Source: Magnetococcales bacterium
GTDB taxonomy: Bacteria; Pseudomonadota; Magnetococcia; Magnetococcales; JADGAP01
NCBI GenBank assembly: GCA_015231965.1
Contig: JADGAP010000006.1
Location: 5,721-47,944 of the forward strand
DNA length: 42,224 bases
Reading direction: 5' to 3'
The notes below the pieces were generated by a model. The model searched no databases. It saw only the letters and a program-made list of their open reading frames with translations, and was not told the origin of the DNA. Each line of letters begins with the position of its first letter. Positions within the stretch are counted from its first letter, which is position 1. Position numbers and translations under genes: made by a program. Positions 1-42,224 of this stretch are shown one piece after another.

Positions 1-320
1 CGTCATTCCCGCGAAAGCGGGAATCCAGCCGTTGATTTCATGCGCCTTACCCCATCACCACGACAAAGCAGTCCCCCATAGTATCGAGATAACCAAAAAA
101 TTCAATATAATCAGTTGACTATCTGGGAAATTCCATAAATCGACTTGCGACGCCTGAATGAAAGTCAGTCCATTTCATCTTGGACGCAAGACCGGCGTTC
201 CAAAGACACAAAGGCTGGATTCCCGCTTTCGCGGGAATGACGTTTTCGTGGGGGAAAGTTGGTTGCATCCCCCCAACATTGTTTGGAGCCATGCGCCATT
301 TTGAATTGAAACGACTATAA
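1..320. repeat. Composite repeat family 1, copy A (left end cut by window)
   Basis: The 28-bp REP-like arm (cgtcattcccgcgaaagcgg and 8 more bases) occupies 1-28 and recurs inverted at 215-242. The right flank runs through ttggttgcat and a gcgccat motif to an outer end gaaacgactataa at about 308-320. Read on the minus strand this outer end matches the left ends of the other copies (TATAGTCGTTTCA against TATAGTTATTCCA). The DNA between the arms (29-214) is not shared with the other copies. The element fills the whole stretch downstream of the last pilin gene; I see no gene in it. Confidence 0.75.
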
Positions 321-322
321 AA

Positions 323-865
323 TTACTCATTGCGCACATAGACGGCGGTGCGCAGGGGAAGCCGGGCGGTGGGGGTTCCATCCTGCAACTTTTGCATGGT
401 GAACGAGATGGTCACCAAACAACTGCTGCGGCTGACGTTGAAGGTTCCCGCCTCCACATCGTCGGAGAGCAACACGCCGTTGCGCCACAGGGCGGCGGTG
501 TCGTTGCCCCCGCTCTGATTGAAGGTGATGACGGTGGCGTTGGCGTCGGTGAAGGAGAGATTGCCGCCTGCGGTTCCATTGGCGGGGGTGACGCCGGCGC
601 AACTGCTGGCGGCGCGCAACTCCCGCACCATCCGCTCCATGGCGTACTGCCCGGCGCTGGAGAGGGGCGACAGATCCCGCAGCGCGAAATAGGCCTGGAA
701 TCCCGCCGAGAGCAGATTGCTCCCCAGGGCGGCGATCATCCCCAGCAGCATGATGGAGAGGATCATCTCCACCATGGTGAATCCGGCGGCGCGTCGGGGG
801 CGGCGGGGGTCGAGGGGAGAGGCGGAGGCGGCGCGGTTTTTCATGTTCTCGGTCTCCGCGCTCAT
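323..865 (-). CDS. mshO: MshO-like type IV prepilin-like protein
   Basis: A 180-residue minor pilin-like protein. A basic, Arg-rich leader is followed by the prepilin peptidase site GFTMVEM (about residues 28-34, with Glu at +5) and a hydrophobic helix ILSIMLLGMIAALGS. The rest is a globular domain with two Cys that could pair. In the MSHA family, MshO is a PulJ/GspJ-like minor subunit thought to sit at the pilus tip. The start at 865 is chosen because its ATGA overlaps the stop of the upstream mshD-like gene; a longer frame reaches 952 but lies wholly inside mshD. It is the last gene of the pilin operon here: mshP and mshQ homologues do not follow, and repeat copy A begins at once. The family is secure, the exact symbol rests on gene order. 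Confidence 0.78.
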   Translation of the reverse strand: MSAETENMKNRAASASPLDPRRPRRAAGFTMVEMILSIMLLGMIAALGSNLLSAGFQAYFALRDLSPLSSAGQYAMERMVRELRAASSCAGVTPANGTAGGNLSFTDANATVITFNQSGGNDTAALWRNGVLLSDDVEAGTFNVSRSSCLVTISFTMQKLQDGTPTARLPLRTAVYVRNE

Positions 866-1386
866 GGGGTGGTGTTGTAGCGGCCCGCCACCCACTCCAG
901 CTTGCTCCATAGCTGGCCGGCGGCGGCTTCGTAGACCTCGACGGTGACGCAACGAAGATTTTCCGTCGTGGGGGCGGCACCGGTGCAGGTGACGACGTTT
1001 GCCACCTCGTTGGCCCCCTGGATGGTGACGGTGCGGTTGTATTCGGAAAAATTGCCGCTGAGCGCCGCCTCGTCCTGGTAGATGGCGGCGGGATTGGTCT
1101 CGGTGACGTTGTCGAAGCCGTTGACCATGCGATCCTGAATGATCGACTCCATCCGCTCCATGCCCAGGTAGCTGGCCTGCACCCCCTTGATGGGGAGCAT
1201 CATTTGCAGTTGGACGTTGGTGAAGAAGCCAAAGATGGCCGTCACCGAGGCGGAGACGATGACCATGAAGATGATCACCTCGATGAGCGTGAACCCCTTG
1301 GCCGGGCGACGCCGCAAACGCGGGCGGGACGCGGGAAGACGCCCGGAAGGGTTGGGAAGATCGGGAAGATTCATGGGGGCGCTCAT
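862..1386 (-). CDS. mshD: MshD-like prepilin-like protein
   Basis: A 174-residue minor pilin-like protein with an Arg/Pro-rich leader of about 30 residues and then the cleavage/methylation site GFTLIEVIIFMVIVSASV, the hydrophobic stalk helix used for assembly into the pilus. The globular part has two Cys (in VVTCTG and NLRCVT) and ends WVAGRYNTTP. PilV/GspI-like minor pilins of this type follow mshC in known MSHA loci. The start overlaps the stop of the mshC-like gene by ATGA at 1383-1386, and its own stop overlaps the next start at 862-865, so the three minor pilins are translationally coupled. The long leader is unusual, but the coupled ATG leaves little doubt about the start. Confidence 0.8.
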   Translation of the reverse strand: MSAPMNLPDLPNPSGRLPASRPRLRRRPAKGFTLIEVIIFMVIVSASVTAIFGFFTNVQLQMMLPIKGVQASYLGMERMESIIQDRMVNGFDNVTETNPAAIYQDEAALSGNFSEYNRTVTIQGANEVANVVTCTGAAPTTENLRCVTVEVYEAAAGQLWSKLEWVAGRYNTTP

Positions 1387-1847
1387 TGGACCGTCACCGC
1401 TCCCGTGGTCGCCGTGACCAGCACCCGGGCCGTGGCCCCGTTGGCCGAAATGGAGATGTTCCCGGCGGCGGAGGGGGTTCCCAGGCTGTTGAAGGTGATG
1501 TTGAAGGCGGAAATGTTGGCCCCGCCGGTGAGGGTGACGTTGGAGTTGGGATGCACCGTGCTGTTGGTCGCATCCAAAATCTGGTAGCCGTTGGCCCCCA
1601 GGTTGCGGATGGAAAAGTTGCCGGTGTGGGACATGGCCAGGGATTGGGCGTAGCGCACGTTCTGCCCCAGGGTGTGGGCCAGGGGATAGACCTCCAACTC
1701 GCTGCCCGGCCAGCGGGCCACCACCACGGCGGTCATCACCCCGGCGATGACGATCACCATGATCAGCTCGATGATGGTGAAGCCTCCGTCGCGCACTGCC
1801 CGCCGGAGTCCGTCGCCTCGGGATCGTGGTCTTTCGCCCGCGCTCAT
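1383..1847 (-). CDS. mshC: MshC-like pseudopilin (GspH type)
   Basis: A 154-residue prepilin-like protein with leader MSAGERPRSRGDGLRRAVRD, cleavage motif GFTIIEL and helix IMVIVIAGVMTAVVVA. The C-terminal part is rich in Thr, Asn, Gly and Ala, as in the beta-sheet domain of GspH/MshC proteins, with a conserved-looking RYAQSLAMSHTGN segment after the helix. MshC is a minor subunit in MSHA pili, next to the major pilin gene. A GGGGAG ribosome-binding site lies upstream of the ATG at 1847. A hairpin separates this gene from the pilin gene, so it is probably expressed at a lower level than the pilin. It is coupled by ATGA to the mshD-like gene. Confidence 0.82.
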   Translation of the reverse strand: MSAGERPRSRGDGLRRAVRDGGFTIIELIMVIVIAGVMTAVVVARWPGSELEVYPLAHTLGQNVRYAQSLAMSHTGNFSIRNLGANGYQILDATNSTVHPNSNVTLTGGANISAFNITFNSLGTPSAAGNISISANGATARVLVTATTGAVTVQ

Positions 1848-1899
1848 GCCTGCTCCCCCGCCTTGCGCCGCCTCAAACGCATTTTTTCCTTACAGCGAA

Positions 1900-1940
1900 C
1901 CGGGCGTGGGCTGTTCCACCCCACGCGACCCCACGCCCGG
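1900..1940 (-). terminator. Strong hairpin between the major pilin and mshC
   Basis: Perfect 11-bp stem ccgggcgtggg (1900-1910) with cccacgcccgg (1930-1940), starting 10 bp after the pilin stop codon. No T-run follows on the minus strand, so it looks like an attenuator or mRNA-stabilising hairpin rather than a full terminator. Such a structure after a major pilin gene would favour many pilin copies over minor subunits (inference). Confidence 0.7.
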
Positions 1941-1950
1941 AATGGGTTGA

Positions 1951-2409
1951 TCAGCAGCCTGTCGTGGTGTTGGTGATTGCCGGTCCGTCGTTTACGTTCG
2001 CGGCATCCACGTAGGTCACCCGACAGGTGGTGTTGGTGGTGGCGCTCGGGTGTTCATAAACTCCCGCCGAGACAACGTCAAAGGCCGACATGTCTTGCAT
2101 CATCGATACGACTGCCGCAGCGGTGGGATAGCCGCTGGCCAATTGAATCCCTTGTCCGGCAATGGTGATGTTGTCGTTGACGCCAGCCCCGGTGGCCAAC
2201 TGCATGGAGCGGGCCATCAAGGCGGCGCTGCGCAGGCTGCCTTCCAGACCCAACATCACGCTGGCCCGGGCGCTGCCGCCCAGGTCCACGAAACGGGGCA
2301 GGGCCATGGCCGACAGCACCCCGAGGATGACGATCACCATGATCAGTTCGATGAGGGTGAAACCCCCCGCCCCACCGCCCTGGGTTCCCTTGTGCCGCAA
2401 GGTGTTCAT
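1951..2409 (-). CDS. mshA: MshA-like major type IVa pilin
   Basis: A 152-residue prepilin and probable main pilus subunit. The start at 2409 gives a short leader MNTLRHKGTQGGGAGG, then the mature N-terminus FTLIELIMVIVILGVLSAMA with Glu5 and a perfect assembly helix. A GGGGGAATTGAAA ribosome site precedes the ATG; the frame stays open to 2559 but the upstream part lacks any pilin character. The helix is followed by PRFVDLGGSARASV, typical of MshA/MshB pilins, and two Cys near the C-terminus (NTTCRVTY and the terminal TTTGC) form the usual D-region disulfide loop. It is flanked by its own upstream terminator and downstream hairpin, implying separate, high expression. It could equally be named mshB; only one such pilin is present. 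Confidence 0.88.
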   Translation of the reverse strand: MNTLRHKGTQGGGAGGFTLIELIMVIVILGVLSAMALPRFVDLGGSARASVMLGLEGSLRSAALMARSMQLATGAGVNDNITIAGQGIQLASGYPTAAAVVSMMQDMSAFDVVSAGVYEHPSATTNTTCRVTYVDAANVNDGPAITNTTTGC

Positions 2410-2548
2410 TTTCAATTCCCCCGATCCGTGGGCCTCGGCCCGTTTTTTGGAAGGTCTCCCCATGGCCTGGCGCAAGCCCCTGGACCGCAGTCCGGGACGC
2501 TCCACCCTGCCACCCATCATTATCCTACATTTCTTAATGGAATTCCTT

Positions 2549-2578
2549 AAAAATTTCATGGATTCTGACCGAATCCAT
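2549..2578 (-). terminator. Intrinsic terminator upstream of the pilin gene
   Basis: On the minus strand an 8-bp perfect stem ATGGATTC / GAATCCAT with loop GGTCA is followed by GAAATTTTTAAG. It lies 20 bp after the stop of the membrane-protein gene, so the mshG transcript probably ends here and the pilin operon must start within 2410-2548, where GATAAT at about 2520 is a possible -10 box. Confidence 0.65.
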
Positions 2579-2598
2579 CACCTGGTGCCCGCGACGGG

Positions 2599-3195
2599 TC
2601 AGTGAAACACGCGCCAGAAGGTGCTGTAGCCCGCCAGCCGCCACAAGGTAAAGGCGCTGCCCGCCACGATGATCAGGGCCATCGCCCGGGGACGGGACAT
2701 CAGCCCCTGGAGCAGCGGGCGACGAATTCTTTCCGCCCCTTGTTGCACCATCTCTCGGGTCACTTCCTGATTGACGGCCCGTTCCACCCCCTTGAGCAGG
2801 CTGGGGCGCAGCGTCACCACCCCCCCCACCACCAGGGCCAGGGCGCTGAAGATGATGAACAGCGTCATGACGCTTTCCAGCAGCCAGAGGTCGAAATTGA
2901 TCTCCGGATTGCGGCTTTCGTCCTGCCAATGGCGGGTGAAAAGCTCCCGGCCGAAACTCTCCCACAGCACCACGAAGCTGCCCAGCGCCCCCAGGATCAT
3001 GAATCCGCCGAACCAGCGGTGGCGGCGGTAGATGAACCGCTCCACCCGCACCGGGCGATAGAGCCAGTCCAAAAGCTGGCGCAGCCGTTCGCCGTAAAAG
3101 CGGGAGGCGTCGTTGGGACGGAAGAGCAGCAGCAGCCCCGCGACCAGGGTGCCCAGGCACCCCACGGTGAGGGCGTTGAAAATCCAGCGGGTCAT
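2599..3195 (-). CDS. Four-helix membrane protein of unknown function in the pilus locus
   Basis: A 198-residue protein I do not recognise. It has four predicted membrane segments at about residues 8-25, 62-80, 104-127 and 171-190. Between helices 1 and 2 lies a basic stretch (YGERLRQLLDWLYRPVRVER) and between helices 3 and 4 an amphipathic region (GVERAVNQEVTREMVQQGAE). There is no pilin motif, ATPase motif or Cys pair. It sits between mshG and the pilin gene, the place held by mshF/mshB in classical MSHA loci, but MshF is a small single-span protein, so this is not an obvious homologue. GAGGA upstream of the ATG at 3195 supports the start. A role in pilus assembly or export is inferred from position only. 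Confidence 0.75.
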   Translation of the reverse strand: MTRWIFNALTVGCLGTLVAGLLLLFRPNDASRFYGERLRQLLDWLYRPVRVERFIYRRHRWFGGFMILGALGSFVVLWESFGRELFTRHWQDESRNPEINFDLWLLESVMTLFIIFSALALVVGGVVTLRPSLLKGVERAVNQEVTREMVQQGAERIRRPLLQGLMSRPRAMALIIVAGSAFTLWRLAGYSTFWRVFH

Positions 3196-3271
3196 GGTGC
3201 GGCATCCTCTTCAAGGGGGTGCGCGATGGATGCGTCCTTGCGCCGCGTTACCGGGCGTCGTCGCTCCGGCG

Positions 3272-4501
3272 TCAGTGTTTTTTCAGGGCGGCGGAGCCCA
3301 TCTCCCACATGGGCAGGAAGATGCCCAGGGCCAGCATCAACACCATCACCCCGATCACCCCCAGCATGATCGGCTCGATGGAGGAGCTGAGCTTGGAGAC
3401 GTCATATTCCACTTCTCGTTCGTAGAATTCCGCCACCTCTTGCATCATTTCGTCCATGTTGCCGGTCTCCTCGCCCACCGCCATCATTTGCAGCACCAGG
3501 GGGGTGAAGAGTCCGCTGGCGTGGCAGGATTGCAACATGCTCTCCCCCCGCTCGATCCCCTTGCGGATCTCCTTCACCTTGCTCTCGACGAAGGTGTTGT
3601 CCACCGCCTCGGCCACCGCGTTCATGGTCTGGACGATGGGCAGGCCGGAGCGGGAGCCCATGGCGAAGGAGCGGGCGAAACGCCCCAGGGTGGCCCGGTT
3701 GAGAATGCTCCCGGCCAGGGGCAGGGTCAACTTTTTCTCATCCCACCACAATTTTCCCTTGGGGGTGCGAATATAGTAGCGGAAAGAGAAGACGGCCAAA
3801 AGAATGAAAACCAGCATTTCGACGCCATGATTGATGGTAAATTTGGAGGTTCCCATCAAAATCCGGGTGGGCAGGGGGAGTTCGGACTTGAACTGCTTGA
3901 ACACTCCCTCGAACTTGGGAATGACGAAATAGTTCAGCACTCCCATGGCGATGGTGATGGCGATGACCACGAAGGTGGGGTAGCGCATGGCGCTCTTGAC
4001 CTTCTTGCGGGTCTCTTTTTCCACCGAAAGATATTTGTAGAGCTGATCGAAGGCCTCTTCCATCCGCCCGGTGCTTTCGCCGATGCGCACCACGCGGATG
4101 TAAATCTGCCCGAAAATCCGGGGATGTTCGTTCATGGCACCGGAGAGGTCGGTTCCTCCCTGGAGGCGCTCGATGATGCGGTTCATCGCCTCCACCAACT
4201 TTTTGTTGTGCGTCGATTCGGTGAGCCCCTGCAACGAGCGGATCACCGGCACCCCGGCCTTGGATAGGGAGTACATCTGCCGGGTGAAGAGGATGACGTC
4301 ATCCTCGGTGGGCCATTCGGCGAAGAGACCGATATCGCTGGTTTTCAGCTCCCCTTTTTGCGCCGTGGCGACCTTGATCTCCAGGGGTTGGATGCTCTGC
4401 TTGAGCAGCGCCTCCACCACCGCGTCGGTGGATTGGGCGCTGAGCTGCCCCGTGACCTGGGCCCCGCCGATCTTGCGTCCTTTGTAGTGATACGTGGGCA
4501 T
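3272..4501 (-). CDS. mshG: MshG/PilC-type inner-membrane platform protein of the pilus
   Basis: A 409-residue type II secretion F-family protein, the inner-membrane platform that the assembly ATPase turns to extrude pilin. The start MPTYHYKGRKIGGAQ is typical of MshG; a TTG at 4546 would add 15 residues without family character. Two T2SSF repeats are visible: first FTRQMYSLSKAGVPVIRSLQ with RIGESTGRMEEAF, then FARSFAMGSRSGLPIVQTMN with AVGEETGNMDEMM. Three hydrophobic segments lie near residues 175-192, 222-240 and 375-398. No clear ribosome site precedes the chosen ATG. The upstream genes of a standard MSHA locus (mshE ATPase, mshL secretin, mshM, mshN) are absent: beyond 4501 there is a repeat, so those parts must be coded elsewhere. 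Confidence 0.87.
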   Translation of the reverse strand: MPTYHYKGRKIGGAQVTGQLSAQSTDAVVEALLKQSIQPLEIKVATAQKGELKTSDIGLFAEWPTEDDVILFTRQMYSLSKAGVPVIRSLQGLTESTHNKKLVEAMNRIIERLQGGTDLSGAMNEHPRIFGQIYIRVVRIGESTGRMEEAFDQLYKYLSVEKETRKKVKSAMRYPTFVVIAITIAMGVLNYFVIPKFEGVFKQFKSELPLPTRILMGTSKFTINHGVEMLVFILLAVFSFRYYIRTPKGKLWWDEKKLTLPLAGSILNRATLGRFARSFAMGSRSGLPIVQTMNAVAEAVDNTFVESKVKEIRKGIERGESMLQSCHASGLFTPLVLQMMAVGEETGNMDEMMQEVAEFYEREVEYDVSKLSSSIEPIMLGVIGVMVLMLALGIFLPMWEMGSAALKKH

Positions 4502-4631
4502 GGCGATCAACAGGCGGGAAGGGGGTTCGGAGGGGGGGTGGGACAACTACCCGAGAATTAAGCAATAAACCGGCCAACCATGCGCCATGAAAACGTCAGC
4601 CCAAGGGCGCGCCGGGGCGGCTCCATGATCG

Positions 4632-4800
4632 AGTAATTCCAAAGCAGTTTTGCACATTTCCAGCTAAAGAATTTACCCTCGTCATTCCCGCGAAAGCGGG
4701 AATCCAGGAAAGCCGATCGGTGAATGGCTCCCTTCAAACAAACGGCAGGGAGGCTTGGTTCCTCGTAGCGATCTCTGCATTTCCCACCCCCGCCCCCTGG
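4632..4800. repeat. Composite repeat family 1, copy B (lacks one arm)
   Basis: From gagtaattccaaagcagtttt at the outer end through tttccagctaaagaatttac to one 28-bp arm at 4680-4707, then the core aaagccgatcggtgaatggc, tccctt, the cttggttcctcgtagcgatc segment and cgccccctgg. This is the inverted form of copy D. The second arm and outer end are missing after 4800. Confidence 0.8.
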
Positions 4801-5047
4801 AGATGCGGCTGTCGGTCGTCACCATCCTGTTCAACCGGGCTGGACTCAACAGACGCAACCGACGCAACAGACGCAAACCGCCGTCGGATGGCCCGAACCG
4901 GGAGAAAACCACTCGCAACGGCAATGGCAACAAACCCGGGGGCATCAGGCGCAGAGGCAGGCATGGCGCGGCTTGGCCGCAACCAAAGGGCAAAAATGGT
5001 TCCATGAAATCCTGCCCCCCATCCACGACAGGGAGGGGGGGGCGGGG
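4801..5047. other. Intergenic DNA with a short 9-bp tandem repeat
   Basis: No convincing gene. A 9-bp unit caacagacg / caaccgacg / caacagacg repeats at 4847-4873. Open frames crossing it translate to Asn-Arg-Arg repeats without start signals or family features. Confidence 0.5.
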
Positions 5048-5629
5048 TCATCGCTCCTGGATCGATTCAAGAAAAAAATAGATGTGGGCCAGCCACAGGG
5101 TGTTCCCCTGCCAGTCCGCCGGTTGGTTGGCCTGGGAGGTCATCAGGCGGAGGGTCAGACACAGGTGATATTCATACCCGTCGTGGTTGGTTTGGGGAAG
5201 GATCAAGTCCCGCTCCTCGATTTCCGCAGCCTCCGGGAACCGTCCCGCACTTCTGGCGTCCTGGATCCGATAGTGCTTCAGAACGGACAATCCGGCAAAG
5301 AACGCAAGAAGTTCATTGGCGAAGCGACAATTCTTGACTTGGGTGGGGGAGGAGCCATCCAGACGGAAAATTTTTGCGGCGAGTATCGCCACGGTGATGC
5401 ATGCCGCGACTTTATGTCGATCCAGGTTGGTGGGTTGTCCCTCAGTTTTCATCAAACCTTTGATGTGACGTCTCTGAGCCTCGAAATGGCCCCAGACCCG
5501 GTCCAAAATCTCTTCCGAAGTTCCGCGGAGAACGATCCCAGGGCATCTTTCGTCCTCGGATTCGGCGGTGCGGAACATCTCTTCTTCGATGACGGACGCC
5601 CATAACAAGGAGAAAAGGGATTTATCCAT
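5048..5629 (-). CDS. Hypothetical protein, 193 aa
   Basis: Not recognised with certainty. A soluble, mostly helical protein with acidic N-terminal region (SVIEEEMFRTAESEDERC) and a central motif LDRHKVAACITVAILAAKIF that resembles a segment seen in uncharacterised helical bacterial proteins (my recollection, not a search). The C-terminal half contains GYEYHLCLTLRLM and LAHIYFFLESIQER. No signal peptide or clear membrane helix. The start at 5629 has only a weak ribosome site. It lies downstream of a 63-codon gene on the same strand, 145 bp away, so the two may be co-transcribed. Codon use and GC are in line with the neighbours. Confidence 0.6.
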   Translation of the reverse strand: MDKSLFSLLWASVIEEEMFRTAESEDERCPGIVLRGTSEEILDRVWGHFEAQRRHIKGLMKTEGQPTNLDRHKVAACITVAILAAKIFRLDGSSPTQVKNCRFANELLAFFAGLSVLKHYRIQDARSAGRFPEAAEIEERDLILPQTNHDGYEYHLCLTLRLMTSQANQPADWQGNTLWLAHIYFFLESIQER

Positions 5630-5774
5630 GCCGATGGTCCGATGATTTTTAGCGAGTTATCGCAGAATGGCCAGCCAAGGGATATTTCCCTGACACGGCT
5701 CGGTTCCTCGCGACGAGAGAAATCGGAACGGACCGATTGCGAGGGGAAAACAAGGAAGACTGAAGGATGGGAAC

Positions 5775-5966
5775 TTACGCCACCAAGGCGGCGCGACGCA
5801 ACCGTCTTTTTTCAGCCAACTCGACAGCCAAGGCCACAATCTCCTCCAAGGGGTGATCGTCATTCTCCAGGCGCAAGGAGGCCTCGAACTCCTCATCGGT
5901 CTCTTCCTTGAGGAACTCGGGTGACATGCCCAACTTGGAACCCCGGATAAATTCGCGCGCGCTCAT
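5775..5966 (-). CDS. Small acidic/basic hypothetical protein, 63 aa
   Basis: A 63-residue protein starting MSAREFIRGSKLGMSPEF, with a very acidic middle (KEETDEEFEASLRLENDDH) and a basic helical end (ELAEKRRLRRAALVA). GAGG lies seven bases upstream of the ATG at 5966; a longer frame to 6044 has no such signal. The size, charge pattern and position before another small unknown gene would fit an antitoxin-like regulator, but I see no recognised DNA-binding or toxin motif in either protein, so this is speculation. Confidence 0.5.
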   Translation of the reverse strand: MSAREFIRGSKLGMSPEFLKEETDEEFEASLRLENDDHPLEEIVALAVELAEKRRLRRAALVA

Positions 5967-6070
5967 CGCAACCTCGCCATGGTTACTCTTCACAAGAGAG
6001 AAGACGCACCTTCCCCAAGTCTCGTGAAAGAAGCTACCATGCAACTAGAGGCAATGCAATCTTTATCACG

Positions 6071-6120
6071 CTTCCGCCATCTTCCGTCATCTTCCGCCAC
6101 CTTCCGTCACCTTCCGCCAA
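6071..6120. repeat. Five tandem 10-bp units
   Basis: Consensus cttccgYcaY repeated five times without gaps: cttccgccat, cttccgtcat, cttccgccac, cttccgtcac, cttccgccaa. It lies upstream of the 63-codon gene in intergenic DNA, so copy number changes would not alter a protein. Confidence 0.9.
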
Positions 6121-6192
6121 CCGGATTGAGAGCCTATTGATGGGTACGTAAGTAGGCGACTTGCGTCGTTCTTTTGCGCCCATTGAAAGGCG

Positions 6193-6220
6193 CTGGATTC
6201 CCGCCTTCGCGGGAATGACG
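6193..6220. repeat. Solo REP-like 28-bp arm (copy C)
   Basis: A single inverted arm ctggattcccgccttcgcgg plus gaatgacg. It has the same palindromic core (attcccgc / gcgggaat) as family 1 but no second arm or outer ends nearby. Confidence 0.8.
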
Positions 6221-6280
6221 GGAAAAAGAAGTTCGGATACTGACGTACTCCTCAATACGCCCACTCGGAAAACTTTCGCC

Positions 6281-8494
6281 TTAGCGCCCCAGGGAGGCGA
6301 CGGCCCGTTGGGGACGGTCGAGCAGGGCGATGAGGGGGGCGGTTTTGTTCTTGAAGTCCGCCAGTTGCTTGGGGGAGACGGGATCGGCGGTGGCGGTCTG
6401 CACCGAGAGGGGGTTGACCTGCTCGCCGCCGACCCGCACTTCGTAGTGGAGATGGGGACCGGTGGCCCAACCGGTCATGCCGACCCGACCGATGGTATCC
6501 CCCTGGCTGACCCGCTGCCCGACCTTCAACCCGGGAGCAAATCCCGAGAGGTGGGCGTAGGCGGTGGAATATTTGGCGTTGTGTTGGATGACGATCAATT
6601 TGCCAAAGCCGTTCATCTCGCCAACGAAGGTGGCCTTGCCGTGGGCGGTGGCCCGCACCGGGGTTCCCATGGGGGCGGCGTAGTCCACGCCCTTGTGGGC
6701 CCGGGTGTAGTTGAGGATGGGGTGCAAGCGGCTGAGGGAGAAGCCGGAGGAGATGCGGGTGAAGTCCACGGGGGCGCGGATGAACATTTTGCGCATGTTG
6801 CGTCCGGCGGGGTCGTAGTAGCCGGTCTTGCCCAGGGGATCGGTGTAGCGGACGACGCGGATGGAGCGGCCCTGATTGACAAACTCGGCGGAGAGGATCT
6901 CGCCCTCCCGCACCGGCTTGTTGTTTTCGTACATCGATTCGTAGACCACGGTGAACTTGTCGCCGCTCTGAATATCCCGGGCGAAGTCCACGTCCCACTC
7001 GAAGAGCCCCGCCAGCTTGAGGACCATGGACTGGGAGAGCCCGGCCCGCTTGCCCGCCGAAAAGAGGGAATCGGAGATGGAGCCGGTGATGGTGGTGAAG
7101 CGGGTGTCCAGATCGCGGGCTTCGATTTTGGGGACGAAATCCCGGCCCGCCTGCTCCCGCACCAGCCAGAAGATGCGGGAGTCGTCGATGGGATAGGAGA
7201 GTCCCAGCAGCTCGTTGTCGTCGGTAAACGCCAACTTGACCGATTGCCCCGGCTTGAGATTGCGCGCCAGTTTGAAAACATCCCGGGAGGCGTTGGCCAC
7301 CTTGAGGGTGGTCTCCTTGGTGACATTTTTACGGGAGAGCAGTTGCTGAAGGTTGTCCCCTTTGCGCACCACCTCCTCCACCACGCGGTCGGCGTGCTTG
7401 AAGGGGGTTTTGGTGGCCTTGGCGGATTTGACCGGTTCGCTACCCTTGCCCTTGCCGCCGTCGGCGCTTTTCCCCTCGGGGGCCTTGGCGGCGGACTTGG
7501 GGTCCGAGGTCTTGGTCTCCGGGGGCTTGGCGGCGGACTTGGGGTCTGCAGCGGTCTTGGCGGCGGCCTTGGGTTCTCCCAGGGGCAAATCGTTGGATCT
7601 CCCCGGCGCGACTTTCGCCAAGGCCGGCTTGATCGGAGATTTGGCCTCGGCGGGCTTGGCCTCGGCGGGCTTGGTCGGAGCCTGGGCCTCGGCGGGCTTG
7701 GCCTCGGCGGGCTTGACCGGAGCCTGGGCGTTGGCGGATTTTGTCTCGGCGGGCTTGACCTCGGCGGACTTGGAGCCCGGGGGGGAGGTTTCCCCGCGCA
7801 CGGCGGCGCGCACGGCTTCCGAGGCGATTTTTCCCGGCTCGATCACCGCCTTGAACCGTTTGCCCGCTTCGATGGCGGAAAGCCGCAGGGTGCGATCATC
7901 GTCCACCGGATAGGTGAAGAGAACCACGCGGCGCTCTTTGTCAAAGCCCAACTGAATAACGTCGCCAGGGGTCATGCGGCGGGAGACGGCGAACTTGGGG
8001 GCGGCGGCGGTGGCCAGCGCCAGGGCGGTGTTGCGCTCCACTTTTTGCCGGGAGAGCAGCGTCACGAAGGTGTCGCCCCGCCGCACCTTTTCCGTCACCA
8101 GGCGCAGGGGTGACGATTTTTCGGCGGATTTCCCCTCTTTGGCAGCGGTCGCGCCATTTTTCTTGACGCCGGGATCCTCCTTGGAGGAGGACGCGGAGGA
8201 ACGCTTGGACTTTTCGGAGGGGGCGTCGGCGTCGGCGGAGGAGTCCGACTCCTCGAACGAGCTGTTGAGGGCTGCCTTGGGCGATTTGTAGGCCGCGATG
8301 CGTTGGGTGTTGTCGATATCGCGATTTTCTTGACGCTCCACCTCGGAGGGGGCACCGCGCAACGATCCAGCTTCCACCATTCCGTGCCATGCCAACAATC
8401 CCATGAGCGCTACCCCCCCAGCCATCAGGCGGAAGCCTCGTCCAGGGGAGAACGGAGTGGGGGGGGTCGGGTTCCAGAATCGCTTTTCGGTCAT
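6281..8494 (-). CDS. M23-family (LytM) cell-wall endopeptidase, MepM-like
   Basis: A 737-residue peptidoglycan DD-endopeptidase-like protein. An N-terminal anchor or uncleaved signal helix lies at about residues 21-43. Two LysM-like/OapA-type repeats follow: TEKVRRGDTFVTLLSRQKV (about 134-205) and VEEVVRKGDNLQQLLSRKNV (about 372-440). They are separated by a Lys/Pro/Ala low-complexity linker (about 236-367) built from KPAEAK- and PKSAAK-like units. The C-terminal M23 domain has the zinc ligands His600 and Asp604 (HKGVD), His648 (YAH) and the His681-Leu-His683 motif, all present, so it should be active. It probably cuts cross-links in the periplasm to allow wall growth. No strong ribosome site is visible before the ATG at 8494. 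It stands alone, without an obvious operon partner. Confidence 0.9.
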   Translation of the reverse strand: MTEKRFWNPTPPTPFSPGRGFRLMAGGVALMGLLAWHGMVEAGSLRGAPSEVERQENRDIDNTQRIAAYKSPKAALNSSFEESDSSADADAPSEKSKRSSASSSKEDPGVKKNGATAAKEGKSAEKSSPLRLVTEKVRRGDTFVTLLSRQKVERNTALALATAAAPKFAVSRRMTPGDVIQLGFDKERRVVLFTYPVDDDRTLRLSAIEAGKRFKAVIEPGKIASEAVRAAVRGETSPPGSKSAEVKPAETKSANAQAPVKPAEAKPAEAQAPTKPAEAKPAEAKSPIKPALAKVAPGRSNDLPLGEPKAAAKTAADPKSAAKPPETKTSDPKSAAKAPEGKSADGGKGKGSEPVKSAKATKTPFKHADRVVEEVVRKGDNLQQLLSRKNVTKETTLKVANASRDVFKLARNLKPGQSVKLAFTDDNELLGLSYPIDDSRIFWLVREQAGRDFVPKIEARDLDTRFTTITGSISDSLFSAGKRAGLSQSMVLKLAGLFEWDVDFARDIQSGDKFTVVYESMYENNKPVREGEILSAEFVNQGRSIRVVRYTDPLGKTGYYDPAGRNMRKMFIRAPVDFTRISSGFSLSRLHPILNYTRAHKGVDYAAPMGTPVRATAHGKATFVGEMNGFGKLIVIQHNAKYSTAYAHLSGFAPGLKVGQRVSQGDTIGRVGMTGWATGPHLHYEVRVGGEQVNPLSVQTATADPVSPKQLADFKNKTAPLIALLDRPQRAVASLGR

Positions 8495-9059
8495 GTCGCT
8501 CGGTTCTTCTCTTTTTATTGGGGCGGCTGAACCGCAAGAACGTCCTTGAACGTGTTTGCCGGTCGCATCGGCTCTCGCGTTGGAGCGCGCGAGCCCGGGT
8601 TTTAACGTCGTCCACCCTTCCGTGGCAAGCCACCAACGTCTCGCAACTCAAGGCGTCCAGAGGGGCCGGTCGTCCCGCATTTACTTATTTCTCAAGATTA
8701 TTGCGGGGTTGTCCAAAACCTGATGCCGTTGCGCTGTGCAAAATGAAGGCCAATGGACACCCCGGTCCGACGGGAAGCCGACTTTCTTCCGCGCGGTCAA
8801 GGGCTCCGTCCCCTCACTTCAGGCTGTTCAACCCGCCAAATCGTCCCTGGACGCAAGGCTAACGCGCCCTGCGTCTGGGCCATGGGGGGAACCGCATGGA
8901 ACGCCGGGCGGAGCGCGAGGCTCACGCCATGCGGCGGAAAGCAGAATGAATTCCGAGGGATCGTCGTTTGTCACCCAAACCTGGCGTGGGCACCTCTTGT
9001 TTCGATCCGTTACGACCCACTTCCTTTTAGCAGGTGCAACATCCCCATTTCAAGGAAAT
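8495..9059. other. Gene-free region between the endopeptidase and trmFO
   Basis: About 565 bp without a supported gene. Several overlapping open frames exist, but none has a ribosome site, family motif or plausible composition. I see no RNA gene or family 1 repeat here. Confidence 0.5.
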
Positions 9060-10409
9060 TCAAAACGGGTTGGCAAGGTCCGGGGTGTCCTGGGCCAGCC
9101 ATCGGGTGATCTCCTCCAGCGCCCGTCGGGAGTAGACCGGCTTGTTTTCCTTGCGGGGCAGGGGGGGGTCCAAGGGCGGGAGGAGTCCGAAATTGGCGTT
9201 CATCGGCTGAAAACGGGATTGGCATCCGCCCCCCGCGACGTAGTGCATCAAGGCCCCGGAGAGGGTGGCGAGGGGGGGAGGGGTGGGGGTCTCCCCGCGC
9301 CGCAGCGCCGCCGCGTATCGCCCGACCAGCAACCCCGAAAGGGCCGATTCGGAGTAGCCCTCCACGCCGGTGATCTGCCCGGCGAAGAAAATACGGGGAT
9401 CTTGACGCCATTGCAACAGGGGCGTCAGCAGGCGGGGGCTCTCCAGGTAGGTGTTGCGATGGACCGATCCCAGGCGCACGAATTCCGCCCGCTCCAGACC
9501 CGGAATCATGGCGAAGACCCGGCGCTGTTCCGGCCAGGTCATCTTGGTTTGAAATCCCACCAGGTTCCAGAGGGTTCCCAGGGCGTTGTCCTGGCGCAAC
9601 TGGACCACGGCGTAGGGACGGCGACCCGCCTCGCCGGGGTTGTTGAGCCCCACCGGTTTCATCGGGCCGAAACGGAGGGTTTGGGGACCGCGTTCCGCCA
9701 GGGTTTCCACCGGCATGCACCCCTCGAAAGGGGGGACTTTCTCGAAGTCTTTCCAGGGAACCTTTTCGGCGGTGCGCAGCGCCTCGACAAAGGCGGTGTA
9801 TTCGGCGGGGAGGAGGGGACAGTTGATGTAGTCCCCCTCGGCGTTGGTCCCCCGATCATAGCGGGATTGCCGCCAGGCCTTGGTGAAATCGATGGATTCC
9901 AGGCTGACCACCGGGGCGATGGCGTCGTAGAAGGAGAGTCGCCCCGCCCCCAGGGTTTGGTCCATCCATTGGGCCAGGGGATCGGAGGTCAACGGACCGG
10001 TGGCGAGGATCACCATGCCCTCCCCATCGGGGGCGACCACCTCTTCCCGGTGCAGGGTGATCCGGGGATGGTCGAGCAGCCGTTGGGTGATCCAGCGGGC
10101 GAACCCTTCCCGATCCACCGCCAGCGCCCCTCCCGCCGGAACCCGGCAGGCGTCGGCGGCGGCCATCACCAGGCTGCCCATCCGGCGCATTTCGGCGTGG
10201 AGGGTTCCGGAGGCGTTGCGCTCGGGATCGTCGCCCCCCAGGGAGTTGGAGCAGACCAGTTCGCCGCAGTCTCCCGAATGGTGGGCCGGGGTGGAGCGCG
10301 TCGGGCGCATTTCGCTCAGCCGCACGGGAACGCCCCGCTGGGCCAATTGCCAGGCGGCCTCGCTGCCGGCCAAGCCGGCGCCGATGATGTGAACGGGGGG
10401 AGGGGTCAT
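9060..10409 (-). CDS. trmFO: TrmFO, folate/FAD-dependent tRNA (uracil-54-C5) methyltransferase
   Basis: A 449-residue enzyme that makes ribothymidine at position 54 of tRNA using methylenetetrahydrofolate and FADH2. The FAD-binding motif [10 protein letters not shown] is at residues 10-19. Family blocks follow: [30 protein letters not shown], the conserved cysteine segment [38 protein letters not shown] and the end block [11 protein letters not shown]. The length matches the family. The start at 10409 is set by the [12 protein letters not shown] context with AGGA just upstream; the frame runs on to 10508 but that stretch includes the porin's terminator. It is transcribed away from the M23 gene's promoter side as an apparently single gene. 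Confidence 0.95.
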
Positions 10410-10510
10410 GATGTCCTGACAGGGTTGGGGGAGGGCGGCCATTGAACAAGCAGGGGCGGCGGGGTTCCTGCGATCCCGGAGTGTGACGCGGGATGGGGGG
10501 AGTTCCAATG

Positions 10511-10551
10511 ATAAAAAATGGCAAGGGGGCGCGACCGAAGCCGCGCCCCCC
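10511..10551 (-). terminator. Intrinsic terminator of the porin gene
   Basis: On the minus strand a 9-bp GC stem GGGGGCGCG / CGCGCCCCC (10525-10533 with 10542-10550) is followed by TTGCCATTTTTTATC. It lies 45 bp past the porin stop. Confidence 0.8.
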
Positions 10552-10595
10552 TGGAAACCTTCCCGTTGACCGCCGAGGCGGGGAGCGGAAGGGGG

Positions 10596-11960
10596 TTAGA
10601 AGGCCACCTTCATGTTGGCCTGGATGTGATGCAGGGACTTGTCATCCAACACGTTGCTGACGTGATTGGCACCCCACTTGGGGGAGACGTAGCTGCCGAA
10701 AACGTTGAAGGTCACGCCCTTGTCGATTTCGGTGGAGAGCAGCAGCGAGCCGCCCCAGGCGCTGTCCATGTTGGTGGTGGCGGCCCCGGTGTCGCCGGGA
10801 TCCTTATCGGCGACGGCGGCGTAGTCCAGGGAGGGGTTGATGCTCCAGGCCCCGGCGGGAACGGTGACGCCAGCGCCCACGCCCCACATGTTTTCCGACA
10901 TGGAAGCCCGCCCGCCGCCCGCGTTCATGGCGTTGGTGGCGAAGCCCAGATTCATCAGATCCTGGTTGCCCGCCCAGGAGCCGTCCATGGCCCAGGTGGG
11001 GGACCAACCGGCTTCCGCGGGGGTGATGGCGTCAAAATCGCTGCTGGCGTAGAAGCCGTAGCCGTTCCACTCGCCCATGGCCATCTTGCCCTTGGCCCGC
11101 AAGGCACCCAAATATCCCGAGCCATCCGCCTGTCTGTTGGTGGCGGTGGTGCGGGCGTTGTTGCTCCAGCCGGCTTCGTAGATGCCGGTGGCGGTCAAAT
11201 CGACGCCGCCCACATTGCTGCCCAGGGTCAGGGCCACCCACTCGTCATGAACGCCGCTGTTGGCGTCGGTGCGGGCGAGCCCGTTGGCGGTGTCGGAGTC
11301 CTTGCGGCCATTCATGTAGCCGCCGGTCACTTGATAGTCGATCTTGCCAGCCTTGCCCAGCACCGACAGAACCAGCAGGTCGGTGTCGTCGTCGCTGGCA
11401 CCCATGCCGGCGGTATTGGCGGAAGCGCCGCCCACGGCCTCTTCCAGCACTTTGACGTGAGCCGCCACCACGGTGGTGTCGCCAAAGGACTTGGAGAGCA
11501 TCAGGGCCCCGAAGCCCAGGGTGTCGTGATTGACCAGGATGCCGTCATTGAGGGAGATGGGCATGTTGCCCGCTTTGACGCCCACGCCCCACGCTTCGGT
11601 CTCCATCCACAACTGGCGCACGTCCCAGTCGCCTTGACCGGCGGCCACCGTGCCGGGAGCGGCGACGGCGGAGCTGTTGGTCACCCGCTGATCGGCACCC
11701 TGCACCGTGCCGGTGTCGATGACGCGGGTCACCATGTGGGCGTGGGATTTTTGGCTGGCCAAAAAGTCCAACTGCAATTGCAGGCGCTGCACGTAGTAGT
11801 TGGTGTCGTCATTGTTGGCGGCACCCTTGGTCACAGTGGTGTCGCTGTTTTGAGCGCCGAAAAAGTAGTAGCCGCCCATTTTCACTTCCGACGCCTGCGC
11901 GCTGTTCGCCACGCCCACGGCGGCCAACGCCGCCATCCCCAGCATCCATCCCTTTTTCAT
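10596..11960 (-). CDS. Outer-membrane porin
   Basis: A 454-residue beta-barrel porin. The signal peptide MKKGWMLGMAALAAVGVANS ends in AQA with cleavage before Ser24. The mature protein opens EVKMGGYYFFGAQNS and ends in the alternating strand HHIQANMKVAF with a C-terminal Phe, the sorting signal for the BAM complex. Repeated alternating hydrophobic and Gly/Asp/Asn-rich stretches fit strands and loops; VRQLWMETEAWGVGVKAGNM resembles the part of porins that forms the pore wall. CAAAGGAGAATCTGC before the ATG is a strong ribosome site. A strong terminator follows, and about 570 bp of gene-free DNA precedes it, so it should be a highly expressed single gene. Substrate specificity cannot be read from the sequence. 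Confidence 0.88.
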   Translation of the reverse strand: MKKGWMLGMAALAAVGVANSAQASEVKMGGYYFFGAQNSDTTVTKGAANNDDTNYYVQRLQLQLDFLASQKSHAHMVTRVIDTGTVQGADQRVTNSSAVAAPGTVAAGQGDWDVRQLWMETEAWGVGVKAGNMPISLNDGILVNHDTLGFGALMLSKSFGDTTVVAAHVKVLEEAVGGASANTAGMGASDDDTDLLVLSVLGKAGKIDYQVTGGYMNGRKDSDTANGLARTDANSGVHDEWVALTLGSNVGGVDLTATGIYEAGWSNNARTTATNRQADGSGYLGALRAKGKMAMGEWNGYGFYASSDFDAITPAEAGWSPTWAMDGSWAGNQDLMNLGFATNAMNAGGGRASMSENMWGVGAGVTVPAGAWSINPSLDYAAVADKDPGDTGAATTNMDSAWGGSLLLSTEIDKGVTFNVFGSYVSPKWGANHVSNVLDDKSLHHIQANMKVAF

Positions 11961-12535
11961 GCAGATTCTCCTTTGCGCTTTGTCGCTTGCTTTAGAGCGG
12001 GCGGTGGTGTGAGGGCCACCTGGGTTGATTGTTGAATGATTCTCGTTCGTTTAACCCATCTGTTGCGGGTTTGCACGGATATTCCAACCGATGTGTGACC
12101 TTTTTGTGACGCCTGAAGAGGCGATCCATCGGGCAGGATTTGATGAAAGCATGATCCGTGCCATCATTACGGACTGTGTGATGTTCATAAACGCCGTAAA
12201 AATATGGAACATTCTCCGCCGTTCGGAGGAGGGGAATTCCGTCTGCCTGTCAAATGGGCGCTCTTTGCCTAAAAAACATGCAGCATCCGTGGGGAGGGTG
12301 CCTTCACACGATCCATGGGGAGAGGTGTTCCAACGGTGCAACACCTGGGGGTGCCAAGGCGGTCAAGGAATGGGCGGGGGGATTGGGAAGGGGGGCGGAA
12401 CGGGGCGTGGACCTGGTGGCACCGACGCCCGACAAAACGTGCGCACGGTTCGGGGGTAGGGGAGGGGAAGAGCCCTTCCCCTCCCTGATCCTGTTCGTCG
12501 TTGAAAAGTTGTTTGCCCGTCCTGCCGGGTCGGGA
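11961..12535. other. Gene-free region upstream of the porin
   Basis: About 575 bp. It must carry the porin promoter, but no clear -35/-10 pair stands out. A perfect 10-bp hairpin (ggaggggaag / cttcccctcc, 12461-12484, loop agcc) lies about 50 bp after the MCP stop and may end that transcript, although no T-run follows. No gene is supported. Confidence 0.5.
12461..12484. terminator. Hairpin downstream of the MCP gene
   Basis: Perfect stem of 10 bp with a 4-base loop (agcc). It could end the chemotaxis transcript, but it lacks a T-run, so its role is uncertain. Confidence 0.4.
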
Positions 12536-14470
12536 TCAGGGACGGGCGGAGGCCTCGACCAGGGGGGCGTCACAGTGTTCCAATAGGCGGGTCATGGCGT
12601 CCAGCAACTCCTGGCGAAGGGCGTTCATCTCCCCGAGGCAGCCGGGAATATCCTGGCATCGATCCTGGTCCGCACGATCCATGATCTCCCCCCCCATGCG
12701 GTGCAAGCGGGCGTGCAACTCCTTCAGGGGATGAAGATCCTGGTGGGGGGTGTCGTGCAGGCGCGTGGCCAGCCAACGCCCCACCTGGCAATGGTCGTCA
12801 TCCACCACCTGGGCGCGTTCCAGGACCAGGTCGCCGCGGACATGACGGATCAGCGCTTCCATCCAGCGCAGGTGTTCCGTGCTCAGCTCGGCGGCGAGTG
12901 GGCCATGCGTTCCCTCCCCCCAACGCTGGCGCAACACCTCCTCCTCTCGCCCCAACGCCCGGATCGTCCGCTCCAGTTCGCCGATGACGCAGGCCACATG
13001 GTGGATGGTGGCGTGGGAGCGGGCCATGTTGCGGGAAGCGTCATCGATGCGTTCTTGAATATGCCGCGTCGCCAGTTCAATGGTCTCCTCCACAATCAGA
13101 ACGTGGCCGGAGATCTCGCCCATGGCCAGGGCCTCCTCTTCCAGATGTCGCGCCTCCTCGGCCACCGCCGCCGCCACCACGGCCACCGCCTTGGTCTGGT
13201 CGGAGGCTTGACTGGCGGAGCGGAAAACCTCGCCCGAACTGCCGCGCAGTTCATCGGAAAGTCCCGTGACCTGCAAGGTGGAGCGGGAGACCGCCTCCAT
13301 GGCGCGGGTGATCTCTTCGCCCACCTCCGCCTGCCGGTCGGCTTGCTCGTCAATGGCGTGGATGGAGTGCGCAATGCCGTCGATGGACGAAACAATATCC
13401 CGCACCGCTCCCACCGCCCTGCCGGAGGCCTCTTCCAGGGCCTGGATGCTGTCCCGGATGGTATGGGTGGCCTCGGCGGTCTGACCGGCCAACTCCTTGA
13501 CCTCCTTGGCCACCACGGCGAACCCCATGCCCGCCGATCCCGCGCCCGCCGCCTCGATGGCGGCGTTGAGGGAGAGCATGTTGGTTTGATCGGCGATATC
13601 GTTGATCACCCGCACGATCTTGCCAATGCGCCGCGCCGCGTCGGCGAACTGTTCCATGGCCTGGGTGGCGTCGACGGCCCGTTGCGCCGAATCCTTCGAC
13701 TGGCCGCGGGCTTGCTGGCACAAACTCCGGGCCTCCAGCAGATGGCCGTTCATCTGGTTCACCGAATGGTTGACGTGGGCCACTTGCTCCTCCACGTCGC
13801 GCAGGGCGTCACGCACCGCATCGAAATTCATGTTCATCATTTCGGTTTCGGTGGTGATGGTGCAAACGCTCTGGGAGGCGTCCTCGGTGAATTGGGCGAT
13901 CTCCCCCACCTTGCCGGAAAGCCCTTGCGCCGCTTGGGAAAAACCTTGCAGATGGGTGTGGGAGCCCTGAAAGGCCGCGCCGATCCCTTCGATGATCACC
14001 ATCACGGTCTGGTTTTCCGAGCGGATGTGTTCCATGTTTTCCTGGCCGATGACCATGTCGCGGAGCAGTTGCTCCTGGCTGTCCCGCAGACCGTCGGCGC
14101 AATAACGGACCGAGACCGCGCCCCGCATCAGGGGGTGAATCCCCGCCGCCAGGGCGCGGGCCATGCGGTTGACGTCTTGCGCGATTCGGTTCAGTTCGTG
14201 AATGCAGCCGTTTTCCGGCAACGGCGCGGCGTGGGGATGCACCGCCAAAACGTCGATGCCTTGTCGCAGGAGGGCCATCTGGCGCGTCATGCGTCGCGCC
14301 GCCACCCATCCCGGGGCCAGGACGACCACCCCGACCACGGCCTCCCAGACTTGCGCGGCGTCATGATCCAGGATCATGTGCATCAGCACGGTCAGCAGCA
14401 TCGCCATGGCCGCGCTTTGCAACCAGAAGAGTGTGTTCAAGTCCCATTCCCGACGCCATAAGGTGCCCAC
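12536..14470 (-). CDS. Methyl-accepting chemotaxis protein with C-terminal zinc-binding CZB domain
   Basis: A 644-residue chemoreceptor. Two close hydrophobic helices (about residues 16-34 and 41-58) leave almost no periplasmic loop, so sensing is cytoplasmic or within the membrane. The conserved signalling tip VINDIADQTNMLSLNAAIEA with AGMGFAVVAKEVKELA lies at about 300-345 and contacts CheA/CheW. The C-terminus (about 530-600) fits the CZB signature: His533-L-R-Trp536, 24 residues, Cys561-Q-V-Gly-R-Trp566, 19 residues, His586-A-R-L-His590, all four zinc ligands present. CZB domains sense zinc or oxidants such as hypochlorite in known receptors. The GTG start has AGGAGG six bases upstream and lies 10 bp after cheY. 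It is intact, unlike the cheA and cheW of the same operon. Confidence 0.92.
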   Translation of the reverse strand: MGTLWRREWDLNTLFWLQSAAMAMLLTVLMHMILDHDAAQVWEAVVGVVVLAPGWVAARRMTRQMALLRQGIDVLAVHPHAAPLPENGCIHELNRIAQDVNRMARALAAGIHPLMRGAVSVRYCADGLRDSQEQLLRDMVIGQENMEHIRSENQTVMVIIEGIGAAFQGSHTHLQGFSQAAQGLSGKVGEIAQFTEDASQSVCTITTETEMMNMNFDAVRDALRDVEEQVAHVNHSVNQMNGHLLEARSLCQQARGQSKDSAQRAVDATQAMEQFADAARRIGKIVRVINDIADQTNMLSLNAAIEAAGAGSAGMGFAVVAKEVKELAGQTAEATHTIRDSIQALEEASGRAVGAVRDIVSSIDGIAHSIHAIDEQADRQAEVGEEITRAMEAVSRSTLQVTGLSDELRGSSGEVFRSASQASDQTKAVAVVAAAVAEEARHLEEEALAMGEISGHVLIVEETIELATRHIQERIDDASRNMARSHATIHHVACVIGELERTIRALGREEEVLRQRWGEGTHGPLAAELSTEHLRWMEALIRHVRGDLVLERAQVVDDDHCQVGRWLATRLHDTPHQDLHPLKELHARLHRMGGEIMDRADQDRCQDIPGCLGEMNALRQELLDAMTRLLEHCDAPLVEASARP

Positions 14471-14480
14471 GATGACCTCC

Positions 14481-14861
14481 TCAGACGCCGGAGATTTTTT
14501 TGACGGTTTCGAGGAAGGGCGCCGGGCTGATGGGTTTCACCAGCCAGCCGTTGGCCCCGGCCTGTTTGCCCTCCGTCTTCTTCTCCTCCGATTCGATGGT
14601 GGTGAGCATCAGGATGGGCGTTTTCTGGTCGAAGGCGCGCACCGCCTTGATAAAGGCGATGCCATCCATCTCCGGCATGTTGAGATCCGAAATGATGAGC
14701 TTGGGAGGGGTTCCAGAGGTTTTCAGGGCCCCCAGTTGGGTCAATCCCTCCTGGCCGTTGCCCGCTTCCGCAATGTCAAACCCCAGTTTGGCCACCAGTT
14801 TGCCCACCAGGGAGCGGACGCTGGGGGTGTCGTCTACCGTCAGAATGATCGGATTGGCCAT
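14481..14861 (-). CDS. cheY: CheY-like single-domain response regulator
   Basis: A 126-residue receiver domain without an output domain. All active-site positions are present: Asp10-Asp11 (ILTVDD), phospho-acceptor Asp59 (LIISDLNMPEMDG), Thr87 (MLTT) and Lys109 (WLVKPIS). In known systems such proteins are phosphorylated by CheA and bind the flagellar motor or another partner. AAGGAACGACC before the ATG serves as ribosome site. It lies between the STAS gene and the MCP gene and is intact, so it may still work with another CheA in the cell, since the local cheA is broken. Confidence 0.93.
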   Translation of the reverse strand: MANPIILTVDDTPSVRSLVGKLVAKLGFDIAEAGNGQEGLTQLGALKTSGTPPKLIISDLNMPEMDGIAFIKAVRAFDQKTPILMLTTIESEEKKTEGKQAGANGWLVKPISPAPFLETVKKISGV

Positions 14862-14927
14862 GGTCGTTCCTTGTTGGACGCGCCGAGAAAAAAATGGGAG
14901 GGAGACGTTCCTCGCCGGAGCCGTGGT

Positions 14928-15221
14928 TCAAGACAAAGGCAGGACGTCGGCATTCAGCCCCACCAGGATCAGTTTGGAACGCACCTCCTGGGGAGGATTG
15001 CAAAACCGCCACTGCTTGCCCATGCGCCGGGCGCAGAGGGCGGCGGCGGCGAGAACCTGCACCCCGGCGAGATCCATCTCGGTCACTTGCGCCAGATCCA
15101 CCACCGCGTGGGGCGACGGCAGACTCAGCAGGGTCAACAGGCGTTCCTTGAGTTGTATGGCGCGGTCGATGTCCACGGCGCCGCTCAGGGTCAACGTTTG
15201 AGAGGTCGGATCGAGTTTCAT
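14928..15221 (-). CDS. STAS-domain protein (anti-sigma-factor-antagonist fold)
   Basis: A 97-residue single STAS domain: strand TLTLSGAVDIDRAIQLKERL, then PHAVVDLAQVTEMDLAGVQVLAAA and a C-terminal strand/helix. The Ser or Thr that SpoIIAA-type proteins have at the start of the second helix is replaced by Leu51 (EMDLAG), so classical regulation by a serine kinase is unlikely. Stand-alone STAS proteins are found in some chemotaxis operons next to cheA/cheY, where they may act as scaffold or regulator. The start at 15221 is preceded by AGGGCAG; 46 bp separate it from cheA. It is intact. Confidence 0.85.
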   Translation of the reverse strand: MKLDPTSQTLTLSGAVDIDRAIQLKERLLTLLSLPSPHAVVDLAQVTEMDLAGVQVLAAAALCARRMGKQWRFCNPPQEVRSKLILVGLNADVLPLS

Positions 15222-15267
15222 GGTCTGCCCTGCCTTTCTTGGCGGGATGCGCTCAGGGGAGTCCCGG

Positions 15268-16835
15268 TCAGACCCGGGCGTTGTTCTTGGCCGTCTCCAT
15301 GATTCGGCCCACATCCAGGATCGGGGCCACCCGGCCATTCCCCAGAATGGTGGCCCCGGAAAATTCCGCCACGTCGCGAAACACCTCGCCCAGGGATTTG
15401 ATCACCACCTGGCTCTGTCCGATCACCCGATCCACCACCATGCCCATGCGGTTGCGATCCACTTCGGTGATCACCACCTGCTCTTTGTCCAGGCGCCGGG
15501 AGGCGTCTTCCAGGGAAAAGACGTCCCGCAACCGCACGTAGGGGACGATCTCGTTGCGGATGTTGATGATTTGTCGGCCGTGGGCGTCGTCCACATCCTG
15601 GCGGGTGAGTTTGACACACTCCTTGACCGTGGAGAGGGGCAGCACGAACTGCTCGTCGCCGCTTTGCACCAGAAAACCGTCGATAATCGCCAAAGTCAGG
15701 GGCAATTGGATGGTCAGGGTCATGCCCCGTCCGGGTTGACTGACCACGCTGATTTCGCCGCGCAACGAATCGATGGTTTTTTTCACCACGTCCATGCCCA
15801 CCCCCCGTCCGGAGACGTTGGTGATCGTCTCGGCGGTGGAAAAGCCGGGAAGAAAAATGAGGTTGAAAATTTCTTGATCCGACAGGTTGGACTCCGGGCC
15901 GATCATCCCCTTGGCTTCGGCCTTGGCGCGGATTTTTTGCACATCCAGCCCCCGCCCGTCGTCCTCGATGCGCACCAGAACATGGGCCCCGGAGTGGATG
16001 GCGGAGAGCCGCACCACGCCCGTGGCCGGTTTGCCCGCGGCCAGCCGCTCCGCCGGGGTTTCGACGCCGTGGTCGATGCTGTTGCGCAGAATGATGAACT
16101 CGCCGCGCACGTCATCCTCGCGACAGGGGGCGGTGAGCAGCACGTCCCACTGGAAATAGCAGACCCCCACGTCCAGCGCCTCCAGGGGGGGCAGGGCGTC
16201 GGTGTGGCAGACCACCTCGCACTCCCCCAACTGACGCAAGGCGTTCAAATAGATCAGCGGATTGGTGGCGCGACGAAAGATGGGGTCGGTGGGACGGAAA
16301 TGAAAACAGATGTTGAAGACGCCGCGGTCCCGGGTCGGGGGGAGGAGCGGGGTCGGGGCGGCGGAACGCTCCGGTTGGTCGTTCAGGGAGGCGAAGGCGA
16401 CCTTGATCCGTTCCACCTCGCGGGGGTCGGCGATGCGGGTCTGGTTGAGGATCACGGCCGCCACTTGATCCTTGGCCGAGAGGGTGAGGTCGATGACCTG
16501 ACGGTCGAGGCGCGCCCGCCCGTTGCGCAGGCGGTCGGAAGATCCGCAATGGCTTGTCGAATCAGGATATGGCGCGCCCGCCCGTTGCGCAGGCGGTCGT
16601 AGAAGCTCTCCACGTGATGGGTCAGGCGGGAGGCCGCCTCGAAGCCGTACATGCTGGCCGTGCCCTTGATGGTGTGCATGGCGCGGAACACCCGTCCCAT
16701 CAAATCCAGGTCCTCGGGCGCGGCTTCCAGTTGCAACAGGGCGTTTTCCAGATCGTTCAGATTCTCCTGGACGTCGGTCTTGAACTGACGCAGATCGTCT
16801 TCCGAAATCAGGTCCGAGAGTTCAAAGGAATCCAT
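15268..16835 (-). pseudogene. cheA: cheA, split by a 62-bp insertion and lacking the dimerisation domain
   Basis: Chemotaxis histidine kinase in pieces. The N-terminal frame (16835 down to the lesion) is an HPt domain with phospho-acceptor His54 in AMHTIKGTASMYGF. At 16509-16599 a 29-bp sequence occurs twice, 62 bp apart; the 62 extra bases shift the frame and the product would end at 16452. Removing them restores a continuous reading YDRLRNGRARLDRQVIDLTL into the second frame, giving 501 residues. That frame has the FNICFHFRPTDPIFRRATNP block, the ATPase N box RNSIDHGVE, DDGRGLD, SGRGVGMDVV and the CheW-like P5 domain. Between CREDDVRGEFIIL and RNSIDHG (DNA near 16085-16105) the P3 helices and the start of P4, normally about 150 residues, are missing. 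It is therefore doubly defective and most likely non-functional. Confidence 0.88.
16509..16599. repeat. 29-bp direct repeats flanking 33 bp inside cheA
   Basis: Copies at 16509-16537 and 16571-16599 (each ggcgcgcccgcccgttgcgc plus aggcggtcg) are identical. The 33-bp spacer 16538-16570 has no counterpart in other CheA proteins. Deletion of one repeat plus the spacer restores the cheA frame exactly. Confidence 0.95.
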
Positions 16836-16841
16836 GGCGGT

Positions 16842-17372
16842 TCATCCCGTGGCCTGGCAAACGGCGGCGTCCCGCGGGGCGACGTTGCGGGGGAGGGCGG
16901 CCCCCCCCGTTCGGTGAGGATCAGTTCGTTTTCCGAAAACACCTTGTTCACATCCAACAGGATGATGAACCCTTCCTCCATCTTGCCGATGCCCAGGATG
17001 TAGTCGGTCTTCAGGCCGAGGCCCACGTCGGGGGGGCTCGATCTGGTTTTCCGGCAGTTCGATGACTTCATCCACCGAATCGGCCAGCGCCCCCAGGACG
17101 ATGCGGTTTTCCCGGAACGCGCTCTCCACGATGACCACCCGGGTTTTGCGGCTGCGTTAGGTGAGGGGCTGACCGAACTTGCGCTTGAGATCCACCACGG
17201 GCACCACGTTGCCCCGCACGTTGATCACGCCGCGCACGAACTCCGGCGAGCCGGGAATTTCGGAGAGGTCGGGAAGTTTCAGCACCTCCCGCACGTTGGT
17301 GATGGAGATGGCGAAGGTCTCCCCTCCCAATTGGAAGGTCAGATATTGGTTGGTCAGGCTGGCTGCGGCCAT
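16842..17372 (-). pseudogene. cheW: cheW with an in-frame stop and homopolymer frameshifts
   Basis: Adaptor linking receptors to CheA. The start MAAASLTNQYLTFQLGGETF at 17372 leads into FAISITNVREVL, IPGSPEFVRGVINVRGNVVP and DLKRKFGQPLT, then a TAA at 17157-17159 in the same frame; reading through gives RSRKTRVVIVESAF and IVLGALADSVDEVIELPENQ, the normal continuation. GAA to TAA is the simplest explanation. At 17030-17036 a run of seven G (plus strand) shifts the frame; the next frame gives LGLKTDYILGIGKMEEGFII and DVNKVFSENELILTE. A run of eight C at 16901-16908 shifts it back to end VCQATG with TGA at 16842, four bases before the cheA ATG. Homopolymer shifts could be sequencing errors; the stop codon is not of that type. 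Confidence 0.83.
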
Positions 17373-17451
17373 GAACGGTCTCTCTTTCGGAGGTTGAATC
17401 CGCTGTTTCCGGTGGGGGGAGGCGTTGCGTCGCCTCCCCCGGAAAAAGGGT

Positions 17452-17693
17452 TCAGAATTTCTCGAAGGCGACATCCATGGATTCGTCGCTCAGGTCGTCC
17501 AAGAGATTCAGCACCACGCCCTTGGCGGCGACGGGATGGCGATCCACCACTTTATTGACCAGTTTGACCTTCATCGCCGCGTCCGCGACCAAGGTCAGGC
17601 CGTTCCATCCCGCCCATGCGACCAGAAGGGTGAACAGCAGCCCCCCCCAAAAAAAACCACTCCCAATTTCAGGGCAATCTTCAAGTTTTTCAC
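17452..17693 (-). pseudogene. N-terminal fragment of a methyl-accepting chemotaxis protein
   Basis: From a GTG at 17693 with AAGGGA upstream, the frame reads VKNLKIALKLGVVFF, a standard chemoreceptor N-terminus. At a T8G8 run (17641-17656) the frame shifts, and the second frame continues GGLLFTLLVAWAGWNGLTLV (transmembrane helix 1) and KVKLVNKVVDRHPVAAKGVV, the start of a ligand-binding domain. It ends at AFEKF with TGA, after about 80 residues, without second membrane helix, HAMP or signalling domain. It is placed just before cheW, as a full receptor would be. It may be a relic of a deleted receptor; a small membrane protein starting at an ATG at 17715 is the alternative reading. The shift could be a homopolymer sequencing error, but the missing 3' part cannot. 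Confidence 0.55.
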
Positions 17694-17780
17694 GGTCGGT
17701 TTCCCTTGTGGACAATGCTCGTGGATAAGGTCGCGCTCGGGCGCGCCAAGGCGTCCGTCGGCGACGGTCAAGTCATGGAT

Positions 17781-18119
17781 TCACAACGTCATGAAGCAAC
17801 AAGCCGATTCCGAAGGTTCCGAGGGGGAATGACGGGAAGGCGGTCGTTGGACCTCCTCGAGGCGTTGTTTGCCGGTTGTCGTATGGATCTCGAGAAGCGC
17901 GCCGTCATGATCCGACCGGGAGTCGGAAGAGGGCTTGGTGCGGAATCCCGCGATGCGCATCACGCCGGTGGATTGGTAGATTTCAAGATACGTGTCGTCA
18001 TCGAGGTAAATTTCCAGCGTGCGTTCCAGGGAGATGTGATCCCATTCCGTGAGCCGCACGAACTCAATTTTTTTCCCCTCCATTTTCTTCATCACATGCT
18101 TTTCTTCGGCGGTAATCAT
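17781..18119 (-). CDS. Hypothetical protein, 112 aa
   Basis: A soluble protein of unknown function. The first 70 residues look like real coding sequence: MITAEEKHVMKKMEGKKIEF then VRLTEWDHISLERTLEIYLD, DDDTYLEIYQSTG and MRIAGFRTKP, suggesting a small beta-rich domain. The C-terminal 40 residues (HTTTGKQRLEEVQRPPSRHS onward) are of low quality and overlap a stretch gggggaatgacgggaa that resembles half of a REP-like arm, so the original stop may have been lost. GGAG lies 11 bases upstream of the ATG at 18119; a TTG at 18131 is an alternative. It lies upstream of the broken chemotaxis operon on the same strand with no known link to it. Confidence 0.5.
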   Translation of the reverse strand: MITAEEKHVMKKMEGKKIEFVRLTEWDHISLERTLEIYLDDDTYLEIYQSTGVMRIAGFRTKPSSDSRSDHDGALLEIHTTTGKQRLEEVQRPPSRHSPSEPSESACCFMTL

Positions 18120-18168
18120 GACGGGCTCCAAGGGGCATCGAAATGGACTGTCTTCCCACGATCAATTC

Positions 18169-18438
18169 TAGAGTCGTTCCATTTTAAGTTTGCACAAGAT
18201 GTCAAGTGGAGTCTGGTGGTGCAACCCACTTTATAACGAAGAAATCGTCATTCCCGCGAAGGCGGGAATCCAGGGGCGGGGGAGGGAAATGCCGAGATCG
18301 CTAGAAGGAACCAAGCCCCCTTTCCGTTTGTTTGAAGGGAGCCATTCACCGATCGGCTTTCCTGGATTCCCGCTTTCGCGGGAATGACGAGCGTAAATTT
18401 TTTAGCTGGAAATGTGCAAAACTTGTTTGGAATGACTA
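18169..18438. repeat. Composite repeat family 1, copy D (complete)
   Basis: Outer ends tagagtcgttcca and ggaatgacta form an inverted pair. Next inside are the subterminal motifs gtttgcac and gtgcaaaac, then arms at 18246-18273 and 18362-18389. The core between the arms (aggggcgggggagggaaatg, the agatcgctagaaggaaccaa stretch, gtttgaagggagcc, ccgatcggctttcctg) is shared with copies B, E and G. It lies in intergenic DNA. Confidence 0.85.
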
Positions 18439-18882
18439 TGCTTTGTCAGACTCAAAGGGAGTGCGGGTCCGGGGGGATCCGTGTTTCCGCATCCAAACCA
18501 TGAACACGTCTCGTGTTGACGGTCCACCCGCTTGTTCCGTCCTCTTGTCCGAAACCCCTTCCGTCGGTTTCTTCCCCCCTCGCCGATGATGGGAATATCG
18601 CAATCCTCGGACCAATAGGACATGACTGGCACCCGAACTTCGAGAAGCGAGGGGCCCCCTTACTTAACATAATGGATTGTCAACAGGTTCCAGGAAGTGA
18701 GGAAAAACGCTCACCTCCGGGCGCGACGAAGGCCGGTCGAGAGCCGGTGCAACGTTCGAGAACGGGGAAGGGGGAAATACCGTAATGCAGAGGAAATACG
18801 GTTGATTCGCTAGGGGGTTTCATAACGCAACATTCAAGCGACCGACTACAAACGTTGCACCGGAATTGAGAACTATAACAGC
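18439..18882. other. Gene-free region after repeat copy D
   Basis: About 440 bp with no supported gene. On the minus strand a short frame beginning MPVMSYWSEDCDIPIIGEG near 18632 looks briefly protein-like but soon turns into low-quality sequence and has no ribosome site; it may be a gene relic. The last 30 bp (gaattgagaactataac) resemble an outer end of repeat family 1. Confidence 0.4.
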
Positions 18883-20307
18883 CTATTCCGGGGCCGACTT
18901 TTTCTGCCGACGCAACAGACGCTGGTTGAGGGCCTGACGGGTCAAGCCGAGCATGGCGGCGGCCACCCCCTGGTTGCCCTGGCAGGTGCGCAAGGCGTGG
19001 GCGATCAACGCATCTTCCGCCTCCTTCAGGGTCGGCGGGGGGGCACCCTCCGGCCAGGAGATGCGGTTGGCGCAGCGCGGATCGGCCACATGGCCGTTGC
19101 CCTGAAGCCCCATGGCCTCCTTGAAACTTTCCAGGGAAAGCATGCCCTTGACGTGGCGGGCGACGGCATCGAACACCATGGCGCGCAGTTGGCGCACGTT
19201 GCCGGGAAAAGGGTAGGCGTTGAGCAGCGGGAGGATCTCCTGGGGGACGGAGGGGGGGTCGCGCTGGAGTTGGCGCGCCGCCTCCTTGAGAAAATGTTGG
19301 AAGAGCAGGAGGACGTCGCCGGTGCGCTCCCGCAGGGGCGGCAGGTGCAGGGCGTGGCTCGACAGGCGATAGAACAGATCGGCGCGGAAGGTTCCGGCGT
19401 CCATCAGGGCGCGCAGGTTGCGATTGGTGGCGGCCACGAAATGGGCGTCGGTGTTGCGCGAGACGTCCGATCCCAGGGGTTCGTATTTTTTCTCCTGCAA
19501 CAGTCGCAGCAGCTTGACTTGGCTGGAGTGGGACAAGTCGCCGATCTCGTCGAGGAACAGGGTTCCCCCCTCCGCCTTGGCCACCATGCCTTCGCGCACC
19601 GCGTCGGCCCCAGTGAAGGCCCCCTTGCGGTGGCCGAACAGGGTGTCGGAAAAGGCCTGGTCGTCCACCCCCGCCACGTTTACCGCCACGAACGGCCCCT
19701 GGCTGCGGCGCAGCAGGTGAAAGGCCTTGGCGAACAACTCCTTGCCGGTTCCGGTCGCGCCGGTGATCAACAAGGGTTCGCCACTGGGGCGGATGGCCTC
19801 CATGTATTTGAAAATGGCATGAACCTTTTCGTTTTGGGTGATGATGCCGGCGAAGACCTCCGGGTGATGCAGCCCCCCGCCCAGCAGATACTCCTTCATC
19901 GCCCCCACTTGTTGCCGCAGCTCTTGCAATTCCATGCCGCGGCGCACCGTGGCGAGGAAACGCTCGAATTCGATGGGTTTGAGCAGGTAATCGAAGGCGC
20001 CGTTTTTCATGCAGTCCACGGCGGTCTCCACCACGTCCATGGCGGTCAGGATGATGACCGGGGTCTGGGGCTGGTGGTCGCGAATCCAGGCCAGCAGCTC
20101 CTGCCCGGACAGGCCGGGCATGGAGAGGTCCAGCACCACCACGGCGGGTTCGTTCCGTTCCAGCCAGGCGGGGGCGAGGCGACTGTCCGAGAAGGTGACC
20201 ACCGGGCCGATTCCCGCTTTGCGCAACAGCAGGGACAAGCCGATGAGGATATCCGGTTCGTCGTCCACCAACAGGATGGGAGAGGTGTTGGGTCGTGTGG
20301 CGTTCAT
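18883..20307 (-). CDS. NtrC-family sigma54-dependent response regulator
   Basis: A 474-residue activator. The receiver domain has Asp15-Asp16 (LLVDDE) and phospho-acceptor Asp60 (VVVLDLSMPG), with Lys110 in YLLKPIE. The AAA+ domain has Walker A GATGTGKE (183-190), the sigma54-contact loop GAFTGA (229-234), Walker B TLFLDEIGD (249-257) and PFPGNVRQLR. The C-terminus (about 445-468) is a Fis-type helix-turn-helix (QGVAAAMLGLTRQALNQRLL). It therefore activates RNA polymerase-sigma54 at distant enhancers when phosphorylated. Its ATGA start overlaps the stop of the kinase gene (20304-20307), so the two are a matched pair. The target genes are not evident locally. Confidence 0.95.
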   Translation of the reverse strand: MNATRPNTSPILLVDDEPDILIGLSLLLRKAGIGPVVTFSDSRLAPAWLERNEPAVVVLDLSMPGLSGQELLAWIRDHQPQTPVIILTAMDVVETAVDCMKNGAFDYLLKPIEFERFLATVRRGMELQELRQQVGAMKEYLLGGGLHHPEVFAGIITQNEKVHAIFKYMEAIRPSGEPLLITGATGTGKELFAKAFHLLRRSQGPFVAVNVAGVDDQAFSDTLFGHRKGAFTGADAVREGMVAKAEGGTLFLDEIGDLSHSSQVKLLRLLQEKKYEPLGSDVSRNTDAHFVAATNRNLRALMDAGTFRADLFYRLSSHALHLPPLRERTGDVLLLFQHFLKEAARQLQRDPPSVPQEILPLLNAYPFPGNVRQLRAMVFDAVARHVKGMLSLESFKEAMGLQGNGHVADPRCANRISWPEGAPPPTLKEAEDALIAHALRTCQGNQGVAAAMLGLTRQALNQRLLRRQKKSAPE

Positions 20308-23300
20308 CGGCTCAAGGTCTCGGGTGGGGGAGGGGGTGGCGAGGGGGCGCTCGAAGCCAGGGGCAGGGTGACCACCACCCGTGCCCCCCCTTCGGGCGGC
20401 GATTCAAACCGCAGGCTGCCGCCGTGCAGCTCCAGAATTTGTTGACAGATGGAGAGTCCCAGGCCGGTTCCCCCCTTCTCCTGGCGGGTGGTGAAAAAGG
20501 GTTCGCCCAAATGGTCCATCACCTCCGGGAGGATGCCCCCCCCCTGATCCCGGACCGTCAAACTCGCCAGCCCGGCCGTTTGGTTCAGCGAAACGGCGAC
20601 GAATACGCCCCGGGAGCGATCCGGCAGGGATTGCAGGGCGTTCAGCACCAGGTTGATCACCACTTGTTCCAATTGTCCCGGGGAGCCTCGCAGGATCACG
20701 GGCTCCGGGGCGAGGGTGGTCTGGAAGTGGTCCGTTAGTTTGGCGATGCGGCGGTGCAAGACGAGCAGGGCGTTGTCGACCACTTCATTGAGGTCGACGG
20801 GGTGATGGGCGCTGGCGGAGGGTTTGCGGGCCAGGCGCTTGACCTCCTCGATAATGGCGGCGATGCGCCGGGCGTTCTCCTCCACCCCCACCGACAGGCC
20901 GGCGATCTGCCCGCGCATCTCGTCATAGGGCACGCCTCCCAGGGAGAAAGTTCCTTGGCTCTTCCGGTATTGATCGAGGATGGGCAGGGCGTCGGCCCAC
21001 GCCTCGTTCAGCAACGTGGCGTTGACCATGATGATGTGGTTGGGATTGTTGATTTCGTGGGCGATGCCTGCGGCCATGGTTCCCAGGGAGGCGAGGCGGG
21101 CGGAGTGCATCGCCTGTTCTTGCAAGAGTTGTTTTTCCCGTTCCACCCGCACCCGGTCGGTCACGTCCAGCAGGGCCCCCAGGATCTCCACCAAACGGCC
21201 CGATGCATCCATCACCCGATCCGCCGAGATGCGTATGTGACGCTCCTCGCCGTCCGGGCGCAGGAGGCGACATTCCAGGTCCGACGGGGCGGAGGCGTCG
21301 AACACCAAGCGGTGTTGATAGGCGCGCACCGCCTCGCGATCCTCGGGATGGACCAGGTCGTGAAGCATCGTCGTGGTGGAGGGGTGGTCCTGCTCGTGGT
21401 CCAGGCCCAACAGGCGGAACATTTCGTCGGACCAGGAGACGGCTCCAGTGACCACATCCAGCCGCCAACTGCCCAGCCGGGCAATGCGCTGGGTGCGATC
21501 CAGCAGCTCCTTCTTTTCCTTCAGGCTCTGTTCCAGCCCTTTCATGTCGGTGATGTCGCGGGCCTGGATCAGGATGTCGTGGACGCGACCGTTGGCGACC
21601 CTCACCGGTTCGTAGCGCACGTCCAGCCACCGTTGTCCCGATCCGGCGAAGTTGACCTGGACCTGGGTGCGGATCCGTTCTCCCTGAAAGGCCCGGGCAT
21701 AGTACGAGGCGAGTTCCCGCGCGAAAAACTCCCGTCCCAGCATCTCCGCCACCGGCTTGCCGATCACCTCCTCGCGGGTGCGGTTTTGGTAGCGGAGGTT
21801 GGCGTCGTTGATCGCCTTGTAGGTCCAATCGGCGTCCACCACCGCCATGATGTCGCTGGAGGAGGCGAAGATCGAGGCCAGCCAACGGGATTCCATCTCG
21901 TGGCGTCGCGCCTCGGTGATGTCCACCGAGATGCCCAGCAGATGGGTGGGATTCCCCTCAGAATCATACAAACCGACCTTGAGGGTGTGGAAAATCCGTT
22001 CCTCGCCGGAGTGTACGCGGAGGAACTCCTCGGGAATGTCCACCGTGGTCCGGCTTTCCAGGGCTTCCCGATCCTTGGCGATGGAAAAATCCGCCTGCCC
22101 GGGGGGAAACAACTCCCGATCGCTCTTGCCCAGCAGCGTCGCCCGGTCAAAGCCCAGCAGCGCCTCCCCGGCGTGATTGAAGCGCTTGAAGCGCAGGTCG
22201 CGGGCGTCCTTGAGAACGATCATGGCGGGAATGTTTTCCACGATGGATTCGAGCAACGCCTGGGAGTGGCGCAACGCCTCCTCGGCCTTCTTGCGGCGGG
22301 TGACGTCCCGCGCCACGTGGATCATGCCCACACAGGTTATTCCCGCTTGCAGCGGCTGGAGGGTGAACTCGAACCATCGATCCGTTTGGGGGAGGAAAAC
22401 TTCCAGAGAGGCGAGGGGGCGTCCCTCCCGGATGCGGCGACACAGCGGACAATCGTCGGGGGGGGGGTCGAGGGGATGAAACCGCGCGTGGCACGACTGG
22501 TCCAACACCCCGCCCAACGTCTGCCCGGCGGCTTCCTGGGCCTTGGCGTTGGCTTGGTGAATGCGCCCCTCCGCATCCACCAGCACCACGGGGTCGGGAA
22601 TGGCGTCGAAGGAGGAGGCCCCCCGGGCCAGGGAGTGAAACGGTTCGCGCAGCATGATGAGGATGACCGCCTCGAAGATCATCCAGACCGAAGCCAGTTT
22701 TAGCAGATGGCCCACGCTGTTGACGAAACCGTACAGATCGACATAGAAGGTGAACGCCCCCTCGGCCCCGACGGCGAACACGATGGACCACAGCAGCAAG
22801 CGGAGCAGGCGGGGATCCAGCAACGCCCGCTGGTGATAGAGGAAGCCGCCGGCCGTCGTCATCAGGATCATGATGACAACTTCGCTGGCGCTCTTGAACA
22901 CGGTGAGGCCCCGATTTTCCACGTAGGTAAGGGGAAAATGACCGGTGAAAATCACCCCCAGCAGCCCCGCGGCGAGGAGCCCAAAGAGGATGTTGAGGTT
23001 TCGCGGGCAGGAACGGGTCAGAAAAAGGGGGGAGGTCAGCAGCAGCAACGCCTCGCCGAATCGGGCACCGATCCATAACTGGGTGGAGTAATGCCCCGAG
23101 GCGAGGGTCAGGGTCATCATCCCCTTGTAGGCCAGGGTGTGGAGGAGTTCGATCAGGGAGATCCAAAAATTGCCGGAGGCCAGGAAGAACAGGAAATGGT
23201 TGCGGGAGAAGGCGTGGGTGTTCCAGGCCACCACCGCCAGGATGATCCCCACCAGGGAGATGAACAGCTCCGCCAGGGTATGGAACAGGAGAAAATGGAG

Positions 23301-23429
23301 CCGACTCAGGGCGGCCAACGCCGCCAGAGTGGCCAGGAACATCCCCCAATGGCGACGGAAAAAGGGGATATGTTCCAGAGCATCCGGCGCATTCAACCCC
23401 AGGGGCACCGTCGTCATGGGACTCGCCAT
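20304..23429 (-). CDS. MASE3-type membrane sensor histidine kinase with PAS domains (NtrB-like)
   Basis: About 1041 residues. The N-terminal 280 residues hold seven or eight hydrophobic helices with MASE3-like features (FLFFLASGNFWISLIELLHT, TLASGHYSTQLWIGARF, YLFHQRALL-like segment). About four PAS domains follow, seen from IPDPVVLVDAEGRIHQANA, NIPAMIVLKDARDLRFKRFN, DIMAVVDADWTYKAINDANL and RIARLGSWRLDVVTGAVSWS; the link in PAS1 contains CHARF and CPLCRRI cysteines. The kinase core has the H box LGTMAAGIAHEINNPNH, N box NLVLNALQSLPD, DQGGGI and GTGLGLSICQQI. The start at 23429 (MASPMTT) has AAGGGGATC upstream; the frame extends to 23555 without support. It phosphorylates the coupled NtrC-family regulator. 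The signal is unknown. Confidence 0.92.
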   Translation of the reverse strand: MASPMTTVPLGLNAPDALEHIPFFRRHWGMFLATLAALAALSRLHFLLFHTLAELFISLVGIILAVVAWNTHAFSRNHFLFFLASGNFWISLIELLHTLAYKGMMTLTLASGHYSTQLWIGARFGEALLLLTSPLFLTRSCPRNLNILFGLLAAGLLGVIFTGHFPLTYVENRGLTVFKSASEVVIMILMTTAGGFLYHQRALLDPRLLRLLLWSIVFAVGAEGAFTFYVDLYGFVNSVGHLLKLASVWMIFEAVILIMLREPFHSLARGASSFDAIPDPVVLVDAEGRIHQANAKAQEAAGQTLGGVLDQSCHARFHPLDPPPDDCPLCRRIREGRPLASLEVFLPQTDRWFEFTLQPLQAGITCVGMIHVARDVTRRKKAEEALRHSQALLESIVENIPAMIVLKDARDLRFKRFNHAGEALLGFDRATLLGKSDRELFPPGQADFSIAKDREALESRTTVDIPEEFLRVHSGEERIFHTLKVGLYDSEGNPTHLLGISVDITEARRHEMESRWLASIFASSSDIMAVVDADWTYKAINDANLRYQNRTREEVIGKPVAEMLGREFFARELASYYARAFQGERIRTQVQVNFAGSGQRWLDVRYEPVRVANGRVHDILIQARDITDMKGLEQSLKEKKELLDRTQRIARLGSWRLDVVTGAVSWSDEMFRLLGLDHEQDHPSTTTMLHDLVHPEDREAVRAYQHRLVFDASAPSDLECRLLRPDGEERHIRISADRVMDASGRLVEILGALLDVTDRVRVEREKQLLQEQAMHSARLASLGTMAAGIAHEINNPNHIIMVNATLLNEAWADALPILDQYRKSQGTFSLGGVPYDEMRGQIAGLSVGVEENARRIAAIIEEVKRLARKPSASAHHPVDLNEVVDNALLVLHRRIAKLTDHFQTTLAPEPVILRGSPGQLEQVVINLVLNALQSLPDRSRGVFVAVSLNQTAGLASLTVRDQGGGILPEVMDHLGEPFFTTRQEKGGTGLGLSICQQILELHGGSLRFESPPEGGARVVVTLPLASSAPSPPPPPPETLSR

Positions 23430-23569
23430 CGAGTGATCCCCTTGGTGACCGTGAAAGAACATCGTCCGGGTGTCCGGCGTTGCCGACGGGATCGCCCCGT
23501 GTTTTTTCGATACCCCGAAGCGGATGCGTTTTGCGATCGAGCCATTCCAAGCCAAAATGGATCAAAGCG

Positions 23570-23955
23570 ACTATATTATCGCCATTCCATTTAAGAATTG
23601 CACATGGCGTCAAGCAGCGCCTGGGTTATGCAACCAACTCCCCCATGACGAAACCGTCATTCCCGCGGAAGCGGGAATCCAGGGGCGGGGGAGGGAAATG
23701 CAGGCGTCGCCACGAGGATCCAAGCCCCTTTTCCGATTGTCTGAAGGGAGCCATTCGCCGATCGGCTTTCCTGGATTCCCGCTTTCGCGGGAATGACGAG
23801 CGTAAAATCTGTGGCTGGCAATGTGTAAAAATGGGTTGGAATGACTCTAAGAGAGCCATTCGCCGATCGGCTTTCCTGGATTCCCGCTTCCGCGGGAATG
23901 ACGAGCGTAAATTCTTTAGCTGGCAATGTGCAAAACTTATTTGGAACTACTATAG
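23570..23955. repeat. Composite repeat family 1, copy E with a duplicated right part
   Basis: Outer left end at about 23570 (ctatattatcgccattcc), arms at 23655-23682 and 23771-23798, then a right flank ending ggaatgactcta at 23849. From 23853 the block gagccattcgccgatcgg through a third arm (23876-23903) and the right flank to ggaactactata (23955) is repeated: a tandem duplication of about 105 bp. It lies between the kinase gene and the RAYT-like gene. Confidence 0.88.
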
Positions 23956-24016
23956 GATCAAGCGAAAGTCAAAAACGAACGCCAAAAGCCAGGGGGAGAT
24001 CGAGAACGTCTCCCCC
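23956..24016. repeat. Family 2-like A-rich spacer and hairpin
   Basis: The stretch aagcgaaagtcaaaaacgaa resembles the A-rich part of the family 2 copy at 34.1 kb (agcgaaagtcaaaac), followed by an 8-bp hairpin gggggaga / tctccccc at 23992-24016. The hairpin could end the downstream side of the RAYT-like gene, whose stop is at 24069. Confidence 0.5.
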
Positions 24017-24068
24017 CGTGCCCCTCTCAAACATCTTTACCAGTAAAACAAGATGTTGTGCTTTCGCC

Positions 24069-24749
24069 TCACGCCTCGGCGTCGGGCTCGGGCTTCTTGC
24101 CCCGGGGACCGGGCTTGCGCGGCAACAACGGACGATCCAATTCCGCCTCCAACGCCTTCAAAAATGTCGGCTCCCCCAACGGACGCCCGGTGCGACTGTG
24201 GAGCAACAATTTTTCCACCACCGCCGGCGGCAACGGCTCCTTGAGAAACGCCCCCCACTTTTCCACCCGCTCCACCACCGGCGAGGGGTGAACCAAGGGA
24301 TCCTTCCCCTCCCCCAAATGGGCGGCGACGCTGCTCCAGGGATACTTGCGCGCCTTTTTCACCAATCCCTGACGCACCGGAAGCGTTTCGACAAAACGCA
24401 CGGCCTCCAGGGCATAGCCTTCATCCAGGGGACAGGAGGCGAAACGCTCCTGCCACAAATGACCCCGCCACCCCTTGCGGGCGTTGATCAACCGGGTGTA
24501 GCGACGATGCGCCTCCCCCACCCCCCGCCGCAACGACTCGCCATCCTCCGGTGCCGCCACCAAATGAACCTGCTCCGGCAGCAGACAATAGGCCCACACC
24601 GCCACCCCCGAGCTGCGACACCACTCCGCCAACAAGTCGCGATAGGCCTGATAATCCTCGTCGGAAAAAAAGGTCTTCTGATCCCGATTGCCCCGCTGAA
24701 TGATGTAATGAGGCTTTCCTGGCGCCACCACACGGGCGATTCTGGCCAT
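24069..24749 (-). CDS. REP-associated tyrosine transposase-like protein (RAYT) with altered catalytic residues
   Basis: A 226-residue Y1/IS200-like protein of the RAYT type. Family blocks are clear: MARIARVVAPGKPHYIIQRG, FFSDEDYQAYRDLLAEW, WAYCLLPEQVHLVA, GEAHRRYTRLIN, RGHLWQERFAS and YPWSSVAAHL. RAYT proteins cut REP-type hairpins with an HUH motif and a catalytic Tyr. Here the HUH site reads Gln-Val-His (LPEQVHL, usually NHVH or EHMH), and the segment usually RYVELNPVRAG reads RFVETLPVRQG, so the expected Tyr is Phe. The frame is otherwise intact and has GGGGGAGAAG before the ATG. It may be catalytically dead but still bind DNA. Copy E of the REP-containing repeat lies just downstream. The C-terminal tail is Arg/Lys/Pro-rich. 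Confidence 0.88.
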   Translation of the reverse strand: MARIARVVAPGKPHYIIQRGNRDQKTFFSDEDYQAYRDLLAEWCRSSGVAVWAYCLLPEQVHLVAAPEDGESLRRGVGEAHRRYTRLINARKGWRGHLWQERFASCPLDEGYALEAVRFVETLPVRQGLVKKARKYPWSSVAAHLGEGKDPLVHPSPVVERVEKWGAFLKEPLPPAVVEKLLLHSRTGRPLGEPTFLKALEAELDRPLLPRKPGPRGKKPEPDAEA

Positions 24750-25131
24750 CTTCTCCCCCTTCCGCCGTCAACGACGAACTCCGTCATGCGCTCCGGCTGC
24801 CGCCAGGATGCCATCCTCTTGAAATTTCATATCATATCACGCCCAGCGGGGGAGACAACCCCTTTACTGTCCCGTCAACCCCCCTCCTTACCCGGAAATG
24901 GGGGAAAAAATCCTGGGATTGTCATGGGGACAGTTTATCTGTAATTTCTCCAGGATCGTTTCGGAACCCCCATCGCCTCCCCGGATCCAGACCGAAAAAA
25001 CGCCGCGCCCCCTTATCCTCCCCGGGGGTGGAGGAGGGGCAAAAAAATCCCCTTTTCCACAAGAAAAAGGGGAGAAACACCAAAGATCACATGCCCCGCC
25101 GCAGCGCTCGCGGGGGGCGGAGAACCACGGG
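24750..25131. other. Gene-free region with the phoR-side terminator
   Basis: About 380 bp holding the ribosome site of the RAYT-like gene and the terminator at 25041-25072. No gene is supported. Confidence 0.5.
25041..25072 (-). terminator. Intrinsic terminator after the PhoR-like kinase gene
   Basis: On the minus strand CCCCTTTTTC - TTGTG - GAAAAGGGG is followed directly by ATTTTTTT, a standard intrinsic terminator. It lies 60 bp after the kinase stop. Confidence 0.88.
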
Positions 25132-26913
25132 TCACGCTTCGTCGGGCGGTTCCATCCCCTCGGGCGCCGCAGGTAGGGCGACCCAAAAAATGGAGCCCCG
25201 GGGATCGGCGGGACGCATTCCCACCCGCCCGCCCATGGACTCCGCCAGCCCCTTGACGATGGCCAGCCCCAGACCGGATCCCCCCATCTCCCGGGAACGC
25301 CCCCGATCCACCCGGTAAAAGCGCACAAAAAGCCGCTCCCGGTGCTGCGGTTCGACGCCGGGACCGTTGTCCTCCACCTCCAGAAGAACCATCTCGCCCT
25401 CGACATGGCATCGGGCCGTCACCCGCCCCCCCGCCGGGGTGTACTTGATGGCGTTTTCCAACAAATTGATGAGAATCCGGAAAAAGGCGTCCCGATCCGC
25501 CAGCAACGGGGGGGCGTTGCCCTCCGCGATCAACCGGATGTTTTTGTCCCGGGCGGCGTTCTCCACAAAGGTGAAGGCCCGCTCGACCTTCTCCATGGCG
25601 TCCAGGGGCTCCAGATGCAACTCCGGCGCCCCGGCGTCGAGACGGGAAAGATCCAGCAGATCGGTGATGATGCGGGACATGCGGGTGGCGTTGCGCTGCA
25701 CCGCCTCCATCAAACGCCGCTCGTCGGAAGCGGGCTCCATCCCGTCCATCAGCAGCTCGGAGTTGGCCAGGATCACGCACACCGGATTGCGCAACTCGTG
25801 GGAGGCGTCGGCCACGAAACGACGACGCATCTCCTCCCAACGATGAAACTCGGTGATGTCGTGCAATACCATCACGCAACCGTGGCTGCGTTGCCGACAG
25901 GAGATGGCCGCCGCCATCCGTCGTCCATCCCCCCCGGGCAGGTCGAATTGCAGAGTGTGCGTCCCCTCCTCCAGCAAACAACGGCTGGTCAGTTCGCTGA
26001 CCTCCCCATCGGGAAAGAGGACATCGATGCTCAGCCCCACCGGAGACTCCACCAGATGAAGCAACCTCTGGAGCCCCCGATTGGCCAGGGTGATGCGACG
26101 CTCCCGATCCAGGGCGATCACCGGTTCGCTCATCTCCTCCAGCACCGTCGCCAGCCGTTGCCGCTCCAGGGCCAGGGACTCCATCACCGCGTCCAATTCG
26201 TCGGTCAGCCGCTGAAAGGAGTCGGCCAAACCGGCGATTTCATCCTTGTCCCCGTCGCTGGTGGATGGAACTGGCAACACCCCCCGGGAGAGGCGTCGGG
26301 CGTGGTGCAACAACTCCCGCAAGGCGCGGGTGAGCAGGTGCGCCCCCGCTCCGGCGATGAGCATCGCCACCACCAACCCCAACCCCCCCGCCGCGAGAAA
26401 GATCAGGCGCAATTCCCAGGCGATATCCTCCACCCGGGCCAGGGAGACCTCCACCCGGGCCACCCCCAAACCGTGCCGCCCAGCGAAGGGGACCGCCGCG
26501 TAGAGCATGTCCGCCCTGACTGTGCTGCTGAATCGGCGGGCGAATCCGGCTCCCTTGAGCTTGGCGTCCAGCACCTCGGGGCGATTGCCATGATTCTCCA
26601 CCCGCACCACCTCCTCCGGCTCCAGGGAGGAGTCCCCCAGCACCCGCCCATCCGAGGCGATGAAGGTGACGCGCTTTTCGATCTCCTGCCCCAATCGATC
26701 CGCCAGGCGATCCATGGCGGCGATGGAGTCCGGTTCCTCCACCAGTTGGGCGGTTTCCGCCGCGCTGCGGGCGTGGCGCACCAGTTCGTTCTCGATCTCC
26801 CCCGTCACCCATCCCCGCAACGCCACTTCCAAATAGATCCCCACCGCCACATCGGTGGTGAAAATCAAGGCCAGGGTGAAGAGAAAAAGTTTCAGCCGCA
26901 AACCGGGTTTCAC
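25132..26913 (-). CDS. PhoR-like membrane sensor histidine kinase
   Basis: A 593-residue kinase with two membrane helices (about residues 9-31 and 168-192) enclosing a periplasmic domain of about 135 residues. A HAMP segment (HLLTRALRELLHHARRLSRG) and a PAS domain (VIALDRERRITLANRGLQRL) follow. The kinase core has the H box ADASHELRNPVCVI, then NLLENAIKYT (N box), EDNGPGV and GSGLGLAIVKGLAES. The order TM-sensor-TM-HAMP-PAS-HisKA-HATPase is that of PhoR-type kinases. The GTG start overlaps the stop of the response-regulator gene (GTGA at 26910-26913). No phosphate transport genes are nearby, so a phosphate role is unproven. Confidence 0.93.
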   Translation of the reverse strand: MKPGLRLKLFLFTLALIFTTDVAVGIYLEVALRGWVTGEIENELVRHARSAAETAQLVEEPDSIAAMDRLADRLGQEIEKRVTFIASDGRVLGDSSLEPEEVVRVENHGNRPEVLDAKLKGAGFARRFSSTVRADMLYAAVPFAGRHGLGVARVEVSLARVEDIAWELRLIFLAAGGLGLVVAMLIAGAGAHLLTRALRELLHHARRLSRGVLPVPSTSDGDKDEIAGLADSFQRLTDELDAVMESLALERQRLATVLEEMSEPVIALDRERRITLANRGLQRLLHLVESPVGLSIDVLFPDGEVSELTSRCLLEEGTHTLQFDLPGGDGRRMAAAISCRQRSHGCVMVLHDITEFHRWEEMRRRFVADASHELRNPVCVILANSELLMDGMEPASDERRLMEAVQRNATRMSRIITDLLDLSRLDAGAPELHLEPLDAMEKVERAFTFVENAARDKNIRLIAEGNAPPLLADRDAFFRILINLLENAIKYTPAGGRVTARCHVEGEMVLLEVEDNGPGVEPQHRERLFVRFYRVDRGRSREMGGSGLGLAIVKGLAESMGGRVGMRPADPRGSIFWVALPAAPEGMEPPDEA

Positions 26914-27617
26914 GAGGCGGCGCCCCGTCCCGGCTGGGCGCGAAAGCGATAGCCCGCCCCCCGCAACGTTTCAATGAACGCCCCGGCGGAACCCAACTTT
27001 TCCCGCAGTCGGTTGACGTGAACATCCACCGTGCGGCTTTGCACGTCCGCCGCCCCGCCCCACACTTCCTTGAGCAGCACATCCCGGGTTTGAACCCGCC
27101 CCCGCCGTTCCAGCAGATAGTTGAGCAGCCGGAACTCCAGATGGGTCAACCCCGCGTCCCGCTCCTCCACCCACGCCTTTTGTCCCGCCGGATCCACCCG
27201 CAAATTGCCGAACACCGCCGAGGCCGGGGCCGTCGCCGGTTGCCCCGAACGCCGCAAAATGGCGTTGATGCGCAACAACAGCTCCCGCACTGAAAACGGC
27301 TTGACCATGTAGTCGTCGGCCCCCGACTCGAACCCGCCCACTCGGTCGCCCTCCTCCCCCTTGGCGGTGAGCATCAGCACCGGCATTTTGCGGGTGGCGG
27401 GAAAACCCCGCAGTCGTCGACAAACCTCGGTCCCTTCCATGTCCGGCAGCATCAGGTCCAGCACCACCAGATCCGGCAGGGGCTCTTGGGTGGCGTGTTC
27501 CAGCGCCGCCATCCCCGTGCCCGCCAGCCGGGTGCGATGCCCCGCCTTGCGCAAGCTGTAGTCCAGGGTGTGCAGCAGATCCTGCTCGTCTTCCACGATC
27601 AAAATGAGATGTGACAT
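26910..27617 (-). CDS. OmpR/PhoB-family response regulator
   Basis: A 235-residue regulator. The receiver domain has Glu9-Asp10 (ILIVEDE), phospho-acceptor Asp54 (VVLDLMLPDMEG), Thr84 (LMLTAKG) and Lys107 (YMVKPFS). The winged-helix domain has the standard LTHLEFRLLNYLLERRGRV, SRTVDVHVNRLREKLG and TLRGAGYRF blocks. It binds tandem DNA repeats when phosphorylated by the coupled kinase. It is the first gene of a two-gene operon, divergent from the EF-G gene across 490 bp of gene-free DNA. The ribosome site is weak. Confidence 0.94.
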   Translation of the reverse strand: MSHLILIVEDEQDLLHTLDYSLRKAGHRTRLAGTGMAALEHATQEPLPDLVVLDLMLPDMEGTEVCRRLRGFPATRKMPVLMLTAKGEEGDRVGGFESGADDYMVKPFSVRELLLRINAILRRSGQPATAPASAVFGNLRVDPAGQKAWVEERDAGLTHLEFRLLNYLLERRGRVQTRDVLLKEVWGGAADVQSRTVDVHVNRLREKLGSAGAFIETLRGAGYRFRAQPGRGAAS

Positions 27618-28107
27618 TCGAGGTCAGCGGGGATCCCAGTGAGAGGTGAACCGGAAGAGGTCAAACCCAGCGAAATGGAACGGTGGTGCCGCAAAAGATC
27701 ACGATTAAACGGTGCGCGAATGGAAAATGCGCCCCTTTTTCCGTTCCATCCAGCCAGAACCGCCCTCCTTACGGCTTTTATAACACGTCTCCCCCCTTTC
27801 CGACGAATGAATTCTCGATAATTTTCCTCTTGAATCATAGTGTTCAATCATCATCCGGGCGTCATGAATCCCCCATGTCGGACGCCCTCCCAGGAAAAAT
27901 CCCCCCCCGGAAAGGGCCTCGCTTCCTCCGCGCGCCGCAGCCAGGATCCGGCGAGGAACCTCCGTCGCGGGAATCCCCCCGGGCGTTCGGCTCCCCTTTA
28001 TTTCCTGGACGGGGAGACGCCATACTGACGCTCGGGGATCTCCAGTCCCCCCGGCCGCCGCGGCCCCCCCCGCGGCCATCGACTTTCCTCCTGGCGGGAG
28101 TTCCCCC
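27618..28107. other. Divergent intergenic region between the phoB-like and fusA-like genes
   Basis: About 490 bp which must hold promoters for both directions. The AT-rich part at 27770-27865 (tttataacac, gataattttcctc, cttgaatcatagtgttcaat) is the likely promoter area; ttgaa / ttcaa there form a short inverted repeat. No convincing Pho box or gene is seen. Confidence 0.45.
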
Positions 28108-30207
28108 ATGTCCTCCGATTACGACATCACCAGCGTGCGCAACGTCGCTCTGATCTCCCACGGCGGCGGCGGCAAGACCACCCTGGCGGAAGCCATGCTG
28201 TTCAATGGCAAGGCCATCCCCAAGCGGGGCAAGGTGGAACGGGGCGACACGGTCATGACCACCGAACCGGAGGAGTTGGAGCGGGGCGTCACCATCACCC
28301 CCCACGTCGGCCGCCTCGCCTGGCAAGGGGTCTCCATCAACCTGGTGGACACCCCCGGTTATGTCGATTTTCTCGAATCCACCCGGGGGGTGCTGCACGT
28401 GGTGGGCGGGGCGGTGATGCTCATCTCCGGCATTTCCGGGGTCAAGGCGGAGAACGAACGGCTCTGGGAGATGGCCCAGGAGGCCATGGTTCCGGTGATC
28501 GGCTTCATCAACAAGATGGATCTGCCTCGCTCGGACTTCATCCGCACCCTGGGGCAGATCGAGCAGGGGCTGGGGGTGGACGTGCTGCCCATCGTCATCC
28601 CCATCGGGGCCGGTAAGACCTTTTCCGGCATCATCGACCTCCTCCCCATGACCGCCTGGAGTGCCAAAGATGGCGTCTTCACCCAGATTCCCTTTCCCGA
28701 GGCGATGCGCAAGGACGCCGAACACTACCGCACCGCCCTGGTGGAAAAAATCGTCGAGACCGACGAGGAGCTGTTGGAAAAATATTTGGAGGATGGAACC
28801 GAACCGGCGGAAGAGGCGCTCCATCGCGGACTGCGCGAGGCGGTGTTGACCCGCCGCCTCTTTCTCACCGCCTGCGGCTCCGGGGCGGCCAACATCGGGG
28901 TGCGGGCGCTGCTCAACGCCATCGCCCGGTATCTGCCCAGCCCCACCGACAAGGCCAACATCAAGCCCCTGATCGGCGTCGATCCGCTGGATCGCACCCG
29001 GGAGATCCTCATCCACCCCAGCACCTCCGAACCCTTCGCCGGCGTGGTCTTCAAAACCGTCATCGACCCCTTCGCCGGCAAGCTTTCGGTGCTGCGGGTC
29101 TTTTCCGGCACGCTGGAGGCTGGCCGACCGCTGTTCAACGCCACCCGTCAGGAGAAGGAGCGGGGCGGGGCGCTGTTCAAACTCCAGGGCAAGGAGATGA
29201 CCCCGGTGGAGCGCCTCTTCCCCGGCGAAATCGGAGCCGCCGCCAAGCTGGAAACCGCCCACACCGGCGACACCCTCTGCGACCCCGCCCGGCCCATCCA
29301 TTTCCAACGGGTGGAGTATCTCGATCCCATCATGACCTACGCCGTGGAGGTGGATTCCAAGACCGAGGCCAAAATTTCCGTCGGCCTGATCAAACTGGTG
29401 GAGGAAGACCCCACCCTGCGCTTCAGCCGCGACGAGGAGAGCAACGAAATTCTCCTCTCGGGCATGGGTCAGACCCATCTGAGCGTCACCCTGGATCGTC
29501 TCAAGCGCAAGTTCGGGGCGACGGCCGTCCTCAAAACCCAACGGGTGCCCTATCGGGAAACCATCCGCAAAAAGGTGCGGGTGCAGGGCAAGCTGAAAAA
29601 ACAGTCCGGCGGACGGGGGCAGTTCGGCGACTGCTGGATCGAAATGGAGCCCCTGCACCGGGGCGAGGGGTTCAGTTTCGAGGATCGCGTGGTCGGCGGG
29701 GTGATCCCCCGGCAGTTCATCCCCTCGGTGGAAAAGGGGATCCGGGAGGCGCTGCTTCACGGTATCGTCGGCGGATTTCCCGTGGTGGACGTCAAGGTGG
29801 CGCTGGTCGACGGAACCCACCACTCGGTGGACTCTTCCGACTACGCCTTCAAGGTGGCCGGCTCCCTGGCCTTCAAAAAGGCCATGGAAGAGGGCGAGGC
29901 GGTGCTGCTGGAGCCGATGATGTCCATGCTCATCACCGTGCCCGATGAAGTGGTGGGGGATGTGATCGGCGACCTCAACAGCCGCCGGGGCCGCATCACC
30001 GGCGTGGTCACCAAGGCCAACAGCCAGCAGATCAACGCCGAGGCCCCCATGGCCGAACTGCTGGATTACGGTCAGGTGCTCAACGGCCTCACCTCCGGAC
30101 GGGGCCTCTACACCATGACCATCGCCAATTACCAGGAAGCCCCCTCCCACATCGCCCGCAAGGTGTTGGAAGGCCACCAGCCCCCGGCGCGCAACGAACA
30201 CGGCTGA
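28108..30207 (+). CDS. fusA2: EF-G paralogue (EF-G2-type translational GTPase)
   Basis: A 699-residue five-domain elongation-factor-G protein. The P-loop is SHGGGGKTT (17-25), the switch I remnant RGVTI (59-63) and the G4 motif NKMD (135-138). The G3 motif reads DTPGYVDF (81-88): the His that activates water in normal EF-G is Tyr85. Domain IV and V blocks are present (SGGRGQFGDCWIEMEP, GGVIPRQFIPSVEKG, EPMMSM, RRGRITGV). The gapped P-loop and the Tyr are known from EF-G2-type paralogues, which hydrolyse GTP slowly or play other roles in ribosome work, so this is unlikely to be the housekeeping EF-G. It is not next to rpsL, rpsG or tufA. GGGAG upstream of the ATG supports the start. Confidence 0.9.
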   Translation: MSSDYDITSVRNVALISHGGGGKTTLAEAMLFNGKAIPKRGKVERGDTVMTTEPEELERGVTITPHVGRLAWQGVSINLVDTPGYVDFLESTRGVLHVVGGAVMLISGISGVKAENERLWEMAQEAMVPVIGFINKMDLPRSDFIRTLGQIEQGLGVDVLPIVIPIGAGKTFSGIIDLLPMTAWSAKDGVFTQIPFPEAMRKDAEHYRTALVEKIVETDEELLEKYLEDGTEPAEEALHRGLREAVLTRRLFLTACGSGAANIGVRALLNAIARYLPSPTDKANIKPLIGVDPLDRTREILIHPSTSEPFAGVVFKTVIDPFAGKLSVLRVFSGTLEAGRPLFNATRQEKERGGALFKLQGKEMTPVERLFPGEIGAAAKLETAHTGDTLCDPARPIHFQRVEYLDPIMTYAVEVDSKTEAKISVGLIKLVEEDPTLRFSRDEESNEILLSGMGQTHLSVTLDRLKRKFGATAVLKTQRVPYRETIRKKVRVQGKLKKQSGGRGQFGDCWIEMEPLHRGEGFSFEDRVVGGVIPRQFIPSVEKGIREALLHGIVGGFPVVDVKVALVDGTHHSVDSSDYAFKVAGSLAFKKAMEEGEAVLLEPMMSMLITVPDEVVGDVIGDLNSRRGRITGVVTKANSQQINAEAPMAELLDYGQVLNGLTSGRGLYTMTIANYQEAPSHIARKVLEGHQPPARNEHG

Positions 30208-30342
30208 GGGCTTAGGAAAAAATCAAATCCTACCGCGACCGCCTGCCAGGCTCGCCCCGCAGCGTTGCGAAACACGTCCCGTGGGGTCGTGAAGACTGGC
30301 AGTCTGTCGGATTCAGACTCCTCCCATCATGCAACCCATTGA

Positions 30343-30645
30343 TTATAGCAGTTCCAGTCCAGAATTGCACATCCGGTCAAACGGCGTCTGGGGGTGCAAC
30401 CAACTTTATAACGACGAAAACGTCATTCCCGCGAAGGCGGGAATCCAGCGGCTTTAAAGGTGTCCAGACACGCGCAATGACGCATCAATCGACTACGAAA
30501 TCATGGCGATACAAACATTTTACGCGCCATATGGTTCTCAAAGTCACTGGATTCCCGCTTTCGCGGGAATGACGGTTCGTTTTGGGCATGGGTTCCTTGC
30601 ATCTGCAATCTCCGCATGTGCAAATTTCAATTGGAATTACTATAC
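30343..30645. repeat. Composite repeat family 1, copy F
   Basis: Outer ends ttatagcagttcca and ggaattactata form an inverted pair bounded by TA. Subterminal motif attgcaca and gtgcaaat follow, then arms at 30421-30448 and 30547-30574. The DNA between the arms (30449-30546) differs from the shared core of copies B, D, E and G. Confidence 0.88.
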
Positions 30646-30659
30646 TATCCAATAAATTT

Positions 30660-30953
30660 TATAGTTATTCCATTTCAGGTTGGCGCATTGGAAGATTGAT
30701 GGAGCAAGGAACTCATTCCCCAAAATAGACCGTCATTCCCGCGGAAGCGGGAATCCAGGAAAGCCAATAGGCGAATGGCTCACTTCAAACAAACGGAAAA
30801 GGAGCTTGGTTCCTCGTGGCAATGTCTGCATTTTCCTCCCCCGCCCCTGGATTCCCGCTTTCGCGGGAATGACGATGGTGTGTTAGAAAAAATGGGTTGC
30901 ATTCCCTGACGCCGCTTGAGGTTATGCGCCATTTTTGATTGGAACATCTATAA
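30660..30953. repeat. Composite repeat family 1, copy G
   Basis: Outer ends tatagttattcca and ggaacatctata, arms at 30731-30758 and 30847-30874, and the shared core in the same orientation as copy B (aaagccaataggcgaatggc, then cttggttcctcgtggcaatg). It starts 14 bp after copy F ends, so the two stand side by side in the 826-bp gap between the fusA-like gene and uvrA. Confidence 0.88.
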
Positions 30954-30984
30954 TTTATTGAAGAATAATCTCAACATATTCATT

Positions 30985-31018
30985 TCCGTATCAATATGTT
31001 GCAATATATTGATACGGA
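30985..31018 (-). terminator. Hairpin after uvrA
   Basis: Perfect 13-bp inverted repeat tccgtatcaatat / atattgatacgga with an 8-base loop, 15 bp past the uvrA stop. On the minus strand the tail AAATGAATATG is AT-rich but has no full T-run, so it is a probable rather than certain terminator. Confidence 0.6.
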
Positions 31019-31033
31019 TAATCCGACAGGCTG

Positions 31034-33958
31034 CTAGGACGATTCCGTTTTACGCCGGGCTCGTGGGGCGCGAGCGGCGGGCTTTTTCGCCGTAACGGGG
31101 GCCTCGACGGTCTTTCCCGCCTCGGGCAGGGGCTCCAGGCCCAGCAAGGGGGCGAGATAGCGCCCGGTCCACGACCCCGGAGTCTTGGCGATGACCTCCG
31201 GCGGCCCGAAGGCCACCAGCTTGCCGCCCCGGTCGCCCCCTTCCGGACCCAAATCCAAGACCCAATCGGCGGTTTTGATCACATCCAAATTGTGTTCGAT
31301 GACCACGACGGTATTGCCCGACTCGGTCAGACGTCCCAGGACTTCCAACAGCTTGCGAATGTCGTCGAAGTGCAACCCGGTGGTGGGCTCGTCGAGGATG
31401 TAGAGGGTGCGTCCGGTGGCCCGCTTGGCCAACTCCCGGGCGATCTTGACTCGTTGCGCCTCGCCGCCGGAGAGGGTGGTGGCCGCCTGACCCAACCGCA
31501 CGTAACCCAGACCCACATCCGCCAGGGTTTCCAGCTTCTCCCGCACCGCCACCATGGGGTGGAAAAATTCCAACGCCTCCTCCACGGTCATGCCCAACAC
31601 CTCGGCGATGTTTTTGCCTTTGTAGTGAACGTCCAGGGTTTCGCGATTGTATCGCGCCCCGCCGCAGACATCGCACTCCACGAAGACATCGGGCAGAAAG
31701 TGCATCTCGATCTTGATCAGCCCATCCCCGGCGCAGGCCTCGCACCGCCCCCCCTTGACGTTGAAGCTGAACCGCCCCGGCAGATACCCCCGCGCCTTGG
31801 CCTCCGGCGATTGGGAGAAGAGATCCCGAATCGGGGTGAAAAGTCCGGTGTAGGTGGCGGGGTTGGAGCGGGGGGTGCGACCGATGGGGCTTTGGTCGAT
31901 GTCGATGATCTTGTCCAGATGCTCCAGCCCGGTGATGTCGCGAAATTTGCCCCCCGGCAGCCGGGCGGCGGTGAGCCGCTGGGCCAGGGCGGGATAGAGG
32001 GTGTCCAGCACCAGGCTGGATTTTCCCGATCCCGACACCCCGGTGACGCAGGTCAACAGCCCCAGAGGGATGGCCACGTCGATGCCGGTGAGGTTGTGGG
32101 TCTCCACCTTTTCCAACTGGATCAGGCGCTGGGGATCGGGGACGCGGCGGCGTCCCGGCAGGGGGATGGTCATCGCCCCGGAGAGATATTTTCCGGTGAG
32201 GGAGAGGGGGTTGCGGGCGATTTCGGCGGGGGTTCCCACGGCCACCACTTGCCCGCCGTGTTCCCCAGCCCCGGGGCCCATGTCCACCACGATGTCGGCC
32301 AGCCGGATCGCCTCCTCGTCGTGTTCCACGACGACGACGGTATTGCCCAACTCCCGCAGCCGGATGAGGGTCTCCAGCAGCCGACGGTTGTCCCGCTGGT
32401 GCAGGCCGATGCTCGGTTCGTCCAAAATGTACAACACCCCGGTGAGACCGGAGCCGATCTGATTGGCCAGCCGGATGCGCTGCCCCTCGCCGCCGGAGAG
32501 GGTGGCCGCCGCTCGATCCAGGGTGAGATAGTCCAACCCCACCGCCATCAAAAAGTCGATGCGGTCGCGAATCTCCTTCAAAATGCGCTGGGCGATGGTC
32601 TCCTCCTTGGGGGTGAGGGGGAGTTCCCGGAAAAAGATCACCGACTCCCGCAGCGGCAGGGCGCTGGCCTCGGCGATGTTCTTGCCGCCGAGACGCACCG
32701 CAAGGGCCTCGGGGCGCAGCCGCAGCCCCTGGCAGTCGGGACAGGGGGAGGAGCCCCGATAGGGGGACAACTCCTCCCGCACGTCGTCGGATTCGGTTTC
32801 CAGGTAGCGCCGCTCCAGATTGGGAATCACCCCCTCCCACGGGCGCAACGTGGTGAAGCCCCCCCGGGGGCCGTGAAAGCGGAAGCGGATCTTCTCCTCC
32901 CCCGAGCCGAACAGCAGCACCTGCCGGTGGGCCTCGGGGAGTTTTTTCCAGGGGAGATGGAGGTCGATCTTGTAGCGTTCCGCCACGGTGTAGAGGGCCT
33001 CCTGGGCCATGCGGGCGGTGGGTTTGGCCCACGGCGCGATGGCCCCGTCCCGCAGCGACAGGTCGGGATTGGGGATGATCAACTCTGGATCGAAAAACTC
33101 CTCCGACCCCAGGCCGTGGCAGCGGGGGCAGGCCCCGAAGGGGTTGTTGAAGGAAAACAGGCGGGGCTCGATCTCGGGATAGGAAATATTGCAGGTGATG
33201 CAGGCGTGGCGCTCGGAGAAGAAAAATCCCTCCCCCGGCGCATCCACCCGCTCGATGCGGGCCAGGCCGTTGGAAAGTTTCAGCGTCGTCTCCAGCGAGT
33301 CGGCCAGCCGGGCCATGAGATCGGGCCGCACCACCAGACGATCCACCACCACGTCAATATTGTGCTTGATCTGCTTGTCCAGGGCGGGAACCTCGGGCAG
33401 GTCGTAATCCTTGCCGTCCACCTTGACCCGGGTGAACCCCTGCTTTTGCAGCTCCAGCAACTCCTTGCGATACTCCCCCTTGCGCCCCATGACGATGGGC
33501 GAGAGGAGCAGAAAACGGCTCTTTTCCGGCAGCGAGAGGATGGCGTCCACCATCTGGCTGACGGTCTGGGCCTCGATGGGTTGGCCGCACTGGTGGCAGT
33601 GGGGATGACCCACCCGGGCGTAGAGCAGGCGCAAATAGTCGTGAATCTCCGTCACCGTGCCGACGGTGGAGCGGGGATTTTTGCTGGTGGTCTTCTGCTC
33701 GATGGAGATGGAGGGGGAGAGCCCCTCGATGCTGTCCACGTCCGGCTTGTTGCGCAGGGCGAGAAACTGCCGGGCGTAGGCCGACAGCGACTCCACATAA
33801 CGCCGCTGCCCCTCGGCGTAGAGGGTGTCGAAGGCCAGGGAGGATTTGCCCGATCCCGAAACCCCGGTGATCACCGCCAGGGTGTTGCGGGGGATCTCCA
33901 GATCCACGTTCTTGAGGTTGTGTTCCCGCGCGCCGCGGATGATGATGGAGTGGCCCAT
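31034..33958 (-). CDS. uvrA: UvrA, excinuclease ABC subunit A
   Basis: A 974-residue damage-recognition ATPase of nucleotide excision repair. Two ABC ATPase modules each carry a Walker [10 protein letters not shown] (about residues 32-40 and 641-649) and a signature with [20 protein letters not shown] in the first and [19 protein letters not shown] in the second, with [15 protein letters not shown] and [14 protein letters not shown] as Walker B. Zinc-binding cysteines are present in [13 protein letters not shown] with [11 protein letters not shown] and in CEACAGDG with [11 protein letters not shown]. The start [20 protein letters not shown] and length are normal for the family. A Lys/Arg/Ala-rich tail ends the protein. 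It is a single gene flanked by repeats. Confidence 0.97.
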
Positions 33959-34030
33959 GGAACCTGTGGAAGACTGGGTAGGGATTTTGTCCCTCTGGGG
34001 TGAAAATCGGGTCGCCTGCGGCGACGGATG

Positions 34031-34170
34031 GGCGCGCCGCGCCGAAGCAAAAAACGCTTCGGCTTGTTTTAAAAGCGCGCCTGAAAGGCAAAAGCAACAG
34101 CAAAGTCAAAAGCGAAAGTCAAAACCGTAGGGCTCCGCCCTAGGACCCGCCAGGGGGATGATCCCCCTGG
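34031..34170. repeat. Repeat family 2, copy at 34 kb
   Basis: A nested hairpin of 51 bp at 34031-34081: outer stem ggcgcgc / gcgcgcc and inner stem gccgaagc / gcttcggc. It is followed by A-rich DNA (agcaacagcaaagtcaaaag), a hairpin tagggctccgcccta (34128-34142) and another, ccaggggga / tccccctgg (34150-34170). It lies between the divergent uvrA and siroheme genes. Confidence 0.8.
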
Positions 34171-34258
34171 ACCCGCAGTCGCAAAAGCTGGAAGAATCAG
34201 GGGCTCGTCCCTGACGCGCCGGTCAACGGCGCTTGCCGCGAAAAAGGAACAATCTATC

Positions 34259-34849
34259 ATGGCCCACTACATGGTGGAACTGGTTTTGGCCAATCGTCCG
34301 GTGCTGGTGATCGGCGGGGGCAAGGTGGCGCGACGGAAAATCGCCGGAGTGCTGATCTGCGGCGCGGTGGTGACGGTGCTTTCGCCGGTGTTGGAGGAGA
34401 CGGTGGCGGAGTGGGCGGCCCAGGGGCGCATCCACTGGCGCCCCGAGCCCTTCACCCCCGAATGCCTGGACGACCCCCCCCGCCCCGCCCTGGTCTTCGC
34501 CGCAGCGGGGGATGCGGAGCGCAACCGACGCATCGCCCTGGCCTGTCGCGAGCGGGGGTTGCTCTGCAACTCGGCGGACGATCCGGCGGCCAGCGGCTTT
34601 CTCGTCACCGCCATGCATCATCAGGGGCCGGTGACGTTGGGCGTCGGCACCGGCGGATTGAGTCCGGCGGCGTCGCGCCACATCAAGGATCTGCTGGTCG
34701 AGCGCATGGGGGAGAACTGGGGCGAAATCGTGCGGGAACTGGGAAAGATGCGCGAGGAGATTCAACAAAAAATTCCCGATCCCGCCGAACGGGAACGCTA
34801 CTGGCGGGAGCTGGTCATGCGTCGCATCGAGCCGCCCCCGCTGGGGTGA
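34259..34849 (+). CDS. Precorrin-2 dehydrogenase / sirohydrochlorin ferrochelatase (CysG N-terminal or Met8 type)
   Basis: A 196-residue enzyme of siroheme synthesis: it oxidises precorrin-2 with NAD and may insert iron. The NAD-binding motif is VIGGGKVARRK (about 17-27); NSADDPAASGFLV carries the conserved Asp region used by the family (CNxxDD). TLGVGTGGLSPAASRHIKDL is the substrate-binding block. It lacks the methyltransferase domain of CysG, so it is the stand-alone form, and the length is typical. AAGGAAC lies upstream of the ATG. No sulfite or nitrite reductase genes are in the window. Confidence 0.92.
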   Translation: MAHYMVELVLANRPVLVIGGGKVARRKIAGVLICGAVVTVLSPVLEETVAEWAAQGRIHWRPEPFTPECLDDPPRPALVFAAAGDAERNRRIALACRERGLLCNSADDPAASGFLVTAMHHQGPVTLGVGTGGLSPAASRHIKDLLVERMGENWGEIVRELGKMREEIQQKIPDPAERERYWRELVMRRIEPPPLG

Positions 34850-34874
34850 GCCGGTTGCCCGGGACGGACGAACC

Positions 34875-34970
34875 ATGGCGTCGCTTAAGGCGTGCCGGTT
34901 CGCGCGAATTTCCGCCGCCGTCATCGGCAAGATCGCGGCGCGGGAAGGATTGATTGGAGAAGCGGCATGA
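34875..34970 (+). CDS. Possible 31-residue ORF coupled to the Fic gene
   Basis: Starts at an ATG at 34875, reads MASLKACRFARISAAVIGKI and ends EGLIGEAA with a TGA that overlaps the Fic start codon as ATGA (34967-34970). There is no strong ribosome site. It could be a leader peptide or the relic of a small partner protein. Overlap by chance is quite possible. Confidence 0.25.
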   Translation: MASLKACRFARISAAVIGKIAAREGLIGEAA

Positions 34971-36103
34971 TGAAGTTCGAGAACTTCCAGGCCGGGCGAT
35001 GGCAGGGGCGTTACCACTACCGGAGCTTCGAGCCCACGCTGGTCAACCATGGCTGGACCTGGGAAGACCCCACCATCCACGCCTTGCTGGAGTCGGCCAA
35101 CCGCGCCCTGGGCGAACTCAACGCCTTTTCCCTGATTGTTCCCGATATCGACCTGTTCATTCAAATGCACGTGGTCAAGGAGGCGCAAACCTCAAGCCGC
35201 ATCGAGGGAACCCAAACCGGCATCGACGAAGCCCTGATGCCTGAGGAACACATCCAGGTGGAAAAACGGGATGACTGGCGCGAGGTGCGCAACTACATCG
35301 AGGCGGTCAACACGGCCATCGCCAAGCTCCAGACGCTGCCCCTGTCCAACCGTCTGCTGAAAGAGACCCACGCCGTCCTCATGCAGGGGGTGCGGGGCGA
35401 ACATAAGCAGCCGGGGGAATTCCGCACCAGCCAGAACTGGGTCGGCGGTTCCAAGTTGAACGACGCCGTGTACATCCCGCCCCATCCCGATGGGGTTCCG
35501 GAGTTGATGAGCGATCTTGAGAAATTATGGCACAACGAGGCCATCACCGTTCCCCATCTGGTGCGGATCGCCATCAGTCATTACCAGTTCGAGACCATCC
35601 ACCCGTTCAACGACGGCAACGGGCGCATCGGGCGGCTGTTGATTCCCCTTTATCTGGTCAGTCATGGCCTGCTGGCCAAGCCCTCGCTCTATCTTTCCGA
35701 CTTCTTCGAGCGCAACCGGTCCAGCTACTACGACGCCCTGATGCGGGTGCGCGTCGCCAACGACATGATCCACTGGGTGCGGTTTTTCTTGAGTGGCGTA
35801 ACCGAAACCGCCACCAAGGGCCGGGAGGTGTTCCGCCAGATCCTGGCGCTGCGCACCGAGGTCGAACAAATCGTGCTGCGTTTGGGCAAACGCACGCCCA
35901 ACGCCCGCCAGGTTCTGAACCTGCTATACAGCCAACCGCTGATCTCCGCCTCGGACATCGAGCGAACCCTGAAGGTCAGCGCGCCGACCGCCAACGCCCT
36001 GATCCGCGATCTTTCGCAGTTGGGCGTTCTGGCGGAAACCACCGGCCAACGACGCGGGCGTACCTATGTCTTTGAACGCTACCTGGCCCTCTTCTCTAGT
36101 TAA
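34967..36103 (+). CDS. Class II Fic AMP-transferase (SoFic-like)
   Basis: A 378-residue Fic protein which would transfer AMP (or a related group) to hydroxyls of target proteins. The N-terminal Fic_N domain ends with the self-inhibitory helix TSSRIEGT, which fits [S/T]xxxE[G/N]; the Glu blocks ATP binding until released. The catalytic motif HPFNDGNGRIGR is complete, with the flap region VYIPPHPDGVPELM before it. The C-terminal 70 residues form a winged helix (SASDIERTLKVSAPTANALI and LGVLAETTGQRRGRTYVFER). The start has GGAGA at -11; a second ATG follows directly. Its TAA stop lies within the first of three palindromes shared with the end of the converging glycosyltransferase gene. No antitoxin gene is needed as inhibition is built in. 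Confidence 0.93.
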   Translation: MMKFENFQAGRWQGRYHYRSFEPTLVNHGWTWEDPTIHALLESANRALGELNAFSLIVPDIDLFIQMHVVKEAQTSSRIEGTQTGIDEALMPEEHIQVEKRDDWREVRNYIEAVNTAIAKLQTLPLSNRLLKETHAVLMQGVRGEHKQPGEFRTSQNWVGGSKLNDAVYIPPHPDGVPELMSDLEKLWHNEAITVPHLVRIAISHYQFETIHPFNDGNGRIGRLLIPLYLVSHGLLAKPSLYLSDFFERNRSSYYDALMRVRVANDMIHWVRFFLSGVTETATKGREVFRQILALRTEVEQIVLRLGKRTPNARQVLNLLYSQPLISASDIERTLKVSAPTANALIRDLSQLGVLAETTGQRRGRTYVFERYLALFSS

Positions 36104-36409
36104 GGGAAATCGATTTCCCTTAACTTAGCCTGACGTCAAGTTAAAGATGGCCTATATTCCCCCTCATCTCTCCTGACGAAATCCCGCCAAATCCTCCTCC
36201 TTAGTTAAGGAAAACACGATTCCCTTAACTAAACCCCAAGCTAAGTTAAAGATGGCCTATATTCCCCTCATCTCTCCTGACGAAATGCCGCCAAATCCTC
36301 CTTCTAAGTTAAGGGAAATCCGTTTCCCTTAACTTAGTCTGACGCTAAGTTAAAGATGGCCTATATTCCCCTTCAAATCTCCTGACGGAATGCCGCCAGA
36401 TCCTCCAGC
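36098..36409. repeat. Three tandem units of about 104 bp, each with a palindrome and a glycosyltransferase 3' end
   Basis: Units start at about 36098, 36203 and 36307. Each has a palindrome of agttaaggg / cccttaact type, then aagttaaagatggcctatat, tcccc, and on the minus strand the coding tail EDLAAFRQE. In unit 1 the palindrome 36098-36125 is perfect over 28 bp; in unit 3 it is a 15-bp stem with loop tccg (36304-36337). Unit 3 is the real end of the glycosyltransferase (FRQEI then TGA at 36373); units 1 and 2 are ghosts reading EDLAGFRQER and EDLAAFRQER before TGA. Confidence 0.93.
36304..36337. terminator. Palindrome between converging Fic and glycosyltransferase genes
   Basis: A perfect 15-bp stem ctaagttaagggaaa / tttcccttaacttag with loop tccg, 36 bp after the glycosyltransferase stop. 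With its two relatives at 36098 and 36203 it could end transcription in both directions; no T-run is present, so a protein-binding operator is also possible. Confidence 0.5.
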
Positions 36410-37524
36410 CCGGGGGCCTGGGACAACACGCTGGCCAACTGTCGCTCCATCCGCCCCACCGTGAAATGGCGCTCCACCGTGCGCCGCGCCTCGAATCCCA
36501 ACCGCCGAGCCAACGCCGGGTCTTCCGCCAATCGCGCCGCCGCCCGGGCCAACGCCTCCGGATCCCGGGGCGGAATCAACAGGCAATTCTCCCCGTCCCT
36601 CAGAATCTCGGGGGCCCACAACCCCGGGATGCGGCTCAGGATCACCGGCTTGCCGCAGGCCATCGCCTGCAGGGTGACGCTCTGCCCGGAGGGCTGATTG
36701 ACCGGCAACAGCGGCACGACCACCGCCAGAGCCCGTTGATAGCGCTGGCGCAGGGATTCGTCGGTAAGCGCCTGCTGGTAGAAATTACTGGCCAGCAGCG
36801 TCACCCGCTGCCGCTGGGACGGGGGAATGTCCACCCGCAACGAGGTGAGCAACGTCACCGGCAAGGTCGTGGGGGCCTGGATCAACGTGGCGAAATCCCG
36901 GCTGAAATCCGACCCGCAGGCGAAAAGCTCCCGGGGCGCTTCCGCCGGGTCATCGCCGTCGGGGGCGGGACGCCAGAACGATTCATCCACGCCGAAGTGG
37001 AGCATCTCCGCCCGGCCTTCGGGGAGGTCGTAGCGGCTTTCGCAAAGCCGTTGATCCTCCGGGCCGAAAAAGAGGATGCGATCCAACCCGGCCAACCCCT
37101 GGCGGATCAGGCGGCGCACCAGGGGGCGAGCCCAAAAGGGGGCCTTGGCCTCAAAATCGGAAAGACCGCAAAAAGTTCCCACCAGAAAAGGCCGACGCCC
37201 TTCCCAGGCGCGGAAGGCGTATCCCAGGCTGAGGCTGAAGCCGTCGTTGAAGCAGATCACCCCCCGGGCGGCGGCGAGGCGATCCCGGGCGGCGGCGACG
37301 CTCAGGGGGCGGAATCCCAGGCGGGTGAGGCGGGTGAAGAGGCGTTCCGCCAGATAGTGGCGGGGCGAAACGTCGATCTCCGGCATGGGGAGTTCATCGA
37401 CCCACCATCCGGCGTCGGCGAAGGCGGTTTGACCGTAGAGGAACTCCCGGGGGGCCCGCCCCTGGCGCATCAGGGGAATGCGCTCGGCCCGCCCCCCCTT
37501 GTGAATGTAGAGAATGTCGGACAA
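36373..37524 (-). CDS. GT4/GT-B-type glycosyltransferase
   Basis: A 383-residue glycosyltransferase of the family 1/4 type. The N-terminal half has IYIHKGGRAERIPL-like start and GVICFNDGFSLSLGYAFRAW; the C-terminal nucleotide-sugar-binding half has LFACGSDFSRDFATLIQA, NQPSGQSVTLQAMACGKPVI, GLWAPEILRDGENCLLIPP and DPEALARAAARLAEDP, where Glu in the EILRDGENC block contacts the donor. The start is TTG at 37524 with AGGA upstream. It diverges from the phosphomannomutase gene, a pairing that fits surface polysaccharide or glycan synthesis (inference). The 3' end has been copied twice downstream. Confidence 0.87.
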   Translation of the reverse strand: MSDILYIHKGGRAERIPLMRQGRAPREFLYGQTAFADAGWWVDELPMPEIDVSPRHYLAERLFTRLTRLGFRPLSVAAARDRLAAARGVICFNDGFSLSLGYAFRAWEGRRPFLVGTFCGLSDFEAKAPFWARPLVRRLIRQGLAGLDRILFFGPEDQRLCESRYDLPEGRAEMLHFGVDESFWRPAPDGDDPAEAPRELFACGSDFSRDFATLIQAPTTLPVTLLTSLRVDIPPSQRQRVTLLASNFYQQALTDESLRQRYQRALAVVVPLLPVNQPSGQSVTLQAMACGKPVILSRIPGLWAPEILRDGENCLLIPPRDPEALARAAARLAEDPALARRLGFEARRTVERHFTVGRMERQLASVLSQAPGLEDLAAFRQEI

Positions 37525-37661
37525 GACCGGAGTTCCTCGGCGCGAAACGGCGGAAAAAGGGAAAAATGGGGCGGGATGCGGCCTCCTCTGGACGGGCCGC
37601 CGCCGGTTGAGGGATTATCATCCCATCAATCGCCCTTGTCATCGGATGGAGAAGCAGGATC

Positions 37662-39077
37662 ATGGAGATCAATCCCCTTATGTTTCGGGAATACGATATT
37701 CGCGGCATCGCCGGGAAGGATTTGACCGCCGAGCTGGTGCGGGCGCTGGGCCTGACCTTCGCCCGCCACGTGAGCCGGGAGCGGGCGGCGGAAGGGGGCG
37801 GCGCGGAAGGCGAGGGGTTGCGCATCGTGGTGGGGCGGGATGGACGGCTCTCCTCGCCGGAGCTGGCCCGGGCCATGGCCGAGGGGCTGGCCCAGGGTGG
37901 GGCCGAGGTGCTGGATGGGGGGTTGATCCCCTCGCCGGGGCTCTATTTCGCCAATCACCATTTTCAGGCGGCGGCGGCGGTGATGCTCACCGGCAGCCAC
38001 AATCCGCCGGAATACAACGGACTCAAGATGGTGCGCGGCAACAAGCCGGTCTACGGCGCGGAGATCCAGGCGTTGCGCCGCCAGCTGGAAGCCGGCGACG
38101 CCCCCGCCGCCGCCCCGGGGACGATTCGCCAGGTGGAGGTGATTCCCGCCTATCTGGATCGCCTGACCGAGGGATTTCGTCCCGGACGCCGGGTGCGGGT
38201 GGTGGTGGACTGCGGCAACGGCGTCACCGGCGTGGTGGCCCCGGAACTGTTCCGCCGCCTGCCGGGCATCGACGCCGAGGTGATCTTTGCCGAGGTGGAC
38301 GGAACCTTTCCCAACCATCACCCCGACCCCACCGAGGCGAAAAATCTCGTGGATCTGCGCCGTCGCATGGTCGAGACCGGGGCGGAGCTGGGCATCGCCT
38401 TCGACGGCGACGGGGATCGCATCGGGGCATTGGATGAAACGGGGGGCATCCTGTGGGGCGACCGCATGATGGTCCTCTTCGCCCGCTCGATCCTGGCGGA
38501 ACGGCCCGGCGGGATGGTCATCGGCGATGTCAAATGCTCCCAGCTGCTGTTCGACGCGGTGGCCCGGGCGGGCGGGGTTCCGTTGATGTGGAAGACCGGT
38601 CACTCCCTGGTCAAGGCCAAGATGCGGGAGACCGGGGCGATGTTGGCCGGGGAGATGAGCGGCCACCTCTTTTTCGCCGACCGATATTTGGGCTACGACG
38701 ATGCCCTCTACGCGGCGGTGCGGTTGCTGGAGTTGACGGCCTCGCAGCCCGGCCCCCTCTCCCCCCGGCTGGGGGATCTGCCGGTGGTCTATTCCACGCC
38801 GGAGTTGCGGCTGTTTTGTCCCGACGAGCGCAAGTTCGGGGTGATGGAGCGGGTGGCGGCGCGGTTGCGGGCGTCGGGGGCGGAGCTTTCCGACGTGGAT
38901 GGGGTGCGGGTGCGGGAGGGGGAGGGGTGGTGGCTGTTGCGGGTTTCCAATACCCAACCGGCCATGGTGGCCCGGGTGGAGGCGGCCAGTCGGGAGGGAT
39001 TGCATGCCATGGTGGACAACCTGGCCCGTCTGCTGGCCGAGGAGGGCGTGACCCTGCCGGAGTGGGAGGAGGCGTAA
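37662..39077 (+). CDS. Phosphomannomutase/phosphoglucomutase (AlgC/ManB family)
   Basis: A 471-residue alpha-D-phosphohexomutase that interconverts sugar 6- and 1-phosphates, supplying GDP-mannose or UDP-glucose routes. The start MEINPLMFREYDIRG is typical and AGGATC precedes the ATG. The phospho-serine loop TGSHNPPEYNG has Ser112, the metal loop FDGDGDRIGA follows (about 247-254), the sugar loop is GEMSGHLFF and the phosphate loop RVSNTQPAM. All four are complete, so it should be active. It probably feeds the neighbouring glycosyltransferase pathway. Confidence 0.95.
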   Translation: MEINPLMFREYDIRGIAGKDLTAELVRALGLTFARHVSRERAAEGGGAEGEGLRIVVGRDGRLSSPELARAMAEGLAQGGAEVLDGGLIPSPGLYFANHHFQAAAAVMLTGSHNPPEYNGLKMVRGNKPVYGAEIQALRRQLEAGDAPAAAPGTIRQVEVIPAYLDRLTEGFRPGRRVRVVVDCGNGVTGVVAPELFRRLPGIDAEVIFAEVDGTFPNHHPDPTEAKNLVDLRRRMVETGAELGIAFDGDGDRIGALDETGGILWGDRMMVLFARSILAERPGGMVIGDVKCSQLLFDAVARAGGVPLMWKTGHSLVKAKMRETGAMLAGEMSGHLFFADRYLGYDDALYAAVRLLELTASQPGPLSPRLGDLPVVYSTPELRLFCPDERKFGVMERVAARLRASGAELSDVDGVRVREGEGWWLLRVSNTQPAMVARVEAASREGLHAMVDNLARLLAEEGVTLPEWEEA

Positions 39078-39165
39078 TCCTCCCCAGTCGGCTTCAAGCC
39101 GGATGGTCCATTGGAATGTCAACCCGGAAATTCGGTGAAAATCTGGCCGGCTTCGCCGACTTTTG

Positions 39166-39267
39166 GGCGCGCTGCGCCGAAGCAAAAGGCGCTTCGGCTT
39201 CACTTGAAAGCGCGCCTAAAAACAAAGTCAAAATCAAGACCTTGGGGGACAGGGAACTGTCCCCCAA
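39166..39267. repeat. Repeat family 2, copy at 39 kb
   Basis: A nested hairpin of 51 bp at 39166-39216 with outer stem ggcgcgc / gcgcgcc and inner stem gccgaagc / gcttcggc, the same as at 34 kb. A-rich DNA follows (acaaagtcaaaatcaagacc), then a perfect 11-bp stem ttgggggacag / ctgtcccccaa (39242-39267, loop ggaa). A T7 run 11 bp further on means this could end the phosphomannomutase transcript. Confidence 0.8.
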
Positions 39268-39328
39268 ACCCCCTTCACCTTTTTTTGCTCATCAAAGCAT
39301 TTTTCATCTCTGAACGGACAATCCGGCT

Positions 39329-40180
39329 TCAAGCCTCCGGGGCGACGGGGGGCGGCGGCGGTGAAACGGGGCGGCGGCGACGACGCAACAGCAGCCACCC
39401 CGCCGCCCCCGCCAGCAACGCCGTTCCTCCCAGCAGCAGCCCGTCGCCGCGCCATTCGTAGCGCCCCTCTCGCTCATTGAAACGGTGCAGCGCCACCAGC
39501 AGGGAATCCGGCAGCCGGGAGAGGCGGAATTCCCCGTGCTGGGCGGCCTCCAGCAGGGCCAGTTGGATATCCCGGGGGGTGATGGAAAAAATGTCCAGGT
39601 AGCGCGCCACCCGCCCCTCCGGGGTGAAGATCATCATCACGGTGGGGTGGTAAAAGGTCCGCTCCTCGGGGGACCAGACGAAACGGTAGCCCAGCCGGGC
39701 CAACTCCGGGACGATGCGGTCCGGTTGGGCGAACAGGGCGAAGCGCCACGCCCGCTCCTGCTCCCGGGGCAGTTTGAGAAATTGCCGAAAGACGTTCAGC
39801 GACGCCACCGAATCGGTGTGGTCGAAGGAGAGGGAGAGGACGGTGTAATCCTCCCCGGCGGTCAGCCCCCCCACCCCCTTTTGCAACTCCTTGAGGGACA
39901 TGGCCATGCTGGAACATTTGGCCTCGCAGGTGTAATAACCGGGCACCAGGATCACTGGTCGCCCGAGCAGCCCCTGCCAATCCAGAGGATCGCCCAATTC
40001 GTCCAGCAGGGCGACCTGGCCGAGGAAGGGGAGCCCCTGAAACGGTCGATCCTCCAGGCGGAAAATGGCGGGGTCCACCTGGAATTTCTCTTGCGGAGCG
40101 GCGGCGGCGCTCGCGGTCGCGAGGAGCAGCCCCAACAGGGCGATGCTCCAACCGCCCCTCCCTGGGCGTGATGTGGCCAT
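39329..40180 (-). CDS. SCO1/SenC-family protein with C-terminal membrane anchor
   Basis: A 283-residue exported thioredoxin-fold protein. The signal peptide WSIALLGLLLATASAAAAP is followed by a SCO domain with Cys85-x3-Cys89 (YTCEAKCSS) and His178 (RTFYHPT), the three copper ligands of SCO proteins. VLSLSFDHTDS and FTPEGRVARYLDIF match family blocks. A second membrane helix lies at about residues 246-265 before a basic tail and a Pro-rich end, so the domain is periplasmic and anchored at its C-terminus. Members help load copper into cytochrome c oxidase or act in redox defence. No oxidase genes are in view. AGGAAATC lies upstream of the ATG. Confidence 0.88.
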   Translation of the reverse strand: MATSRPGRGGWSIALLGLLLATASAAAAPQEKFQVDPAIFRLEDRPFQGLPFLGQVALLDELGDPLDWQGLLGRPVILVPGYYTCEAKCSSMAMSLKELQKGVGGLTAGEDYTVLSLSFDHTDSVASLNVFRQFLKLPREQERAWRFALFAQPDRIVPELARLGYRFVWSPEERTFYHPTVMMIFTPEGRVARYLDIFSITPRDIQLALLEAAQHGEFRLSRLPDSLLVALHRFNEREGRYEWRGDGLLLGGTALLAGAAGWLLLRRRRRPVSPPPPPVAPEA

Positions 40181-40212
40181 CCCTGATTTCCTCCCGGGGG
40201 TTCCGACGCTTG

Positions 40213-40815
40213 CTAAAAGGGCATGGGAAACAGCAGGGTGAAGCCGCCGATCATCAGGATGAAGGCACCCGAGGCCAGGACCATGCTGAACCAGAGCAGG
40301 GCGGCGATCTCCGTCACCAGGGAGACGGAGGCCAGCACCACGGCGATTTGCAATCCCGCCTCGGCCAAGTCGAAGTAGGGATCTTTTTGTTGCCCCAGAT
40401 TCCGGGCGGCTTCCAACTCCTTGGCCTTGGCCAGCAACTCCTTCTTGCCCTCGCCGGTCTCCGGTTCGCTCTCGTAACGCTGGACGGTGGACTTGTACTT
40501 GTCCGCCAACGCCCTGAGCTTGTCCTGGGTCTCCGGGGGATATTTGCCACTGGCCAGTTCCGCTTCCAACTCCTCCACCCCCATTTTGTACATGGTTTGG
40601 CGGATGTTCTTGGCCTGAAAAAAATTATGGGCGTCGCTGGCGGCGATGGCGTTGGTCAGGGTGTCCTTGGCGGCGTTGGAACCCCCCAGCGAGGTGAGGG
40701 CCAACAGCACCGCCAGGATCGAAATGTACACCGCCACCCACCGCTCCCGCACCTCGGAGGCGGCGTTCTCCTTCTTCATCTCCTTGATCTGGTCGGCCAG
40801 TTCCGAGGCGTCCAT
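40213..40815 (-). CDS. DUF4337-family membrane protein
   Basis: A 200-residue protein with a helix at about residues 27-45 (WVAVYISILAVLLALTSLGG), a family-typical segment DAHNFFQAKNIRQTMYKM, a charged coiled-coil middle (ELASGKYPPETQDK through AKAKELEAARN) and two further hydrophobic segments at about 150-172 and 176-196. This matches the DUF4337 layout; the function is unknown. The start at 40815 has AAAGGA upstream; the frame runs to 41079 without support. It lies 32 bp upstream of the SCO-like gene, on the same strand, so they may form an operon. Confidence 0.85.
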   Translation of the reverse strand: MDASELADQIKEMKKENAASEVRERWVAVYISILAVLLALTSLGGSNAAKDTLTNAIAASDAHNFFQAKNIRQTMYKMGVEELEAELASGKYPPETQDKLRALADKYKSTVQRYESEPETGEGKKELLAKAKELEAARNLGQQKDPYFDLAEAGLQIAVVLASVSLVTEIAALLWFSMVLASGAFILMIGGFTLLFPMPF

Positions 40816-40973
40816 GGGGTTCCTTTCCGAATCGAAAGATGGTGAGATGGGCAGAGCCATGCTCCATCCCGAAAATTGGGGCATTGTGGCCCAATCCGGG
40901 GCGGGGGTAAACCCCGGCGCGACGGGGGGGGCAGGGGGGGATGGATTTCCGGCGCGGCCCCGGATTCCCCCTC

Positions 40974-41008
40974 TTGACGCGGGGTGGGCCGCATGATAAC
41001 TGTATAAT
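40974..41008 (+). promoter_or_regulatory. Possible promoter of the AAA ATPase gene
   Basis: TATAAT at 41003-41008, directly after TG, is 34 bp upstream of the start codon at 41042 and looks like a -10 box. TTGACG at 40974-40979 is 23 bp further upstream, too far for a normal -35, so the site may rely on the -10 region, or GATAAC (40995) with a 15-bp spacer may be used. Confidence 0.4.
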
Positions 41009-41041
41009 ACTTTGGGATTTTTAGCATCGGAAGGAGAACCA

Positions 41042-42199
41042 ATGTTAGTCACCAGGGTCAAGCTGACGAATTGGCGCAATTTCCGAGAAGTGGACGCCCC
41101 CCTGCGGAATCGGGCCTATCTCATCGGCCCCAACGCCTCGGGAAAATCCAATTTCCTGGATGTTTTTCGCTTTTTGCGCGACGTGGCCAAGCCCAATGGC
41201 GGGGGATTGCAAAAGGCGATTCGGGACCGGGGCGGGCTTTCCAAGCTGCGTTGCCTGCAAGCCCGCACGATTCCCGGTGTGAGGGTGGAAATCGAGGCCT
41301 CGGAAGGAACGGGAGGCGACTCCCCGCTCTGGAGCTACGCCATCGCTTTTAAAAGCGAGGGAACGGGATTGCAACGTCCCGTTCTGACCGAGGAGACGGT
41401 GAAAAAAAACGGCGAGATTCTTCTCAGCCGACCCGATGCGCAGGACAAGGCCGACAAGGAACGCTTGACCCAAACCAGTTTGGAGCAGATCAACGCCAAC
41501 GCCCCCTTTCGGGAACTGTCCAACTTTTTGAAGGGAACCACCTATCTCCATCTGGTGCCCCAACTGCTCAAATATGGCGACAGAATCGGCGGCAGTACCT
41601 TGGATGAGGATCCTTTCGGCCAAGGTTTCCTCGAACTTGTGGCAAAATCACAAGAGAAAATTCGCAAATCACGCCTGGATAAAATTCAAAACGTTTTGAA
41701 AACCGCCGTGCCATTTTTCAAGGAGTTGGTATTCGAGCGTGAAGAGGCCAATGGCAGGCCGCACCTCAAGGCGCGATATGACCATTGGCGCAGTCAGGGG
41801 GCGTGGCAGCGGGAAGACGCTTTTTCCGACGGGACGTTGCGGCTCATCGGCCTGCTCTGGTCGTTGCTGGATGGCGATGACATTCTGCTGCTGGAGGAGC
41901 CGGAACTCTCTTTGAACGACGCCATCGTGCGCCAAATTCCCCAAATGATCGATCGCATCCTCAAGTTGGCCAAGTACAGCCGACGGCAGGTGCTGATCAG
42001 CACCCACAGCGAGGCGATTCTGTCCAACCCCATCGATGAGCGGGGGGTGTTGCTGCTGCAAGTTGGAACGAACGGCACGACAATGCGCACCGCCACGGAG
42101 GATGAGTTGGTTGCGCTGAGTGCGGGGCTTCCGGTCAGCGAGGTTCTGCTCCCCAAGGCGAGGCCGGAAAACTTCGCGAGGATCGGGGGAGGGGAATGA
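41042..42199 (+). CDS. AAA family ATPase (AAA_21, OLD/RecF-like)
   Basis: A 385-residue ABC-type ATPase. The start MLVTRVKLTNWRNFREVDAP has AAGGAGA six bases upstream. Walker A is GPNASGKSN (29-37); the signature-like region FSDGTLRLIGLLWSLL precedes Walker B ILLLEEPELSL (about 279-289), and STHSEAIL holds the switch His. No nuclease domain is fused to it. Such ATPases are often paired with a second small gene in defence or repair modules. Here the next gene starts in ATGA overlap (42196-42199), so a tight two-gene unit is likely. The role is inferred from architecture and coupling only. Confidence 0.88.
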   Translation: MLVTRVKLTNWRNFREVDAPLRNRAYLIGPNASGKSNFLDVFRFLRDVAKPNGGGLQKAIRDRGGLSKLRCLQARTIPGVRVEIEASEGTGGDSPLWSYAIAFKSEGTGLQRPVLTEETVKKNGEILLSRPDAQDKADKERLTQTSLEQINANAPFRELSNFLKGTTYLHLVPQLLKYGDRIGGSTLDEDPFGQGFLELVAKSQEKIRKSRLDKIQNVLKTAVPFFKELVFEREEANGRPHLKARYDHWRSQGAWQREDAFSDGTLRLIGLLWSLLDGDDILLLEEPELSLNDAIVRQIPQMIDRILKLAKYSRRQVLISTHSEAILSNPIDERGVLLLQVGTNGTTMRTATEDELVALSAGLPVSEVLLPKARPENFARIGGGE

Positions 42200-42224
42200 A
42201 TCCCATCTCCCTCTATATCGCCAC
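42196..42224 (+). CDS. Start of a gene coupled to the AAA ATPase (cut by window end)
   Basis: An ATG overlaps the ATPase stop (ATGA); GGGGAGGGG just upstream is a strong ribosome site. Only MNPISLYIA can be read. It should be the partner protein of the ATPase; small proteins of the DUF4276 type often follow such ATPases, but nine residues cannot prove this. Confidence 0.6.

Follow-up and report, generated by a model that had tools for sequence, protein, structure and literature searches.

The cheA gene in the window, a stretch of 42,224 nucleotides from a Magnetococcales genome, was broken by a 62-bp insertion. The insertion is very probably the product of off-target spacer integration by the Cas1-Cas2 of the organism's own type I-E CRISPR system ("neo-CRISPR"). 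The most fitting reading is a CRISPR integrase error that left a rare natural scar. The coordinates of the insertion and of the genes around it are listed in Table 1.

Table 1. Features of the cheA insertion and of the surrounding chemotaxis cluster (positions in the window)
Feature	Position	Strand	Evidence
Rest of cheA past the insertion: HATPase_c, CheW-like domain	15268..16508	-	Pfam, C293 paralogue, G012 orthologue
R1, copy 1 of the duplicated 29-bp target; leader-side end 16508/16509	16509..16537	+	Exact repeat
33-bp captured DNA ("spacer")	16538..16570	+	Exact copy of G000:C286:13167-13199
R2, copy 2 of the duplicated 29-bp target	16571..16599	+	Identical to R1
cheA 5' part as far as the duplication, with the HPt (P1) domain	16600..16835	-	Pfam Hpt; G012 orthologue
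cheW pseudogene	16898..17381	-	tblastn with G012 CheW, 72% and 67% identity, two frames
Chemoreceptor (MCP) stub, about 63 residues in two frames	17536..17723	-	tblastn with the 747-aa G012 receptor

The two repeats were 100% identical over 29 bp and were separated by 33 bp, and the coordinates and sizes given in the original prediction were correct. One repeat plus the spacer made up 62 bp, which is no multiple of 3 and broke the cheA frame, as had been claimed. When both flanks of the 62-bp unit were joined, leaving out one repeat and the spacer, a 501-codon frame was open through RNGRARLDRQVIDLTL. Alignment with the CheA of a relative agreed with this: in G012 the cheA orthologue ran uninterrupted over 741 codons, read RNGKAVLTKEVIDLTL at the equivalent point and had no insertion. 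The last base of R1 was common to the donor described below; the event could therefore be parsed as 29 bp duplicated and 33 bp inserted, or as 28 bp and 34 bp.

A census of exact repeats of at least 27 bp with a period of 55-68 was carried out over 1.40 Mb (37%) of the genome. The cheA unit was the sole isolated unit of such size in this part. The remaining matches were the native CRISPR array on contig C269, a degenerate tandem repeat on C265, and neighbours of N runs on C259. Because the other matches fell into these kinds, the cheA repeat unit is more than chance.

A search of the genome with the surrounding 301 bases revealed a second exact match, of 34 bases, at C286:13166-13199. A pattern search of the same genome allowing up to 3 mismatches showed that the 33-bp sequence was present in two places only, cheA and C286:13167-13199, so that the captured DNA had an identifiable exact copy. 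The sequence was absent from 47 other genomes of the order (up to 2 mismatches), and viral contigs contained no exact match to the insert. The C286 site was intergenic, with a 250-aa frame on one side and a 335-aa frame on the other, and examination of its flanks showed no duplication. Since the C286 copy was intergenic and without flanking duplication, C286 was taken to be the donor and cheA the target, and we infer that copying went from C286 to cheA.

The direct repeat of the target around inserted DNA is a likeness to an insertion sequence with its target-site duplication. Unlike an insertion sequence, the cheA insert was 33 bp long and occurred in one other place only, where no duplication flanked it. 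A duplication of 29 bp is also far longer than is usual for transposases. A transposon or mobile repeat was rejected on these grounds (33 bp, two places only, 0/47 other genomes, donor unflanked).

The genome had a type I-E CRISPR-Cas system of its own. A pattern taken from the array repeats of other genomes gave hundreds of matches in the genome, grouped in arrays with a 61-bp period. Three arrays were read, on C89 (L083), C143 (L084), and C269 (L127), with 113, 74, and 56 repeats, respectively; all three were very large. The native repeat was GGTTCCCCCGCACTCGCGGGGATAGACC, 28 bp in length, and 230 of the 238 native spacers in these arrays measured exactly 33 nt. Their first base was A in 4/238 and G in 65/238. 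Contig C274 carried cas3, cas8e, cas11e, cas7e, an unassigned frame at the cas5e position, and cas6e cut by the contig end. Contig C89 opened with RPLNENEVTRLAKSRG*, followed by the leader and then the array. By eye, RPLNENEVTRLAKSRG reads as resembling the Cas2 end of relatives (RPLTQPELEKL...).

The cas operon was broken by contig ends (L082:19040, L083:1), with cas6e truncated and with cas1 and the greater part of cas2 missing from the assembly. A Pfam profile search for Cas1 gave no match in this genome, a search with the type I-E Cas1 of a relative gave nothing convincing in it, and neither cas1 nor cas2 was found in the assembly. The negative Pfam search had suggested a genome without CRISPR, and this was overturned by the repeat-pattern and Cas3 searches. 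In the wider search, Cas1 was present in 33 of 61 genomes, and several of these 33 had arrays with repeats of 28-29 bp and a 61-bp period. As C274 ended in cas6e and C89 began at the apparent cas2 end, cas1 and most of cas2 may well lie in the assembly gap between these two contigs, estimated at about 1.4 kb, which would best account for the negative Cas1 searches. Among the contigs retrieved, none was shorter than 2008 bases, and a contig of about 1.4 kb may thus have been dropped from the assembly. Both a cas1-cas2 pair within this gap and the action of Cas1-Cas2 at cheA are inferred.

The cheA event was compared with normal spacer acquisition. In this genome a normal acquisition brings in 33 bp and leaves a 28-bp duplication, and the cheA event inserted 33 (34) bp and duplicated 29 (28) bp, giving a unit of 62 bp vs 61 bp in most native units. 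The insert, at 33 bp (34 with the shared base), thus had the native spacer length, and the duplication, at 29 bp (28 with a 34-bp insert), was of repeat length, the native repeat being 28 bp. The empty site in + orientation read acggtcga/GGCGCGCCCGCCCGTTGCGCAGGCGGTC vs atgggaga/GGTTCCCCCGCACTCGCGGGGATAGACC at the native leader-repeat junction. Both had GA/GG at the junction, followed by CCCGC. With 8 upstream bases included, the likeness to the leader-repeat was 17/36, a score reached by 0.84% of genomic positions, and around the junction it was 14/22, reached by 0.04% of positions, the width having been chosen in both comparisons after seeing the site. The opposite orientation had no notable likeness to the junction. 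The cheA target therefore appears to resemble the native leader-repeat junction, and this was counted as moderate support because of how the width was chosen. In the + orientation the first base of the insert was G, which is common in native spacers; in the other orientation it was A, which is rare.

The donor was flanked by GG on one side and, on the other strand, by AAA. Native protospacers, sought in order to learn the native PAM, were found in neither phage records nor viral contigs. One native spacer (L083 1282-1314) matched the organism's own chromosome at L153:17070-17102 at 32/33 bases, a possible self-targeting spacer; this single self-match is too little to define a PAM motif.

From these comparisons the following course of events is proposed. 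Cas1-Cas2 of the own type I-E system would have been loaded with a 33-bp prespacer from the host chromosome, at the intergenic site on C286. The + strand at 16508/16509 would presumably have been taken for the native leader-repeat junction, and the prespacer would have been integrated off target, into cheA. Two strand transfers 28-29 bp apart would open the target, and gap filling would leave a copy of the 29 bp on each side of the insert, just as the repeat is doubled in a normal array. The product would be a "neo-CRISPR" of one spacer and two repeats, acting as an insertional mutation in a chemotaxis cluster with other lesions. The original prediction had treated the repeats as the cause of the break. 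They are better read as its consequence, a target-site duplication left when 33 bp copied from elsewhere were inserted; the genome's own type I-E CRISPR has spacers of this length.

The same picture of duplication, insert, and duplication would be yielded by a template switch, in which 33 nt were copied from a distant locus with a return 29 nt upstream, or by fill-in of a staggered break that captured a fragment, and templated insertions are known in principle. Such an origin is improbable: the insert had exactly the native spacer length, the duplication was within one base of the native repeat, and the microhomology at the insert junctions was only 1 and 0 shared bases. In addition, no comparable insertions of other sizes were found in the 1.40 Mb, and the genome had no Ku family match. 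The assembly was fragmented (314 contigs), and a chimera of the assembly or library, with the 62 bp not being in the cell, was also considered. It is very improbable, since the unit lay well inside a 47.9-kb contig and pieces of spacer length and repeat length are not expected from a chimera.

No sign of a working array was seen at cheA. The duplicated cheA sequence shared 12/28 bases with the native repeat. Compared with shuffled sequences, it folded no better (z 0.21), while the native repeat had a z of -3.16. A functional CRISPR array at cheA was rejected accordingly, there being no native-type hairpin for Cas6e.

Further lesions were found in the chemotaxis cluster. The Pfam Hpt domain was recognised in the frame 16452-16835 (E 1.3e-13), with 72% identity to the G012 orthologue. 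Separate from the 62-bp insertion, cheA (15268-16835, - strand) lacked about 205 residues near 16100, with a frame-preserving junction. Comparison with the G012 orthologue and the C293 paralogue showed that the missing residues included H-kinase_dim and the start of HATPase_c. The cheW gene was interrupted twice, by an in-frame TAA (17157-17159) and by a frameshift that lay in the G run 17030-17036. The upstream half of the cluster (16898-17723, - strand) was decayed, and the downstream frames for STAS and response-regulator proteins were open. Further CheA-type frames were found in the genome, one of them, on C293, intact; the loss of this cluster is thus plausibly harmless.

These lesions bear on what had been predicted for the gene. 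Repair of cheA by a single deletion was correct as to the reading frame and not as to the protein, as the joined gene would still be without the roughly 205 aa. Recent decay was supported, both repeat copies and the donor being identical and several lesions being present in the cheA-cheW-MCP set. The suggested reversible on/off state was not. Repeats of 29 bp that lie 33 bp apart can be deleted by slippage, which would join the frame, and cheA might in this way be switched by slippage or recombination between the repeats. Such a switch is hardly credible here: the joined product would have neither the dimerisation domain nor the start of the ATPase domain, cheW had both a stop and a frameshift, and all that was left of the receptor was a stub. 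Moreover, since the 33 bp came from an unlinked locus, loss of the 62 bp would not be reversible by slippage. A phase-variable gene was rejected, as neither state was intact.

Off-target activity of the CRISPR integrase has been demonstrated mainly under overexpression of Cas1-Cas2, and natural examples of off-target integration are, to our knowledge, few. Nivala, Shipman and Church reportedly described off-target integration in 2018 (Nat Microbiol 3:310), and are said to have proposed a few natural cases too. Their neo-CRISPR reportedly consists of a spacer-length insert outside an array, a repeat-length target duplication, and a leader-repeat-like site. That Cas1-Cas2 can integrate outside arrays is established. 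In a passage of PMC11788318, Nivala et al. 2018 is cited for Cas1-Cas2 integrations in non-array regions upon overexpression, and a passage of PMC9456107 also cites Nivala, Shipman and Church 2018 on off-target integration.

Like the neo-CRISPR of Nivala et al. 2018, the cheA case had a spacer-length insert, a repeat-length duplication, and a junction-like site. It differed in being natural rather than following overexpression, and in having an insert that copies the host chromosome, with a donor that can be named. It also differed in that the duplication read 29 bp, not 28 bp, and in that cas1-cas2 were absent from the assembly. In Streptococcus, spacers are known to be acquired ectopically within CRISPR arrays, according to passages of PMC5338259 and PMC7999890. 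The cheA event was like the events described there in that a spacer was inserted at an unusual place and the target was duplicated; in those passages, however, the events lay within arrays and a genuine repeat was duplicated, while the cheA event lay in a protein-coding gene.

It seems most apt to count the cheA event as a new natural case of off-array Cas1-Cas2 integration. Its added value is that the donor, the target, the arrays, and the effector genes were all visible in one genome. A search rule was also gained, namely to look for exact copies of distant DNA that are of spacer length and enclosed by an isolated duplication of repeat length. This rule could be used to measure the rate at which CRISPR adaptation mutates the host, and to learn how new arrays might begin. 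It is quite possible, if somewhat short of probable, that in wild bacteria the host chromosome is mutated by insertions arising from CRISPR adaptation, with self-derived prespacers entering ordinary genes and leaving recognisable 28-29/33 scars. If this were true, the cheA scar would be a natural type I-E case in which a single genome holds donor, target, and arrays, and such scars could be counted across genomes.

Other repeats were observed in the window and the genome. The repeat unit at L131:3399 was array-like (27-bp repeat, 33-bp spacer, period 60); its spacer held the repeat motif, and it was rejected as a degenerate tandem repeat. A REP-like inverted repeat, CGTCATTCCCGCG...CGCGGGAAT, occurred at 18245-18390 and 23744-23935, the latter copy within a 105-bp tandem duplication, and similar copies were present on L112 and L117. 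A 12-bp tandem repeat of AAAAGCAAAGTC was found at 34084-34124 and again right where contig C306 begins (L094:1-124). The region 36098-36406 consisted of three tandem copies of a 104-bp unit with the palindrome-like AGTTAAGGGAAA...TTTCCCTTAACT.
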